Assembly: GCF_035984415.1 (NCBI RefSeq)
Contig: NZ_CP130720.1
Location: 1,736,001 to 1,800,000, forward strand
Origin: Streptomyces sp. NBC_01296
GTDB taxonomy: Bacteria; Actinomycetota; Actinomycetes; Streptomycetales; Streptomycetaceae
Length of the DNA: 64,000 bases
Reading direction: 5' to 3'
Of this stretch, positions 1-64,000 are shown one piece after another (position 1 is the first letter of the stretch; each line of letters opens with the position of its first letter). The notes under the pieces are model-generated. The model worked only from the letters and a program-made list of their open reading frames with translations. It searched no databases and had not been told where the DNA came from. The position numbers and the translations under genes are program-made.

Positions 1-213
1 CCCCCGGGACCGCCCGGGCGCCGCGGGGGCCGGTACGGCCGCAGGGGCCGGCGCGGGGACGGCGGCCGGGGCCGGGAGCGGGGGCGGGAGGGCGGGACGG
101 ATGCGCAGGGTGCTGGTGCCCGGTCCGCCGGGACCCCCGCGGAGCCGGGCCAGCAGCGCGGCGCGGGCCGGAACGGGAGGGGCGGGGTCGGCAGCGGGCG
201 GATGCTTCTGCAT
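1..213 (-). CDS. Partial Pro/Ala-rich protein, cut by window edge
   Basis: An open frame runs from an ATG at 213 leftward off the window, giving at least 71 residues. It begins MQKHPPAADPAPPVPARAAL and soon becomes proline/alanine-rich. The frame has the high third-position GC expected of coding DNA here, but no convincing ribosome binding site precedes the ATG and no domain can be recognised in the visible part. It could be the disordered start of a larger protein or a chance open frame in GC-rich DNA. Confidence 0.35.
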   Translation of the reverse strand, partial: MQKHPPAADPAPPVPARAALLARLRGGPGGPGTSTLRIRPALPPPLPAPAAVPAPAPAAVPAPAAPGRSRG

Positions 214-322
214 GGCATGACAGTGCGATGCGGTCCCGGCGCACGGGTAGCCGCCCCTGCACCGGCCCTGTTGAAAATCCCGCGCAGTTGAAGCTCTGAA
301 CGGATGTACGACAACACACCCC

Positions 323-1678
323 CTACGTCCCGGCCGCCACCCGCTCCAGCAGCGGCCGTACGACCCCGCTCGCGCGGACCGCCCGCAGCCGCCCCCGCAT
401 CCGGCGCAGCGCGTCCGTCACCCGGGCCGACTCCAGCTGCGGTACGACGTCCAGCACCTCGTGCCAGGCGGCGCAGGCCCGCTCCAGATGCCCCTGGCCC
501 AGGTGGAGTTCGGCGAGCCGGGCCGCCGTGACCGCCCGCGCCCGCCGCTCCGCCGCCGGCCGGTGGCGCAGCGAGGCCCCGAGCGCGGCGATGGCACCCC
601 GGCCGTCGCCCAGCGCGGCCAGCGCCTCCGCCTGCTGGTGGCACAGCGCAGCCTGGTGGTAGTCGCCGATCGGCGCGCTCTGCCCCGCCGAGCGGTCCAG
701 CAGCCGCTGCGCGCCCGCCAGATGGGAGACCGCTGCCCGCCGGTCCCCACAGGCGGCCTCCGCCACGGCCAGCTGCCCGGTGACGAACGCCGCCTGGAGC
801 GTGGGCAGCCGCCCCGCCTCCCGCGCGGCCGCCTCCGCGAGCTCCAGCGCCTGCGTGCGGTGGCCGAGGTGGTGGGCCTGCACGCTCATCGCCCGCAGCA
901 CGGGCGCGTGGCACTGCGGATCTCCGGCCTCCCGGCCCAGCCGCAGCGCCGCCCGGTAGTAGGCCTGGGCCACTCCGTGCTGGTTGCTGTCGAAGCACAG
1001 GAAGCCTGCGGTGTAGGCCAGTCGGGACGTGGCGCCGAGCAGCCGGTGGCGTACGGAGGGCGGCGCGTCGGCGCGCAGCCACGGGGCGACGGTGGTGGCG
1101 AGGTACGCGGTCAGGGCGGGCCGGGCGAGCCCGCTGCCGAACATCATGTCGGCGTTGCGGAAGACCGGGAGCACCGCCTCGGCGGCCCGTACGTGGTCCT
1201 GCCCGATCCGTACCCCGGCCCGCGGGCCGGCCTGCCCCGGTTGGTCCGGCTGCTGCTCCTCCGGGGGCCGCCACGCGGAGGAGTAGACCGGGATCTCGCC
1301 CAGCGCACCCACCCCGAAGTCCGGCCCGCAGTCGGGCAGTTGCGCCCCGGCCAGGGCGGCTGCGGCGAGGACGTCCGCGTCGTGTGCCCCGCCGCCGGGG
1401 CGGTCGCGCGCCCTCGCCCCGGCGGGCCGGGCGAGCCCGGTGTCGGCGGCGGCGATCCGGCGGCCGGTGCGCCGGCTCAGCGCCTCGGCGGCGAGGTCGA
1501 CGACGTGGGCGGGCGGCCTGGTGCCCGCGAGCCAGTGGGAGACGGACGTCCGGTCGTAGCTGAGGGTGAGGCCGGCCTCGGCTGCGATGCCGTTGACGGC
1601 CCGTGCGAAGTCCTGCCCGCTCCAGCGGGCTTCGATGAGGAGGGTGCGCAGTCGTCCGTTGGGGTCACGCTTCGCCAT
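323..1678 (-). CDS. Helix-turn-helix regulator with TPR-like C-terminal region
   Basis: The protein is 451 aa if it starts at MAKRDPNG; an earlier start at 1720 is open but adds a poor leader. Residues about 8-75 look like the Cro/C1-type helix-turn-helix found at the start of many streptomycete regulators (ARWSGQDFARAVN ... SYDRTSVSHWLAGTRPP). The rest is alanine-rich and helical, with repeats resembling tetratricopeptide units (AYYRAALRLGREAGDP, ALELAEAAAREAGRLP). Such proteins usually act as cytoplasmic regulators that sense a partner or peptide. It is divergent from the encapsulin gene across about 330 bp, so control of that operon is possible but not shown. Confidence 0.75.
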   Translation of the reverse strand: MAKRDPNGRLRTLLIEARWSGQDFARAVNGIAAEAGLTLSYDRTSVSHWLAGTRPPAHVVDLAAEALSRRTGRRIAAADTGLARPAGARARDRPGGGAHDADVLAAAALAGAQLPDCGPDFGVGALGEIPVYSSAWRPPEEQQPDQPGQAGPRAGVRIGQDHVRAAEAVLPVFRNADMMFGSGLARPALTAYLATTVAPWLRADAPPSVRHRLLGATSRLAYTAGFLCFDSNQHGVAQAYYRAALRLGREAGDPQCHAPVLRAMSVQAHHLGHRTQALELAEAAAREAGRLPTLQAAFVTGQLAVAEAACGDRRAAVSHLAGAQRLLDRSAGQSAPIGDYHQAALCHQQAEALAALGDGRGAIAALGASLRHRPAAERRARAVTAARLAELHLGQGHLERACAAWHEVLDVVPQLESARVTDALRRMRGRLRAVRASGVVRPLLERVAAGT

Positions 1679-1806
1679 CCAGAACCGCCCAACTCGTACG
1701 TGTGTCCAGCGCTTCAACACGGTCGGAGATTCAACAGGGTGGGACAGGGACCCGTGTACCGGGTGGGGCCGCCCTGCCTCTAACTAAGACGTGTGCACAC
1801 GGTGGC

Positions 1807-1823
1807 ACCCGGTCACACCGGGT
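1807..1823. promoter_or_regulatory. Perfect 7-bp inverted repeat in the divergent promoter region
   Basis: ACCCGGT and ACCGGGT are separated by three bases, inside the 333-bp gap between the regulator (start 1678) and the encapsulin gene (start 2012). It could be an operator or a short hairpin in the 5' leader. No other strong element was found in the gap. Confidence 0.35.
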
Positions 1824-2011
1824 GTGCGTGGCGTGCGGGAGCACAGCGGATCACGCACAAGCGGGATCGCTCCTTCCGATCGCCCCCGTACGCGACGCAC
1901 GCGACGTGCGCGACCCGCACCCGGGCCGCGGCGCAGGACGGTCACCGACGCCGCATCCGGAGCCCGGAAGACCGGCCGACCAAGGAAGACCGACCGAGAG
2001 GACGTTCCGTC

Positions 2012-5651
<3,640 letters not shown>

Positions 5652-5887
5652 GGGCATCCGACCACAGGACGGTCGCGTGCGCGCGTCACGGTGCCCCACC
5701 TGGCTGAATGGACAAAAGCATGTCGGCTGTACAAGTGCCATGATCGGCGGGCGGCCCGGGGCGGCCCGGGCCTTTCTCCGGAATGCGACATTCCCCTGGC
5801 CTTCCGGCAGAACTGGCGCATAATCATCGCTACGCGGCCCGAAAGAACCCTTGGTCGCGCATGGACACGCATGCAATGGGGGGCATC

Positions 5888-6346
5888 GTGCCGATGAGGG
5901 ATTCAGGCAGTGCCGGCACACTGCCGGCGACGTCCGACGAGCTGTCCAGGCTGCTGACCGCCGTCCGCCGGGGACGGGTCCTGACCGTCACCGGGCGGTT
6001 CCGGGAGCCCCGGAGCCTGCTGGTGCGGGAGATCGCCGAGCGGCTCTCGTCCAACTTCTGCGACGGCGTCGCCGTGGTCGTGGTGGACCGCCCGTTCGGC
6101 CTGCGCGAGCTGACGGCCGCGCTGGGATGCGTACCGGGCATGCCCTTCCTGCCCTGCGGGACGGCGAACGCCTTCTCGTGGCTCGCGGAGCGGGACATGC
6201 TCCTCGTCCTGGACGGCACCGACCGGCTCGCGCCGCAGACGCTGGCCTGGCTGCGGAACCTGCTCACCGCGGCCCCGGGGCTGCGCATCCTGGCCGCGGG
6301 CCCGGCGCCGCTGGCCTTCGAGGGGGAACGCGTGCACCGCCTCTGA
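5888..6346 (+). CDS. Small protein resembling an NB-ARC/STAND ATPase core without its P-loop
   Basis: About 152 aa from a GTG start at 5888, which has a G-rich Shine-Dalgarno-like run just upstream; in-frame ATGs at 5861, 5876 and 5894 are alternatives. The line MLLVLDGTDRLAPQTLAWLR followed by LLTAAPGLRILAAG resembles the Walker B and sensor region of the NB-ARC-type ATPases found in streptomycete LuxR and SARP regulators. The position where Walker A would sit (VLTVTGRFREPRSLLVREIA) has no GxxGxGK[ST]. There is no DNA-binding domain. It may be a decayed regulator piece or a small non-hydrolysing adaptor. It is not in an obvious operon. Confidence 0.5.
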   Translation: MPMRDSGSAGTLPATSDELSRLLTAVRRGRVLTVTGRFREPRSLLVREIAERLSSNFCDGVAVVVVDRPFGLRELTAALGCVPGMPFLPCGTANAFSWLAERDMLLVLDGTDRLAPQTLAWLRNLLTAAPGLRILAAGPAPLAFEGERVHRL

Positions 6347-6399
6347 CCGGGAGCCGGCAGCCGGGAGCCGGGCCGGCACCCGCCCCGGCGTCAGTCCGG

Positions 6400-7230
6400 T
6401 CAGCCGTGGCGCCGGCGCAGGATCCGCTTCAGCAGCCGGGGGACGGGGGAACGCGGCGCCGGCACGGCCGCGGCGCCCGCGGGCAGCCGGTCCAGCAGCT
6501 GGGACCAGACGGCATCCGGGCACGGGCCCTGGGGGCGGGACTTGAGGAACTTGCGGTGGGGCACCACACGCGGCTCGCGGCCGATCTCCACCCAGTGGGA
6601 GCGCCCCGAGACCTCGTCCCAGCCGTGGTTCGGGATCCGGACGTGGTCGCGCCGGCCGTCCTTGTCCTTGCTGGTGATCTGAGCGACCCGGGCGCCGTCC
6701 GGCCCGGTCGCCAGGACCACGCAGTAGTGCCGCAGCTGCCGTTTCGGGTCCTCGCGCAGCGGCACCATGGCCAGCCAGACCTCGCCCGGCCGGGGCCGCG
6801 CCCCGGCCGACCTGTCCCACCGGCGCACGCCCAGGTGGACGACGAGGGCCGCGAACCCGGCGGCGCCGGCCTCGATGCCCATCCGGACGTTCCAGGGCTG
6901 CCCGGCGACCCGCCCCTCGGCGTAGGTCACCGCGGCGGCGACGGCGGCGAGCATGACGGCCACCCGGACGAGGAACATCCACCAGACGACGCGCCCGCCG
7001 CGGCCCGCGACGGCGACGAGCACGCACGCCACGGCGACCGGGATGCCGTACACGACGGCCCACTGGCCGGCGCCCTCCACCTTCAGCGGCGGAGTCTGCT
7101 GGGCCATCAGGTCGGGCATCAGCACGGGGAACGCGAGCAGGGTGCCGACGAGCCCCACCACGTTGAGCAGCAGATAGCCCGCGCAGCCGATGCCCGCGCA
7201 GGACGTGTTGTTGCGACGCGCCACCCGCAC
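6400..7230 (-). CDS. Membrane protein with C-terminal MazF/PemK-like domain
   Basis: 276 aa from a GTG at 7230; a second GTG two codons later has better spacing to the upstream GGGGGGAG. Residues about 15-145 contain four hydrophobic stretches likely to be membrane helices. Residues about 155-245 (RPGEVWLAMVPLREDPKRQL ... HYCVVLATG ... VAQITSKDKDGR) have the order of elements of the PemK/MazF SH3-like barrel: PGEVW start, CVVL strand, ITS strand. Known MazF proteins are soluble ribonucleases paired with antitoxins. No antitoxin-sized gene is adjacent, so the domain may have another role at the membrane. Confidence 0.55.
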   Translation of the reverse strand: MRVARRNNTSCAGIGCAGYLLLNVVGLVGTLLAFPVLMPDLMAQQTPPLKVEGAGQWAVVYGIPVAVACVLVAVAGRGGRVVWWMFLVRVAVMLAAVAAAVTYAEGRVAGQPWNVRMGIEAGAAGFAALVVHLGVRRWDRSAGARPRPGEVWLAMVPLREDPKRQLRHYCVVLATGPDGARVAQITSKDKDGRRDHVRIPNHGWDEVSGRSHWVEIGREPRVVPHRKFLKSRPQGPCPDAVWSQLLDRLPAGAAAVPAPRSPVPRLLKRILRRRHG

Positions 7231-7301
7231 TCCCCCCAGACCCCCGGCGGCACGCTAACGCACCCGCCGCAGGGGCCACCAGTGGCCCGCCGGACACCTC
7301 C

Positions 7302-7838
7302 TCAGGCCACCTGCTTCCACTCCTCCGCCAACAGCCCCAGGACCACCTCGTCCACGAAGGTCCCCGACACCCACGCGGAGCGCCGCAGGGTGCCCTCCGG
7401 GGTGAAGCCCGCGCGCGTCGCGGCGCTGATCATGGCGGCGTTGTCGGCGAGGGTGTCCACCTGGAGCCGGTTCAGCCCGCGCACGGTGAACCCGTAGCGG
7501 CACAGCAACTGCACGACCTCCGCACCGAAGCCGCGGCCCCGGCAGGCGGGCAGCAGTGAGATCCCGAGGTGGGCGCTGCGGTTGTGGGCGTCGATGCCCC
7601 ACAGCACGGCATCGCCCGCGAGCGATCCGGAGGCGGCGTCGACCACCGAGAAGACCGCCACGTCGTCGGACGGGGCGGCGGGCTCGAACGGGGAGTGCCC
7701 GGAGCCGGCGGTGATCGGGCGCCACGGCCCGGATCCGGCGCGCGACCGCGTCGCGACGTCCTCGTACAGCTCGGCGTGGAGCACGGCTACGTCATCGGCG
7801 TGGCGGGCGCGCAGCCCGGCCAGGGTTCCCTGTATCAC
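7302..7838 (-). CDS. GNAT-family N-acetyltransferase, RimJ/RimL type
   Basis: 178 aa. The acetyl-CoA-binding region is visible as LGISLLPACRGRGFGAEVVQ, with the R/Q-x-x-G-x-G/A-like signature and a following helix. NAAMISAATRAGFTPEGTLR is the usual C-terminal segment of the RimJ/RimL branch. Members acetylate N-terminal amines of proteins, antibiotics or small molecules; the substrate cannot be told from sequence. It stands alone, separated from icd by a repeat and a strong hairpin, and is probably transcribed on its own. Confidence 0.85.
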   Translation of the reverse strand: MIQGTLAGLRARHADDVAVLHAELYEDVATRSRAGSGPWRPITAGSGHSPFEPAAPSDDVAVFSVVDAASGSLAGDAVLWGIDAHNRSAHLGISLLPACRGRGFGAEVVQLLCRYGFTVRGLNRLQVDTLADNAAMISAATRAGFTPEGTLRRSAWVSGTFVDEVVLGLLAEEWKQVA

Positions 7839-7902
7839 GGGGACTTCCTAGCCGTCGGCGGGACCGCCCTGCAACCGGGTTTCCGTCGCACGGTGCCCGC
7901 GT

Positions 7903-7948
7903 ACGGGTCCGCAGACGGGTCCGCAGACGGGTCCGCAGACGGGTCCGC
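7903..7948. repeat. 12-bp tandem repeat, 3.8 copies
   Basis: Three perfect copies of ACGGGTCCGCAG plus a partial fourth lie between icd and the GNAT gene. They run directly into the stem of the hairpin at 7945-7976. A unit of 12 could encode four residues per copy, but no credible gene covers it. Copy number is likely to vary between strains. Confidence 0.9.
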
Positions 7949-7976
7949 CCCGGTCGGCGACTGCCGACCGGGGCGG
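7945..7976 (-). terminator. Strong hairpin terminator of icd
   Basis: A perfect 14-bp GC-rich stem with a 4-nt loop (GACT) lies 25 bp past the icd stop codon. There is no T-tract, which is usual for streptomycete terminators. Confidence 0.85.
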
Positions 7977-8000
7977 AACCCTTCACACCATGTCCGGACG

Positions 8001-10274
<2,274 letters not shown>

Positions 10275-10376
10275 TCAAGATATCTCGTGATCGGGCCGGT
10301 CCGGACAGCCCCCTGCCCGAGTCCCGGAGAGACGCGCGTCACTCCCGGCCCCGTGCGACCCCCTGGAACGGCGAAA

Positions 10377-10410
10377 CGCCGCCCCCGGCTGTTTCCAGCC
10401 GGGGGCGGCG
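10377..10410 (-). terminator. Hairpin terminator of the DUF805 gene
   Basis: A perfect 14-bp stem with a 6-nt loop (GTTTCC) lies about 40 bp past the DUF805 stop codon, in the gap before icd. It stops minus-strand transcription before the icd promoter region. Confidence 0.85.
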
Positions 10411-10447
10411 CTCGGGCGAACTCAGGCGTTCAGGCTTGCGGGCCTGG

Positions 10448-10801
10448 TCAGGCCTGGACGGCCTTCGGGTTCTGGCCGTACTCGTTCGGCTGCGGCTGGC
10501 CCTCGGTCGCCATGAGGACGAGGAGCCAGATGCCGCCGATCAGCGGGACGAGCGCGATGAGCAGCCACCAGCCGGACTTGCCGGTGTCGTGCAGGCGGCG
10601 GACGCCGACGGCCAGGCCCGGGAGGAAGACGGCCAGCGCGTAGATCGCGTAGAGGAGCGGGTAGGTGCCGATCGCGTTGTCGAGGACGGCAACGATGATC
10701 AGGGCGATCAGGTTGAAGAGGGTGAACATCCAGTACTCCTGCCGGCGGGCGCGGCCGGAGAAGACGGTGTACTTCTTCAGAACGTCGGTGTAGTAGTGCA
10801 T
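10448..10801 (-). CDS. DUF805 small membrane protein
   Basis: 117 aa from the ATG at 10801 (MHYYTDVLKKYTVFSGRARR), which has GGGGGGA just upstream; an earlier in-frame ATG lacks support. The FSGRARRQEYWMF segment followed by three or four hydrophobic helices (FNLIALIIVAVLD, LLYAIYALAVFLPGLAVGVR, WWLLIALVPLIGGIWLLVLM) and RRLHDTGKSGWW is the DUF805 hallmark. The family is widespread and its function is not established. The C-terminal tail is short and polar (PQPNEYGQNPKAVQA). It is a single-gene unit with a terminator. Confidence 0.92.
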   Translation of the reverse strand: MHYYTDVLKKYTVFSGRARRQEYWMFTLFNLIALIIVAVLDNAIGTYPLLYAIYALAVFLPGLAVGVRRLHDTGKSGWWLLIALVPLIGGIWLLVLMATEGQPQPNEYGQNPKAVQA

Positions 10802-11205
10802 GGGTCCCCCCAGAGGACGGTTCGTCGGCCCGTCCTGCTGGAGCAAGCCGAGGCAGAACTTATGCCCCGCTTATGTGGCGGTCAAGCCAGTTCCCATGCC
10901 GCCAGAAGTGCCGCTTTCCTTCGGTTCATCGACCAAAAACATCGGTACCGGGCGCCACTTGGGACCCCCCGGTGGTGTCAGGTCACCCGGGGTGACGAAA
11001 CAGGGGTGACGGAGCCCGATTTGTGAGGTTGGAGAGCCTCCCGAGGCACTCGACGCCGGCACGCCCGAGCCGCCGCAACTCCCGGAGCAGGCCCCTCCGC
11101 CACCACATCGTTACGGCTCTGCGACCTGAACCCGCCGCCGCACGCACCAACGTCCCGCGCCGGGCAGGGGGCCGGGCACGGGACGCCGTGGACTGGTCGG
11201 CCGGT
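10802..11205. other. 404-bp intergenic region with a short palindrome
   Basis: No credible gene was found. It holds the promoter region of the DUF805 gene (right to left) and the downstream region of the chitosanase gene. A hairpin-forming palindrome (GTCACCCGGGGTGAC) lies at 10982-10996; whether it is an operator or a weak terminator cannot be told. Confidence 0.5.
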
Positions 11206-12054
11206 TCAGCCGATGTGGAACGAGTCCCCGTAGACCTTCCAGTCGAGCGGGGTGTTGAGGTTCAGGTTCCCCTTCTTGAGGAAGACCCGCTGCGCGGTGT
11301 CGACACGACTGGTGTCGCTGTGCGCCTCCTCCTGCTTCATCGCCCAGACGCGGGCGTCGAGGAAGGCGTTCAGCCAGGTCGTCTCGTTGCCGCCCTGGGC
11401 CGGGGGCTTGGCCTTGGACAGCGCCCGCTTGCGGATGTTGCGGAAGCTCGTGGAGTCGCTGCCGTCGCCGTGCATGACGATGGCGTCGTAGTACATGAAC
11501 TGGCCGAGCGCGCCGACCCCGTCGGACTTGCCCTGCTTGACGGCGGGGTTGAAGTAGACCCGGTCGCGCTCGTGGTCCTGGGCCTTCTTGAACTCGCCGT
11601 CCTGGGCCGCCTTCGCCCAGTCCTTGGTGAAGTTCGGGTCGAGGCCCTTGTGCGAGTCGGTGCCGTCGACCTGACGGAGGGCCGGGAGGTACTTGGCGAG
11701 CACGTTGCCCGGCTTGACGTCGGTGTAGTACTCGATGAGGTCGAGCATGTCGCCGGTGCCGGAGCAGAAGCCGATGATGCCGGCCGTGTAGCCGCGGCCG
11801 TCGTCTATGTCCTCTATGTACTTGTACTGCGCCTTCCAGTCCAGCGAGGAGTTCTCCGCGCTGGAGACGATCTGCATGGCGATGTCCTTCTTCGCCGGAT
11901 CGTCGAGTCCGACGGCCGCGGCCGACACGGCGGCGGACGCAGGGGCGGAAGCGGGGGTGGGTGCCGCGGTGGCGTGGGCGGTCACCGGCACGGCGAGCAG
12001 GGCGCTGCCGAGCAGGGCGCCGATGGCCATTCTCTTGCGGTGGGGGGTGAACAC
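11206..12054 (-). CDS. csn: Secreted GH46 chitosanase
   Basis: 282 aa from a GTG with GGAGG four bases upstream. A Sec-type signal peptide occupies about residues 1-30 (RKRMAIGALLGSALLAVPVT ... AHATA), followed by an Ala/Pro linker to about 46. The mature part matches Streptomyces GH46 chitosanases closely. The catalytic Glu is in SSAENSSLDW and the second acid lies in the YIEDIDDGRGYTAG region; FCSGTGDM, KYLPAL and RDRVYF are also conserved. The enzyme hydrolyses beta-1,4-linked glucosamine chains outside the cell. An imperfect palindrome upstream (12092-12110) sits where a CsnR-type repressor site would be expected. Confidence 0.96.
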   Translation of the reverse strand: MFTPHRKRMAIGALLGSALLAVPVTAHATAAPTPASAPASAAVSAAAVGLDDPAKKDIAMQIVSSAENSSLDWKAQYKYIEDIDDGRGYTAGIIGFCSGTGDMLDLIEYYTDVKPGNVLAKYLPALRQVDGTDSHKGLDPNFTKDWAKAAQDGEFKKAQDHERDRVYFNPAVKQGKSDGVGALGQFMYYDAIVMHGDGSDSTSFRNIRKRALSKAKPPAQGGNETTWLNAFLDARVWAMKQEEAHSDTSRVDTAQRVFLKKGNLNLNTPLDWKVYGDSFHIG

Positions 12055-12091
12055 AAGACCTCCATGGGGGAGTTGAGGCTTACCCGACTTC

Positions 12092-12110
12092 GTTAGGAAA
12101 CTTTACTACC
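12092..12110. promoter_or_regulatory. Candidate CsnR-type operator upstream of chitosanase
   Basis: GTTAGGAAA-C-TTTACTACC is a 19-bp imperfect palindrome with two mismatches, 38 bp upstream of the csn start. GH46 chitosanase genes in streptomycetes are known to be repressed by the ROK-family protein CsnR through conserved palindromic boxes. The similarity of this site to that box is recalled, not checked. No csnR gene is in the window. Confidence 0.6.
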
Positions 12111-12176
12111 AGAGCTCGGGACAGCTCAATACCCATGCACGCCGTGGGCCGGTGGGGCTGCGGGTCAATCCGCGGC

Positions 12177-13259
12177 TCAGAGCCAGCCGTTGCGGCGGAA
12201 GCCCCGGTGGATGGCGAAGCAGGCGAGGGCCATGACGCCGACCACGATCGGGTAGCCGTACGTCCAGTGCAGCTCGGGCATGTTGTCGAAGTTCATTCCG
12301 TAGACCCCGCAGACCATGGTCGGCACGGCGACGATGGCCGCCCACGCCGTGATCTTGCGCATGTCCTCGTTCTGCGCGACGGTCACCTGCGCGAGGTGCG
12401 CCTGCAGGATGGAGTCGAGCAGGCCGTCGTACGCGCCGATCTGGTCGGTGGCCCGGGTCAGGTGGTCGGCGACGTCGCGGAAGTACGCACGGACCTCCGC
12501 CGGGATGACCGGTATCGGCTGCGTGGCCAGGTGCTGGAGCGGCCGGCTCAGCGGGGCCACCGCCCGGCGCAGCTCCAGCAGTTCGCGCTTGAGCTGGTAG
12601 ATGCGGCCGGCGTCGCCGCGGCCGCCGTACTCGCTGAAGACGGCGGTCTCGACGGCGTCGATGTCGTTCTGCACCGCGTCCGTGACGGCCACGTAGTCGT
12701 CGACGACGTGGTCGGCGATCGCGTGCAGAACCGACGCCGGCCCCTTGGCCAGTTGCTCCGGCGCCGCCTCCAGGCTCTCGCGGACGGGGCCGAGCGTGCC
12801 GTGGCCGCCGTGCCGGATGGTGATGACGAAGTCATCGCCGGTGAACGCCATCAGCTCGCCGGTCTCCACGACCTCGCTCGTCGCGGTGAGCTCCTCGTGC
12901 TCCACGTAGCGCACGGTCTTGAAGACGGAGAACAGTATGTCGTCGTACCGCTCCACCTTGGGGCGCTGGTGCGCGTTCACGGCGTCCTCGACGGCGAGCG
13001 GGTGCAGGCCGAACAGCTCGGCGAGCCCGGCGAGCTCCTCCTTCGCCGGTTCGTGCAGGCCGATCCAGACGAACCCGTCGCCCGCCTTGCGGACCCGCCG
13101 CAGCGCCTCCTCGACCTCGGCGCAGCCGTCCTGCCGGGCACCGTCCACGTAGACCACGCAGTTGACCACCGCGCTGCCGAGTGGGGAGCGGGCCGGGTGA
13201 CTCAGATCGACGGCCCGCCGGTAGCCGCGACGCACGGCCCGGCGCAAGTTGCTGAACAT
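12177..13259 (-). CDS. corA: CorA-family magnesium/cobalt transporter
   Basis: 360 aa from the ATG at 13259 (MFSNLRRAVRRGYRRAV); the frame is open 40 codons further but that part overlaps the divergent gene. The long N-terminal cytoplasmic domain (GDGFVWIGLHEPAKEELAGL, NAHQRPKVERYDDILFSVFK) leads into a long helix and two C-terminal membrane helices. The diagnostic YGMNF pore motif follows the first helix (MVCGVYGMNFDNMPELHW). The protein would form a pentameric inner-membrane channel for Mg2+ or related divalent ions. It is a single gene; the Shine-Dalgarno is weak. Confidence 0.93.
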   Translation of the reverse strand: MFSNLRRAVRRGYRRAVDLSHPARSPLGSAVVNCVVYVDGARQDGCAEVEEALRRVRKAGDGFVWIGLHEPAKEELAGLAELFGLHPLAVEDAVNAHQRPKVERYDDILFSVFKTVRYVEHEELTATSEVVETGELMAFTGDDFVITIRHGGHGTLGPVRESLEAAPEQLAKGPASVLHAIADHVVDDYVAVTDAVQNDIDAVETAVFSEYGGRGDAGRIYQLKRELLELRRAVAPLSRPLQHLATQPIPVIPAEVRAYFRDVADHLTRATDQIGAYDGLLDSILQAHLAQVTVAQNEDMRKITAWAAIVAVPTMVCGVYGMNFDNMPELHWTYGYPIVVGVMALACFAIHRGFRRNGWL

Positions 13260-13369
13260 GGACAACGAGGTACTTCCCTTCGGCGGTTCAGCGGCCAGTC
13301 TGCCACCGTCGCCGATCGGCCCTACGCCGGGACACCGCAGGACCGGGGCGCGCCCCCTATGCTGCCGCG

Positions 13370-13972
13370 GTGACCACACCCCCCGCCTCGCCGGCGCCGC
13401 GCCCCCGGGTGCCGCTTGCAGTGATCATCGCGATCTGTGCTTTCGCCCTGCTCCTCATACCCTTCGCCGGGCTCGCCGCGTGGAAGTCGTGGGAACGTGC
13501 GCACCCGGGCGAGTTCACGGCCGATCCGCCGTTCTGCGAACTGTTGACGCCGGAGACCGTGCACCGGCTGGTACCCACCTCGTACGGCGGGCGCGCCGAC
13601 GCGGCCTCCTGCAGCTGGTCCGCCCCGCGCGAAGAGGGCCCGAACCGGGCCGGTGTCCATCTGCTGGCCTCCCGCCTCACGGAGGAGCTGGCCGGCAAGG
13701 ACCTCCGCAAGCAGCGCGGCGACCTGCCGGGCTGGGAGAAGGACACGGTGGCGGACGTGCCCGGAGTGGGCGAGGAGGCCTTCGTCCGCTACCAGGCGCA
13801 GCAGTCCGGCGGGCGGATCACCGCACAAGTCACGTTCCGGCGCAGCAACATGGTCGTCGCCGTTGCCTACACCCGCACCGACGGTGACCGCGAGGCCGCG
13901 CGGGCCGGGGCGGTCGACGCCGCCCGCGAGGCAGCGGGCCGCCTCACCGCTGCGGGACGCCGCGGTCGTTGA
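13370..13972 (+). CDS. Membrane-anchored protein of unknown function
   Basis: 200 aa from a GTG at 13370. A proline-rich start is followed by one clear membrane helix at about 15-38 (PLAVIIAICAFALLLIPFAG), then an extracytoplasmic domain. That domain holds two cysteines (PPFCELLT and ASCSWSAP), a spacing common in secreted streptomycete proteins that form a disulfide. VPGVGEEAFVRY is typical of DUF3558-like actinobacterial lipoproteins, but there is no lipobox. I do not recognise a specific function. It is divergent from corA. Confidence 0.7.
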   Translation: MTTPPASPAPRPRVPLAVIIAICAFALLLIPFAGLAAWKSWERAHPGEFTADPPFCELLTPETVHRLVPTSYGGRADAASCSWSAPREEGPNRAGVHLLASRLTEELAGKDLRKQRGDLPGWEKDTVADVPGVGEEAFVRYQAQQSGGRITAQVTFRRSNMVVAVAYTRTDGDREAARAGAVDAAREAAGRLTAAGRRGR

Positions 13973-14002
13973 CGCCCGGCGTGGTCCGCCGGGGCCGCTC
14001 GG

Positions 14003-14395
14003 TCAGACCCGGTCGATGAACACGCTCGTCGACTTCACGCGGGCCACGGCCCGTGCGCCCACCTCGAGGCCGAGCTCCTCCACCGCCTCGCGCGTCAGCA
14101 GCGACACGATGCGGTGGGGACCGGCCTGGATCTCGACCTGGGCGTCGACGGTACCGAGCTTGACGGCGGTGACGATGCCCGGGAAGGCGTTGCGCGCCGA
14201 GGTGTACGGGGCGTCCTCGGCGTCGCCGCCCTCCTGGGCGGCCTCCACGCAGAACGCGGCCAGGTCCGGCCCGTCCACCATCCGCCGCGTGCCCTCCCGG
14301 CGGGTGGGGAACCGCTCGGCATCCGCCCAGCGCCGGGCCGTGTCGACGCTCACGCCGAGCAGCCGCGCAGCCTGGCCGATCGTGTAGGACTCCAT
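14003..14395 (-). CDS. Helix-turn-helix protein with Mop/TOBE molybdate-binding domain
   Basis: 130 aa. Residues 1-55 are a MerR/excisionase-type helix-turn-helix (YTIGQAARLLGVSVDTARRW). Residues 66-130 are a single TOBE/Mop domain (SARNAFPGIVTAVKLGTVDA ... AGPHRIVSLLTREAVEELGL ... VKSTSVFIDR), which in related proteins binds molybdate or tungstate. The fusion is common in actinobacteria, often beside modABC. No molybdate transport genes are in this window. A role in molybdenum homeostasis as a regulator or storage protein is inferred from the domains. Confidence 0.88.
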   Translation of the reverse strand: MESYTIGQAARLLGVSVDTARRWADAERFPTRREGTRRMVDGPDLAAFCVEAAQEGGDAEDAPYTSARNAFPGIVTAVKLGTVDAQVEIQAGPHRIVSLLTREAVEELGLEVGARAVARVKSTSVFIDRV

Positions 14396-14441
14396 GACCG
14401 CAGCTTAGAGGGCCGCCCGACCTCGATCCGCCGGACACCCC

Positions 14442-15362
14442 CTAAGCGGGCCGGGACCCGGCCTGGCGCAGTGCCTCGGCCGCCGCGGCCGCGATCACCT
14501 CCGCCACCCTCGACAGCGCCGGGGAGTCGAGCTTCCACTGCTGCCAGTACAGCGGCACGTCCAGCGGCCGCCCCGGCACCAGCAGCACCAGCCCGCCCGC
14601 GCGCACCAGGGGCTCCGCCTGCGGCTCGGGCACCAGTCCCCAGCCCAGCCCGGCCGCCACCGCGTCGCAGAACCCCTCCGAGGTCGGCACGTGGTGGCGC
14701 AGCGGCCCCGCCCCGGCGTCCTGATCGCCGGTCAGCGACCGTACGAACACGTCCTGGAGCACGTCGCGCCGGTCGAACACGATCACCGGGGCCTCCCGCA
14801 GGCCGTCCTCGAGCGCCCCGGCCAGGTACCGCGCCACGAATCCGGGGCTCGCCACCGGCAGGTACCGTGCCAGCCCGAGCCTGCGTACGGTGCACCCCGC
14901 GACCGGGTCCGGCGAGGAGGTGACCGCCGCCATCACCTGGCCCTCCCGCAGCAGCGCCGTCGTGTGCGACTCGTCCTCCCGGTGCAGTTCGAAGAAGACC
15001 GGCGGATCCTGCGGCACCTGCGTGAGCGCCGGCAGGAACCAGGTGGCGAGGGAGTCCGCGTTGACCGCGATCGGCAGCCGCACCGGGCCGCCCGACTCCT
15101 GCGCCATCCCGAGCTCGGCGCGCGCGTCCCGCTCCAGGCGGGCCAGCTGCCGGGCGAACCGGACCACCACCTGCCCGGACTCGGTCGCCCGGACCGGCTT
15201 CGTCCGCATCAGCAGCACCCGCCCGGTGCGCTGCTCCAGCGCCTTGACCCGCTGGCTGACGGCGGACGGGGTCACGTGCAGGGCCGCGGCCGCCGCGTCG
15301 AAGGTGCCCTCGTCGACCACGGCGAGCAGGGTCCGTACCTGGTCCAGGGGAAGTTCGTCCAT
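14442..15362 (-). CDS. lysG: LysR-family regulator of the LysG/ArgP type
   Basis: 306 aa from the ATG at 15362 (MDELPLDQVRTLLAVVDEGT). The N-terminal winged helix-turn-helix is clear (AAAALHVTPSAVSQRVKALE), followed by the LysR effector-binding domain (LPIAVNADSLATWFLPAL). The phrase ALEQRTGRVLLMRTKPVRAT is characteristic of the ArgP/LysG branch, which senses lysine, arginine or histidine and switches on the adjacent exporter. It is divergent from lysE across 69 bp, the classic arrangement. The T/A-rich part of that gap, around 15380-15405, likely holds its binding site. Confidence 0.94.
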   Translation of the reverse strand: MDELPLDQVRTLLAVVDEGTFDAAAAALHVTPSAVSQRVKALEQRTGRVLLMRTKPVRATESGQVVVRFARQLARLERDARAELGMAQESGGPVRLPIAVNADSLATWFLPALTQVPQDPPVFFELHREDESHTTALLREGQVMAAVTSSPDPVAGCTVRRLGLARYLPVASPGFVARYLAGALEDGLREAPVIVFDRRDVLQDVFVRSLTGDQDAGAGPLRHHVPTSEGFCDAVAAGLGWGLVPEPQAEPLVRAGGLVLLVPGRPLDVPLYWQQWKLDSPALSRVAEVIAAAAAEALRQAGSRPA

Positions 15363-15431
15363 CACGAGCGCTAAGGGTACGTAAAAATCTTTAGCTGTAC
15401 TGAAACCACGCGGCTGCCTACGGTCGAAGAC

Positions 15432-16055
15432 ATGACACACGGCATCATCGCGGCGGCACTCGCCGGCTTCGGCACCGGACTCTCCCTCATCGTCGCCATC
15501 GGCGCACAGAACGCCTTCGTCCTGCGGCAGGGGGCCCGTCGGCAGGCCGTCCTCGCCGTGGTCGCGATCTGCGCGGTCTCCGACGCGGTCCTCATCGCCC
15601 TCGGCGTCGCCGGGGTCGGCGCCTTCGTCACCGCCTGGCCGGCCGCCCTGACCGCCGTCGCCATCGCCGGCGGCGCCTTCCTGATCGCCTACGGATTCCT
15701 CGCCGCCCGCCGGGTGCTGCGGCCCACCCCGGGCGCCGCCCTGGACACCGCGGGGGCCACCGCCGGGTCCCGCCGCCGCGCCGTGCTGACCTGCCTGGCC
15801 ATGACCTGGCTCAACCCGCACGTCTACCTGGACACCGTCCTGCTGCTCGGCTCCCTCGCCGCCGACCGCGGCGACCTGCGCTGGGCCTTCGGCATCGGGG
15901 CGGGGCTGGCCAGCCTGATCTGGTTCGGCACGCTCGGCTACGGCGCCCGGCTGCTGAGCGGACTGCTGGCGCGCCCCTCGGCCTGGCGGGTGCTGGACGG
16001 GCTCGTCGCGGCGACCATGGTCACGATGGGCGGGATGCTCCTGGCCCGGGCCTGA
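15432..16055 (+). CDS. lysE: LysE-family amino acid exporter
   Basis: 207 aa with about six hydrophobic segments. The N-terminus ALAGFGTGLSLIVAIGAQNA FVL and the central CLAMTWLNPHVYLDTVLLLG are LysE signatures. It would export basic amino acids (lysine, arginine) when intracellular levels rise, for example on growth with peptides. The divergent neighbour is its activator lysG. Length fits the family and no anomalies are seen. Confidence 0.94.
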   Translation: MTHGIIAAALAGFGTGLSLIVAIGAQNAFVLRQGARRQAVLAVVAICAVSDAVLIALGVAGVGAFVTAWPAALTAVAIAGGAFLIAYGFLAARRVLRPTPGAALDTAGATAGSRRRAVLTCLAMTWLNPHVYLDTVLLLGSLAADRGDLRWAFGIGAGLASLIWFGTLGYGARLLSGLLARPSAWRVLDGLVAATMVTMGGMLLARA

Positions 16056-16152
16056 CCGCGGACCGTGGAGCGCGGAGCGCGGCGGCCCGCGCGGGGTACG
16101 GATCCGCCCCGTGGATCCGCCCCGTACCGCCGCACGACCACAGGAGCCCGCA

Positions 16153-17271
16153 GTGCCCGACCGCCCGGCCGACCGGCCGACCGACCACCCCTCCCCCGAC
16201 GCGGTGCGCGCGTACTACGCCGCCCGGCCCTCCCCCCTCGTCGCCGCCACCGGCATCGTGCTGGACACCGACGGGCGGGTGCTCGTCCTGACGCCCTCGT
16301 ACAAGGCGGACCTGGAGCTGCCGGGCGGCACGGTCGAGGACACCGAGACCCCGGAGGAAGGGCTGGCCCGCGAGCTGAAGGAGGAGCTGGACCTCGCCGT
16401 GCCGGTCGGCCGGCTGCTCGCCGTGGACTCCCGGCGGCCCGGCGCGCTCGGCCGCTCCCTCATCGCCCACGTCCACCTCGTGGGGCCGCTCTCGCCGGAG
16501 CAGGCTGCCGCGATCTCCTTCGCGGACGGCGAGGTCACAGCGGCCCGCTGGCTCCCGCCGCACGAGGCGTACGCGGCGCTGCCCGCCCGGATCGCGCCCC
16601 GGCTGCGCGCCGGCCTGGACGCCCTGTACTCCGGCTCCCTCGCGCACCTCGTCGACGGCGTGGCCCAGCCCGGCTCCCCGGCCGGGCTGGACCCGGCGCG
16701 GCGTACGGCCCTCGAGCACGCCGGGTCCTTCGACGCCGCGAGCCACCGGGCCTCCCGCCCCAAGGCCCTCACGGCGGCGAGCGTGCTGTTCACCGACTCC
16801 GCCGGCGGGATCCTGCTGGTGGAGCCCTCGTACGGCAGGCCGGGCCGGTGGAACCTGCCGGGCGGCGGCATCGACAGCGACCTGGGCGAGACCCCGCGGG
16901 CCGCCGCCCGGCGGGAGGTGCACGAGGAGCTCGGCCTCGACCTCGAACCGGGCCGGCTGCTCGGCGTGAACTGGGCCCACAAGCACGGCTATCCGGCCCG
17001 CATCCGCTTCCTCTACGACGGCGGGGTCCTGGACGGCGCCGCGCTGGCCCGGATCCGGCTCGCCCCGTTCGAACTGCTCCGCTGGCGGGCGGTGCCGGCC
17101 GCGGAGCTGCGCCCCCTGGTCAAACCGTCCCTGCGTCGCCAGATCGAGGCCTGCCTGCGCGCCCGCACCGAGGGCACGGGCCCACTGGAACTCCACGCCG
17201 GACGCCCGGCCGGCGCCCCCCGCAAGAGGAAGGAGGACGCCGGAGGAAAGGCGGACAAGGGGAAGGGGTAG
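16153..17271 (+). CDS. Protein with two Nudix hydrolase domains
   Basis: 372 aa from a GTG at 16153, chosen for AGGAG six bases upstream. The first Nudix domain (about 30-165) has the box GTVEDTETPEEGLARELKEE, whose usual EExG is EELD. The second (about 215-345) has LPGGGIDSDLGETPRAAARR followed by EVHEELGL, with two extra residues before the ETP segment. Nudix enzymes hydrolyse nucleoside diphosphates linked to another moiety. The tail is lysine-rich (KRKEDAGGKADKGKG). Tandem Nudix proteins are less common than single ones; substrate unknown. Confidence 0.85.
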   Translation: MPDRPADRPTDHPSPDAVRAYYAARPSPLVAATGIVLDTDGRVLVLTPSYKADLELPGGTVEDTETPEEGLARELKEELDLAVPVGRLLAVDSRRPGALGRSLIAHVHLVGPLSPEQAAAISFADGEVTAARWLPPHEAYAALPARIAPRLRAGLDALYSGSLAHLVDGVAQPGSPAGLDPARRTALEHAGSFDAASHRASRPKALTAASVLFTDSAGGILLVEPSYGRPGRWNLPGGGIDSDLGETPRAAARREVHEELGLDLEPGRLLGVNWAHKHGYPARIRFLYDGGVLDGAALARIRLAPFELLRWRAVPAAELRPLVKPSLRRQIEACLRARTEGTGPLELHAGRPAGAPRKRKEDAGGKADKGKG

Positions 17272-17364
17272 CAGAAACGAACGCGCCACTGGTCCATCCG
17301 GACGGCATCGTGGCGTGGCGCGCGGGCGAGGGGGCCGGCTCACGCATCGTCGAACCAGACAGTC

Positions 17365-17393
17365 CACGCACACGCACACGCACACGCGCACGC
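17365..17393. repeat. Hexamer tandem repeat upstream of the DHA2 exporter
   Basis: About 4.8 copies of CACGCA end 42 bp before the exporter's start codon, in its leader or promoter. Slipped-strand changes here could alter spacing and expression. Confidence 0.8.
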
Positions 17394-17435
17394 ATTCTCG
17401 CCAGCGAGAACGAGCGGAACCCATGGAGTACCACC

Positions 17436-18953
17436 ATGTCCGCAGAGCCGACCCGCCCCGGAACCAGTACCACTCCAGCCGTCCCCACCACCGCCGCGCA
17501 GCCCGATCCGCGCCGGTGGTGGATCCTTGCCGTCATCGGCCTCGCCCAGCTCATGGTGGTCCTCGACGCCACCATCGTGAACATCGCCCTGCCTTCCGCC
17601 CAGGCCGACCTCGGGTTCTCCGACGACCAGCGGCAGTGGGTGGTGACCTCGTACGCGATCACCTTCGGCAGTCTGCTGCTGCTCGGCGGGCGGCTGGCCG
17701 ACAAGTTCGGGCGGCGGCGGGCCTTCCTCATCGGGCAGATCGGCTTCGCCGCGGCCTCCGCGGTCGGCGGGGCCGCCGCCACCTTCGGGATCCTCGTCAC
17801 GGCCCGCTCCCTGCAAGGCGTGTTCGCGGCGCTGCTGGCTCCTGCCGCGCTCTCGCTGCTCACCACGACGTTCTCCGCCCCCGCCGAACGCGGCAAGGCC
17901 TTCGGCGTGTTCGGATCGCTGGCCGCGTCCGGGGGCGCCGTGGGGCTGCTGCTGGGCGGGTTCCTCACCGAGCACCTGAGCTGGCGCTCGACCATGTACG
18001 TGAACCTGCTCTTCGCCGCCGTCGCCGTCGTCGGCGGTGTGCTGCTGCTCAAGCGCCCGGCGCCGACCACCCCTCCCCGGCTGGACCTGCCGGGCACGCT
18101 GCTCGCCTCGTCCGGGCTGTTCTGCCTGGTCTACGGCCTGGCCAAGGCCGGCTCGCACAGCTGGCAGTCCGTGCACACCCTGGGCTTCCTGGCCACCGCC
18201 GCCGTCCTGCTCACCGCGTTCGTCTGGTGGCAGGGGCGGAGTCCGCACCCGCTGCTGCCGCTGCGGATCGTGCTCGACCGGGTCCGGGGTACGGCGCTCA
18301 CGTCCGTGTTCATCACCGGGGTCGGCATGTTCGGCGTGTTCCTGTTCCTGACGTACTACCTGCAGCACACCCGCGGCTACAGCCCGGCCAGGACCGGCCT
18401 GGCCTTCATGCCGATGTCCGGCTGCACCATGATCGGTGCGATCGGCAGCAACATGGGGCTGCTCGGCAGGATCGGCGGGCGCCCGCGCATCGTCACCGGG
18501 ATGCTGCTGTCGGCGTGCGGCATGGCCTGGCTGGCGACCCTGACGGCGACCGGCTCGTACGTCGCGGACGTCCTGCCGGGCCAGGTGGCCACGGGGCTGG
18601 GCATGGGCCTGATCACGGCCGCCGCGATGAACCTCGGCACGGCGGGCATCGACCCGCGGGACGCCGGCGTCGGCTCCGCGACGGTCAATGCCATGCGGCA
18701 GACGGGCGGCTCCGTCGGCACGGCGCTCATGAGCACCCTTGCCGCCGGAGCCGTCGCCCGCTCCCTGGCGGGCCGGCAGCCCACGCCGGAGCTGATGGCG
18801 CGGGCTGCCCTGGAGAGTTACCACACGGTCTTCACGGCATCGGCGGCGATCTTCGCCGTCGGCGCGGTGCTGACCCTGCTCCTGCTTCCCGGCGGCCTGT
18901 CCGTGGAGCGCGCGCACGGCGCGCCCGGAGGCCGCCGCCCGTCAGCGCGGTGA
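17436..18953 (+). CDS. DHA2-family MFS drug exporter (14 TM)
   Basis: 505 aa from the ATG at 17436 with GGAG seven bases upstream. The protein has the pattern of EmrB/QacA exporters: motif D1 around LAQLMVVLDATIVNIALPSA, motif A as GGRLADKFGRRRAF, and motif C as GGAVGLLLGGFLTEHL SWR. Fourteen hydrophobic segments can be counted. It would expel a lipophilic or cationic compound using the proton gradient; the substrate is unknown and there is no adjacent TetR gene. Its 3' end overlaps the 3' end of the convergent gene by 12 bp. Confidence 0.93.
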   Translation: MSAEPTRPGTSTTPAVPTTAAQPDPRRWWILAVIGLAQLMVVLDATIVNIALPSAQADLGFSDDQRQWVVTSYAITFGSLLLLGGRLADKFGRRRAFLIGQIGFAAASAVGGAAATFGILVTARSLQGVFAALLAPAALSLLTTTFSAPAERGKAFGVFGSLAASGGAVGLLLGGFLTEHLSWRSTMYVNLLFAAVAVVGGVLLLKRPAPTTPPRLDLPGTLLASSGLFCLVYGLAKAGSHSWQSVHTLGFLATAAVLLTAFVWWQGRSPHPLLPLRIVLDRVRGTALTSVFITGVGMFGVFLFLTYYLQHTRGYSPARTGLAFMPMSGCTMIGAIGSNMGLLGRIGGRPRIVTGMLLSACGMAWLATLTATGSYVADVLPGQVATGLGMGLITAAAMNLGTAGIDPRDAGVGSATVNAMRQTGGSVGTALMSTLAAGAVARSLAGRQPTPELMARAALESYHTVFTASAAIFAVGAVLTLLLLPGGLSVERAHGAPGGRRPSAR

Positions 18954-19928
18954 GTGGGCGCCGGGGGCCATCGGGGAGGCGGGCTTGGCGGGGGTCATCG
19001 GAGCCGCCGGGGAGGCCGGCTTGGCGGGGGCCATCGGAGCCGCGGGCGAGGCCGGCTTGGCGGGGGACGCCGGGGCGGCGGGAGAGACCGGGGAGACCGG
19101 CGCGGTCGGGGTCGACGGAGCCGCCTCGGTGGACGGGCAGTTCGCCAGCGAGCTGCGGACCCGGTCGCCGGTCGAGAAGTGCTTCACCCGGCAGGAGTTG
19201 GTCCCGATCCCGCCGTCGACCTGGCCGTAGCCCGGTCCGATGGTCAGGACGGTGTCGTTCAGGCCGCGGACCGTGTCGTCGCCGGGACCGCCCTGGACGA
19301 TGCCAGCGGACTCGGCGCCGACCGACTTGGGCTCGATGACGTCGTTCTGGCTGCCGCCGAGGACCCGGCCGCCGAGGTCGACGTTGCCCGTGCGGATCAG
19401 GTCGCTGCCGTCGTTGCCGAAGACCTGGCCGCCGCCGCGCTCGTACTCGCCGGGCTGGCCCATCACGCTGCCCGTGGTGATCTTGTCGTCGCCGTGGTCG
19501 CCGTAGACGCTGGCTCCGTGGTCCGCGGTGCCCACGACGAGGGCGGTGATGATGGTGTCGTTGCCGGCGCCGCCGCGCACCGACGAGTTGCCGTTGCGCG
19601 GGGAGAGGTTGTTGACCTGGAGCGTGTCGTCGCCCTCGCCGCCGAGCACCTGGGCGTCGATGAGCATGCCCTTGACGCGGATGTTGTCGTTGCCGCCACC
19701 GCCGTAGATGATCGCGTTCTCGACGTCGTTCTCGCACAGGATCGTGTCGTCGGCCGACGTGCCGCGCACCTCCTGTCCGGGCGGGGCCTCGACACCGTTG
19801 ACGTAGCACCAGTGGGACGGCAGGGGTTCGGCGGCCCGTGCAGGTCCCGCGGCGAACGAGGCGGCCACAGCGACCGTGCCGGCCAGGGTGTACGAGGCGG
19901 CACGCAGGGTGCGGCGAGTACGCAACAT
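18942..19928 (-). CDS. Secreted Asp/Gly-repeat (RTX-like) protein with Pro/Ala tail
   Basis: 328 aa from the ATG at 19928. A signal peptide spans about 1-32 (YTLAGTVAVAASFAAGPARA A). Residues about 55-240 contain degenerate GGxGxD-type calcium-binding repeats (YGGGGNDNIRV, LGGEGDDTLQV, RGGAGNDTIIT, QGGPGDDTVRG). Two cysteine pairs are likely (HWCYVN/TILCEN and NSCRVK/ANCPST). The last 55 residues are tandem PASPAAPMAPAK-like units, probably a wall-spanning or flexible tail. No catalytic domain is visible, so the function is unknown. The stop lies inside the exporter gene on the other strand. Confidence 0.85.
   Translation of the reverse strand: MLRTRRTLRAASYTLAGTVAVAASFAAGPARAAEPLPSHWCYVNGVEAPPGQEVRGTSADDTILCENDVENAIIYGGGGNDNIRVKGMLIDAQVLGGEGDDTLQVNNLSPRNGNSSVRGGAGNDTIITALVVGTADHGASVYGDHGDDKITTGSVMGQPGEYERGGGQVFGNDGSDLIRTGNVDLGGRVLGGSQNDVIEPKSVGAESAGIVQGGPGDDTVRGLNDTVLTIGPGYGQVDGGIGTNSCRVKHFSTGDRVRSSLANCPSTEAAPSTPTAPVSPVSPAAPASPAKPASPAAPMAPAKPASPAAPMTPAKPASPMAPGAHSPR
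18958..19080. repeat. In-gene repeat coding the Pro/Ala-rich tail
   Basis: Three 36-39-bp units, reading on the plus strand as GAGGCCGGCTTGGCGGGGG-like blocks, encode the PASPA(K)PM tail of the secreted Asp/Gly-repeat protein. Unit number probably differs between strains. Confidence 0.8.
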
Positions 19929-19981
19929 CGATTTTTCTCCCGAGCATGGGGGTGGGTGGGGATGTGGTGCGGTGTCGGTCG

Positions 19982-20518
19982 TCAGGACAGCTCGTGGCGC
20001 AGCGGTGTGAGCTGTTCGATGTCGTAGCGAATCCGCAGGTCGCGGATCGCTGCGGGATCCGGGGTGGCGCTCGTGTCGAGCAGCTCGAGGAGCTCCTCGA
20101 AGTACCGCTCGTGATCGGGCGGCGGTGAGGCCTGGAAGAACATCCGGGCCGGTTCGCCGGTGGGGTTCGCGAAGGCGTGCGGACAACCGGGCGGAACCAC
20201 GATGACGGTTCCGGGCGTGGCACGGACGACCTGACGTCCGTCGAGCGCTTCCCAGTGTCTCCAGTCGTCCCCGGAACGCACGCGCGGCTCGAAGGCCATG
20301 ACGTCGAGTTCACCCTCCAGGACGTAGAACAGCTCTTCGCTCCGGGTGTGCAGGTGTGCCCCGACGTCGAAACCGGGCGGTACGACGACCTCGAAGCTCG
20401 AGGCCACCGAGGAGTGCTCCCCGGTGACCTTGAACGTGACCTGCTGGGCGTCGGTGTGCAGCGTGCGGCCGTGACCCGGTGGGACGAGCAGCCCGTCGCG
20501 GGCGATGTGCGCGGTCAT
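19982..20518 (-). CDS. momA: Cupin monooxygenase-like protein of the THN/flaviolin cluster
   Basis: 178 aa. A single cupin barrel is visible with the metal-binding motif GAHLHTRSEELFYVLEGELD (two His, one Glu) and the second motif VPPGCPHAFANP. In other streptomycetes a cupin beside rppA (MomA) oxidises 1,3,6,8-tetrahydroxynaphthalene (THN) to flaviolin; position and size support that role here. The start codon overlaps the P450 stop by 4 bp (ATGA), so translation is probably coupled. It is the last gene of the rppA-P450-cupin operon. Confidence 0.82.
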   Translation of the reverse strand: MTAHIARDGLLVPPGHGRTLHTDAQQVTFKVTGEHSSVASSFEVVVPPGFDVGAHLHTRSEELFYVLEGELDVMAFEPRVRSGDDWRHWEALDGRQVVRATPGTVIVVPPGCPHAFANPTGEPARMFFQASPPPDHERYFEELLELLDTSATPDPAAIRDLRIRYDIEQLTPLRHELS

Positions 20519-21732
20519 GACCAGGTCACGGGCAGACCTTCGGGCCCGCGGATGAGGGCGCCGGGCCGCCAGCCCAGTTCGCTCGCAGGGACGCTGAAGC
20601 GCAGGTCCGCGAAGCGGTCGAGCAGCGCGTCCACGAGGAGTTCGGACTCGAGGCGGGCCAGCATGTTCCCGGGACAGAAGTGGGGTCCGTACCCGAAGGA
20701 GACGTGCGGGTTGGGGCTGCGGTCCAGCTGCAGCTCGTCGGGGTCGGGGAAGACGTCCGGGTCGCGGTTGGCCGCGAGGTAGGAGACGTAGATCGCTTCG
20801 CCCGCCCGGATGAGCTGGCCGGCCACGGTGACGTCCTCGAGGGCGATCCGGGAGAGGCCGACGGCGTTGCGGTGCGGGATGTAGCGCAGCAGCTCGTTGA
20901 TGGCCGAGGGGCGCAGCGCGGGATCGCTCCTCATCCGCTCCATCAGGTCCGGCCGCGTGAGCAGGATGTAGACCATGTTGCCCACGTTGTTGGTGACGGC
21001 CTCGCCCCCGATCTGGATGAGCAGGGCGAGTCCGGTGGCCTCCTCGGCGGTGACCTCGCCGGCCTCGACGGCCTTGACGAGGAGCCCGATGACGCTGTCA
21101 CCGCCGGCCACTTCCCCGTTGCGCATGCGCCCGCCCAGGTAGGCGCACATGTCGTTCTTCGCCTGCTCGCTGCGTTCGGCGCCCTGGGCCGAGGAGAGGA
21201 TCAGGCTGGTCCATTCGTGGACCAGGGGCCGGTCGCTCTCCGGGACGCCCATCAGCTCGCACACGACGGCGAGCGGGAAGGGCGCGAGCAGGCGCTCGGT
21301 CAGGTCCACGGGCGGGCCGTCGCGCAGGATCCCGTCGACGAGGGTGTCGAGCATGTCCCTGGCCCGGCTGCGCAGGGACTCCACCCCGCTGGTGGTGAAG
21401 GCCGCGGCGACGGTGCGCCGCAGCCGGGTGTGGTCGGGCGGGTCCTCGAACCCGACCGCGCCCGGCGCGGGGATGAAGTGGGGGGCCAGCCGGGTGACGT
21501 CGTGTTCCGCGACCAGCTTTCGGCTGAACCGGGGATCGTTGGCCACCATGCGCACGTCGTCGAACCGGCAGACGAGCCAGGCCCACCCGCTTCCGTTCGG
21601 CAGGCGGATCCGGGTGATCGGACCCGCCTGCATCAGTTCGGCGAGGACGGGGTCGAAGTCGACCCCGTCCAGGGCCGGGGTGGGCCAGTGCGTGATGGGT
21701 GGCCTTGCGGTTGCGGGGCCGTCCTTCAGCAT
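20515..21732 (-). CDS. Cytochrome P450, CYP158A-like (flaviolin coupling)
   Basis: 405 aa. The heme-binding loop FGYGPHFCPGNMLARLE contains the cysteine ligand; the ExxR motif is INELLRYIP. The I-helix reads QIGGEAVTNNVGN, where the usual acid-alcohol pair (E/D-T) is replaced. That feature is known for CYP158A2, which couples flaviolin molecules into pigments. The gene follows rppA by 16 bp and overlaps the cupin gene by 4 bp. Role: oxidative dimerisation or polymerisation of the THN product into a protective brown pigment. It is soluble and needs ferredoxin partners encoded elsewhere. Confidence 0.9.
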   Translation of the reverse strand: MLKDGPATARPPITHWPTPALDGVDFDPVLAELMQAGPITRIRLPNGSGWAWLVCRFDDVRMVANDPRFSRKLVAEHDVTRLAPHFIPAPGAVGFEDPPDHTRLRRTVAAAFTTSGVESLRSRARDMLDTLVDGILRDGPPVDLTERLLAPFPLAVVCELMGVPESDRPLVHEWTSLILSSAQGAERSEQAKNDMCAYLGGRMRNGEVAGGDSVIGLLVKAVEAGEVTAEEATGLALLIQIGGEAVTNNVGNMVYILLTRPDLMERMRSDPALRPSAINELLRYIPHRNAVGLSRIALEDVTVAGQLIRAGEAIYVSYLAANRDPDVFPDPDELQLDRSPNPHVSFGYGPHFCPGNMLARLESELLVDALLDRFADLRFSVPASELGWRPGALIRGPEGLPVTWS

Positions 21733-21748
21733 TCTTCGGATTCCTCCC

Positions 21749-22810
21749 TCACCCGGTCCCTCGGTCCGAGGTCCAGCTGCCCAGTGAGATCTCTGCGGTG
21801 ATGCCCGGGCCGAAACCGGCCAGCAGGCCCCGCGCGGCGTCAGCGGTGCCGTTCTCGTCGAAGAGTCGGCGCAGTGCGTCCAGGACGACGGCGCTGGCGA
21901 TGTTGCCGTACTCGGTCAGTGTGGCCCGACTGAAGCGGAATGCCTCGGGTGCCACACCGAGGTACTTGCTCAGGTCATCCAGGATGCGGGGCCCACCGGC
22001 GTGGATGATGTAGAAATCCAGTGCGGCAGCGTCCCACCCATGGGCTTTGGCGAGCTCCTTGAGGGACGGGGCGAGCGGTTCCATGGTCCCGGGCACCCGC
22101 CGGTCGAGCTTGAAGTGGAACCCGGTGGACTTGACGTCGTACATGATCCAGTCCTCTGTCTGGGGGATGATGTACGAGCTGTTGCGGTGCAGTTCCATGC
22201 CGGTGCCGCCCTTGCCGCGGACGACTGCGGCGCCGACGCCGTCGCCGAACAGGCCGTTCGAGAGCAGGTTGCCGACCTCCAGGTCACTGGGCTGGTAGCA
22301 GAGCGAGCAGAACTCGCAGGACACGATCAGCGCGTTCGCCTCGGGGTAGGCGGTGCAGAAGTCGTGGGCCCGGTTGACCGCCGCCCCGCCCGCCGCGCAG
22401 CCCAGCTGGGCGATGGGGAGCTGTTTGGTGTCCGTCCTGAAGCCCATCGCGTTGATCATCCAGGCGGTCAGCGAGGGCATCATGAAGCCCGTGCACGACA
22501 CGTAGATGATCATGTCGATGTCCTTCGCACGCAGCTGCGCGTCCTCCAGCGCCTGCCGCACCACCGCCGGGACCCGCTGCTTGGCCTCGACCTCGTACAC
22601 CGCGTTGCGCGATTCGAAACCGGGGTGCTTGAGGGTCTCCTCGATGGGGCGCACGATGTGCCGCTTCGCGACGCCGGTGTTGCGGATCAGACGCAGCGCC
22701 AGGTCGAGCTGCGGATGGTCCGCGTGCACCGAACGGCACAGATCCAGGGTCTGCTCCATCGTGATCACGTGCTCGGGCACGCACACCGTTGGCCTGCACA
22801 GAGTCGCCAT
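21749..22810 (-). CDS. rppA: Type III polyketide synthase, 1,3,6,8-tetrahydroxynaphthalene synthase
   Basis: 353 aa from the ATG at 22810 (MATLCRPTVCVPEHVITMEQ) with AAGGAGAG upstream. It aligns by eye with RppA across its length. The catalytic triad is present: Cys in QLGCAAGGAAVNRAHDFC, His in FYIIHAGGPRILDDL, Asn in LTEYGNIASAVV. The enzyme condenses five malonyl-CoA units to THN, precursor of flaviolin and melanin-like pigments. It heads the minus-strand operon and is divergent from a second P450 across about 205 bp. It is shorter than the S. coelicolor protein, lacking its C-terminal extension. Confidence 0.96.
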   Translation of the reverse strand: MATLCRPTVCVPEHVITMEQTLDLCRSVHADHPQLDLALRLIRNTGVAKRHIVRPIEETLKHPGFESRNAVYEVEAKQRVPAVVRQALEDAQLRAKDIDMIIYVSCTGFMMPSLTAWMINAMGFRTDTKQLPIAQLGCAAGGAAVNRAHDFCTAYPEANALIVSCEFCSLCYQPSDLEVGNLLSNGLFGDGVGAAVVRGKGGTGMELHRNSSYIIPQTEDWIMYDVKSTGFHFKLDRRVPGTMEPLAPSLKELAKAHGWDAAALDFYIIHAGGPRILDDLSKYLGVAPEAFRFSRATLTEYGNIASAVVLDALRRLFDENGTADAARGLLAGFGPGITAEISLGSWTSDRGTG

Positions 22811-23015
22811 GGGTGGCTCTCCTTTCGTGTCTGACACAGCCTCACGGACCTTTGGCCGATGCGCGCGCGGGACTACGGCGTTGGAGGACATGAGCCAATC
22901 CGGTGACGCTGCGCCGAGGAGGCAGCGGAGCGTGTGACGAGAGGGAAGGGATGGCGGTGCCGATTTCCCGCGGAATCGCGCCTTGGGGGGTGACATCCAC
23001 GCAGGGAGATGAACC
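22811..23015. promoter_or_regulatory. Divergent promoter region of the rppA cluster
   Basis: This 205-bp gap must contain promoters for rppA (leftward) and the second P450 (rightward). It has the rppA Shine-Dalgarno AAGGAGAG near its left end and GGGAG before the P450 start at its right end. No clear operator palindrome was found. Confidence 0.6.
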
Positions 23016-24260
23016 ATGACGTCAGACCCGCACACGGCCCTCGATCCGGAGACGGACCCGGCCTCGGGCGAACCGGTGCACTGCTGGAACCTGGACGACT
23101 TCGAGGCGCTCGACTTCGACCCGTTCCTGCACGACCGCCTGCGGGACAAACGGGCCGCCCGGATCCGGCTGCCGTACGGCCAGGGCAGCGCCTGGCTGAT
23201 GTCCCGCTACGCCGACGTGAAGGCGGCCACCACCGACCCGCGCTTCAGCAGGCAGGAACTGGTCGGCCGTACGATCACCGCCTCCTCCCCGCACGCCATC
23301 GCCTCGCAGCAGGCGTCCATGAACTACGCCGACCCGCCGCGCCTCAACGACATGCGCCGCGTGGTCGCACGGGCCTTCACCGGCAAGAGCATGCAGAAGC
23401 TGCGGCCGACCGTGCAGAAGACCGCCGACAGCCTGCTGGACGGCATGGAGCGGCACGGTTCGCCGGCGGACCTGGTCGAGCACCTGCACGGCCCGTTCCC
23501 GCTCGCGGCGGTCGCCGACCTGCTGGGGATGCCGCAGGACATGCGCCGGAACATGACCTCCTGGGCGAACGTGATCATGACGCCCGGTCCGGCTCCCGAC
23601 AAGAGCACCGACGCGCTGAAGACGGTGCGCGAGTGCGTCGTCGCCCTGCTCGCCATGCGGCGGGAGAAGCAGAGCGACGACCTGGCCGGGGTGCTCGCCG
23701 CGGCCGCCGACGCCGGCGAGATCACCGATCCTGAGGCCGTCTCCATCGCCACCGCGATCCTGGTGAGCGGTGCGCACGCGGTGCGCAACAACAGCGCGAA
23801 CATGATCTTCGCACTCCTCACCCATCCGGAGCACCTCGAACGGCTGCGCAGGGATCCGGAGCTGATCCCCCAGGCCGTCGACGAGCTGCTGCGCTTCATC
23901 CCGCACCGCAGCGGGGTGGGCCTGCCGCGGATCGCCACGCGGGACGTGGACATCGCCGGCGTCACGGTCAAGGCCGGCGAGACGGTGTACTCCTCGTACC
24001 TGGCGGCCAACCGCGACCCGGAGGTCTTCCCGAACCCCGACACGCTGGACTTCGACCGCGGGCCCATCGCCCACATGGCCTTCGGGAACGGTCCCCACCA
24101 CTGCGTCGGCTCGATGCTGGCCCGGATGGAGTCCGAGATCATCGTCACCACGCTGCTCGACCGCTACCCGCGCCTGGCCCTGGCCGTGCCGCGCGAGCAG
24201 ATCGAGTGGCAGGCCGGGGCGCTGATCCGCGGGCCCAAGACCCTGCCGGTGTCCTGGTGA
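23016..24260 (+). CDS. Second cytochrome P450, paralogue of the cluster P450
   Basis: 414 aa. Heme loop FGNGPHHCVGSMLARME and ExxR motif in DELLRFIPHR. The I-helix VSGAHAVRNNSAN has no acid-alcohol pair, as in its neighbour. Shared stretches with the other P450 (LAANRDPxVFP, GALIRGPxxLPVxW) show the two are paralogues. S. coelicolor likewise has CYP158A1 and A2, though not side by side. It is divergent from rppA. A likely role is a different regiochemistry of flaviolin coupling, or oxidation of a pigment intermediate; this is inferred. Confidence 0.88.
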   Translation: MTSDPHTALDPETDPASGEPVHCWNLDDFEALDFDPFLHDRLRDKRAARIRLPYGQGSAWLMSRYADVKAATTDPRFSRQELVGRTITASSPHAIASQQASMNYADPPRLNDMRRVVARAFTGKSMQKLRPTVQKTADSLLDGMERHGSPADLVEHLHGPFPLAAVADLLGMPQDMRRNMTSWANVIMTPGPAPDKSTDALKTVRECVVALLAMRREKQSDDLAGVLAAAADAGEITDPEAVSIATAILVSGAHAVRNNSANMIFALLTHPEHLERLRRDPELIPQAVDELLRFIPHRSGVGLPRIATRDVDIAGVTVKAGETVYSSYLAANRDPEVFPNPDTLDFDRGPIAHMAFGNGPHHCVGSMLARMESEIIVTTLLDRYPRLALAVPREQIEWQAGALIRGPKTLPVSW

Positions 24261-24531
24261 TACGCCGGCACCGGATAAGGGTGGTCCGGGGCAGCCCTGA
24301 CCACATAGAACTGGCGGCCCTCACGGCCGCCCTGGTCATCCTGGCACGGACGGCCCCCGTGCCCCGTGCGCCGCATTCCACCCGCCACCGGCGTGCCCAC
24401 TGGGACCGCAATCTGGCGTCGGTGGTGCACCATCCCGCGCACTCGTGGCGCGCCCGCCCGGGCTCCCCCTTCGTCTAGCGGGGCCCGTCAGTGCCGGCGG
24501 GGCCCGGCCGGGCCCCGTCGGCGGCAGTCCG

Positions 24532-26370
24532 TCAGGCGCGGCCCGGCTTGGGCGCGGCCGGGGCCGGGGTCGCGGAGCCGGCCGCAGGCGCCGGGCCGGT
24601 CGCGGTCGCCGAACCGGCCGAGGGCGACGGGGCGGCCGGGCTCGCCGGGCTCTGCGGATCGCAGGTGACCTCGTCGCGCGGGGTGTAGTGCGTGCGGTAG
24701 GTCTCCCGCTTGACCTCCTGCCCGCCCTGGACGAAGACCCGGTCGACGGAGACGTCGAAGCCTTCCAGCGGGGTCTGGACCTCACAGGTCGGACCGGAGC
24801 CCGTGCGCTTGGCCGGCGGGGTGGTGTTCGTCCGCGGGCCCTCGGTCGCGCGTATCTCGTCGTACTTCTTCGTGCCGAGCAGGCTGATGGTCACCGAGGT
24901 GTCGGTGGACTCCGCCCGGACGTAGATGGCGTGGCCCGAGTCGTTCTTCCAGCGCAGGTCGAGGGTGCCCCAGGCGACGGTGGCCTCGCGGCCCGCGGGG
25001 TACCGCTCGATGTAGAAGGAGTGGGCCCCGTGCTCCACGGGCTTGACGCCCGCGAAGAACATGGCGTTGTACATGGTCGTCGCGACCGCCGAGACACCGC
25101 CGCCGGGGGACTTCACGAACTGGCCGTCGTTGATCATGATGCCGTCGACGAAGCCGTTCTCCTTGGTCCGCTCGCCGACCGTCTTGTTGAAGCTCCACGT
25201 CTCGCCCGGCAGCACGACGGAGCCGTTGATCCGCTCCACGGCCCGGCCGATGTTGGTGGTGCGGTACGGCGCGGCCGGGAACTTGACGGTGAAGGAGGAC
25301 ACCTTCTCCTTGATGCCGAGGCGCTGTGCGCTCTCGGCGGTCAGGCGCGGGTGGACCGTCTTCACGGCGACCTCGCCGCTGCGGGCGGCCCCCGAGCGCG
25401 TCAGCAGCGGGACGACGGCGTCGGCGAAGGCCTTCTCGGTGACCTGGATCCCGGAGCGCCCGTCCTGGGCGACGACCGCCCGGCCGGCGGAGTCGACGCG
25501 GAAGGTGGCCCCGCGGGAGGGGCTGGTGGCCGCGGCCACCTGCCGGGCGACCGCGGGGTCGGCCAGCAGCCCCTTGGAGTCGAGCTTCGGAACCAGCCGG
25601 CCCTGGGCATCGGGCTCGACCGCCAGGTGCCGGCCGAGCACGGCGGGGGTGAGGGTCACGGGCTTTCCGGCCACGGTGAGCGTGATCGGGCCGGACATCG
25701 CGGGCTCGGCGAACTCCTTCAGGGCCCGCGCGGTCTCCTGCTGACCCACGGCGGGCGGCTTCTGGTCCACCGGGAGCGTGACCGGACCGCCCTGTGGGTG
25801 CAGGTAGGCGGCGCGGACGGTGTCGGCCGCCTCGTCGGCGCGCACGGCGATTCCGGTGACGGGGGCGGTCGCCTTGGCGGTGCCGCCCTCGAAGGTGACG
25901 TCGCCGTCGCGGGCCTCTCGTCCGACGGCGGCGATCCGGTCGACCTCGGCCGTGCTCGTCGGACCGTCCGTACGGATCACGGGCTCGACCTCGCGGTCCT
26001 CGGCGGGGGTGAGCAGCCGCCCGATCACGGTCACGGGGTCCGCTCCCGCCTGCGCGGCGCGGTCGACGGTGGCGGCGGTGTCCAGGGACAGCCCGAAGGC
26101 GGCGGGGGCGGCCTGCTCGGTGCGGTCGCCGATCCGCAGCTCCATCGGGGTGGCCGCGGCCGCCCCGAGCGTGCGGTCGAGGGCCGCCTTGGCCTCCGCA
26201 GGGCTCATGCCGCCGATGTCGACTCCGCGCACGTGGGTGCCGTCGACGATGGCATCGCCCGCCACGGCCAGACCGGTGAGGTAGAGGCTGCCGAAGCCGA
26301 GGACGGCGGCCCCACCCACGAGGGGAAGGGCTGTCCGCCGGTTGATCGTGAGGCGGTGTACGCGTCGCAT
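24532..26370 (-). CDS. VanW-family protein with YoaR-like repeats, membrane-anchored
   Basis: 612 aa from the ATG at 26370. One N-terminal hydrophobic segment (ALPLVGGAAVLGFGSLYLTG) anchors or secretes it. Residues about 45-350 hold two YoaR/PG_binding_4-like units (GVDIGGMSPAEAKAALDRTL, VDQKPPAVG). The VanW domain is at about 375-505 (RINGSVVLPGETWSFNKTVG, KSPGGGVSAVATTMYNAMFF). The C-terminus is a Pro/Ala/Ser tail. VanW occurs in some vancomycin-resistance clusters but its biochemistry is unsettled; a cell-wall role outside the membrane is likely. No van genes are nearby, so resistance should not be assumed. Confidence 0.9.
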   Translation of the reverse strand: MRRVHRLTINRRTALPLVGGAAVLGFGSLYLTGLAVAGDAIVDGTHVRGVDIGGMSPAEAKAALDRTLGAAAATPMELRIGDRTEQAAPAAFGLSLDTAATVDRAAQAGADPVTVIGRLLTPAEDREVEPVIRTDGPTSTAEVDRIAAVGREARDGDVTFEGGTAKATAPVTGIAVRADEAADTVRAAYLHPQGGPVTLPVDQKPPAVGQQETARALKEFAEPAMSGPITLTVAGKPVTLTPAVLGRHLAVEPDAQGRLVPKLDSKGLLADPAVARQVAAATSPSRGATFRVDSAGRAVVAQDGRSGIQVTEKAFADAVVPLLTRSGAARSGEVAVKTVHPRLTAESAQRLGIKEKVSSFTVKFPAAPYRTTNIGRAVERINGSVVLPGETWSFNKTVGERTKENGFVDGIMINDGQFVKSPGGGVSAVATTMYNAMFFAGVKPVEHGAHSFYIERYPAGREATVAWGTLDLRWKNDSGHAIYVRAESTDTSVTISLLGTKKYDEIRATEGPRTNTTPPAKRTGSGPTCEVQTPLEGFDVSVDRVFVQGGQEVKRETYRTHYTPRDEVTCDPQSPASPAAPSPSAGSATATGPAPAAGSATPAPAAPKPGRA

Positions 26371-26614
26371 GTCTCTTGTCTCTCCCGGTGCCGGTGGCGC
26401 TGGTACGTCGGTGTGGACCGGGAACCAGCATTCACCAATTCGGACTAACCGGGGCAAAAATGTGCCTGTTGTCACGAGAGGGACCGGTCGGCGCACCATC
26501 GGGACCGAGGCCACCGAAGTAAGGCCACTTAGGTTGGATTGGCCCTGTCCGGCCGTCCGGGGGATGCCACATCGTGAGGCCTGTCGGTCTTTGGCTCCCT
26601 GAAAGGCTCCACCG

Positions 26615-27310
26615 GTGCCCCTCGCCCCCGCCCGCCCCGCGCGGCGTCTCACGCGTCGACTCCTGCAGCTCTACGTCGGGCTCGCCCTGTACGGCGCGAG
26701 CTCGGCGTTCCTCATCCGCGCGGGTCTGGGGCTGGACCCGTGGGACGTCTTCCACCAGGGGCTCGCCGAGCTCACCGGGTGGAGCATCGGCACGGTCTCC
26801 GTGGCCGTCGGGGCACTGGTCCTGCTGCTGTGGGTGCCCCTGCGGCAGCGGCCGGGGCTGGGCACCGTCTCCAACGTGTTCGCCGTCGGCCTGTCCATGG
26901 ACGCCACGCTCGCGGTGATGCCGGACGTGCACGGCACGCTCGCGCAGGCCGCCGTGCTGTCGGCCGGCATCGTCCTCAACGGTGTCGCGACCGGCCTCTA
27001 CATCGCCGCCCGCTTCGGGCCCGGGCCCCGCGACGGCCTCATGACCGGACTGCACCGGCGGACCGGGCGGTCGCTGCGGCTGGTGCGGACCGGGATCGAG
27101 CTCACGGTCCTCGCGGCCGGGGTCCTGCTGGGCGGCACGGCCGGCGTCGGCACCGTGGCGTACGCGCTGGCCATCGGCCCGCTCTCGCAGATCTTCCTGC
27201 GCGTGTTCGCCCTGCCCGGGGAGGAAGGCTCCCCGGCGGCCGGCGGCCGGGTCGCCGCGCGGTCCCCGAAGCCGGCACCGACTGCGGCTCAGGCTCCGGC
27301 TCGGGGCTGA
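26615..27310 (+). CDS. YczE-like integral membrane protein
   Basis: 231 aa from a GTG. Five hydrophobic segments are visible, and LIRAGLGLDPWDVFHQGLAE and FGPGPRDGLMTGLHRRTG match the YczE/YitT-like group. In Bacillus YczE lies beside the surfactin locus and affects production through Sfp-related effects; in actinobacteria its function is unknown. The tail is alanine/proline-rich. It converges with the NHLM transporter gene, leaving 58 bp between stops. Confidence 0.85.
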   Translation: MPLAPARPARRLTRRLLQLYVGLALYGASSAFLIRAGLGLDPWDVFHQGLAELTGWSIGTVSVAVGALVLLLWVPLRQRPGLGTVSNVFAVGLSMDATLAVMPDVHGTLAQAAVLSAGIVLNGVATGLYIAARFGPGPRDGLMTGLHRRTGRSLRLVRTGIELTVLAAGVLLGGTAGVGTVAYALAIGPLSQIFLRVFALPGEEGSPAAGGRVAARSPKPAPTAAQAPARG

Positions 27311-27368
27311 CGGCCGCCGCCGCCCTTGCGGAGGATGTCCCTTCGGGCGGTACGGGGTGTCTTGCCGC

Positions 27369-30338
27369 TCATCCGACCTGTCGGCGGACCAGCTCGTGGA
27401 ACAGGCCCGCCGTATCGGCGAGCAGTTCGGCGGGCGGCCCCTGCTGGGCGACCCGACCGTCCGACATCACGATGACCCGATCGGCGTCCATGACGGTGGA
27501 CAGCCGGTGGGCGATCACGATGCGGGTGGCGCGCAGGGCGCGGGTGGACTCGATGACCACGCGCTGGGCCTCGTTGTCCAGCGCGCTGGTGGCCTCGTCC
27601 AGGAAGAGGATGCGCGGTTTGCCGATGAGCGCCTGGGCGATCATCAGCCGCTGGCGCTGGCCGCCCGAGACGGTGCCGCCGCCGTCGGCCAGCACGGTGT
27701 GCATGCCCATGGGCATGGCCTTGATGTCCTCGGCGAGGCCCGCCAGGGCGGCGGCCTCCGCGGCCTCCTCGAGGGAGTACGCGCCGGAGCCGCGGATGCA
27801 GTCGAGGATCGAGCCGGAGAACGGCTGCGCGTTCTGCAGGACGACACCGCACTGGCGGCGTACGGCCGCCTGGTCGAGTGCGGCCAGGTCCTGGCCGTCG
27901 TACAGCACGCTGCCGGAGCCGGGCCGGTCGAAACCGATGAGCAGGCGCAGCAGGGTCGACTTGCCGCAGCCGCTGGCCCCGACGACCGCGACGAACTCGC
28001 CGGGCCGCACCTGGAAGGACACGTCGTCCAGGACGAGCGGGCCGTCGTCGGCGTACCGGTAGGAGAGGTTCTTCACCTCGACGGCGCCGCTGAGCTCGCC
28101 CGGCCGGATACTGGAGCCCCGTACCTCGGGGGTCGCCTCGAGGAGCGGCTTGACCTGCTCGAACATCGGCTGCACGGCGGCGGCCGAGAGGAGGGCGCCG
28201 GTCAGCTGGGTGGCCGAGGACAGCATCATCGTCACGGCGGTGCTGAACGTGAGGAACTCGCCGGCGGACATGCTGCCCCGGGCCGGGCCGGCCAGCAGCA
28301 TGAACATCACGAGCGTGCACAGCGGCAGATAGACCGCGTTGAGCACCGTGACGACGTTCTTGATCCGGCCGATGCGCTGCTGGAGCTCGCGGGTACGGGC
28401 GAACTCCCGCGCCCACGCGGCGTACGCGAAGCTCTCGGCCGCGGCCACGCGCAGCTTGGGCAGCCCCCGCAGGGTCTGGAACGCCTGGTTGCCGAGCTTG
28501 TTGCCGATCGTGATCAGCCGGCGCTGGTAGCGGAGCTGCCACAGCCCCAGGCCCAGGAAGACGACGGCGATGGCGAGCAGCATGGCGACCGCGGCCAGCG
28601 CCAGCGGCACGCTGTAGACGAGCAGCAGCACGAGGTTGATCGTGCCGACGGTGCCCGCCTGCAGCGACACCGAGACGATGCCGGACAGCACGGTGCGGAT
28701 GGAGCTGATGCCCATGGCCGCGCCGGCCAGTTCCCCGGTGGAGCGGCCGGCGAAGAACGTCACCGGCAGCCGGAGCAGCCGGTCCCACACGGCCGGCTGC
28801 AAGGTGGCCTCGATGCGGCCCTCCATGCGCAGGAGGGAGATGTTCTGCAGCAGCATGAAGGCGGCCGAGACCACGCCGGTCGCGATGAGCGCCAGAGCGG
28901 TCTGCACGATGAGGCTCTCCTCGGCGTGCGGGACGTACGCGCCGAGCACCCGGCCGGTGGCCACGGGGACGACCGCGCCGAGGCCGACGGCGCCCAGCCC
29001 GCCCACGACGAGGCTGCGCAGGTCCGCGCCGCTGCCGCGCACGCTGAAGCGCAGCAGGTGCAGCAGGCCGGGCTTCTGGTCGGGCAGCGGGCGGTAGAAC
29101 ATGACGGCGTGCGGCTCGAAGGCGTCCGCGCCGTCCTGGCCTAGGCGTTCGCGCGTGCCGGCGGCGGGGTCGACGGCCTCGTACCGGCCGCGCCGCCACA
29201 GCAGCGCGACGGGGGTCCCGTCGTCCGCGCGCCGGCCGACCAGGGGTCCGCTGTTCTCCCGCCACCAGCGTCCGCCGAGCTGGACGGCGCGGGTGCGGAT
29301 CCGCGAGGCGAGCGCGATGCGTTCGACGGGGTCCGTCCGCTCGGAGGCCGCGGCGCCGCCGCCCGTGGGCTCGGTCAGGGCGATGCCGGCTTCCGCCGCG
29401 GCCAGGCGGCACACGGCGAACGTCGCGTCGTGGCCCGCGTCGCGGCGCGAGCCCCTGCGGGAGCGGCCGATGGAGGCGAGCAGGGTGCGGTCCGCCTGGG
29501 TGCGGGCGGCCTCGCCGGCCTCGATGCCGGCGGCCGTGCGGTCCTCGTGGGCGCGCTCGTCCTGCTCGATCCAGCGGTCCAGGGCGTCCAGCAGCCGGTA
29601 CTGCTGGTCCACCATGCCCTGCCACACGGCCCCGTCCACGAGGAGCGTGCCGGCGGGTGCGGACATCCCGACCGCGGCGTGGTGGGTCTCGTACACGGCG
29701 CCGTACTGCACGCTGCCCGGCGGGATCTGCATCCACAGGATGTCCTCGTCGGCCCCGCCGGTCCCGGCGGTGGCACGGCCTTCCAGCGGCGCCTGGTACA
29801 GCACGCGCAGACCACGGCCGATGCCGCGGGCGAAGGCGTCCTCGAGGGGGCTGGGCGCCGCGTCGGCGAACCCGTTCTGCCAGGGATCGGCGTGCCATCC
29901 CCAGGCTCCGTCCGCGGGGACCCCCTGGGCTCCGTGCTCGGGACGGTACAGCTCGCGCAGCTCGATGCGGCGCAGTACGCAGCCCTGCAGCGGGCGCCCG
30001 GTCAGCGTGTGGGCGGGGCCCTCGGCCGGGCCCAGGAGCAGCGTGCCCGACTCGAGCCGGCCCAGGAAGTGCCAGTGGCCCGCCTGGGCGGCATCGACGG
30101 CGAACAGGTCCAGCTCGCCCTGCACGACGAGCCACAGGACGAGCGGACCTTCCAGCGACAGGCTGCGCAGGCCCGTGCAGTCGACCGGCGTGCCGAGGGC
30201 GCCGAGGGCCGCCACGACCGGATCGGGCGCGATGTGGGCCTGGTGGGGCTCGTAAGTCTGGTGGGCCTGATCGGGCGTGTAAGCCATGTGGGTCTGGTGG
30301 GTCTGGTAGGTCTCGTGGGTCTGGTGGGGGGATGTCAC
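27369..30338 (-). CDS. NHLM-type bacteriocin exporter, permease/ATPase subunit
   Basis: 989 aa from a GTG one base after the upstream gene's stop. Residues 1-40 are His/Gln/Thr repeats. Residues about 45-330 form a cyclic-nucleotide-binding-like N-terminal region, then a six-helix ABC exporter domain (about 410-690) and an ATPase domain (about 745-985). Walker A is VGASGCGKST, the signature is VSGGQRQRL, Walker B is RILFLDEATSAL. This long form without peptidase pairs with the C39 transporter in NHLM systems (TIGR03797-like). Together with the HlyD-like adaptor it should export the small peptide encoded at the head of the operon. Confidence 0.93.
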   Translation of the reverse strand: MTSPHQTHETYQTHQTHMAYTPDQAHQTYEPHQAHIAPDPVVAALGALGTPVDCTGLRSLSLEGPLVLWLVVQGELDLFAVDAAQAGHWHFLGRLESGTLLLGPAEGPAHTLTGRPLQGCVLRRIELRELYRPEHGAQGVPADGAWGWHADPWQNGFADAAPSPLEDAFARGIGRGLRVLYQAPLEGRATAGTGGADEDILWMQIPPGSVQYGAVYETHHAAVGMSAPAGTLLVDGAVWQGMVDQQYRLLDALDRWIEQDERAHEDRTAAGIEAGEAARTQADRTLLASIGRSRRGSRRDAGHDATFAVCRLAAAEAGIALTEPTGGGAAASERTDPVERIALASRIRTRAVQLGGRWWRENSGPLVGRRADDGTPVALLWRRGRYEAVDPAAGTRERLGQDGADAFEPHAVMFYRPLPDQKPGLLHLLRFSVRGSGADLRSLVVGGLGAVGLGAVVPVATGRVLGAYVPHAEESLIVQTALALIATGVVSAAFMLLQNISLLRMEGRIEATLQPAVWDRLLRLPVTFFAGRSTGELAGAAMGISSIRTVLSGIVSVSLQAGTVGTINLVLLLVYSVPLALAAVAMLLAIAVVFLGLGLWQLRYQRRLITIGNKLGNQAFQTLRGLPKLRVAAAESFAYAAWAREFARTRELQQRIGRIKNVVTVLNAVYLPLCTLVMFMLLAGPARGSMSAGEFLTFSTAVTMMLSSATQLTGALLSAAAVQPMFEQVKPLLEATPEVRGSSIRPGELSGAVEVKNLSYRYADDGPLVLDDVSFQVRPGEFVAVVGASGCGKSTLLRLLIGFDRPGSGSVLYDGQDLAALDQAAVRRQCGVVLQNAQPFSGSILDCIRGSGAYSLEEAAEAAALAGLAEDIKAMPMGMHTVLADGGGTVSGGQRQRLMIAQALIGKPRILFLDEATSALDNEAQRVVIESTRALRATRIVIAHRLSTVMDADRVIVMSDGRVAQQGPPAELLADTAGLFHELVRRQVG
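30240..30333. repeat. In-gene repeat coding a His/Gln/Thr N-terminus
   Basis: Imperfect tandem units built on GTGGGTCTGGTGGGTCTGGT (plus strand) encode HQTH/YQTHQTH/HQTYEPHQAH at the start of the permease/ATPase subunit. Expansion or contraction in multiples of three would only lengthen the tail. Confidence 0.8.
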
Positions 30339-30339
30339 G

Positions 30340-32613
30340 TCAGTGCTCCTTCACCAGTCGGGCGTACGCGCCCTGCGCGGCGATCAGATGCTCGTGCCGT
30401 CCGCGTTCCACGACCGTGCCCCGGTCGAGCACGACGATCTCGTCGCTGTCGCGCACGGTGCTCAGCCGGTGGGCGATCACCACGCAGGCGCAGCCTCGGC
30501 GCCGCAGGTTGTCGATGACGATCTGCTCGGTCGCCGCGTCCAGGGCGCTGGTCACCTCGTCCAGGATCATGACGCTGGGACGGCGCACCAGGGCGCGGGC
30601 GATCTCCAGGCGCTGGCGCTGGCCGCCGGAGAAGTTGCGGCCGTCCTGCTCGACGCGGCTGTGGATGCCGCCGGCGCGGCGCCCGACCACGTCGTACACG
30701 GCGGCGTCCTGGAGGGCTGCGATGACGGCCTCGTCCGGGATGGAGGGGTCCCACAGCGCGACGTTGTCGCGGACGGTGCCCTCGAAGAGGAAGACGTCCT
30801 GGTCCACGAAGGAGACGGAGGCGGCCAGCGCGCCGCGCGGGATGTCCTCCAGCCGCATCCCGTCGATGCGGATGGCGCCGGCCCAGGGGGTGTAGAGGCC
30901 GGAAATCAGCCGGGAGACGGTGGATTTGCCGCTGCCGGAGCCGCCGACGAGCGCGACCTGCTGCCCGGGGCCGACCGCGAGCGAGACGTCCTTCAGCAAA
31001 GGCGCGTCCAGCGGGCTGTAGCCGAAGGTGATGCCGTCCAGCTCCACGTGCCCCTTGAGCCGGCGGGTACCGGCGGCGGCCTCACCCCGCGCGTGCCGCA
31101 GGTAGAGCGGGTCGACGGGGAAGTTCTCGACGTCCTTCAGGCGGGCGACGTCGGCGGCGAAGTCCTGGATCCGGCCGGCCACTCCGCCCAGGCGGGTGAT
31201 CGGCGCGGTGAAGCTGGTCACCAGGGCCTGGAAGGCGACGAGCAGGCCGACCGAGAGGTGCCCCTCCACCGCCCGCAGGCCGCCGATCATCAAGATCAGC
31301 GCGCTGTTGAGCGCGGCCAGCGTCGGCGCGACGACGGCCAGCCAGGCGCTGGGGACGCCGAGCCGCTGCTGCACGTCGAGGGTGACGGCGTGCTGGCCGG
31401 CCCAGCGGCGGAAGAAACCGTTCTCCCCGCCGGTCGCCTTCATCGTCTCGATGAGCTGGAGGCCGCTGTACGAGGTGTTGGTGAGCCGGGCGCTCTCGGC
31501 GCGCAGCTTCTGGGTGCCGGTGGCCCGTACCCGCATCACGATCCGCACGGCGGCGATGTTGAGCAGCGCGATGAGCACTCCGACGGCGGTGAGCTGCGGG
31601 TCGTACGTCCACAGCAGCACCGCGTAGAGCACGACCACCACGGCGTCGACGCCCGCGGCGGCCAGGTCCCGGGCGAGGGTCTCGGCGACCGCGTCGTTGG
31701 ACTGGAGGCGCTGGACCAGGTCGGCCGGGTTGCGCTGGGTGAAGAAGGCGACCGGGAGCCGGAGCAGGTGCCGCAGGAAACGGGCGCTGCCGAGCGTCGA
31801 GGAGATGATGCGGCCGCGCAGCAGGTTGGCCTGCTGCAGGGAGGTGAGTACGGCGGTGAGCACCAGGGCCGCCGCCATCGAGGCGAAGAGCACGCCCAGC
31901 AGGGACGTCTGCTCGCCGATGAGGAACATGTCGATGTACGTACGGCTCAGCGCGGGCACCGTCGCACCGACGGCCACCAGCAGGAGGCTGGAGACCACGG
32001 CGGCGAGCATGGTGCCCGACGTGCCGCGCAGACGGGCCGGCAGCGCGCTCATGACGCCCTGCTTGCGGCCGGTGCGGCGGAAGCCCGGGCCGGGCTCGAA
32101 GACGAGCGCGATGCCGGTGAAGCCGGTGTCGAACTCCTCCATGGGGACGAACCGGCGCCCCTTGCCGGGGTCGTTGATGTACACGCCCCGGCGGCCGAGG
32201 CGGCGGCCCATGCCCTCGTAGACGACGTAGTGGTTGAACTCCCAGAAGAGGATGGCCGGCGGGTTCACCCCGGCGAGCGCGGCCAGGTCCATCTGCATGC
32301 CCTTGGCCGTGAGCCCGTAACCGCGGGCGGCCTTGAGGAGGTTGCCGGCGCGGGAGCCGTCCCGGGACACCCCGCAGGCGATGCGCAGCTCCTCCAGGGG
32401 CACGAAGCGGCCGAAGTGGCCGAGCACCATGGCCAGCGCGGCGGCGCCGCACTCCACCGCCTCCATCTGCAGCACGGTGGGCGTGCGTACGGTACGGGGC
32501 GTGCGGCCCTTGGGGACGGCCGGACGGCGGCGCCGGCGCCCGCCGGGCGCGACCCGGGCGGCCGGGGGCCGGGAGCGGGGCCGGTTCGGGGAGGTGTGCT
32601 GCGGCACGGTCAC
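30340..32613 (-). CDS. NHLM-type bacteriocin exporter, C39 peptidase/permease/ATPase
   Basis: 757 aa from a GTG at 32613 that overlaps the adaptor stop by 4 bp; the frame is open further upstream but inside the adaptor gene. A basic, proline-rich leader (about 1-45) precedes a C39 peptidase domain with Cys in VECGAAALAMVLG, His in FNHYVVYEG and Asp in YINDPGKG. Six membrane helices follow (about 200-480), then the ATPase domain: Walker A VGGSGSGKST, signature FSGGQRQRLEIA, Walker B VMILDEVTSAL. It should cut leaders after double glycine while exporting the core peptide. Confidence 0.95.
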   Translation of the reverse strand: MTVPQHTSPNRPRSRPPAARVAPGGRRRRRPAVPKGRTPRTVRTPTVLQMEAVECGAAALAMVLGHFGRFVPLEELRIACGVSRDGSRAGNLLKAARGYGLTAKGMQMDLAALAGVNPPAILFWEFNHYVVYEGMGRRLGRRGVYINDPGKGRRFVPMEEFDTGFTGIALVFEPGPGFRRTGRKQGVMSALPARLRGTSGTMLAAVVSSLLLVAVGATVPALSRTYIDMFLIGEQTSLLGVLFASMAAALVLTAVLTSLQQANLLRGRIISSTLGSARFLRHLLRLPVAFFTQRNPADLVQRLQSNDAVAETLARDLAAAGVDAVVVVLYAVLLWTYDPQLTAVGVLIALLNIAAVRIVMRVRATGTQKLRAESARLTNTSYSGLQLIETMKATGGENGFFRRWAGQHAVTLDVQQRLGVPSAWLAVVAPTLAALNSALILMIGGLRAVEGHLSVGLLVAFQALVTSFTAPITRLGGVAGRIQDFAADVARLKDVENFPVDPLYLRHARGEAAAGTRRLKGHVELDGITFGYSPLDAPLLKDVSLAVGPGQQVALVGGSGSGKSTVSRLISGLYTPWAGAIRIDGMRLEDIPRGALAASVSFVDQDVFLFEGTVRDNVALWDPSIPDEAVIAALQDAAVYDVVGRRAGGIHSRVEQDGRNFSGGQRQRLEIARALVRRPSVMILDEVTSALDAATEQIVIDNLRRRGCACVVIAHRLSTVRDSDEIVVLDRGTVVERGRHEHLIAAQGAYARLVKEH

Positions 32614-33416
32614 GGGAGCAGCCAATCGACGGGGCGCTGTGCGGCGAGGTGGACGGCTCCGGTGACCGGTGTCGTGGAGTCGACGGGGTACGGGGGCCCG
32701 CCCGCGGAGGACCACCGGTAGCCGGAGGTGGTCGCGGAGGAGCGTTCGAGCTGCACGAGCACGGCGACGGGGTCGCCCTGGCGGGCGAACTGGGCGGCGA
32801 GGCGGGAGTCGCCGAGGAAGCCGCTGAGCTGCGCCTGCGTCTGGGGCGCGCGGCCGACTTCCTTGACGCGCCCGCGCAGCACGCCGAACTGCTGCTGGGG
32901 GGCGGACTGGACGGTCAGGTCGACCGGGGCGCCCACGCGGATCTCCGCGCCGCTGCCGCCGGACACGTAGAGCACGGCCACCAGCGGGTCGTCCGTGTTC
33001 TTCACGCGTTCCACGGTCGCCACGTCCGCGCCCGTCGTGACGACGGAGCCCGTCTTGGCGACCAGGGTCGTCACCCGCCCTCCGGCCACCACGCGTACGG
33101 TCCGCTCACCCTGGTCCGTGGCGAGCTGGAGCAGCGGCGCGCCGGGGGACAGCAGTTGGCCCTCTTCGGCAAGCACGGCGGTGACCTGTCCGGCGAAGGG
33201 GCTCTGCAGCAGATAACTGCCCTCGGCATGCGTGAGGATGCCGGGTGCGCTCAGCTTGGAGGAGACGGATCCGGTGAATGCCCAGAAAGCCGCGGCAGCC
33301 ATGACGACGACGGTGACGGCGAGAACGAGTCGGCCCTGCGGGCGTGCGAAACGTACGGGCAGATCGAGCTCTTCCGGCGATTGCAGCTTGGAGAGCGCCT
33401 TTTGACGGAACTGCAC
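32610..33416 (-). CDS. HlyD-like membrane fusion protein of the NHLM system
   Basis: 268 aa. One membrane helix lies at about 28-50 (LVLAVTVVVMAAAAFWAFTG). A lipoyl/biotinyl-like hairpin follows (GSYLLQSPFAGQVTAVLAEE GQ ... LLSPGAPLL), then a beta-barrel segment (VGAPVDLTVQSAPQQQFG). It is shorter than classical HlyD and lacks the long coiled coil, fitting the TIGR03794-like adaptor of Gram-positive NHLM systems. It links the peptide exporters across the membrane-wall space. It lies 100 bp downstream of the precursor gene, behind a hairpin, and overlaps the peptidase transporter start. Confidence 0.9.
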   Translation of the reverse strand: MQFRQKALSKLQSPEELDLPVRFARPQGRLVLAVTVVVMAAAAFWAFTGSVSSKLSAPGILTHAEGSYLLQSPFAGQVTAVLAEEGQLLSPGAPLLQLATDQGERTVRVVAGGRVTTLVAKTGSVVTTGADVATVERVKNTDDPLVAVLYVSGGSGAEIRVGAPVDLTVQSAPQQQFGVLRGRVKEVGRAPQTQAQLSGFLGDSRLAAQFARQGDPVAVLVQLERSSATTSGYRWSSAGGPPYPVDSTTPVTGAVHLAAQRPVDWLLP

Positions 33417-33459
33417 GAACTATCCTTCGCCTGCATTCTGCATTCTTGAAACGGGCACC

Positions 33460-33495
33460 CGTGAACCCCGGAACGAAGACGTCCCGGGGTTCACG
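33460..33495 (-). terminator. Hairpin between precursor peptide and export genes, likely attenuator
   Basis: A perfect 12-bp stem (CGTGAACCCCGG with its complement) and a 12-nt loop lies 21 bp after the precursor stop and 43 bp before the adaptor start. Partial termination here would give more precursor mRNA than transporter mRNA, as in many bacteriocin operons. Confidence 0.8.
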
Positions 33496-33516
33496 CGCGC
33501 TGCCGGCCGGCTCGGC

Positions 33517-33735
33517 TCAGAGGCCGGCGACACCGGCGCGGACGCCGACGATGCCCTCGACCTGGCCGGGCAGGGCCAGCGCACCGTGGACCGTGTCCAG
33601 CGAGGTCACGGTGTTCACGACGTGGAAGACGTCGCCGGTGACGGCGCCGAGGAGGCCACCGGAAATGCTGACACCGCCGGAAACCGCGTCCAGTTCGTCG
33701 TCGGCGATCTCACGGGTCTCGATGTCGTTACGCAT
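33517..33735 (-). CDS. Double-glycine-leader precursor peptide, cysteine-free core
   Basis: 72 aa. Leader residues 1-21 (MRNDIETREIADDELDAVSG G) carry the ELxxVxGG motif recognised by C39 peptidases. The predicted core is 51 residues, rich in Gly, Val, Leu and Ala, with one His, one Arg, no Cys, and several Thr/Ser; another GG follows five residues later. With no Cys it cannot form lanthionines or disulfides. It is the first gene of the operon with its cognate exporter, so export is almost certain. The role could be an antimicrobial, a surface-active or a signalling peptide; I do not recognise the core. Confidence 0.88.
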   Translation of the reverse strand: MRNDIETREIADDELDAVSGGVSISGGLLGAVTGDVFHVVNTVTSLDTVHGALALPGQVEGIVGVRAGVAGL

Positions 33736-34168
33736 GATGTGCGCACCCTTCAGTTGTCTGAATGTTTCTCAAATGGCGTGGGCGGTCTGCAACAAGGCGG
33801 TCCGACCACTTCCGAACATCACTTCGGTGGGCAGATGTAAGCACGCGAACGGGTCGCCCGGCCAACCGTGTTGACGCTCCCTCTCGCGCCAGGTGACCGT
33901 TCCCCCGGCGGGCTTTCCGATTGATTCGACGGATCGCCACGGGTTCTCCACAAGATCGAGTAACAAAACAAAACACCCCACCACCCCCACACCGCAAACC
34001 CACCCAAACCCTCGCCGCGGACGCAGGCCGCCACCACAGCTCGAGGGAGAGATGTAACGGGAGGTACCCCCTCCACTTTCACCGCGTGAAGATTTCCGGG
34101 AGCGGCATTCCGTGACGGGCCGACCACGATCCGTGCCGATCGGCGCCCTCCCGGCTATGGTCGGCCCC
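33736..34168. promoter_or_regulatory. 433-bp divergent region with G-quadruplex-like tract
   Basis: No credible gene. It must hold the precursor-operon promoter (leftward) and the acylphosphatase promoter (rightward). From 33963 to 34011 the plus strand is nearly pure A and C with C-runs at 33976-79, 33984-88, 33999-34001, 34003-05 and 34009-11. The minus strand, which is the sense strand of the precursor operon, therefore has five G-runs that could fold as a G-quadruplex. Confidence 0.6.
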
Positions 34169-34444
34169 ATGGAACGAGTGCGCAGCCGAGTGATCGTCCA
34201 CGGCGTGGTGCAGGGCGTCTTCTTCCGCGACACCTGCCGCCGCACCGCCGTCGATCGCGGCGTGGCCGGCTGGGTGCGCAACCTCCCGGACGGGACCGTC
34301 GAGGCGGTGTTCGAAGGACCCGCGGCCGCCGTCGCCCGCATGGTCGACTGGGCCCACCGAGGCCCGAACGGCGCCGACGTGACCCGCGTCCAGCTCCAGG
34401 AGGAACAGCCCGAGGCCCTGGAAGGCTTCGAGATCCGCGCCTGA
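34169..34444 (+). CDS. acyP: Acylphosphatase
   Basis: 91 aa from the ATG at 34169. The signature VQGVFFRDTCRRTA holds the catalytic Arg that binds phosphate, and GWVRNLPDGTVEAVFEG holds the conserved Asn. Such small cytoplasmic enzymes hydrolyse acyl phosphates such as 1,3-bisphosphoglycerate. Length and fold order fit the family fully. It is a single gene followed by a strong terminator. Confidence 0.96.
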   Translation: MERVRSRVIVHGVVQGVFFRDTCRRTAVDRGVAGWVRNLPDGTVEAVFEGPAAAVARMVDWAHRGPNGADVTRVQLQEEQPEALEGFEIRA

Positions 34445-34467
34445 ACCCACCCGCCGAAAAAACGGAG

Positions 34468-34499
34468 AGGCCGTCCTCCCCCGAAGGGGAGAACGGCCT
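34468..34499. terminator. Bidirectional hairpin terminator
   Basis: AGGCCGT-C-CTCCCC pairs with GGGGAG-A-ACGGCCT around a CGAA loop: 13 pairs with one C/A mismatch. It lies between acyP and the convergent GNAT gene. The same arms, including the mismatch, recur beside both att repeats of the island. Confidence 0.9.
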
Positions 34500-34636
34500 G
34501 CGCGGATTCCATCCGTCCGCCGTGCTGGGGCGGAGTCTTCCGGCGGGTGCGCCGGCCTCGTGGCGCTCGACCGCACCAGCCGAATGGAACCCCGGCACGT
34601 GCACCCCGTAAGCCGCTCGACAGCGGCCCAGGCCGT

Positions 34637-35308
34637 CTAGCTGCCGGCCGCTTCGGTTTCGTGGCTGCGGGCCGCGGGGCGGCCCGACACTCGGACCTCC
34701 AGCGCTTGCTTCGCCTGCGGCCATTCCGGCCGGGTGATGCTGTACACCGCCGTGTCGCGTATCCAGCCGTCCCGCATGACCATGTGGTGCCGCAGGACAC
34801 CCTCGTGCGTCGCGCCCAGCCCGGATATCGCCGACCGCGACTTCGTGTTCCGTACGTCCGTGAGCAGCTCGACCCGGTTCATCCCCATCACCTCGAAGGC
34901 ATGCTTCAGCATCAGCAGCTTCGCCTCGGTGTTCATGCCGGTTCGCTGCCAGGACTCCGCGAGGAAGGTCCAGCCGATCTCCAGCCGACGCTGCGCGGTG
35001 TTGATCATCATCAGCCGCGTCGAGCCGATGACCCGCCCGGTGGCCGCGTCCACCGTCGCGTACGGGAGCTGCGTGCCCTCGGCGCGGGCCGCCGTCGCGT
35101 CTTCGATGAAGCCGCGGACATCATCCGGGTGCGGGACGAGCGTCACCGCGAGATTCCACAGGCTGCCGTCGCGAACCGCCTCGCACAGCCCGTCGTGATG
35201 CCGGAGCTCCAGCGGCTCGAGCCGCACACGCTCCCCCGTGAGCGCCGCCGGCTCCGCCGACGCCTTCGCCCGCTCCATGTCCGCCCCGCCCGTCCCCGTG
35301 ATCGCCAC
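34637..35308 (-). CDS. GNAT-family N-acetyltransferase
   Basis: Up to 223 aa; an ATG at 35278 (MERAKASAEPAALTGERVRL) is the more probable start. The fold elements are clear: RVRLEPLELRHHDGL at the start, TRLMMINTAQRRLEIGWTFL, then acetyl-CoA-binding GMNTEAKLLMLKHAFEVMGM and VELLTDVRNTKSRSAI. This is the RimJ-like branch acting on protein N-termini or small amines. It converges with acyP, sharing the terminator at 34468-34499. Confidence 0.88.
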   Translation of the reverse strand: MAITGTGGADMERAKASAEPAALTGERVRLEPLELRHHDGLCEAVRDGSLWNLAVTLVPHPDDVRGFIEDATAARAEGTQLPYATVDAATGRVIGSTRLMMINTAQRRLEIGWTFLAESWQRTGMNTEAKLLMLKHAFEVMGMNRVELLTDVRNTKSRSAISGLGATHEGVLRHHMVMRDGWIRDTAVYSITRPEWPQAKQALEVRVSGRPAARSHETEAAGS

Positions 35309-35443
35309 CGACGGCCAGACCCTATCCGCCGCCGACGATCACGACACCGGGTTTTCCCCGTGCAACAACAGGCCCGGCCCGCCCGGGCGCCGTGGCGGCA
35401 GGCGACCGCCGATGCGCCTCACGCAGGATGGCAGACTGCGCGG

Positions 35444-35959
35444 ATGATCGATGATCTCCCCTCCGGCCTGATGGCCCGGCACCTCGCCGACGGCGACCAT
35501 CTCCGTGTGCTCGCCGTACTGGACGCGTGGTGGGGCGGCCTCAAGGGAGAGGCGGGGTCGACGGAACGTGCGCTGCTGCTGCCCCGGCTGTACTTCCAGC
35601 ACTTCACCACCACCAGCTTTCTGGTCGAACACGACGGTGGCGAGATTGCCGCCTTCCTGGTCGGTTTCCTCTCGCAGACAGAACCCGAATCCGCCTATGT
35701 GCACTTCGTCGGCGTCGACCCGGCGCTGCACGGGCAGGGTGTCGGGCGCGCCGTCTACCGGGCCTTCTTCGAGCTCGCCCGGTCGCATGGGCGCCGTTAC
35801 GTGAACTGCATCACCAGCCCGGAGAACACGGCGTCACAGGCATTTCACACCCGGCTCGGCTTCACGGCCTCGGGCGTGAAGGCGGACTACGACGGCCCCG
35901 GACTCGCCCGGGTGGCGTTCACCATCGACCTTTCCGGTGATCCGGGGGCCACCCGCTAG
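35444..35959 (+). CDS. GNAT-family N-acetyltransferase
   Basis: 171 aa. The acetyl-CoA site is HFVGVDPALHGQGVGRAVYR (Q-x-x-G-x-G/A-like), with the substrate-side strands CITSPENTASQAFHTRLGFT. It belongs to the general GNAT family; substrate unknown. It is the last apparently intact gene before the eroded stretch that runs to the island boundary. Confidence 0.87.
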   Translation: MIDDLPSGLMARHLADGDHLRVLAVLDAWWGGLKGEAGSTERALLLPRLYFQHFTTTSFLVEHDGGEIAAFLVGFLSQTEPESAYVHFVGVDPALHGQGVGRAVYRAFFELARSHGRRYVNCITSPENTASQAFHTRLGFTASGVKADYDGPGLARVAFTIDLSGDPGATR

Positions 35960-36105
35960 ACAAGTGGATCCGAGTCGCAGAGCAGCGGCGGGGCGGCCCG
36001 GCCCTCGCCTTCCTCCTGTCTCGTCGTCGGTCTCCACGAACAGTGCGCTCAAAAGGGTGTTCAGGTCGGCCGTCACACGCTGATCTCGAACACCGTCGCG
36101 GTCCA

Positions 36106-37215
36106 CTACGGCGGCGACCAAGCGGCCGCCGCGGAAACAGTGGCGCTGATCGCCGAGGCCAGCGGCTCGGCGTTCGCGGTGCGGGCCAGGTTCGGCGAGA
36201 GCGGCGCGGTGGACCGGTTGTGTCGGCGCGTTGACGTCGCACCGGGCGGGGCGGTGGCCCAGATGTCCAGCAGTTGATCGGCCGCACGGAAATTGTCGGG
36301 TGAATCCACGTTGCACACGACGGTCACGGCCGTGTTGCGGTCCGGGCTGACCTTGAAGGTGCTGTGGAATCCCTCCCAGTCGCCGCGATGCACCAGGCTC
36401 TTGTCGGGCAGAAGGAGGATTCCGGCCCCGTACCGCCCTTGTTCGATGCCGCGCGGGCGCAGGACGTCACCCACGCTCACGGCTCCCTCCGTGACTCCGG
36501 TGAGCAGTTCCGTGCCACCGATGCGACCGGTGCGGTAGTTGTCGGCCCAGCGGACGAATTCCCCGGGAGTGGCTTGGACGGACCCGTCTCCGTACTGCTT
36601 CCAGGGGGAGGAATCGGGAGTGAAGGAGCCGTCCTTCGCGTCGTACGACTTCGCCTTTCCGGGAACGTCCACCGCCGGGGACAGCGTCATGCGCAGGTGC
36701 AGCGGGGTGAAGAATTCCTGTTGGAGGAAGGTCGGGAACGGCTTGCCGGTGACCCTCTCGACGACATGGGCCAGGAGGACGTAGTTGGAGTTGGAGTAGG
36801 AGAAACGCTTACCTGGCGGATCTTCCGGCCGTGAGGCGAGGATGGCTGCGATCGCTTCCTTCTGGCCGGCCGGATCCGTCAGCTCGATGCCCTTGGCCTC
36901 CAGCAGATCCTGGTAATCGGCAATGCCGCTGGTGTGACGCATCAGGTCGCCGAGCGTGACGTCCCGCGTCCAGGCGGGCGGGTTGTCGAGGAAGTCGGAC
37001 AGGGGGTCCTTCAGCGCGAGCTGGTGCCGTCCGGCCAGCAAAAGGACGGCGTCCGCGGTGAATTGCTTGGAGTTGGACGCCATGTCGAAGACCGTCTTCG
37101 CGGTGATGGCGCGCCCGGTCGTCAGAGCCTGCGGGCTTGCGACACCGGCCAGTACGACCGCGACCACGGCGCCCCCGGCGGTGCACAGCGAGGCCGTCCG
37201 ATGCACGGCGATCAC
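36106..37215 (-). CDS. Serine hydrolase (class C beta-lactamase fold), lacking an N-terminal segment
   Basis: 369 aa from a GTG with AGGAAAG upstream. A hydrophobic signal-like start (SLCTAGGAVVAVVLAGVAS) runs directly into TTGRAITAKTVFDMASNSKQ, which holds the SxxK nucleophile motif (SNSK). In the family about 35-50 residues normally precede this point; they are absent, so an in-frame deletion is likely. The YxN motif is YSN in GKRFSYSNSNYVLLAHVVE. The third motif region is VHRGDWEGFHS. The C-terminal 45 residues look non-homologous. It may be inactive. Confidence 0.7.
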   Translation of the reverse strand: MIAVHRTASLCTAGGAVVAVVLAGVASPQALTTGRAITAKTVFDMASNSKQFTADAVLLLAGRHQLALKDPLSDFLDNPPAWTRDVTLGDLMRHTSGIADYQDLLEAKGIELTDPAGQKEAIAAILASRPEDPPGKRFSYSNSNYVLLAHVVERVTGKPFPTFLQQEFFTPLHLRMTLSPAVDVPGKAKSYDAKDGSFTPDSSPWKQYGDGSVQATPGEFVRWADNYRTGRIGGTELLTGVTEGAVSVGDVLRPRGIEQGRYGAGILLLPDKSLVHRGDWEGFHSTFKVSPDRNTAVTVVCNVDSPDNFRAADQLLDIWATAPPGATSTRRHNRSTAPLSPNLARTANAEPLASAISATVSAAAAWSPP

Positions 37216-37557
37216 CTTCTTTCCTGGATTCCAGAAGCCACGGGTCAAGGGGCGATCTCGAACCTCGGGGGCTTGAGGTCCTTGAGGCAGGCAGTGCTCG
37301 GGAAAGTCGGCGTGCCGAAGAAGGAGCCGATGATGGCTTGGGCGCACTGCGGGGGCCTGGCACACGCAGTGGACGGCCACCCCGGGCAGGCACACCCGGA
37401 CGGTCCGCGCCTCGGATGCCTCGGGCCGCATCCAGCCCTCGAGCATCCGTGGAACCGTGGCGGATTCGGCAACAACGCCGTCCGGCGCGCACCCGTCCTG
37501 TGCTGCTGAGTTCCCGGCCCCGGTCCGGGCGCTCAGCCAGGCGTTCGTGTCTGCCGT

Positions 37558-37779
37558 TCACGGTGCCGCGGGGCTGCCTTCCGTCGGCTCCGCGGCCGGC
37601 AGGTCTTGCACCTGCCGGTCGTAATCGTCGAGCAACTGGCGGAGGTGGTCCAGTGACTCGGCCGGTACGTCGGCCGGAGCGGACTCCACGACGTAGCGGG
37701 CAGCCGTGACCAGTGCGGACAGTTCGTACACGTGGAACGTGCCTCGGAGTACCGCCGGGCGCAGTCTCTCCAACAACAT
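37558..37779 (-). CDS. Small protein coupled to the AhpD-like gene
   Basis: 73 aa from the ATG at 37779, four bases past the AhpD-like stop codon, so it is in the same operon. It reads MLLERLRPAVLRGTFHVYEL and continues into SALVTAARYVVESAP and a helix rich in Leu, Asp and Gln. It has no membrane segment, signal or cysteine. I do not recognise it. The tight coupling suggests it works with the AhpD-like protein. Confidence 0.65.
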   Translation of the reverse strand: MLLERLRPAVLRGTFHVYELSALVTAARYVVESAPADVPAESLDHLRQLLDDYDRQVQDLPAAEPTEGSPAAP

Positions 37780-37783
37780 TCGG

Positions 37784-38179
37784 TCAGCCCTTGGACCGTA
37801 CGTACTCGACGACCTGTCCGAGCTCGGAGGCGAACTGGTCGTAGTCCTCCTGCATGCCGTTGATGTAGGCACTCCAGCCCAGACTCGCCTTCGCGTAGTG
37901 CACGGCCTCCTGGATCTCCTCGTCCGTGGCACCGAAGAGCTTGGCGGCCTCGGCGTGGAACAGGCTGCAGTACCGGCACTTGGTCTCGGCGTGCAGCCCG
38001 ACGCCGATCAGCTCCTTGTACTTGTTCGGGATCAGCGTCTCGCCGAGTTCGATCCGCTTGAAGATCTCCCACTCCGGGCCGAGCAGCTCGGTGGGGATGC
38101 TCTGGAAGAAGTGCGGCACCAGGCCCAGGGTTTCCTTGATGTCCGCTTCGACATCGGCGCGACTGACCGCGGTCGTCAT
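37784..38179 (-). CDS. AhpD-like carboxymuconolactone decarboxylase-family protein
   Basis: 131 aa from the ATG at 38179 (MTTAVSRADVEADIKETLGL). The diagnostic motif is ETKCRYCSLFHAEAAKLFGA: a CxxC pair and a His three residues later, as in AhpD alkylhydroperoxidase-type proteins. In this family these residues give thiol-disulfide or peroxidase activity. It is followed at once by a 73-aa small protein. Which oxidant or partner it serves is not evident. Confidence 0.9.
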   Translation of the reverse strand: MTTAVSRADVEADIKETLGLVPHFFQSIPTELLGPEWEIFKRIELGETLIPNKYKELIGVGLHAETKCRYCSLFHAEAAKLFGATDEEIQEAVHYAKASLGWSAYINGMQEDYDQFASELGQVVEYVRSKG

Positions 38180-38466
38180 GACGACCGCCTCCTCCGAAGG
38201 CTCCGCGTGCCCGACCGGGCTCGCCCGCGCCGACCGCGAGCGTGTCGGCACCGGTCCTCCACGGGCTCGGACCACCGTTGCGACCACACGCCACTGCTCC
38301 GGCGGAGAGCGCCCTCTGGCACCGGCGGGCCCTCACCTCAAGCCTACGCATCTCCACCGTCTCCGGCGACGGACGGAGGTCGGCCCACATCCTTCGACCT
38401 CGGACCGGTCACCCTGGCGGGCTCCCCGGCCGGGTACGGGTTCCCCAGAGGACGGACGGACGGCCC

Positions 38467-38799
38467 TCACTTCGCGGGCTGCTGCATCCACACGTCCTGG
38501 CCGGGGTCGCCGCCTTCCGCCCGTACCGCCAGCCGGCCGACGTAGTGCTGCCAGCCCTCGGCGTGCGCGGCACAGGCCTCGGGGGACGGCAGTCCACTGT
38601 GGACGAGGCGCAGCAGCGTGCCGTCGGGGACGGGCTCCAGGGTGATCTCCACGGTGCTGGAGCCGGGCGGGACGGGCATGGGGCCGCGCTCCCAGCCCCA
38701 GGTGAAGACGAGCCGCTTGGGCGGGTCGAAGCGGCCGGAGGCGACGTTCTCGCCCGTGACGCGGGTGCGGTACGAGCCGCCGGGCTCGAAGGAAAAGGT
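38467..38799 (-). pseudogene. N-terminally truncated AHSA1-type SRPBCC gene
   Basis: The minus-strand frame from about 38799 reads TFSFEPGGSYRTRVTGENVA, then FDPPKRLVFTWGWERGP and the AHSA1 tail GWQHYVGRLAVRAEGGDPGQ. These match the C-terminal two thirds of the AHSA1/START family. The expected N-terminal segment (VWRALTDPALLARWLG-type) is missing: at about 38798 the sequence changes to a different gene fragment on the other strand. Only a short product from an internal ATG (38679) could be made. Confidence 0.75.
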
Positions 38800-38924
38800 C
38801 CCACTCCGGCTTCCCGAGCGGCGGGGCCGAGATCCCGATGATCAGCGAGACCTGGGGCATCCTGACGACCCGCCTCAAGGGCTACGCCGAGACGGGCAAG
38901 TCCAACCCATTCTTCACCGTCTGA
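38799..38924 (+). pseudogene. C-terminal remnant of a second SRPBCC-type gene
   Basis: The plus-strand frame reads SHSGFPSGGAEIPMISETWG, then ILTTRLKGYAETGKSNPFF and a stop. This resembles the C-terminal end of an SRPBCC/ATPase-activator-like protein. There is no start or upstream body: the other fragment abuts it head to head at about 38798. It ends 8 bp before the intact SRPBCC gene, suggesting the two once formed an operon. Confidence 0.65.
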
Positions 38925-38932
38925 GGATCCCG

Positions 38933-39382
38933 ATGAAAGTCGACGTGCTGACCGAGACCGTGATCGCCGTTCCGTGCGAGCGGGTCGCCGCTTACGTGGC
39001 CGACCCCTCCCACGCGCCGGAGTGGTACGAGAACATCTCTTCGGTCGAGTGGCAGACCCCGCCACCCGCCGCGCTCGGCTCGCGCATCGCGTTCGTCGCC
39101 CGCTTCCTCGGCCGGCGCCTGGCCTACACCTACGAGATCACCGCGTACGAGCCCGGCCGCCGACTGGTCATGCGCACCAGCGAAGGCCCCTTCCCCATGG
39201 AGACCACGTACACATGGGAGCCTCACGGGGAAAGCGGCGCCCATACCCGCATGACCCTGCGCAACCGGGGTGAACCCAGCGGCTTCGCCACGCTCGGCGC
39301 ACCGGTGATGGCGGCCGCGATGCGCCGCGCCCAGCACAAGGACCTGGCACGCCTCAAGGCCCTCATGGAGCGGCACGCCTGA
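38933..39382 (+). CDS. SRPBCC-family protein
   Basis: 149 aa from the ATG at 38933. It begins KVDVLTETVIAVPCERVAAY and continues VADPSHAPEWYENISSVEW, the usual start of polyketide-cyclase/dehydrase-like START folds; the long C-terminal helix (MRRAQHKDLARLKALMER) closes the ligand pocket. Members bind hydrophobic small molecules; a specific ligand cannot be given. Its upstream operon partner is reduced to a remnant. Confidence 0.85.
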   Translation: MKVDVLTETVIAVPCERVAAYVADPSHAPEWYENISSVEWQTPPPAALGSRIAFVARFLGRRLAYTYEITAYEPGRRLVMRTSEGPFPMETTYTWEPHGESGAHTRMTLRNRGEPSGFATLGAPVMAAAMRRAQHKDLARLKALMERHA

Positions 39383-39412
39383 GTCGCACTGAGTCGCACC
39401 GAGCACGCAGCT

Positions 39413-42124
39413 TCACGACCTGCGCGACGGCTCGTCCGGGCGGGCGGCGTGTCGGGCGGCGGGGTTGACGAAGGCCTGGCGGGAGGCGTTCGCGCGGGTG
39501 ATGGCCGATTCGACCGAGGCGACGCGGTCGGCCAGGAGGCCGAGGGCCGCCACCGCGCGGGTAAAGGGGTCCGACTCCGGGCCTCCCAAGGCCTCGGCGC
39601 GGACGTAGGAGGCCTTGATCGCGGCCCAGCGGGCGGCCTGGGGCGGGGTGAGTGTGCCCCGGAGTTCGGCGAGCTTGAGCAGATTGGCCTCGGCTCCGGA
39701 GGTGAGGATCTGCGCCTCGGCGGTGTAGTGGTCGTCGAGGAGGGAGGCGAGTTCGGAGTCGTTCATGACCGGGTCGATGCGGGCGGCGATCTTGTTCATG
39801 CTGCGGTACGAGCCCTGGAGCCGGAACGGCGGCTCGGTACGGGTGGTGTCGCTCTGGGCAGCCGAGGCGATGTATGCGGCGTTGACCGCAAGGACCGTGG
39901 TGCGAGCGGTCAGCAGGTGGCGCAGGACGGCGAGGATCCGGTCTCGTTCGGCTGGGGCGTACGGATGGGCCAGCCGGTCGGCGTGCGCGGTGGGGTCACC
40001 GTCGGCCAGCCGCAGCAGGAGATCCAGGTCGGCGCGGTCGCGGCCGGCGAGCGGGGCCAGGACCGGGTTCGACGTGAGGGCGTTCTCCGCGAAGCTGGCG
40101 GCGAAGGCGCCTTCCTTGCCGGTCAGGACGTCGCCGAGGTTCCACACGTCGGCCCGGTTGGCCAGCATGTCGGGAATCCGGAAGCGCTCCCCGGACTCGG
40201 TGTACGGGTTGCCCGCCGTGCAGACGGCGAAGCGCTTGCCGCGCAGGTCATAGGTGCGGGCCTCGCCGTTCCACACGCCCTCCATCCGGCGGGTGGAGTC
40301 GCAGAGGGGGATGAACTTCTGGAGGAGCTCCGGCGAGGTGTGCCGGATGTCATCGAGGTAGAGGAGGGTGTTGCTGCCCGCCTCCAGCGCGAAGTTGATC
40401 TTCTCGACCTCTTGGCGGGCGGCTGCGTTGGGCGCCCCGGCCGGGTCGAGGGAGGTGACCGCGCGACCGAGGGCCGGGCCGTTGACCTTGACCAGGACCA
40501 GGCCGAGCCGGTCGGCCACGTACTCCATCAAGGTCGTCTTGCCGTAGCCGGGCGGGGAGACGAGCAGCAGCAGGCCGTTGCTGTCCGTCCGCTTGGTCTC
40601 ACCGGTGGTGCCGATCTGCTTGGCCAGGTTGTCGCCGATGAGCGGGAGGCGGACCTCGTCGAGGAGGCGTCCTCGGACGAAGGTGGACATGACCTTGGGA
40701 CGGTACTCGTCCAGCCGAAGCCGGGCCCGCTCGGCCGCGACGAGGGCAGTGCGGGCGCGCTGGTAGGCGCGGAAGCCGGGGACCTCGCAGGCCGCGAAAT
40801 CGGCGGTGCGGGCGAGGAGTTCATCGATGCGGATGATCAGGTTCCGGTCGGTGATGCGGGGGTGCCGACCGAGCAGTCCTTCGGCGGTACCGGTCGGCTC
40901 GACGTCCGACTCGTACCGGAGAAGGTCCGGGCAGAGTTCGACAGCCATGGCTTCCGCGAGGTCACCGGGGCCGAGCGGCTCGCCGGTCGTGGCGGCGTAC
41001 GCGGTGAGCCAGGCCTCCACGAGCTGACGCCGGTCCGCAAGTACAGGCAGGGCAGCGAGGCCTTCGTCGTAGGCCGAGGTGCCCACGGACCGACGGAACT
41101 TGTCGAGCAGGGTCCGGGTGGCGGCACGGGTGACGAACCCCTCGGGTCCGCCGGCCAGCTCCTCGAAGAGGTACTCGACACACTGCGGGCCGGCGCCCAT
41201 GGCCTCGGCCAGCTCCTCCTGGAACGCGGCGATCGCCGGTGTCGGGCCGAAGGCCGTCCGGACGCGGGCGAGCGAGGCCGCACGGCGGGTCCAGGTGGCC
41301 CGCTCGGGGCCGGTCGGCGTACGGTCCGGCCGCCGACCGCGTACGGCTCGGCGCGGTCGCGCAAGGCGCGGGCGGCCTCCTGCCGAGCGGCCTTGACCCG
41401 GCCGTCGAGCTCCTCGGCCCGGGTCCCCTCCCCCAGCTCCCGCAGCTCGTCGGCGGTGCGGCGGACCTTGGCGACCATCGGGTCGGAGGCGAAGAAGGTG
41501 CTGACCGCGTCGGCGTCCGGGAGGCCGGCCGCGCGGCGGGTGACGTCTCCCAGGACCCGCATGGCCGAGTCGGCGAGGCGCTCGGCCCGGCGGGCCCGGT
41601 CGTCCTGAAGGGTCTGCTTGCGGGAGGAGAACGCCTCGCAGACCTCGGCGCGCCGGTCGGCCAGTTCGGTGAGAAAGGTGTCGGAGTCCGCGAACCGGCT
41701 CTCCAGGTTCTCCAGCCTCAGCAGCAGGCGGGCGAGCTGGTCGTCGCACGCCTGCGGGGTGTCGGCCGCCGTGAGCGCTCCGGTGACGGCCTGGCTCAGG
41801 AGGGCGGACTCGGCGGCGAACTCCGCCTGCCCCTCATGGACGAGGAGTTCGCGGCGGCGCGCGTCGAGGGTGGCGCGGGCCCGGTTGGCGCCGCCGAGCA
41901 CCTCGGCGATCCGCTCCAGGATGCCCGTACGGACCGTGGCGTCGCCGATCTCCAATCCGGCGACGACCTCGGTGACGGTGCCCAGGCTCGTCGCCGACTC
42001 GTCAAGGCGGGCGAGCAGGGGCGCCGCCTCGGCGACGGTGGTGATGTTCGCCGCCGCCGCGCAGATCCGGGCGATGTCCTCGTGGTAGCCGGACACGCCC
42101 CTCATCAGCCAGTGGTGACCCGAC
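39413..42124 (-). pseudogene. Broken large AAA ATPase ('DNA repair ATPase'-type)
   Basis: Two overlapping minus-strand frames belong to one gene. The upstream part (42124 to about 41330) reads GHHWLMRGVSGYHEDIARIC then helical coiled-coil sequence. The downstream part (about 41330 to 39413) holds the AAA core: Walker A SPPGYGKTT, Walker B TLLYLDDIRHTSP, and AVCTAGNPYTESGERFRIPD. The frame changes near 41330, within a run of similar GCGTACGG motifs, and from memory of the family a segment also seems to be missing there. The N-terminal half is absent: homology stops at about 42124, where the integrase relic begins. It is not expected to be functional. Confidence 0.8.
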
Positions 42125-42139
42125 GCCGATCGCGGCCTG

Positions 42140-42345
42140 GCTCAGCACCCGCGCTACCCGTTCTCCGGGCTCGTTTTCTGCCGACCCGACGGCCGCCCGC
42201 TCGGACCACACGTGGTACTCGACCGCACCATCTACAGCCACCTCACCCAACATGCCGCCTGCGAAGCCGTCGACACCATTGACTGCACCTTCAGCACGGC
42301 GGAACAGACCGCTGTCCGCCCACGCCGGCCGGCATGGCTGCGACC
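42140..42345 (+). pseudogene. Internally deleted tyrosine integrase relic
   Basis: The plus-strand frame reads PFSGLVFCRPDGRPLGPHVV, LDR, then TIYSHLTQHAACEAVDTID. These match two separate parts of the intact island integrase (FTGLVFCRPDGRPLRPHTVL and NIYSHLTQQAAREAVDTID), with the roughly 55 residues between them, including the HxxR box, deleted. The N-terminal part is also lost. The relic lies just outside the left att repeat, in the same orientation as the intact integrase beside its tRNA. It marks an older insertion at the same site. Confidence 0.85.
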
Positions 42346-42367
42346 GCCACACCCCCCAACGCACGAA

Positions 42368-42399
42368 AGGCCGTCCTCTCACGGATGAGAGAACGGCCT
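42368..42399. terminator. Hairpin beside left att repeat
   Basis: AGGCCGT-C-CTCTCA pairs with TGAGAG-A-ACGGCCT around a CGGA loop, 20 bp before the left att core. It is the counterpart of the hairpin downstream of tRNA-Pro at 55351-55382. Confidence 0.8.
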
Positions 42400-42419
42400 C
42401 CGACGTGCGTAAAGCACAG

Positions 42420-42461
42420 TCGGGACGACAGGATTTGAACCTGCGACCCCTTGACCCCCAG
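42420..42461. repeat. Left attachment site (attL-like), 42-bp core
   Basis: This 42-bp sequence is identical to 55403-55444, which spans the 3' part of tRNA-Pro from the anticodon loop to the discriminator base. It is a partial tRNA copy left by integration and defines the left edge of the island. Flanking sequence on the left is also similar; to the right it diverges immediately. Confidence 0.92.
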
Positions 42462-42619
42462 ATCGATGGGTCGGAGAAAAAATCCTGACATACAGCACAA
42501 CCTCATGGCGCACAGCGTGCACACCCGTACATGCTGTGCGCCCATCGACGTGGGCACTGGTCCCCAACTGGTCCCCAAGGGGCACCACATGACCCTCGGG
42601 CCCGCCATGCCCTCTTGAC

Positions 42620-43837
42620 TTACGGAGCTGATGTCGCGTCACTCCGTCCCCGCACCGCGAGGCACGCGGCCACACCGGAGAGCACCGCGAGCATCCCGAA
42701 GAGCTGGGGGTAGCCGCCGAGAGGGCCGGCCAGGGCGGCGCCAGCCCAGGGGGCGAGGGCGGCGGCGATGCGAGCCGGGGCGCCGAGGAGTCCGGAGAGG
42801 TGGCCGTAGTGGGTGGTGCCCCACCGGTCGGTGACGGCGGTGGCCTGCAGGAGGGTGAGGTTGCCGCGGACGACTCCTGCCAAGACTGCGAGGACAACCA
42901 GCAGGGGCAGCGGACCTGGGATGAGGGCGAGCGCTGCCGTGGTCGCGCCGCCGAGGGCGATGAGGGCGACCGTGCGGCCGGTGACCGAGGTACGGCCGGC
43001 CAGGCTCGCGTAGAGGGTGCGACCGAGGGTCTGGCCCGCGCCGCCGAGTCCCAGAGCCCAGGCGGCTGTTGTGGCGTCGACACCGCGTTCGGTGAGGAGC
43101 GGGATCAGCCCGATGACGACGGCGTACATGGCGAAGCTGGAGAGGGTGAAGGCCGCCGCCAGGACTACGAAGGGGCGAGTCTTGGCTACCGGGGTGCGGT
43201 CGGTGGTGGGCGGGGCCGCAGGCGCCGGGGGCCAGGGGGCTCGTAGGGCCAGGGCGTGGGCCGGGATGGTGATCGCGGCCAGGATGAGGGCGAGGACGGC
43301 ATACGTCTGCCGCCAGCTGAGGTGGTCCGCGAGGGCGGCGGTGAGCGGTGCGAAGACGGTGGAGGCCAGGCCGCCGGCCAGGGTGATGATGGTCAGCGCC
43401 CGGACCCGGTCCGGTCCCCACCAGCGGGTGACGGCGGCGAAGGCGGGCGGGTAGAAGGTGGCCGCCATGGCGATTCCGGCCAGGGTCCAGCCGAGAAAGA
43501 AGGCGGGCAAATTGGGAGCGGCGGCGATGGTCAGGACGGCGAGGACTCCGATGCCGGATCCGGCGGTCATCACCGCTCGGGGACCTCGGCGGTCGAGTAT
43601 CCGGCCGACAGGGATTCCGACCAGAGCGGAGACGAGCAGGGCCAGGGAGAATGCGCCGGTGGTCGCGTTGGCGGACCAGCCGGTGTCGGCCGTGAGGCGC
43701 GGGAGGAGTACGGGGAAGGCGTAGTAGACGATGCCCCAGCTGGTGATCTGGGTGGCGCACAGGGCGGGCAGGGCGGCGCGCGGCCGCGACCGGACCCCCG
43801 TTCCGGTCGCGGCCACGCTGGCCTGGGTGTTGGGCAC
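42620..43837 (-). CDS. MFS transporter of the first arsenic block
   Basis: 405 aa from a GTG at 43837, five bases past the flavoprotein stop. Twelve hydrophobic segments can be counted; motif A appears as GRILDRRGPRAVMTAGSG. It resembles major-facilitator proteins found next to arsR and flavoprotein genes in actinobacterial arsenic islands. It may export an oxidised, acetylated or organic arsenical produced by its neighbours; ArsJ is a known MFS precedent, but there is no GAPDH partner here. It is probably transcribed with the flavoprotein gene from the arsR divergent promoter. Confidence 0.82.
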   Translation of the reverse strand: MPNTQASVAATGTGVRSRPRAALPALCATQITSWGIVYYAFPVLLPRLTADTGWSANATTGAFSLALLVSALVGIPVGRILDRRGPRAVMTAGSGIGVLAVLTIAAAPNLPAFFLGWTLAGIAMAATFYPPAFAAVTRWWGPDRVRALTIITLAGGLASTVFAPLTAALADHLSWRQTYAVLALILAAITIPAHALALRAPWPPAPAAPPTTDRTPVAKTRPFVVLAAAFTLSSFAMYAVVIGLIPLLTERGVDATTAAWALGLGGAGQTLGRTLYASLAGRTSVTGRTVALIALGGATTAALALIPGPLPLLVVLAVLAGVVRGNLTLLQATAVTDRWGTTHYGHLSGLLGAPARIAAALAPWAGAALAGPLGGYPQLFGMLAVLSGVAACLAVRGRSDATSAP

Positions 43838-43842
43838 GGTGG

Positions 43843-45204
43843 TCAGCAGCCGCCGGAGGAGGCGGGGGCTCCGATGCTGAGGGTGGCCGGGGCGGCGCAG
43901 CAGCCGCCGCCGGTCTCTTCGGCGGCCTCGGGCTGGTCGAAGAGACCCGCGCCGCCGCACACGCCGGTCTCCGGGAGGGTGAGTTCGACGCGCTCGGCGG
44001 CTTCGCGGTCGCCGGCGAGGGCGGCGGCGATGGAGCGGACCTGCTCGTAGCCGGTCATGGCGAGGAAGGTCGGCGCGCGGCCGTAGGACTTCATGCCGGC
44101 GAGGTAGACGTCCTTCTCCGGGTGGGAGAGCTCGGTGGCTCCGTGGGGGTAGACGGTGCCGCAGGAGTGCTGGTTGGGGTCGATCAGCGGGGAGAGCTCG
44201 ACCGGGGCCTGGAGGCGCTCGTCCAGGCCGAGGCGCAGCTCGTCCAGGAAGGTGAGGTCGGGGCGGAAGCCGGTCAGGACGATGACCTCGTCGACCGGGT
44301 CCAGTCGGCGGCCATCCTCACCGACGAGGACCAGGCGGCCGTCCCCGGTCTTCTCGATGGCGTCGGTGCGGAATCCGGTGACCGCGTCGGCATAGCCGCC
44401 GTCTACCGCGGCCTTGGCCGCGAGGCCGAGGGCGCCACGGGCGGGCAGCTGGTCGGCAGTACCGCCGCCGAAGGTGGAGCCGCTGATCCCGCGACGGAGG
44501 ATCCAGGTCGCGTGCGTCCCGGTGCCGCCCTCCGCCTTGGCGAGATCGGCGAGGTAGGCCAGAGCGGTGAAGGCGGAGGCGCCCGAGCCGATGACGGCAG
44601 TGCGCTTGCCGGCGTAGCGGGTGCGGACGGCGGGGTCCTTGAGGTCGGGGACGCGGTACGTGATGTGGTCGGCCGCGCTCTTCTCGCCGAGTGCGTGCAG
44701 GCCGCTGCCGCCGGCCGGGCTGGGGGTGGACCAGGTTCCGGAGGCATCGATGACGGCACGGGCGAAGATCCTCTCCTCGCGGCCCTCGGGGCTGCTGAGG
44801 TGCACGACGAAGGGCTGGGTCTCACGGTCGGCGTCGACGATGCGGTCCCGGCCGGTGCGCGAGACACCGGTGACCGTCGCGTTGTAGCGGACACGGTCAC
44901 CGAGGACGTCGGCCAGGGGCTGGAGGTAGAGCTCGGCCCAGTCGCCACCGGACGGGTACGTGGCACCGTCCGGCTTCACCCAGCCGGTGGGGGCGAGGAG
45001 CTTCTCCGCCTCGGGGTCGACGACCTCGGACCAGGTGGAGAACAGGCGTACGTGCGACCAGTCGCGCACCGCGGACGCGGCGACCGGTCCGGCCTCCAGG
45101 ACCAGGGGCTCGATGTCCCGCTCGATGAGCCGGGCAGCCGCGGCGAGTCCGATCGGGCCGGCGCCGATCACGACGACGGGCAGGGCTTCGGTGGATGCGT
45201 TCAC
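43843..45204 (-). CDS. FAD/NADPH-dependent oxidoreductase of the first arsenic block
   Basis: 453 aa. The FAD-binding motif is VVVIGAGPIGLAAAARLIER at the start; the NADPH motif is TAVIGSGASAFTALAYLADL at about 200-220. LTGFRPDLTFLDELRLGLDE and the closing MKSYGRAPTFLAMTGYEQVR are typical of flavin monooxygenase-like proteins linked to arsR. The C-terminus is cysteine-rich (ETGVCGGAGLF, GGGCCAAPATL, ASSGGC), which may bind arsenite. It lies divergent from arsR. A role in arsenical oxidation or reduction is inferred from context. Confidence 0.84.
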   Translation of the reverse strand: MNASTEALPVVVIGAGPIGLAAAARLIERDIEPLVLEAGPVAASAVRDWSHVRLFSTWSEVVDPEAEKLLAPTGWVKPDGATYPSGGDWAELYLQPLADVLGDRVRYNATVTGVSRTGRDRIVDADRETQPFVVHLSSPEGREERIFARAVIDASGTWSTPSPAGGSGLHALGEKSAADHITYRVPDLKDPAVRTRYAGKRTAVIGSGASAFTALAYLADLAKAEGGTGTHATWILRRGISGSTFGGGTADQLPARGALGLAAKAAVDGGYADAVTGFRTDAIEKTGDGRLVLVGEDGRRLDPVDEVIVLTGFRPDLTFLDELRLGLDERLQAPVELSPLIDPNQHSCGTVYPHGATELSHPEKDVYLAGMKSYGRAPTFLAMTGYEQVRSIAAALAGDREAAERVELTLPETGVCGGAGLFDQPEAAEETGGGCCAAPATLSIGAPASSGGC

Positions 45205-45318
45205 GGCGGGCTCCCCAGTTGATTCGACGTCTGTCGATGTCCTGACGCCTCCAGAGTGGACCCTGGATCGACGTTCGTCAACATAGACATGTGTCGAAAT
45301 TTCTCGGATGATGGGGGC
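45205..45318. promoter_or_regulatory. Divergent arsR promoter with repeated TGTCGA half-sites
   Basis: The 114-bp gap contains TTCGACGTCTGTCGATG near the flavoprotein start, and GATCGACG ... GACATGTGTCGAAAT near the arsR start. Each pairs a TCGAC with a TGTCGA, so two ArsR operators, one per promoter, are likely. Confidence 0.6.
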
Positions 45319-45681
45319 ATGACTACGAAGGTGTTGCCGCTGCTGGAGCCGGAGGCCGTGGCGGCGTGCTGCCCGCCCCTGTCTGAGCGCCCGCTGACGG
45401 CCGAGGAGGCCGAGCGGACCGCCGTCATGTTCAAGGCCCTGGGCGACCCGGTCCGCCTGAGGCTGTTCTCGCTGGTCGCCTCACACGAGGGCGGCGAGGC
45501 ATGCGTGTGCGACATCTCCGACGTGGGTGTCTCCCAGCCGACGGTCTCCCATCACCTGAAGAAGCTGCGCGAGGCCGGGCTGCTGTCCTCCGAACGGCGC
45601 GGCACCTGGGTGTACTACCGGGTCGAGCCCGCGGTGCTCGCCGCCATGGGCCAGCTCCTGACCCGCGCGGCCTCCGCATGA
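45319..45681 (+). CDS. arsR: ArsR/SmtB-family metalloregulator
   Basis: 120 aa from the ATG at 45319. The winged helix-turn-helix is clear (DISDVGVSQPTVSHHLKKLR), after MFKALGDPVRLRLFSLVASH. The As(III) ligands are probably the CC pair in AVAACCPPLSERP and the cysteines of GGEACVCDISD. The protein represses its operon until arsenite binds. It overlaps the arsN1-like gene by 4 bp (ATGA) and is divergent from the flavoprotein gene. Confidence 0.93.
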   Translation: MTTKVLPLLEPEAVAACCPPLSERPLTAEEAERTAVMFKALGDPVRLRLFSLVASHEGGEACVCDISDVGVSQPTVSHHLKKLREAGLLSSERRGTWVYYRVEPAVLAAMGQLLTRAASA

Positions 45682-46172
45682 GCATCACCATCGCGCCGCT
45701 GGCCGAAGCGCACGCGGACGAGGTCCTGGCGATCTACCAGGCGGGGATCGACGAGGGCAACGCCACCTTCGAGACCACCGCCCCCACCTGGGAGGCGTTC
45801 GAGGCGGGCAGGCTGCCGGAGCACCGCTTCGCCGCCGTCGGCGACGACGGCAAGGTCCTGGGCTGGGTCGCGGCGAGCAGGGTATCGGACCGGTGCGCGT
45901 ACGCGGGCGTGGTCGAACACTCCGTCTACGTCCACCCTGCCGCCCGTGGCCAGGGTGTCGCCTCCGCCCTGTTGACGGCCCTCATCGGCTCGACGGAGGC
46001 CGCGGGGATCTGGACGATCCAGTCCGGCATCTTTCCCGAGAACCGCGCCAGCCTCGCCCTCCACCAGCGGGCCGGCTTCCGGGTCATCGGCACCCGCGAG
46101 CGCATCGGCCGCCACCACGGCGCGTGGCGCGACGTGGTCCTGCTGGAGCGCCGCAGCCCGCGGATCAGCTGA
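45678..46172 (+). CDS. arsN1: ArsN1-like N-acetyltransferase
   Basis: 164 aa from an ATG overlapping the arsR stop. It is a GNAT protein of the phosphinothricin acetyltransferase type: IAPLAEAHADEVLAIYQAGI, VVEHSVYVHPAARGQGVASA (acetyl-CoA loop), QSGIFPENRASLALHQRAGF, and RERIGRHHGAWRDVVLLERR. Proteins like this next to arsR were named ArsN1 because they acetylate arsinothricin, an arsenic-containing glutamate-analogue antibiotic. Phosphinothricin as substrate is the alternative. Coupling to arsR favours the arsenical. Confidence 0.82.
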   Translation: MSITIAPLAEAHADEVLAIYQAGIDEGNATFETTAPTWEAFEAGRLPEHRFAAVGDDGKVLGWVAASRVSDRCAYAGVVEHSVYVHPAARGQGVASALLTALIGSTEAAGIWTIQSGIFPENRASLALHQRAGFRVIGTRERIGRHHGAWRDVVLLERRSPRIS

Positions 46173-46174
46173 CC

Positions 46175-46732
46175 TCAGTCCTCCCGTCGCAGCCCGTCGC
46201 CGCTGTTCAGGGTGAGCTGGCGGTGGTGGAAGTCGAAGTGCTGCGTCGGGTATCGGTAGATGTCCGCGAGCGTCATGAAGTCCTTGAAGAAGGGGTCCCA
46301 CCGGACGGGGTAGTGCATACCGCAGGCCAGGTCGGCGTCGGACTCGGCGGCCAGCCGGCGTTGGAGGGAGTCGAGGACGCGGTCGAAGGCGGCCCCCATC
46401 CGGCGCGGCCCGTAGACCTTCACGGCGCCACGTGGACCCGCGTAGTTGACCCAGTCGAACGGCACGGTTCCCCCGTTCAGAAGTCGGGCGAACGCCCTGC
46501 TGGCCCCCTGGGGAAGCCGCCCGAAGACACGGACCAGGACCAGCAGAGCCCGGACGACCATGTAGCCGAAGAGCATGTGCCACAGCAGCTCCCCATTGGT
46601 CCACTTGGTACCAAGGGTCGGCCGGGCAAGGTCCGCCTCGGAGGCAGAGTCCAGCAGTTGGTGGAAGGTGCGGCGGGCTCGTTCGTAATCCTCGTACACG
46701 GCCTGCCGGTCCATCGGAGTCGTGTTCGCCAT
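46175..46732 (-). CDS. DinB-family protein
   Basis: 185 aa from the ATG at 46732. A four-helix DinB-like fold is suggested by AVYEDYERARRTFHQLLDSA, TNGELLWHMLFGYMVVRALL and the closing IYRYPTQHFDFHHRQLTLN. Metal-binding histidines are probably His in LLWHM and the HFDFHH cluster. DinB-like proteins include thiol-dependent transferases that use mycothiol or bacillithiol; the function here is unknown. It converges with arsN1, leaving only 2 bp between stops. Confidence 0.75.
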   Translation of the reverse strand: MANTTPMDRQAVYEDYERARRTFHQLLDSASEADLARPTLGTKWTNGELLWHMLFGYMVVRALLVLVRVFGRLPQGASRAFARLLNGGTVPFDWVNYAGPRGAVKVYGPRRMGAAFDRVLDSLQRRLAAESDADLACGMHYPVRWDPFFKDFMTLADIYRYPTQHFDFHHRQLTLNSGDGLRRED

Positions 46733-46909
46733 CGTCTGCCAGCTCCCGATCGGCCCACGGCACGGTGCCCGACGTCGCGATGATGACCGTTTCCCCGCAC
46801 GCGCACCACCTGCCGACGGGCTGGCGTTGTTCACGAGGTGTTTCGGCGTCGATTGTTCAGGGCTTGGGGAGACGCCAAGATCGGGTCGGAGTCGATGTTC
46901 ATGAGAACG

Positions 46910-46931
46910 GGCTCTGGCTCAACTTGTGTGG
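46910..46931 (+). repeat. Dispersed repeat copy A (left arm)
   Basis: Begins GGCTCTGGCTCAACTTG; two differences from copy C over 22 bp. It overlaps the 3' end of the HIT gene and supplies its stop codon. Opposite in orientation to copy B. Confidence 0.75.
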
Positions 46932-47344
46932 TGCCGGCCCGAAGCAAGAGCGTCGGCAAGCCGCGCCACCGGATCGCCAGTGACGTGATGTACGGAGCGT
47001 CCGGCCGGCCAGGTCGAGATTCCATCGTCCACCCACCTCGGGACGACGTGGAAGTGCAGATGGGGCACTGACTGCTCCGATCCCGGGCCGCTGGCGCTGA
47101 GGATGTTCACGCCTGAGGCGTTCAAGGCTGTCCGCGCGGCCTCGGCCACGCGCTGGACCAGTGCCGTCACCACTGCGAGGACGTCGGGCGGAGTCTCAAA
47201 GACATCCGCGTAATGGAGCGTTGGAACCACCAGAGTGTGACCCGGCGCCAGCGGGTTCAGTGGAACGAAGGCACAGGCCATCGGGCCACGAGCCACCCAG
47301 CTCGCGGTGCCTTCACGAATGAGCCCGCAGAAGATGCAGTCCAT
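46919..47344 (-). CDS. HIT-family nucleotide hydrolase/transferase
   Basis: 141 aa. The histidine triad is VPHLHFHVVPRWVDDG near the C-terminus; an N-terminal zinc-type CIFCGLIREG is also present. LVVPTLHYADVFETPPD is standard for the family. HIT proteins hydrolyse AMP or other groups from nucleotides. The final codons (RHHTS, stop) lie in repeat copy A, so the gene end appears fixed by the element. Copies A and B bracket the gene as an inverted pair. Confidence 0.92.
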   Translation of the reverse strand: MDCIFCGLIREGTASWVARGPMACAFVPLNPLAPGHTLVVPTLHYADVFETPPDVLAVVTALVQRVAEAARTALNASGVNILSASGPGSEQSVPHLHFHVVPRWVDDGISTWPAGRSVHHVTGDPVARLADALASGRHHTS

Positions 47345-47707
47345 GTGACCGACCCTGCCAGATGCGGGATGTCAATCGCCAGCCAGTTCGAGGTCTGGTG
47401 GGGATGGCCGGGACAGCCCACGACTTCACAGAAGTTGTGCCAGAACCCGAAAACGGGAGGCACCTCGCGGGCCCTCCCGCCGGCCGGGTGGAGGGTACGC
47501 GTCGGTTGGACCCCGCCCCGCCGGGCTTCGGCGTCTTGGTGGCGCGGGACCGGGCGGCCAGGCCGCCCTGGAAACTCTTGGTGCCGTCTGCGCTGCACCC
47601 GACGGCAGGGTTGTTCAGACCAACCCTGCACACCCCACGGCGTCGGCACTGCGTCACACACGGTGCCAACGCCGTGGCTGCGAGGGCGCTGGTTTTCGGT
47701 CTTGGGC
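47345..47707. other. 363-bp gap with repeat copy B
   Basis: No credible gene. It contains dispersed repeat copy B (47426-47463) and otherwise unremarkable sequence; it also must serve as the HIT promoter region and the downstream region of the YidB-like gene. Confidence 0.6.
47426..47463 (-). repeat. Dispersed repeat copy B (right arm, long form)
   Basis: Starts CACAGAAGTTGTGCCAGAAC and ends AACGGGAGGCACC. It shares this longer 38-bp form with copy D and is inverted relative to copies A and C. Confidence 0.8.
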
Positions 47708-48286
47708 TTACTGGGAGCGAGGCACAGCGTCGAAGATCACGGTCATGTCGGCCGTGTAGAGCCCGTTCTGGGTGTCGAGCGGGCGTGCGGCGGTGATCGT
47801 CATGTCGGCTTGGGTTCCGGGAGTGGAGGTCGCGTCGTCCAAGACCTCTTGAGGGATTGCGGTCAGCGTCACGCCATTGGACTTGGTGGTCAGTGCGATG
47901 GCGTCGGACCCGTTGTAGAGAGAGGCGGGTCCTCCTTCGATGTAGGCGTGGATGCTGCCTGCCGTTCGGGCTTGGATGGCGACGGTTTCGTCCTGGGCGC
48001 GGGCCAATTCGACGTGGCCGTTGGGGGAGGCGGTGTCGATGAGGCCGGGGAGATCTGCGGCGAGACTTGCGGCGAGGTCGCCGGGCTCGCGGCCGAGGGA
48101 TTCGGCGGCCTGGGCGAGCCGGTCCTCCCCGATGGCCCGGGTGATCTGTTCGGCGGTCACGGGCTCGTTGGGTCCGGAGCTGATCCAGGACCGCAGCTGC
48201 GGTTCCAGACCGGCGTCCGAGAGGCCCTTCACCGAGATCGAAACGGTTGTCGGCGTCGCCACGCCGTCGTTCACAGGATCGGTCAT
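47708..48286 (-). CDS. YidB-like domain protein
   Basis: 192 aa from the ATG at 48286; a GTG seven codons earlier is possible. Residues about 20-90 resemble the YidB/DUF937-type unit: LEPQLRSWISSGPNEPVTAE, then QITRAIGEDRLAQAAESLGR and a DLAASLAADLPGLIDTASPN helix. The C-terminal 100 residues (beta-rich: LTAIPQEVLDDATSTPGTQA) are unfamiliar. There is no signal peptide. YidB proteins have no established function. The gene is isolated in the island. Confidence 0.6.
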   Translation of the reverse strand: MTDPVNDGVATPTTVSISVKGLSDAGLEPQLRSWISSGPNEPVTAEQITRAIGEDRLAQAAESLGREPGDLAASLAADLPGLIDTASPNGHVELARAQDETVAIQARTAGSIHAYIEGGPASLYNGSDAIALTTKSNGVTLTAIPQEVLDDATSTPGTQADMTITAARPLDTQNGLYTADMTVIFDAVPRSQ

Positions 48287-48438
48287 GAGGGGATCTTTCC
48301 CGCCCACGCAAGATCAAACGCAAGGTGGATCTGACCTCTGCAAGGTCCACTGCTACGGCGTTGGGGACCAACGGGCAGTGGTTGGCGGTAACGGTAGTTT
48401 CAGTGCCGACCGCTGTGACTGCCAGGATCCGACTCACC

Positions 48439-48485
48439 GCCAGCTGACCGTTACCGCGACCGGTAGCGGGTAACGGTCAGCTGGC
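48439..48485 (-). terminator. 17-bp perfect hairpin after the glycine-rich gene
   Basis: GCCAGCTGACCGTTACC pairs perfectly with its complement across a 13-nt loop, 44 bp past the stop of the glycine-rich gene. A partial copy of one arm (GGCGGTAACGGTAG) lies about 85 bp away at 48384-48397. Confidence 0.85.
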
Positions 48486-48528
48486 TGTAGGCGCTGAGTG
48501 GGGTCAGCAGTGATGTGTACGGCTGCCG

Positions 48529-49296
48529 CTAGTGGAAGCGGATGATGACGCACCCACCCTGCCCGCCCCGCCCGTCGTAACCGGGATTGCCGTTGCCGCT
48601 AGCGCTGCCACCGGAGCCAGCAAGGCCGACCGCGCCGCAGGAGGCGGGAACCGGGCCGGCGGCGCTGCCGCCAGCGCCGCCGCTGCCGCCAGCGCTGCCC
48701 CGGCCTCTGGTGCCGTTGCCGCCCGTGCCGCCTGGCTTGTATCCGCAGGGGCCTTCGCCGGGGCTTTGGCCGCCAGTGCCGGGTCGGCCGCTGAGGGTGC
48801 CGTAGATGGCGCCGCCACCGCCGATGCCACCGGGCATGGTGTCGGTACGGCCGCCGAGGGACACGGAGGTGGCGCCGCCACCGCCGCCCTTGCGGCCGTC
48901 ATCCGAGCCGCCTACGGCGGAGCTGACACCGCCGCCGCCCCCTACCCCGCCACGGCCCACGGTGATGCGCACATCGTCGCCGTGCTTGACGAAGTAGTGG
49001 CACTCCATGCGCCCGCCGCCACCGCCACCACCGCCCCCGCTGCCATCCGTCGAGCCGACGCTGCCACCACCACCGCCGCCGCCAGCGCCGATGAGGGTAA
49101 CGGTGACCGTGAGTGCGCCGTTCGGCAGCTCACAGGACGCAGCTCCTGCTGTCTTGAACGTGACGCCACTCACGCAGGTGTTTGCGGCGTTTGCCGGAGA
49201 GGCCAGTGTCACGGGCGCCACCACGCCCCCGACCGTCAGCGCAACTGCCGCGGCCAAGAGCTTGCGTACTCGGTGCGGAGGATTGTTCATCGTCAT
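48529..49296 (-). CDS. Secreted glycine-rich protein
   Basis: 255 aa from the ATG at 49296. Signal peptide about 1-38 (LAAAVALTVGGVVAPVTLAS), then a short domain with two cysteines, then long glycine-rich runs (poly-Gly stretches of 7-9) broken by a MECHYFVKHGDDVRITVGRG core and ending GQGGCVIIRFH. The closing CVIIRF strand recurs in other bacterial glycine-rich secreted proteins with collagen- or spider-silk-like repeats. A surface or adhesive role is possible. The repeat-rich DNA also makes this region prone to slippage. Confidence 0.75.
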   Translation of the reverse strand: MTMNNPPHRVRKLLAAAVALTVGGVVAPVTLASPANAANTCVSGVTFKTAGAASCELPNGALTVTVTLIGAGGGGGGGSVGSTDGSGGGGGGGGGRMECHYFVKHGDDVRITVGRGGVGGGGGVSSAVGGSDDGRKGGGGGATSVSLGGRTDTMPGGIGGGGAIYGTLSGRPGTGGQSPGEGPCGYKPGGTGGNGTRGRGSAGGSGGAGGSAAGPVPASCGAVGLAGSGGSASGNGNPGYDGRGGQGGCVIIRFH

Positions 49297-49494
49297 GTCC
49301 GAGGATGCTATGGAGTCAGGTGGGCCATCGCCCCGCAACTGGCGGCCCACCACTCAATCGTGGGACTCGCCGATTCGGCTGACCAGCGCGCGCTGCCACC
49401 TGCGGAGGTCGGCTTAGCGCCATCCGCTGCCCCGCTGGTCCCCAAGGCCGTGCTACGAGACAGCCCCAGCAGGCCCAGGTGCTGTCGAAACTCG

Positions 49495-49516
49495 GGTTCT
49501 GGCTCAACTTCTGTGG
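49495..49516 (+). repeat. Dispersed repeat copy C (left arm)
   Basis: 22 bp, beginning GGTTCTGGCTCAACTTC; perfectly complementary to copy D at 49605-49626, with 88 bp between them. Confidence 0.9.
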
Positions 49517-49604
49517 ACCTGCGCCCTGCGCTGAGTCGGGCCAGCGCACTGACCAGCTGGTTCTCGTCGTTCAGCGTCTCGAAGTACCGAGCGTCGAGCC
49601 GTCA

Positions 49605-49626
49605 CCACAGAAGTTGAGCCAGAACC
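49605..49626 (-). repeat. Dispersed repeat copy D (right arm)
   Basis: 22-bp perfect inverted partner of copy C. Its outer flank continues as AACGGGAGGCACC, as in copy B. The C-D pair encloses a small non-coding segment in the 369-bp gap between the glycine-rich and TauE/SafE genes, which has no other feature. Confidence 0.9.
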
Positions 49627-49665
49627 TGAGAACGGGAGGCACCCCGACGCGACGGCTCGGCCGAG

Positions 49666-50490
49666 TCAGTTGTGACGGGCGAGCTTGACTGCGGAGATGA
49701 GCAGGATCACGGCCAGCGCGGGGATGAGGACCACGTCCGGGAACACGCCCAGCAGCAGCCCGCCCAGGACCGCGCCGGTGATCGAGCCTGCGGCCATGAC
49801 GATGGTGAAGCGGCGGTTCGCGCCCAGGACGTCGAAGCTGCCGTCGCGGCTGTAGCGGGCGAACGCCACCAGCATCGTGGGCAGGGACACCAGCAGGGAG
49901 AGGCTGCCGGCGGTCTTGATGTCCTCCCCGAACAGCAGCACGATCGTCGGGATCAGCAGCTCGCCGCCGGCCACGCCCATGATCGCCGCGACGACACCGA
50001 TGCCGAACCCGGCGACGACACCGGCAGGCACCTGCGCCCACAGCGGCAGGTCGAGCGTGCTCAGGGCGGTGGTGTGCGTGATCACCAGGGCGACCGCCAT
50101 GAGCACCATCAGAACAGCCAGCACCTTGTAGAGGGTCGAGGAACGCATCCGCACTGCCCAGGATGCTCCGGCCCAGGCACCCAGCAGGCTTCCGGCCAGC
50201 AGGTTGACCGCGACGGGCCAGCGTGCGGCCACCTCGGCGGCCGGGACCGCCGCCAGACGGGCAGGCAGTGCGACCAGGACCACGACCAGGCTCATCGCCT
50301 TGTTCAGGATGACGGCCGAGAGCGCGGCGAATCCGAAGAGGCTGATCAGGAGCGGCAGGCGGAACTCCGCGCCGCCCAGCCCGATCATTCCGCCCAGCAC
50401 GCCGATGGCCGCTCCCGCACCGAACACCACCGGTGCCGTGGGCGTCGCGCGGAGGGGGCTGAGGTTCTGGTCAGTGCGCATGATGGGCAT
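49666..50490 (-). CDS. TauE/SafE-family (TSUP) exporter
   Basis: 274 aa with about eight hydrophobic segments. The repeated family motif is seen twice: IGVLGGMIGLGGAEFRLPLL and IGVVAAIMGVAGGELLIPTI. TSUP proteins export small anions such as sulfite or sulfoacetate; in metal islands they are common but the substrate is usually unknown. The gene lies 160 bp downstream of arsO and may be read from the arsO-aquaporin promoter. Confidence 0.9.
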   Translation of the reverse strand: MPIMRTDQNLSPLRATPTAPVVFGAGAAIGVLGGMIGLGGAEFRLPLLISLFGFAALSAVILNKAMSLVVVLVALPARLAAVPAAEVAARWPVAVNLLAGSLLGAWAGASWAVRMRSSTLYKVLAVLMVLMAVALVITHTTALSTLDLPLWAQVPAGVVAGFGIGVVAAIMGVAGGELLIPTIVLLFGEDIKTAGSLSLLVSLPTMLVAFARYSRDGSFDVLGANRRFTIVMAAGSITGAVLGGLLLGVFPDVVLIPALAVILLISAVKLARHN

Positions 50491-50650
50491 CTTTGCTGGT
50501 CACGGGCCCGCCTGCTACGGCCCGGCCCGACCTTCAGGGAAAGCCACCGGATACGGGCCCAGGACTTGTCAGGACCTCCGAGCACCGGATTCGACCCGGC
50601 CCCTCGCCTCTGCCCAGCAGGCCTGGTGCTGCCGAAACTCCGTCTGAGGG

Positions 50651-51709
50651 TCAGGCTTGCAGAATCTCCGAGATGTCCCGGGCTGCGTCGCGGGCAGTGC
50701 GGCCGACGCCGATGAGGGTGGCGGAGGCGGGGCCGGTCCAGTCGCCGTAGCCGAGCAGGTGCAGGCGGGGTTCGTCGACGGCCCGGGTGCCGACGGTCGC
50801 GATGTGGCCCCGAGTGCCGCGCAGGCGCAGTGAGGCGAAGTGGGCGAGGGCGGGGCGGAAGCCGGTGCACCAGATGACCGCGTCCGCTTCAGCGACGGCG
50901 CCGTCGGCCCACTCGGCTCCGATGGTGGTGAGCCGGGTGAACATCGGCTTCGCATGAAGGAGTCCGGCGTCGCGGGCGGCGCGTACGGGCGGCACGGCGA
51001 CGATGTCGCCGAGGGAGGCCACGCCACCGGTGTCGGTGAGTCCTACGTCCAGAGCACGACGGCGAGCGGTTGCGGCGTCGAAGAGGGCCCGGCCGTCGAT
51101 GTCGTCGGCCAGATAGCGGGGCGGACGCAGGGTGACCCAGGTCAGGTCGGCCACAGAGGCGAGGTCGGCGGCGATCTGGGCACCGGAGTTGCCGCCGCCG
51201 ACCACGATCACCCTCTGGCCAGCAAACTCGGCCGGGCTCTTGTACTGCACCGTGTGGACCTGGCGGCCGGAGAACTCCCGCCGACCGGGGACAGCGGGGA
51301 TGAACGGGCGGGTCCAGGTGCCGGTCGCGGTGACGACCGCGCGGGCCCGCCAGTCGCCCGAGTCGCTCTCCACCCGCAGACGAGCGCCTTCGCGGTGGAC
51401 AGCGTCGACCCATACGCCGCGCTGGACCGGCAGCTCGTACCGCTTCTCGTAGTCGGCGAGGTACTCCACGACATGCTGCGCGTCCGGGTACGTCTGGCCG
51501 GGCTGGGCGGGCATCAGCCGCCCGGGCAGCGAGGAGTACTGCGCCGGAGAGAACAGATGGAGGGAGTCCCAGGTGTGCTGCCATGCCCCGCCGGGTGCGG
51601 CCTGGGCGTCGAGGATGACGTGCTCGACGCCCAGGCGGCGCAGGTGGTAGCCGGCGGCAAGCCCTGCTTGGCCGCCGCCGATCACCACCACGGCCGTGCG
51701 CTCCGTCAT
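50651..51709 (-). CDS. arsO: ArsO-family flavin-dependent monooxygenase
   Basis: 352 aa. FAD motif VVVIGGGQAGLAAGYHLRRL at the start; NADPH motif VIVVGGGNSGAQIAADLASV at about 165-185; FMO-type segment HTVQYKSPAEFAGQ and ATG box ALVT-like AVVTATGTWTRPFIPAV. Size and motifs fit ArsO, the flavoprotein repeatedly found beside arsR and arsenite transport genes. It would oxidise an arsenical or support redox handling of arsenite; the exact reaction is not settled. Its ATG overlaps the aquaporin stop by 4 bp, so it is translationally coupled. Confidence 0.85.
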   Translation of the reverse strand: MTERTAVVVIGGGQAGLAAGYHLRRLGVEHVILDAQAAPGGAWQHTWDSLHLFSPAQYSSLPGRLMPAQPGQTYPDAQHVVEYLADYEKRYELPVQRGVWVDAVHREGARLRVESDSGDWRARAVVTATGTWTRPFIPAVPGRREFSGRQVHTVQYKSPAEFAGQRVIVVGGGNSGAQIAADLASVADLTWVTLRPPRYLADDIDGRALFDAATARRRALDVGLTDTGGVASLGDIVAVPPVRAARDAGLLHAKPMFTRLTTIGAEWADGAVAEADAVIWCTGFRPALAHFASLRLRGTRGHIATVGTRAVDEPRLHLLGYGDWTGPASATLIGVGRTARDAARDISEILQA

Positions 51710-52497
51710 GCCGCGGGCTGCTCCGTGTCGTTCTTGCCGCGCATGAAGATGACCGCCACCAGAGCCAGGCCCACCACCGCGCCGACCAGCTGCATGCCGA
51801 CGAACGCCGGGACCGAGCCGGGGGCGATGCCCGCGAACGTGTCGGTAAAGGCGCGGCCGATGGTCACCGCCGGGTTGGCGAAGGAGGTGGAGGAGGTGAA
51901 CCAGTACGCGGCACCGATGTACGAGGCGACCGCGACGGGCGCGAAGCGGAGCCGGTCGGTGCGGGCCAGGCCGAAGATCAGCAGGATCAGGCCGGCGGTC
52001 GCAACGAGCTCACCGAGAAGGAGGTTTCCGGCGGAGCGGTCGTGCGTGGACCACTTGACCAGCGGCTCGCCGAACATCGCGTCCGCCAGGATCGCGCCCG
52101 CGATCGCACCGACGATCTGCGAAGGCACGTACACGGCCAGCTCGCGGGCGGTGACTCCGGCGCCACCGCGGCGGGCGGTCCACCACTCGGCCAGCGTGAC
52201 GGCCGGGTTGAAGTGTGCGCCGGAGACCGGCCCGAGCAGGGCGATCAGGACGCCGAGGCCGAAGACCGTGGCCGTGGAGTTGGCCAGCAGCTGGAGAGCC
52301 ACGTCCTGCGTGAGCTTCGTGGCCTGGATGCCGGAGCCGACGACGATCGCGACCAGCGCGGCAGAGCCCACCAGCTCGGCGGCGGCGCGGGCGATCAGCG
52401 GAGTGCGGGGCGGGGTCGCGCCGGGTGCGGGCTGGGGCTCGTCGGCGGCTATGTCGCTCTCCGCTGCGGGGGCGGCGACGGGCTCGGTGGCGGTCAA
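51706..52497 (-). CDS. Aquaporin of the arsenic operon (AqpS-like)
   Basis: 263 aa from a proposed TTG at 52497, supported by GAGGAG eight bases upstream; the frame runs back 87 codons but no better start exists and that part overlaps arsR. Both NPA motifs are present: SGAHFNPAVTLAEWW and TSFANPAVTIGRAF. Six membrane helices are clear. In Sinorhizobium meliloti the aquaglyceroporin AqpS in an arsR-aqpS-arsC operon lets arsenite made by ArsC flow out. The arrangement here suggests the same, replacing an Acr3 or ArsB pump. Confidence 0.88.
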   Translation of the reverse strand: MTATEPVAAPAAESDIAADEPQPAPGATPPRTPLIARAAAELVGSAALVAIVVGSGIQATKLTQDVALQLLANSTATVFGLGVLIALLGPVSGAHFNPAVTLAEWWTARRGGAGVTARELAVYVPSQIVGAIAGAILADAMFGEPLVKWSTHDRSAGNLLLGELVATAGLILLIFGLARTDRLRFAPVAVASYIGAAYWFTSSTSFANPAVTIGRAFTDTFAGIAPGSVPAFVGMQLVGAVVGLALVAVIFMRGKNDTEQPAA

Positions 52498-52532
52498 GAC
52501 GGGTTCTCCTCGGGCAGGTGAGGCAGAGCGGG

Positions 52533-52847
52533 CTATGGGCAGGACCGCTTGAGGTTCGCTTCGGCGGTGGCACGCGCGGTCGTGGCGAGGTCGGCGAACT
52601 GACCGGCGAGGGCTTCGATGACTTCCGGGCGCAGCCGGTAGTAGATGTACCTCCCGCATGGCTCCGTATCCACGACCCCGGCCTCGCGCAGCACCTTCAG
52701 GTGGTTGGAGAGGTTCGTCTGCTTGGCACCCGTCTCTTCCACAAGGTGGGTGGTGCACAGCGTCTCGCGCGCGAGCAGGGTCACGATCTGGAGCCTGAGC
52801 GGGTCGGCCAGAACCCGGATCAGATCAGTGTCGACTGACGTCATCAT
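52533..52847 (-). CDS. arsR: ArsR/SmtB-family arsenic regulator, second copy
   Basis: 104 aa. The DNA-binding part is TGAKQTNLSNHLKVLREAGV. Candidate As(III) ligands are Cys in RETLCTTHLVEE, Cys in DTEPCGRYIYYRL and the C-terminal KRSCP. It differs clearly from the first ArsR, so the two blocks may respond to different inducers. The gene leads the minus-strand arsR-aquaporin-arsO operon and is divergent from arsC. Confidence 0.93.
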   Translation of the reverse strand: MMTSVDTDLIRVLADPLRLQIVTLLARETLCTTHLVEETGAKQTNLSNHLKVLREAGVVDTEPCGRYIYYRLRPEVIEALAGQFADLATTARATAEANLKRSCP

Positions 52848-52848
52848 G

Positions 52849-52870
52849 GGCTGATACTGTCACATCAGCC
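52849..52870. promoter_or_regulatory. ArsR operator between second arsR and arsC
   Basis: GGCTGAT and ATCAGCC form a perfect 7-bp inverted repeat around 8 bases, directly in front of the arsR start. It would control both the arsR operon and the divergent arsC. Confidence 0.75.
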
Positions 52871-52996
52871 GAGGATGACACCAGTCCGAGCTGACCTTAT
52901 TGCCGACGCCTGCCCCATGCCGCTGACCGAACAGGTCGCCCAGGCGCCGCCGACATCGTGATCACGATCGCAGTCGCCTACTCCAAGGAAGAACAG

Positions 52997-53416
52997 ATGT
53001 CCTCCGCTCCCAGCGCCTCTGTCCTGTTCGTCTGCATCCACAACGCGGGCCGCTCCCAGATGGCGGCCGGGTTCCTGCGGCACCTCGCCGGGGACCGCGT
53101 CGAGGTCCGCTCCGCCGGCTCCGTCCCTGGAGACCGGATCAACCCCTCCGCCGTGGCCGCCATGGCGGAGCTGGGCATCGACATCTCCGACCAGAAGCCG
53201 AAGGTCCTCACCCCCGAGGCCGCCCAGGCATCGGACTACATCATCACGATGGGCTGCGGCGACGCCTGCCCGTACTTCCCCGGCAAGACCTACCTCGACT
53301 GGCAGCTCGAGGACCCGGCCGGCCAGGGCGTCGAGGCCGTCCGCCCCATCCGCGACGAGATCAAGGGCCTCATCGAGGGCCTGATCGCCGAGATCGACGC
53401 CAAGCCGAAGGCCTGA
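52997..53416 (+). CDS. arsC: Arsenate reductase, low-molecular-weight phosphatase type
   Basis: 139 aa from the ATG at 52997 with AAGGAAG upstream. The phosphate-loop is VCIHNAGRSQ (CX5R), and the redox cysteines are in TMGCGDACPYFPGK; the closing DWQLEDPAGQ is conserved. It reduces arsenate to arsenite using thioredoxin or mycothiol; neither coupling protein is encoded here. The product would leave through the adjacent aquaporin. A strong terminator follows. Confidence 0.95.
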   Translation: MSSAPSASVLFVCIHNAGRSQMAAGFLRHLAGDRVEVRSAGSVPGDRINPSAVAAMAELGIDISDQKPKVLTPEAAQASDYIITMGCGDACPYFPGKTYLDWQLEDPAGQGVEAVRPIRDEIKGLIEGLIAEIDAKPKA

Positions 53417-53441
53417 CCGGAAGTGCCCGCCTCCGGGTGGG

Positions 53442-53477
53442 GGCCCCGCACCCCAGGACTGATCCGGGTGCGGGGCC
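53442..53477. terminator. Bidirectional terminator between arsC and the HMA gene
   Basis: GGCCCCGCACCC pairs perfectly (12 bp) with GGGTGCGGGGCC across a 12-nt loop, in the gap between converging genes. Confidence 0.88.
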
Positions 53478-53496
53478 TTGTCGCAGCGGCTGCGGC

Positions 53497-53760
53497 CTAC
53501 ACGGCGAGCCGGGCCTTGCAGTCGCCCGCCCCGTCCACCGCGGCGACGAGAGTCGCGCTGTCGACGTGTGCGCCCTCCTCCAGACGGACGATGCTGCGCC
53601 CGGAGCGGGTGTCCGTGGTGGCCGAGCGGACGCCGGGGAGGTCTTCCAGCTCGTCGTCGATGAGGAGGCCGCAGCTGGTGCAGTGCATGCCTTCGATGAG
53701 GAGCTCGACCTGGAAGCCGCCGTCGGCTTCAGTCTTGTTCTTTCGGCTGAAGAGCTTCAT
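53497..53760 (-). CDS. Heavy-metal-associated (HMA) domain protein
   Basis: 87 aa from the ATG at 53760. The metal-binding motif is IEGMHCTSCGLLIDDELEDL (CxxC), followed by the ferredoxin-like fold. Copper or mercury chaperones of the CopZ/MerP type have this layout. Its ATG shares one base with the stop of the broken upstream gene, so it was the last gene of that operon. Confidence 0.9.
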   Translation of the reverse strand: MKLFSRKNKTEADGGFQVELLIEGMHCTSCGLLIDDELEDLPGVRSATTDTRSGRSIVRLEEGAHVDSATLVAAVDGAGDCKARLAV

Positions 53761-54296
53761 TACAAGTCCTTCTTGAACTCGATGGCGCCGGTCTGCATGC
53801 CCATGGCGCATGTGAAACGGAGGGTTCCCGGCTTGCGGGTGCCCAGGTCGACGTCGGTGTCACCGTCGCGTTTGACGATCTCCTGCACCCCGAGTTCGGG
53901 GATGGTGAACGCCCTGGCGCAGCCGCCCGAGTCCTTGCCGTGCAGCACGAGCGTGGTGGGCACGCCGGCCTTCGCGGTGAACTGGGTGGGGTGTAGAAGT
54001 CCGTCACGGTCAGCGTGATGATCTGTCGCCCGGATGCGTCCGTACGTACGGGGGTCTCGGGCGGCTTCTGCGAGTCACCGCCACCCCCGGAACCGCTGCC
54101 GTCGCCGCCTTCGACGATGAACGGGCCGCTCACCGAGGTCTGCCGGCCCGGTGAGGGTGAGTCGAAGGAGACCCGGCCGCCTGCCTGCAGCGCGGAGAGC
54201 ATGGTCCAGGCGGCGACGGCCAGCACCACGACACCGGTGAGTCCGGCCAGCTTGCCCGAGAGTGCCTGGCTGCTGCGCCGGAACAGGGTCGTTACT
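53760..54296 (-). pseudogene. Frameshifted, truncated TauE/SafE-cupredoxin-type gene
   Basis: Upstream frame: SSQALSGKLAGLTGVVVLAV, one membrane helix, a Gly/Ser linker and VTDFYTP. Downstream frame: QFTAKAGVPTTLVLHGKDSG to FKKDL, a cupredoxin-like metal-binding end. A single missing base at about 53987-53993 joins them. The N-terminal membrane part is lost: homology ends at about 54296, where the integrase begins. From memory this resembles a TauE/SafE protein with a C-terminal cupredoxin. A partner of the HMA protein, now dead. Confidence 0.75.
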
Positions 54297-54301
54297 CCTG
54301 C

Positions 54302-55591
<1,290 letters not shown>

Positions 55592-55624
55592 CCTCAAGTG
55601 GACTTGAGGTTGCACGATCGGTGC

Positions 55625-56326
55625 ATGACACAGGCAAGCGCGGACACGGGGTTCCGCTACGAGGATCTGAGCCGGCTCATGGCGCTCATGACCGGGGCCG
55701 AGAAGCACGGGCCCGCCGCCACCTCCACCCTTGACGTGCTCTGGGTGCTCTACGACCGGGTGCTGCGCGTCGGGCCGGCGAGCGCCGAGGAGCCCGGGCG
55801 GGACCGGTTCCTGCTCTCCAAGGGGCACGGGCCGATGGCGTACTACGCCGTGCTCGCCGCCAAGGGGTTCTTCCCGGTGGACTGGCTGAGCGGCTTCGGC
55901 TCGTACGAGTCCCCCCTCGGCCACCACCCGGACCGCACCCTGATCCCCGGAGTGGAGATCGGCAGCGGCTCGCTCGGACACGGGCTGCCGCTCGCCGTCG
56001 GCAGTGCGCTCGGGCTGCAGGCGCAGGGGCTGGACGAGTCGGCGGTGTGGGTGCTGATCGGGGACGCCGAGCTCGACGAGGGCAGCAACCACGAGGCCCT
56101 CGCGTACGCCGGGGCGGCCGGGCTGGAGCAGCTGCACACGGTGGTGATCGACAACGACTCCGCGACCCACGGCTGGCACGGCGGGATCGCCTCCCGCTTC
56201 GAGGCGGCCGGCTGGTCGGCCGTGACCGTCGACGGCCGGGACCACGCGGCGCTGCACGCCGCCTTCACCACACCGCATCCGGGCCGGCCGCACGCCGTCA
56301 TCGCCCGTGTCGAGAAGAAGCAGTAG
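55625..56326 (+). CDS. Transketolase-like, N-terminal (ThDP-binding) subunit
   Basis: 233 aa from the ATG at 55625. Thiamine-diphosphate motif: VLIGDAELDEGSNHEALAYA through HTVVIDN. FLLSKGHGPMAYYAVLAAKG and PGVEIGSGSLGHGLPLAVGS are standard for transketolase N-terminal halves. Split transketolases act as heterodimers with the next gene, 13 bp downstream. They usually serve a specialised pathway rather than core pentose metabolism; substrate unknown. It is the first native gene to the right of the island. Confidence 0.93.
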   Translation: MTQASADTGFRYEDLSRLMALMTGAEKHGPAATSTLDVLWVLYDRVLRVGPASAEEPGRDRFLLSKGHGPMAYYAVLAAKGFFPVDWLSGFGSYESPLGHHPDRTLIPGVEIGSGSLGHGLPLAVGSALGLQAQGLDESAVWVLIGDAELDEGSNHEALAYAGAAGLEQLHTVVIDNDSATHGWHGGIASRFEAAGWSAVTVDGRDHAALHAAFTTPHPGRPHAVIARVEKKQ

Positions 56327-56339
56327 GGCAGGGGGAAAC

Positions 56340-57242
56340 ATGGACACCATGCGGGAGCGGTTCGTCTCCGTCACATCGCGCGCGCTCGACGAGGATCCTC
56401 GGCTTGCGCTCGTGCTCGCCGAGATCACCATGGACGGGTTCCGGCCCGACCGGCAGCGCCACCCGAACCGGGTGATCAACGTCGGGATCAGGGAGCAGCT
56501 GCTCGTCGGAGTCGGCGGCGGGCTGGCCCTCACCGGGCTGCGGCCGATCATGCACACCTTCGCCAGCTTCCTGGTGGAGCGGCCGTTCGAGCAGGTCAAG
56601 CTGGACTTCGGGCACCAGGGCACCGGCGGGGTGCTGGTCAGCGCGAGCGCCAGCTACGACTGGCCGGCCGGCGGGTTCACGCACATGGCGCCGGGTGACG
56701 TGGCCCTGATGGACACCCTCGACGGCTGGACCGTCCACGTGCCGGGGCACCCGGACGAGGCCGAGGCGCTGCTGCGCCACGCGTACGCCGCCGGGGACGA
56801 CAAGGTGTACGTCCGGCTCTCCCAGCAGTCGAACGCCGCCGCGCGCCCGGTGGGCGGCCTGCGCTTGCGGACCGTACGGGAGGGCAGCGCCGAAGCCGGT
56901 GTCGTCGTCGCGGTCGGCCCGCTGCTGGACAACGTCCTCGCCGCGACGGCGGGCCTGGACGTGACCGTGCTGTACGCCACCACCGTGCGGCCCTTCGACG
57001 ACGCGGCTCTGCGCGAGGCCGTCGGCCGCGCCACGACCGACGTGGTCCTCGTCGAGCCGTACCTGGCCGGCACCTCCACCGCGGCCGCGGCCCAGGCCCT
57101 CTCGGAGGTCCCGCACCGGGTCCTCGGCCTCGGCGTCGGGCGCGCCGAGCTCCGGCGCTACGGCACGATCGAGGAGCACACCGCCGCGCACGGCCTGGAC
57201 CCGCACTCCCTCCGCGAGCGGATCAGCGCCTTCCTGCGGTGA
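56340..57242 (+). CDS. Transketolase-like, C-terminal subunit
   Basis: 300 aa from the ATG at 56340. PNRVINVGIREQLLVGVGGG and RPIMHTFASFLVERPFEQVK are the pyrimidine-binding domain; the C-terminal domain starts around VGGLRLRTVREGSAEAGVVV. It partners the preceding gene. The pair together equals one normal transketolase in length and order. No other pathway genes are alongside. Confidence 0.93.
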   Translation: MDTMRERFVSVTSRALDEDPRLALVLAEITMDGFRPDRQRHPNRVINVGIREQLLVGVGGGLALTGLRPIMHTFASFLVERPFEQVKLDFGHQGTGGVLVSASASYDWPAGGFTHMAPGDVALMDTLDGWTVHVPGHPDEAEALLRHAYAAGDDKVYVRLSQQSNAAARPVGGLRLRTVREGSAEAGVVVAVGPLLDNVLAATAGLDVTVLYATTVRPFDDAALREAVGRATTDVVLVEPYLAGTSTAAAAQALSEVPHRVLGLGVGRAELRRYGTIEEHTAAHGLDPHSLRERISAFLR

Positions 57243-57261
57243 GGCCCCCGCCGGTCGCCCC

Positions 57262-57618
57262 TCAGTTCCCCGCCAGTTCCGGATGGGCAGCGGCCAGGCG
57301 TTTGGGGGCCGCCTGGAACCAGGAGTCGACCAGGATCGCGCGCAGCTCGGCGGCGCCCTCCAGCGCCGCCAGGCGGACGCGGAGCCAGGCGTAGTTGTCG
57401 TCGTGGCCTGCCCGGACGAAGAACTTCTCCGGCTCGGCGGCGATCAGCTCCGCGCGGTCCTCCTTCGGGCACTTCACCCCGATCGAGGCGTCGTCCTCGC
57501 CGAGGGCGGCGAATATCTTCCCGCCCACCCGGAACGTGGGCATGCCCCAGGCGAGCTTCTCGCTGCTGTCGGGGAGCGACAGCGCGGTCGTACGGACGTC
57601 CTCGGCGGTCACGGCCAT
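57262..57618 (-). CDS. MmcQ/YjbR-family protein
   Basis: 118 aa. RTTALSLPDSSEKLAWGMPT FRVGGKIFAAL is the family's N-terminal signature, and YAWLRVRLAALEGAAELRAI the C-terminal one. The fold is CyaY-like and has been called DNA-binding in annotations, but the function is unclear. It converges with the transketolase pair. Confidence 0.9.
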   Translation of the reverse strand: MAVTAEDVRTTALSLPDSSEKLAWGMPTFRVGGKIFAALGEDDASIGVKCPKEDRAELIAAEPEKFFVRAGHDDNYAWLRVRLAALEGAAELRAILVDSWFQAAPKRLAAAHPELAGN

Positions 57619-57722
57619 CGCGCGACTCCTCTCCGGCCAGCGGTCGGGCTTCGGGCTGATGTCGTCGACCGTAGCGCCCGGCACTGACAGCCGCCCCCGG
57701 GCAGCGGTCCCTGCGGACGCCC

Positions 57723-58274
57723 TCAGCCCGCCCGCAGGCCGTCCTCGCGTGCGTGGATGATCTCCAGCAGCTCCGCGGCCAGGGATTTGACGGTCGTCAG
57801 ACCCGCCGTCCCCCATCTGCGCGGCTCCAGGTCCACCCCGCACACGGTGCCCAGGACGATCCCCTGCCGGTCGGTCAGCGGCGCCCCCAGGTACGAGCGG
57901 ACCCCGCTCTCGTCCACCACCGCGTTGCCGGCGAAGCGCGCGAAGTCCCGTACGTCCTCCAGCGCCAGCGCCCGGCGCCGCACCACCACGTGCGGGCAGT
58001 ACCCGTGGTCCCGGGGCAGCACCCGCGCCGGGTAGCCGCTCGCGGGGGCGTCCGGAGCGTGGTGCAGCCCGGCGAAGAACTGCCGTTCCTCGCCGATGAA
58101 GTTGACCCCCGCGTACGGGGCCTGCAGTACGTCGGCGATCTGCCGGGCGAAGGCGTCGAGTTCCGTGTCCGCCCGTTCCCCCAGGCCCAGTTCGCGCAGC
58201 CGGACGGTGCGTGCGGGCGCCTCCCGGTCCACCGGCGTGAGCAGCAGGTGTCCGGTCGACTCGTAGTACGTCAT
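57723..58274 (-). CDS. GAF-domain protein appended to the conservon
   Basis: 183 aa from the ATG at 58274. A single GAF domain is visible: IADVLQAPYAGVNFIGEERQ, LPRDHGYCPHVVVRRRALAL, YLGAPLTDRQGIVLGTVCGV. GAF domains bind small ligands or sense redox through a cysteine, and the Cys in HGYCPH sits where such a residue would be. It lies 74 bp downstream of cvnD on the same strand, so it may extend the conservon as an input sensor. Confidence 0.86.
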   Translation of the reverse strand: MTYYESTGHLLLTPVDREAPARTVRLRELGLGERADTELDAFARQIADVLQAPYAGVNFIGEERQFFAGLHHAPDAPASGYPARVLPRDHGYCPHVVVRRRALALEDVRDFARFAGNAVVDESGVRSYLGAPLTDRQGIVLGTVCGVDLEPRRWGTAGLTTVKSLAAELLEIIHAREDGLRAG

Positions 58275-58348
58275 CGCGGGTTCCCCCCATCCCAAGACTT
58301 CGCTGAAGTCGCTGAAGTCGGTGCGTTCACTGCATTCATTGAGTCCGT

Positions 58349-58978
58349 CTAGTCCGCCCAGTCCGCCGAAATCGGCGGCCTCGCCGACCTCTCCGTCGCC
58401 GCCGTGAAGAGCAGGTGGTGGACCAGCGCGGCCAGCGCCCCCGTCCCGGAGCTCGTCAGCCGCGCGTCGCACCGTACGACCGGCACTTCGGGCCCGAGCC
58501 CCACCGCCTCGCGGACCTCGCCGGCGGTGTAGCGGTGGCCCTCGTCGAACTCGTTGACGGCGACGATGAAGCCGATGCCGCGCCGCTCGAAGAAGTCCAC
58601 GGCCGGGAAGCAGTCGTCGAGCCGGCGGGTGTCCGCGAGCACCACCGCGCCGAGCGCGCCCGCGCACAGCTCCTCCCACAGGAACCAGAAGCGCTGCTGC
58701 CCCGGCGTGCCGAAGAGGTACAGGACGTGCCGCTCGTCCAGGGTGAGCCGGCCGAAGTCGAGCGCGACGGTCGTCGACGTCTTCGCCTCGACCCCTTCGA
58801 GCGGATCGGGGCCCTCGCTCAGCCCGCTGAGCAGCTCCTCCGTGCACAGCGGCTCGATCTCGCTCACCGCGCCCACGAAGGTCGTCTTGCCCGCCCCGAA
58901 CCCGCCCGCGACCAGGATCTTCAGCGTCGCGGGCAGGACGGCGGCGGGGCGGGCGTCACAGTCGTCGGCGTAGGCCAT
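58349..58978 (-). CDS. cvnD: Conservon GTP-binding protein CvnD
   Basis: 209 aa. P-loop VAGGFGAGKTT; switch segment LFGTPGQQRFWFLW; AVNEFDEGHRY stands near where NKxD would be, with NEFD. Conservon GTPases are eukaryotic-like small G proteins that act with a membrane histidine-kinase-like protein and a Roadblock protein. The start overlaps cvnC by 23 bp. It is the last of four conservon genes. Confidence 0.93.
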   Translation of the reverse strand: MAYADDCDARPAAVLPATLKILVAGGFGAGKTTFVGAVSEIEPLCTEELLSGLSEGPDPLEGVEAKTSTTVALDFGRLTLDERHVLYLFGTPGQQRFWFLWEELCAGALGAVVLADTRRLDDCFPAVDFFERRGIGFIVAVNEFDEGHRYTAGEVREAVGLGPEVPVVRCDARLTSSGTGALAALVHHLLFTAATERSARPPISADWAD

Positions 58979-59372
58979 CGAGCACCGCCCGGAGCAGGTT
59001 CTGGTCGTCGGCGGCGAGGTACCCGCCGCCCGGGAACCGCGGCGCCTGCGCCGTGACGGCCCCGTATTCCATCAGGTCGGACAGCAGCACCTTCACCACC
59101 ACCGCCGGCAGCCGCAGCTGTCCGGCCACCTCGGCGACGGTGACGGCCGCGGAGCCCGCGCACAGGCGCAGCGCCAGGGTGTGCTCCGTGCCGAGGGGGC
59201 CGCGCGGGCGCACCCCCGTCGCGGTCACCAGGGACAGCAGGTCGAGTGCGACCGCGGACCGGGTGCGCCCGCCACTGGCCGTGTACGGACGCATCACCCG
59301 GCCCGCCGAGCCGTCGAGCCAGGGCGTGTCGCGCGGGACCCCCGCTTCGCATGCGGCGCGGTCGGCACGCAT
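58956..59372 (-). CDS. cvnC: Conservon DUF742 protein CvnC
   Basis: 138 aa. RVMRPYTASGGRTRSAVALD LL and LPAVVVKVLLSDLMEYGAV T are the DUF742 signature, a winged-helix-like fold without known DNA target. Start overlaps the cvnB stop by one base (TGATG). It is probably part of a membrane-associated complex with the other conservon proteins. Confidence 0.92.
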   Translation of the reverse strand: MRADRAACEAGVPRDTPWLDGSAGRVMRPYTASGGRTRSAVALDLLSLVTATGVRPRGPLGTEHTLALRLCAGSAAVTVAEVAGQLRLPAVVVKVLLSDLMEYGAVTAQAPRFPGGGYLAADDQNLLRAVLDGLRRRL

Positions 59373-59839
59373 CACGCCGGATCGCCCGCGGGCCGCCGCG
59401 GCGGGGCCGCCAGGTACGGTCGGACGCTCTTGACCAGCATCGCCATCTCGTAGCCGAGCACGCCGGCGTCGGCCTCCCGGTCGGCCAGGACCGCCAGGCA
59501 GGTGCCCGCCCCGGCGGCGGACACGAACACGAGCGTGGTGTCGAGCTCGACCACGACCTGCCGGACCTCCGCGCCGTCCCCGAACCGGGATCCGGCGCTC
59601 CGCCCGAGCGAGTACAGCCCGGACGCCAGTGCCGCCAGGTGGTCGGCGCTGTCGTTGTCGAGGCCGTGCACGCACGTGAGGAGTCCGTCCGCGGTGAGGA
59701 GTACCGCGCTGCGCGTGTACGGGACCCGCTGGACCAGGCCGCTGAGCAGCCAGTCGAGATCGGAGAGCCGACCGGTCTTCGTCGCCGCTTCGCCGCCCAT
59801 GGTGGTGCGCTCCTTGCTGAGGTGAGAGGTCGGGGTCAT
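59372..59839 (-). CDS. cvnB: Conservon Roadblock/LC7 protein CvnB
   Basis: 155 aa from the ATG at 59839, which overlaps the cvnA stop (ATGA); an internal ATG at 59800 is possible. Roadblock fold: DLDWLLSGLVQRVPYTRSAV and GSRFGDGAEVRQVVVELDTT. Such proteins act as GTPase regulators on CvnD-type G proteins. Confidence 0.92.
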   Translation of the reverse strand: MTPTSHLSKERTTMGGEAATKTGRLSDLDWLLSGLVQRVPYTRSAVLLTADGLLTCVHGLDNDSADHLAALASGLYSLGRSAGSRFGDGAEVRQVVVELDTTLVFVSAAGAGTCLAVLADREADAGVLGYEMAMLVKSVRPYLAAPPRRPAGDPA

Positions 59840-61674
59840 GGCTGGTCCTCCGACTGGGCGAGGCCGAAGCCCCGTTGGAAGGCGGCCATCAGGCCCGGGT
59901 CGTGCACGGGCCGTTCGGGCGCGTCGGCCCGCCGCGGGGCGGGGGCGTCGCGCAGTTGCGGGGCGAGGTGGTGCTGGGCCCGGCGGCGGGGCAGGAGCGG
60001 CCGGTCCGGGTCCGTCCGGGCAGCCGGTACGGACACCGTCCTTGCGGATGTCCCCACGGCCGTGCCCACACCTGCGGCCAGGTCCTGCGTCACGTCCGGA
60101 CCCAGGTCCAGGCCCAGGTCGAGGGTCGTCTCGACCGCCGGTGTCTGCCCCGGCTCCCGGCGCTCCGTCTCCTGCCGCACCGCCCCGGGCCGCACACGCG
60201 TGTCCGGGCCCGGCGCGGGCGGAGCCGCCCACGTCGGTGCGGCCTGCGGCGGCCGCGCGGCAGCCGGCTCGGGCTCCCGCCGGGGCTGCGGCTGCGGCGC
60301 CTGTCGCGGGACCGACTCATGTCGCGGCTGCCGCTCCGGCTCCGGCCGCACCTGTCGCTCCGGCATCGGCCGCGGCACGGCCACCCGTACGGGCTCCAGC
60401 GGGGGCATGGCGCCCCCCTCCCCGGTCCCCCACGAGGTGGCCCGGGAGCCCCCGAGCGCGTCGGCGGCGCTGGGCGCCTCCGCCCCCAGCAGTTCCTGCG
60501 GCAGCACGAGCACGGCGAGCACGCCGCCGTAGATGTTGGACTTGAGCTCGACGGCGATCCCGTGCCGGCGGGCCAGCGCCGAGACCACGAACAGGCCGAT
60601 CCGCCCGTCCGCCAGCAGCTGCCGGACGCTGATCTGGTCGGGGTCGACGAGCAGCGCGTTCATCCGGCGCTGCTCCGCGGCCGGCATGCCCAGCCCGCGG
60701 TCCTCCACCTCGACGGCGATGCCCGAGGTCACCCGTGCGGCGCGCACCACCACGTCGGTGTCGGGGGCGGAGAACACGGTGGCGTTCTCGACGAGTTCGG
60801 CCAGCAGGTGCACCACGTCGGCGACGGCGTGGCCGCGTACGGTGCCGCCCTCCGGGGGCACCACCTTGACCCGCGTGTACTGCTCGACCTCCGCGACGGA
60901 GGAGCGCAGCACCTCGCTCAGGTCGACGGGCCGGGTCCACTGGCGCCGGGAGGCGGCGCCGCCGAGCACGGCCAGGTTCTCGGCGTGGCGGCGGATCCGG
61001 GTGGCGAGGTGGTCTACGTGGAAGAGCTCCCTGAGGAGGTCGGGGTCCTCGACGGTGTCCTCGAGCTCGTCGAGCAGCGAGATCTCCCGGTGCACGAGGG
61101 ACTGAAGCCGGCGCGCGAGGTTGACGAAGACCTCGACCTTGCGGTCACTGTCGGACGGCGCGGCCGGGCCGGCCAGCCGTACGAGGGTGGTGTGCGCCTG
61201 TTCGCGGGCGCCGCGCAGCTCCTGGGAGAGCAGCCAGAACTCGTCCACCCGCGCCGGGTCGCTGCCGGCCGGCGGTCCCGTGGGGCCGCCGCGGACCGGG
61301 CGGGCCGGCGGCTCGCCCCGTTCCAACCGCTCGGCGGCGGTCCGCAGCTCTTGGCGGCCGCGCACGCTGGAGCGGCGCAGGGCCTCGCAGCGGTCCCGGA
61401 CGGCCTTGGCGGAGCGCTGGGCCCCGAGCAGGGCGGCGGCCAGCGCGCCGACGACGAGCAGGGCGCAGCCGGCCAGGACCGGCCACAGCCGGGCGTCCCG
61501 CTCCCCCGCGCCCCCGCCGAGCTGCAGCGTGAAGATGACCGCGGCGGCTCCGCTGAGCGCCGCGGCGAGCGTCGGCAGCAGGGCGGCGCGGACCAACTGG
61601 GGGAGTATCTGCCGCCCGGGACCGGTGACGGCGTGTCTCGACGGGGCGTGGCGGGCGGCGCGGAGTCCGGACAT
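59836..61674 (-). CDS. cvnA: Conservon sensor histidine-kinase-like protein CvnA
   Basis: 612 aa. Two membrane helices lie at about 29-52 and 64-85. A helical dimerisation-type region follows (FVNLARRLQSLVHREISLLD), then a HATPase_c domain: LLAELVENATVFSAPDTDVV (N box), VEDRGLGMPAAEQRR (G1) and GLFVVSALARRHGI (G2). The last 200 residues are Pro/Arg-rich and disordered. It lacks a clear phospho-acceptor His in the canonical H box, as usual in conservons. It starts the cvnABCD operon. Confidence 0.93.
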   Translation of the reverse strand: MSGLRAARHAPSRHAVTGPGRQILPQLVRAALLPTLAAALSGAAAVIFTLQLGGGAGERDARLWPVLAGCALLVVGALAAALLGAQRSAKAVRDRCEALRRSSVRGRQELRTAAERLERGEPPARPVRGGPTGPPAGSDPARVDEFWLLSQELRGAREQAHTTLVRLAGPAAPSDSDRKVEVFVNLARRLQSLVHREISLLDELEDTVEDPDLLRELFHVDHLATRIRRHAENLAVLGGAASRRQWTRPVDLSEVLRSSVAEVEQYTRVKVVPPEGGTVRGHAVADVVHLLAELVENATVFSAPDTDVVVRAARVTSGIAVEVEDRGLGMPAAEQRRMNALLVDPDQISVRQLLADGRIGLFVVSALARRHGIAVELKSNIYGGVLAVLVLPQELLGAEAPSAADALGGSRATSWGTGEGGAMPPLEPVRVAVPRPMPERQVRPEPERQPRHESVPRQAPQPQPRREPEPAAARPPQAAPTWAAPPAPGPDTRVRPGAVRQETERREPGQTPAVETTLDLGLDLGPDVTQDLAAGVGTAVGTSARTVSVPAARTDPDRPLLPRRRAQHHLAPQLRDAPAPRRADAPERPVHDPGLMAAFQRGFGLAQSEDQP

Positions 61675-61924
61675 CGGCGTCCTCTACGTGGGGCCCGGGC
61701 TTCCAGGGGTTCCGGGGCCCGGTGTTGATCACCGGATACCCACGCTAGACCGCACGATCCCGCCCCTGACAGCCAGTTGGGGAACTTGACCTGGCTGCTT
61801 CCCGCTCCTGGCGGAGCGCTCGTACGACAGCCCGAATCCGCCGGGGGCGCACGTCCGCCGCCGCCGTACGCGACGCACGACCCCCGAACGGGCGGCTGCT
61901 CCGGCCCGATCGACGAGACACCCC

Positions 61925-63121
61925 CTAGGAGCCGACGGCCTCCGGTTCCTCGTGCGCCACGGCCGGCGGCTGCGCGGTCGCGACCGGGCGGGTCGGCGTG
62001 GCGGGCACCGGGGCCGACGCCACGAACGGGCGCCACCACGGCTCGCTCGGGGCGTCCGCGTCGCCCGGCTCGAACGGCTGGCCCGGGATCGGCAGCGCGA
62101 TCGCCGCCCCGGTGGCCCCGGCCGCGGTCACGGTGCCCTCACCGGGCTCGTCCCACGGGTGCGGGGCCAGGTTGAAGGTGCCCCAGTGGATCGGCAGCAT
62201 CGTGCCGTGCGGGATCCCGCCCTGGAGGTCGAGGTGGGCGCGCATGCCCTCCTCGGGGGTCATGTGGATGTCCGGCCAGTACTCCGAGTAGGCCCCGATC
62301 TGGATCATCGTGGCGTCGAAGGGGCCGTGCTCGGCGCCGATCTCCCCGAACCCGGGGAAGTAGCCGGTGTCGCCGCTGTGGAAGATCCGGTGCTCGTCGC
62401 CCGCGACGACCCAGGAGGCCCACAGGGTGTTCTGCTGGTTGCGCAGGCCGCGCCCGCAGAAGTGCCGGGCGGGAGTGGCCGTCAGCGAGAGGCCCGCGAT
62501 CTTGGTGCCCTCGTTCCAGTCGAGCTCGCGCAGCCGGTCCGCAGACACCCCCCAGCGCTCCAGGTGGGCGCCGACGCCGAGCGGGACGGCGAAGACCGTG
62601 TCCGTACCGGCCAGCTCCTTGATGGTCGGCAGGTCGAGGTGGTCGTAGTGGTCGTGCGAGATCACCACGACGTCGACCGGACCCAGCGAGGCCAGCGGTA
62701 CGGGTACGGGGTGCAGCCGCTTGGGCCCGGCGAACGGGAAGGGGGAACACCGCTCACCCCACACCGGGTCGAACAGCACCCGCCGCCCGTCGATCTCCGC
62801 GAGTACGCCCGAGTGCCCCATCCAGGTCAGGCGCAGCCCGCTGACCGGCGGCTTCGCCAGCTCGGCGAGGGTCGTCGGGTAGACCGGGATGGGAGCTCCG
62901 GGGTTCCGCCGGAGCCGCTGCTCCTTGTGGAAGTAGATCTTGGCGAACTCCATCATGGAGCCGGAAGGCCTGGTCTGGGCCCCGACCGGGTTCTGGAAGA
63001 CGCCGTCGGCGAAGTTCGGCGAGCGGTGGATCCGCTCCAGGCGTGCGCCGGACGGATCCGCGCCGAAGGCTTCGGGCCGCAGGGCGCGCAGCCGTGGACG
63101 CAGGGGACGGGAGCCGGTCAA
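61925..63121 (-). CDS. MBL-fold metallo-hydrolase (NAPE-PLD/UlaG-like)
   Basis: 398 aa from a proposed TTG at 63121, which has AGGAGG five bases upstream; an ATG-based frame could add up to 26 residues but with no ribosome binding site. The metal motif HxHxDH is VISHDHYDHLDLP, later histidines are in TPARHFCGRG and IFHSGDTGYFPG, and MLPIHWGTFNLAPHPW closes the site. The family includes N-acyl-phosphatidylethanolamine phospholipase D and UlaG-like lactonases. The C-terminal 50 residues are Pro/Ala-rich. Substrate unknown; a lipid is plausible. Confidence 0.88.
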   Translation of the reverse strand: MTGSRPLRPRLRALRPEAFGADPSGARLERIHRSPNFADGVFQNPVGAQTRPSGSMMEFAKIYFHKEQRLRRNPGAPIPVYPTTLAELAKPPVSGLRLTWMGHSGVLAEIDGRRVLFDPVWGERCSPFPFAGPKRLHPVPVPLASLGPVDVVVISHDHYDHLDLPTIKELAGTDTVFAVPLGVGAHLERWGVSADRLRELDWNEGTKIAGLSLTATPARHFCGRGLRNQQNTLWASWVVAGDEHRIFHSGDTGYFPGFGEIGAEHGPFDATMIQIGAYSEYWPDIHMTPEEGMRAHLDLQGGIPHGTMLPIHWGTFNLAPHPWDEPGEGTVTAAGATGAAIALPIPGQPFEPGDADAPSEPWWRPFVASAPVPATPTRPVATAQPPAVAHEEPEAVGS

Positions 63122-63286
63122 AGCGCCTCCTGGGAGGGTGGGACGGATGGGCGTGAGGGGCCGTACTGGTTTCCGGTCTATCACCATGCCAACGCGCACC
63201 GGCCCCGAAGGATTCCGCCGCGCGTCCCCATCCTCCTGCCCCCGTCCCGGTCCCCTGCTCGGCCACCCCGCGGCTGCCGCGCCGGG

Positions 63287-64000
63287 CTACAGCGGCAGCA
63301 GGTCCGGACGCTTCGCCTCCACGTGGTCCCCGGAGGACTCCCCGCGCAGCCGCCGCCCGATCCACGGCACCAGGTACTCCCGCGCCCACTGGATGTTGTC
63401 CCGGGTCACGTCCACCGAGCCGCGCGGCTGTTGCGGCGGCCACGGCTGGTCGGGGTCGGCCGGCACCTCGAACCCGAGCACCTGGGCGGCGCGCAGCGCG
63501 ACCCGGGTGTGTCCCTCGGGCGAGAGGTGCAGCCGGTCGTCGTCCCAAGCACGCCGATCCTGTACGGACTTCAGCGACCAGAGGTCGAGCACCGGGCAGT
63601 CGTAGCGGTCGGCGATGGCGCGCACATGGGCGCTGTACGTGGCCACCTTGCCCCGGAGGTGCTTGAGGACCGGCACGCCCCGGGTGTCGAATCCGGTGGT
63701 GATCATGACGTGGCCGACGGCTCCGGTGAGGTCGGCGACGGCCGCCTCGAACCGCTCCGCCACGTCGTCCGGGTCACTGCCGGGCCGGATGATGTCGTTG
63801 CCGCCGGCGCAGAAGCTCACCAGGTCGGGTGCGAGCTCCTTGGCCCGGGGGACCTGTTCGGCCACGATCTGGTCGAGGAGGCGCCCCCGCACGGCCAGGT
63901 TCGCGTACCGGAATTCGTGTTCGTCGCGCTGATCGGCCAGGAGTACGGCCAGCCGGTCCGCCCAGCCGAGAAAGGTCTCCCCGGGCCCCGGGTCCCCCAC
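63287..64000 (-). CDS. SGNH/GDSL-type hydrolase, 5' end beyond window
   Basis: At least 237 aa; the frame is open to the window edge, so the N-terminus with the GDSL serine is missing. Block III is FCAGGNDIIRPGS (GxND), block V is DDDRLHLSPEGHTRVAL with the catalytic Asp and His. The C-terminus is Trp/Pro-rich (DPDQPWPPQQPRG). It would be a lipase, esterase or acyl hydrolase. No signal can be judged. Confidence 0.88.
   Translation of the reverse strand: MGDPGPGETFLGWADRLAVLLADQRDEHEFRYANLAVRGRLLDQIVAEQVPRAKELAPDLVSFCAGGNDIIRPGSDPDDVAERFEAAVADLTGAVGHVMITTGFDTRGVPVLKHLRGKVATYSAHVRAIADRYDCPVLDLWSLKSVQDRRAWDDDRLHLSPEGHTRVALRAAQVLGFEVPADPDQPWPPQQPRGSVDVTRDNIQWAREYLVPWIGRRLRGESSGDHVEAKRPDLLPL

What the first reader, a model, noticed from the sequence alone, without database searches (positions are those of the whole stretch)
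33460..33735. NHLM export operon with an orphan, cysteine-free double-glycine peptide
A 72-aa peptide with an ELxxVxGG leader sits first in an operon with HlyD-like, C39-transporter and second ABC-transporter genes (27369-33416), a complete NHLM export set. The 51-residue core is Gly/Val/Leu-rich with no Cys, and no LanM, radical SAM, YcaO or other modifying gene is visible within several kb on either side. An unmodified or remotely modified secreted peptide with unknown activity is the simplest reading. It could be a new class of small hydrophobic secreted peptide in streptomycetes.
Basis: partly seen in the sequence, partly recalled or inferred. Interest (0 to 1): 0.8.

Follow-up and report, generated by a model that had tools for sequence, protein, structure and literature searches.

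The report
Common Streptomyces exported peptide, function unknown
This is a small, cysteine-free peptide that Streptomyces apparently makes in quantity and secretes through its own dedicated pump; the four-gene set is common in the genus and was already noted in S. coelicolor, but I found no report of what the peptide does.

Summary
A 72-aa double-glycine precursor (33517-33735, minus) heads an operon with HlyD, C39-ABC and second ABC genes that pass the curated NHLM cut-offs. It is not an orphan: the HlyD matched in 146 of 199 genus genomes, and all 121 loci I could read carry one GG peptide upstream of hlyD, none with Cys. No further gene travels with the four; the next commonest neighbour is in 77 of 195 loci. 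So an unmodified peptide is the simplest reading, although a maturase encoded elsewhere is not excluded. A conserved 5' region, a hairpin behind the peptide gene, biased codon use and unlinked extra peptide genes (one with the whole 5' region) suggest a regulated, abundant cargo of one exporter. It is not a new class: gene order, size, lack of Cys and flanking gene match S. coelicolor SCO0753-0756, the most induced gene set of a dispersed-growth mutant (PMC6629963). My best guess is an unmodified peptide acting at the hyphal surface (0.45). Helix periodicity, clear in the main clade, is not significant in the window's own peptide, and the authors explain the dispersed phenotype by other genes first.

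The parts
33517..33735 (-). precursor peptide, 72 aa: 21-residue leader ending in Gly-Gly, 51-residue Cys-free core
   Evidence: translation; homologues in 50 of 199 genus genomes at E<=1e-3 by single-sequence search; one such peptide in 121 of 121 exporter loci read
33461..33494 (-). hairpin between the peptide stop and hlyD; inferred to favour peptide over exporter transcript
   Evidence: inverted repeat; a stem of 9 or more bp in 117 of 121 such gaps against 4 with shuffled letters; no T-run follows in the examples printed
32610..33416 (-). NHLM-type HlyD-like accessory protein
   Evidence: TIGR03794, 160.6 bits, cut-off 156.2
30340..32715 (-). C39 peptidase/permease/ATPase (NHLM ABC1); real start probably nearer 32475
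   Evidence: TIGR03796, 1002 bits, cut-off 853.3; C39 domain like 6mpz
27369..30338 (-). second ABC permease/ATPase without C39 domain (NHLM ABC2)
   Evidence: TIGR03797, 867 bits, cut-off 709.4; no Peptidase_C39 match
33741..33753 (-). ribosome-binding stretch CTGAAGGGTGCGC
   Evidence: position; conserved in the alignment of 65 upstream regions of the window's clade
33833..33866 (-). promoter-like block GTTGGCCGGGCG ... GCGTGCTTACATCT (extended -10-like; reading as a promoter is inference)
   Evidence: conserved in the window's clade; related block in the main clade; only one site in the window's genome at up to 2 mismatches, but the backwards control pattern also matched once there
33944..33964 (-). 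conserved upstream block GTTACTCGATCTTGTGGAGAA, possible operator
   Evidence: position
34085..34097 (-). conserved upstream block GGAAATCTTCACG, counterpart of GAATCTGCACA in the main clade
   Evidence: position

Best explanation
The four genes are a self-contained export cassette. SHOWN by sequence: the order peptide-hlyD-ABC1-ABC2 is fixed, the peptide has a conserved double-glycine leader and a Cys-free core, and no other gene travels with the set. INFERRED from the families: ABC1 cuts behind Gly-Gly and, with HlyD and ABC2, moves the core out. INFERRED from codon bias, conserved 5' region and hairpin: the peptide is made in quantity, in excess of the exporter, under tight control. INFERRED from trans copies with the same leader and, in one case, the same 5' region: one exporter serves several co-regulated peptides in some species. 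GUESS: the released core is unmodified and acts at the hyphal surface (a surface-active or matrix peptide that affects how hyphae cling together), rather than as an antibiotic.
For: Single GG peptide in 121 of 121 exporter loci read, 0 of 121 with Cys, 113 distinct cores, V/G/T/L/A about 76% of residues, no Lys, Trp or Met, net charge 0 to -4 in 120 of 121. Only the four genes recur: peptide and hlyD 191, ABC genes 188 of 195 loci, next neighbour 77. Core distances follow hlyD distances (Mantel r 0.83, 0 of 500 permutations), so the core is inherited with its exporter. Peptide codons are more biased than hlyD codons (GGT .25 vs .08, GTC .71 vs .54, GAC .99 vs .86) and synonymous differences are fewer (leader .163, core .226, hlyD .338; 1518 non-independent pairs). 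Conserved 5' blocks; hairpin in 117 of 121. Unlinked GG peptide in G033 with the whole 5' region. C39 domain like LahT150. In S. [quoted passage not shown] No gene that recurs with the cassette could be an immunity gene. Main-clade cores show helix periodicity (42 of 57).
Against: No experiment on the peptide was found. The authors of PMC6629963 put the dispersed phenotype first to lower matB and also cslA/glxA; link to the peptide is correlation. The window's own core has no significant helix periodicity (p 0.35; its clade 2 of 20). Both AlphaFold models are poor (mean pLDDT 54.6 and 57.8). Core non-synonymous differences (.165) exceed those of hlyD (.122) and leader (.058), which also fits an arms race. 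Some genomes of the genus lack it: 53 of 199 had no HlyD match. SCO0753/0756 also change in other mutants, so expression is not specific to dispersal.
Confidence: 0.45

Rival explanations
1. An unmodified (class II-like) bacteriocin: the core kills related bacteria by acting on membranes.
For: Exporter family is named for bacteriocins; GG leader; small-xxx-small spacing above shuffles (8.4 vs 6.3); cores diverge faster than leaders; literature labels SCO0753 a bacteriocin.
Against: Acidic, Lys-free cores; no immunity gene recurs; carried by most of the genus; core distances follow hlyD closely.
Confidence: 0.2
2. A RiPP whose maturase is encoded elsewhere in the genome and reads the shared leader.
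For: Thr/Ser-rich core and strongly conserved leader; one of 48 members, L070, matches the ATP-grasp target family TIGR04497 weakly (22.4 bits, cut-off 32); unlinked peptides show that parts of the system can be scattered. Some clade-limited neighbours are enzymes: an iron-containing redox enzyme family member in 27 and a methyltransferase in 21 of 195 loci.
Against: No enzyme recurs with the cassette beyond clade-level synteny; no Cys for lanthionine; those enzymes are absent beside the window's cassette.
Confidence: 0.2
3. A secreted signal peptide read by a receptor on the same or neighbouring hyphae.
For: GG-leader export is used for pheromones (recalled); tight control region.
Against: Codon bias suggests bulk production; long, variable, compositionally simple core; no receptor gene recurs.
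Confidence: 0.1

Closest known systems
S. coelicolor SCO0753-SCO0756
   Same: Short hydrophobic Cys-free peptide (77 aa as annotated), then HlyD homologue, then two ABC components; SCO0757 exopolyphosphatase follows, as a Ppx/GppA gene does in 37 of 195 of my loci. Loci such as L155 give 77 aa with the upstream in-frame ATG.
   Different: Not compared letter by letter: the S. coelicolor record was not in a collection I could read. The window has another flank and belongs to a clade with MRNDIETREI-type leaders and other 5' blocks.
NHLM/NHLP systems (Haft, Basu and Mitchell 2010, PMC2887384; passages seen)
   Same: All three transporter families; leader ends in a motif like ELSDEQLDAVAGG.
   Different: No nitrile-hydratase-like leader (21 residues instead of about 87) and no TOMM or lanthionine enzyme. 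The paper notes that some NHLP/N11P occur without such enzymes.
Phenol-soluble modulins of staphylococci (search listing and abstract beginnings only; details recalled)
   Same: Works-like analogy: abundant small peptides with their own ABC exporter, surface-active, acting on aggregation; acidic beta type recalled.
   Different: No leader in PSMs (recalled); helix periodicity not significant in the window's peptide; no activity shown.
SapB and chaplins (recalled; mentioned)
   Same: Hydrophobic secreted peptides of Streptomyces surfaces.
   Different: SapB needs Cys-based rings and chaplins the Sec route; neither holds here.

Membership tests
NHLM export cassette | TIGR03794 + TIGR03796 + TIGR03797 in one operon | tested here: met
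   all three over curated cut-offs
NHLP precursor (TIGR03793) | nitrile-hydratase-like leader | tested here: not met
   not among NCBIfam matches of P0001 at E<=0.1 or the nine families listed for 48 members
Lanthipeptide | Cys in core and a Lan synthetase nearby | tested here: not met
   0 of 121 with Cys; no LanM-like neighbour recurs; none among the window genes scanned
SCO0753-0756 family | peptide-HlyD-ABC-ABC order, Cys-free hydrophobic peptide, exopolyphosphatase next to it in S. coelicolor | tested here: met
   order and make-up met by the window and 120 other loci; exopolyphosphatase flank met in 37 of 195 loci, not in the window
SCO0753-0756 family | direct sequence match to SCO0753 | not testable with these tools
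   record not in the collections offered; orthology is inference
Class II bacteriocin | GG leader of bacteriocin type (TIGR01847) | tested here: inconclusive
   2 of 48 family members match weakly (best E 0.0013), the window's member does not
Class II bacteriocin | immunity gene with the precursor | tested here: not met
   no fifth gene recurs
Class II bacteriocin | kills related bacteria | not testable with these tools
   needs a bench assay
Amphipathic surfactant peptide (PSM-like) | amphipathic helix | tested here: inconclusive
   65 of 112 distinct cores p<0.05 (42 of 57 MNST type, 21 of 35 others, 2 of 20 of the window's clade; window p 0.35); strand periodicity 2 of 112
Amphipathic surfactant peptide (PSM-like) | leaderless | tested here: not met
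   clear double-glycine leader

The most novel reading that the evidence does not exclude
A Streptomycetaceae-wide secretion regulon: one NHLM exporter carries, besides its own peptide, several unlinked peptides with the same leader and the same control region, all unmodified and abundant, forming an undescribed class of hyphal-surface peptides beside SapB and chaplins.
Probability: 0.3. Interest if true: 0.8.

Novelty: new member of a known kind. Interest (0 to 1): 0.5.

Why it matters
This is one of the commonest peptide export sets of the genus (HlyD match in 146 of 199 sampled genomes), yet my ten paper searches turned up no function. If the peptide acts on hyphal aggregation it would give a handle on pellet formation, a practical problem in fermentation; if unmodified and inert as an antibiotic it would warn genome miners against calling every such cassette a bacteriocin.

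Tried and rejected
Rejected: that the peptide is a chance ORF; that it is a nitrile-hydratase-type NHLP; that it is a lanthipeptide (no Cys, no enzyme); that the two nearby GNAT genes belong to it (they do not recur). Curated libraries gave no name: Pfam none for P0001, PHROGs only weak matches (best E 0.16) to one of four peptides. No Rfam family passed its threshold in five cassette loci (the window itself was not searched). Strand-type (amyloid-like) periodicity was tested and not seen (2 of 112 cores). Both structure models were too poor for a fold search, so none was run. Neighbours of eight unlinked SVSGS-type peptides share nothing.

L100 among the 121 has an apparently frame-shifted end and was left out of the periodicity and Mantel tests. 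Three of the 50 first matches (L068, L076, L079) showed no GG peptide by my motif and are probably chance. The motif count (87 of 121, 0.05 in shuffles) used a pattern drawn from the same data. Cut-offs for 48 members are not printed. In the named set L252 has a Cys in its leader, and L206 one in a possible N-terminal extension.

Full report
What is there. The minus strand carries a 72-aa ORF at 33517-33735, 100 nt before an HlyD-like gene (32610-33416), a C39 peptidase/permease/ATPase (to 30340) and a second permease/ATPase (27369-30338). All three exporter proteins pass the curated NHLM cut-offs. The C39 domain aligns over 135 residues with LahT150 (6mpz, E 3.8e-42) with the Cys, His and Asp positions kept. 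The peptide itself has no Pfam match and no NCBIfam match near a cut-off.

It is not an orphan. A single-sequence search found homologues in 50 of 199 genus genomes and the HlyD in 146 of 199, three of them only by 35-44% identical copies. All 121 have exactly one GG-leader peptide, 70-322 nt upstream of hlyD. None of the 121 has a Cys; cores are 42-62 aa, V/G/T/L/A-rich, without Lys, Trp or Met; 120 of 121 have net charge 0 to -4, the exception +2. In a class-wide sample 31 of 40 same-genus genomes matched (G473 weakly) and one of 136 other genera (weakly); in a family-wide sample 93 of 200 genomes and 8 of 17 genera. Named relatives include Streptomyces, Actinacidiphila, Streptantibioticus and Streptacidiphilus. 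That the window is Streptomyces is inferred from these and from shared contigs.

A four-gene set. Over 195 loci (121 plus 74 named ones, overlapping) the peptide and hlyD recur in 191, the ABC genes in 188; the next neighbours are in 77 (SpoIIE-type phosphatase with GAF/PAS), 73 (trypsin-like protease), 42 (MFS) and 37 (Ppx/GppA). These look like synteny of one clade and are absent at the window. Against the plain reading: an iron-containing redox enzyme family member occurs in 27 and a methyltransferase in 21 of 195. Only the 16 largest neighbour groups were printed and ten representatives scanned.

Expression signs. Peptide codons are more biased than those of hlyD and synonymous differences are fewer; I read this as high expression (recalled preference of Streptomyces, not tested against ribosomal genes). 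About 400 nt of 5' region hold conserved blocks, of one type in 64 main-clade loci and a related type in 65 loci of the window's clade. The exact pattern GAATCTGCACA-NN-GAAT occurs 11 times in 61 genomes, 9 of them in front of cassettes, none for the backwards control. A tenth, in G033, lies before an unlinked GG peptide with the whole 5' region kept; the eleventh, in G040, was not followed. In the window's genome the promoter-like block has one site at up to 2 mismatches, and the backwards control also had one match. A hairpin of 9 or more bp separates peptide and hlyD in 117 of 121 loci, against 4 with shuffled letters.

Extra peptides. In the family-wide sample 28 of 93 positive genomes have more than one match, some weak. 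Seven of the ten first-set matches without an adjacent exporter are GG peptides with this leader; six of these seven genomes have the HlyD elsewhere, the seventh (G001) being 79% complete. In the window's genome no second peptide was found at a convincing E-value.

What it may do. By order, size, lack of Cys and the flanking exopolyphosphatase the set matches SCO0753-0756 of S. coelicolor; I recalled that locus and then found it in print. In PMC6629963 (passages, outline with abstract and section 29 seen; [quoted passage not shown] exporter 4.25-4.4; almost silent in the null), and the authors suggest it may change hyphal surfaces and note that four genes are conserved in many Streptomyces. 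They explain dispersal first by matB, cslA and glxA. SCO0753 or SCO0756 also change in other mutants (PMC5733086, PMC5882110, PMC6414726; passages). I saw no deletion of the peptide in the parts read.

Structure. Family cores show helix periodicity (65 of 112 at p<0.05) but the window's does not (p 0.35; its clade 2 of 20); strand periodicity 2 of 112. Averages over 56 thinned cores show the same helix signal, but the sequences are related. Both AlphaFold models are mostly helical and poor (54.6 and 57.8). The amphipathic-surfactant analogy therefore rests on the main clade.

Verdict. A real, widespread, little-studied export set; the window's copy is a new member of a known kind. Export and cleavage are likely; the surface role is a guess at 0.45.

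Noticed in passing
L285 (G033:C13, about 397033): An unlinked GG peptide (MNSAPQVEAVEISDAELDNVSGG...) sits behind a full copy of the cassette's conserved 5' region: likely co-regulated cargo.
   Followed up: partly
G040:C1:1569182: A second exact copy of the 5' element away from the cassette; what follows it was not read.
   Followed up: no
L058, L059, L060, L061, L065, L086, L229, L238: A second peptide family with the same leader and a different core (SVSGS...GPI) stands alone with no shared neighbour.
   Followed up: partly
L172, 6368-13063 (S. cadmiisoli plasmid): A different NHLM lineage (ABC1 58% identical) beside a 137-aa precursor that looks nitrile-hydratase-like by eye and ends in a Cys-containing core.
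   Followed up: no
window 19985-24257: Cupin, P450, type III polyketide synthase and a second, oppositely oriented P450: a likely small pigment-type cluster.
   Followed up: no
window 49669-53760: ArsR-type regulator, MIP channel, low-molecular-weight phosphatase-like protein and a pyridine-nucleotide oxidoreductase, with a TauE-type exporter and an HMA protein nearby: looks like an arsenic-resistance set.
   Followed up: no
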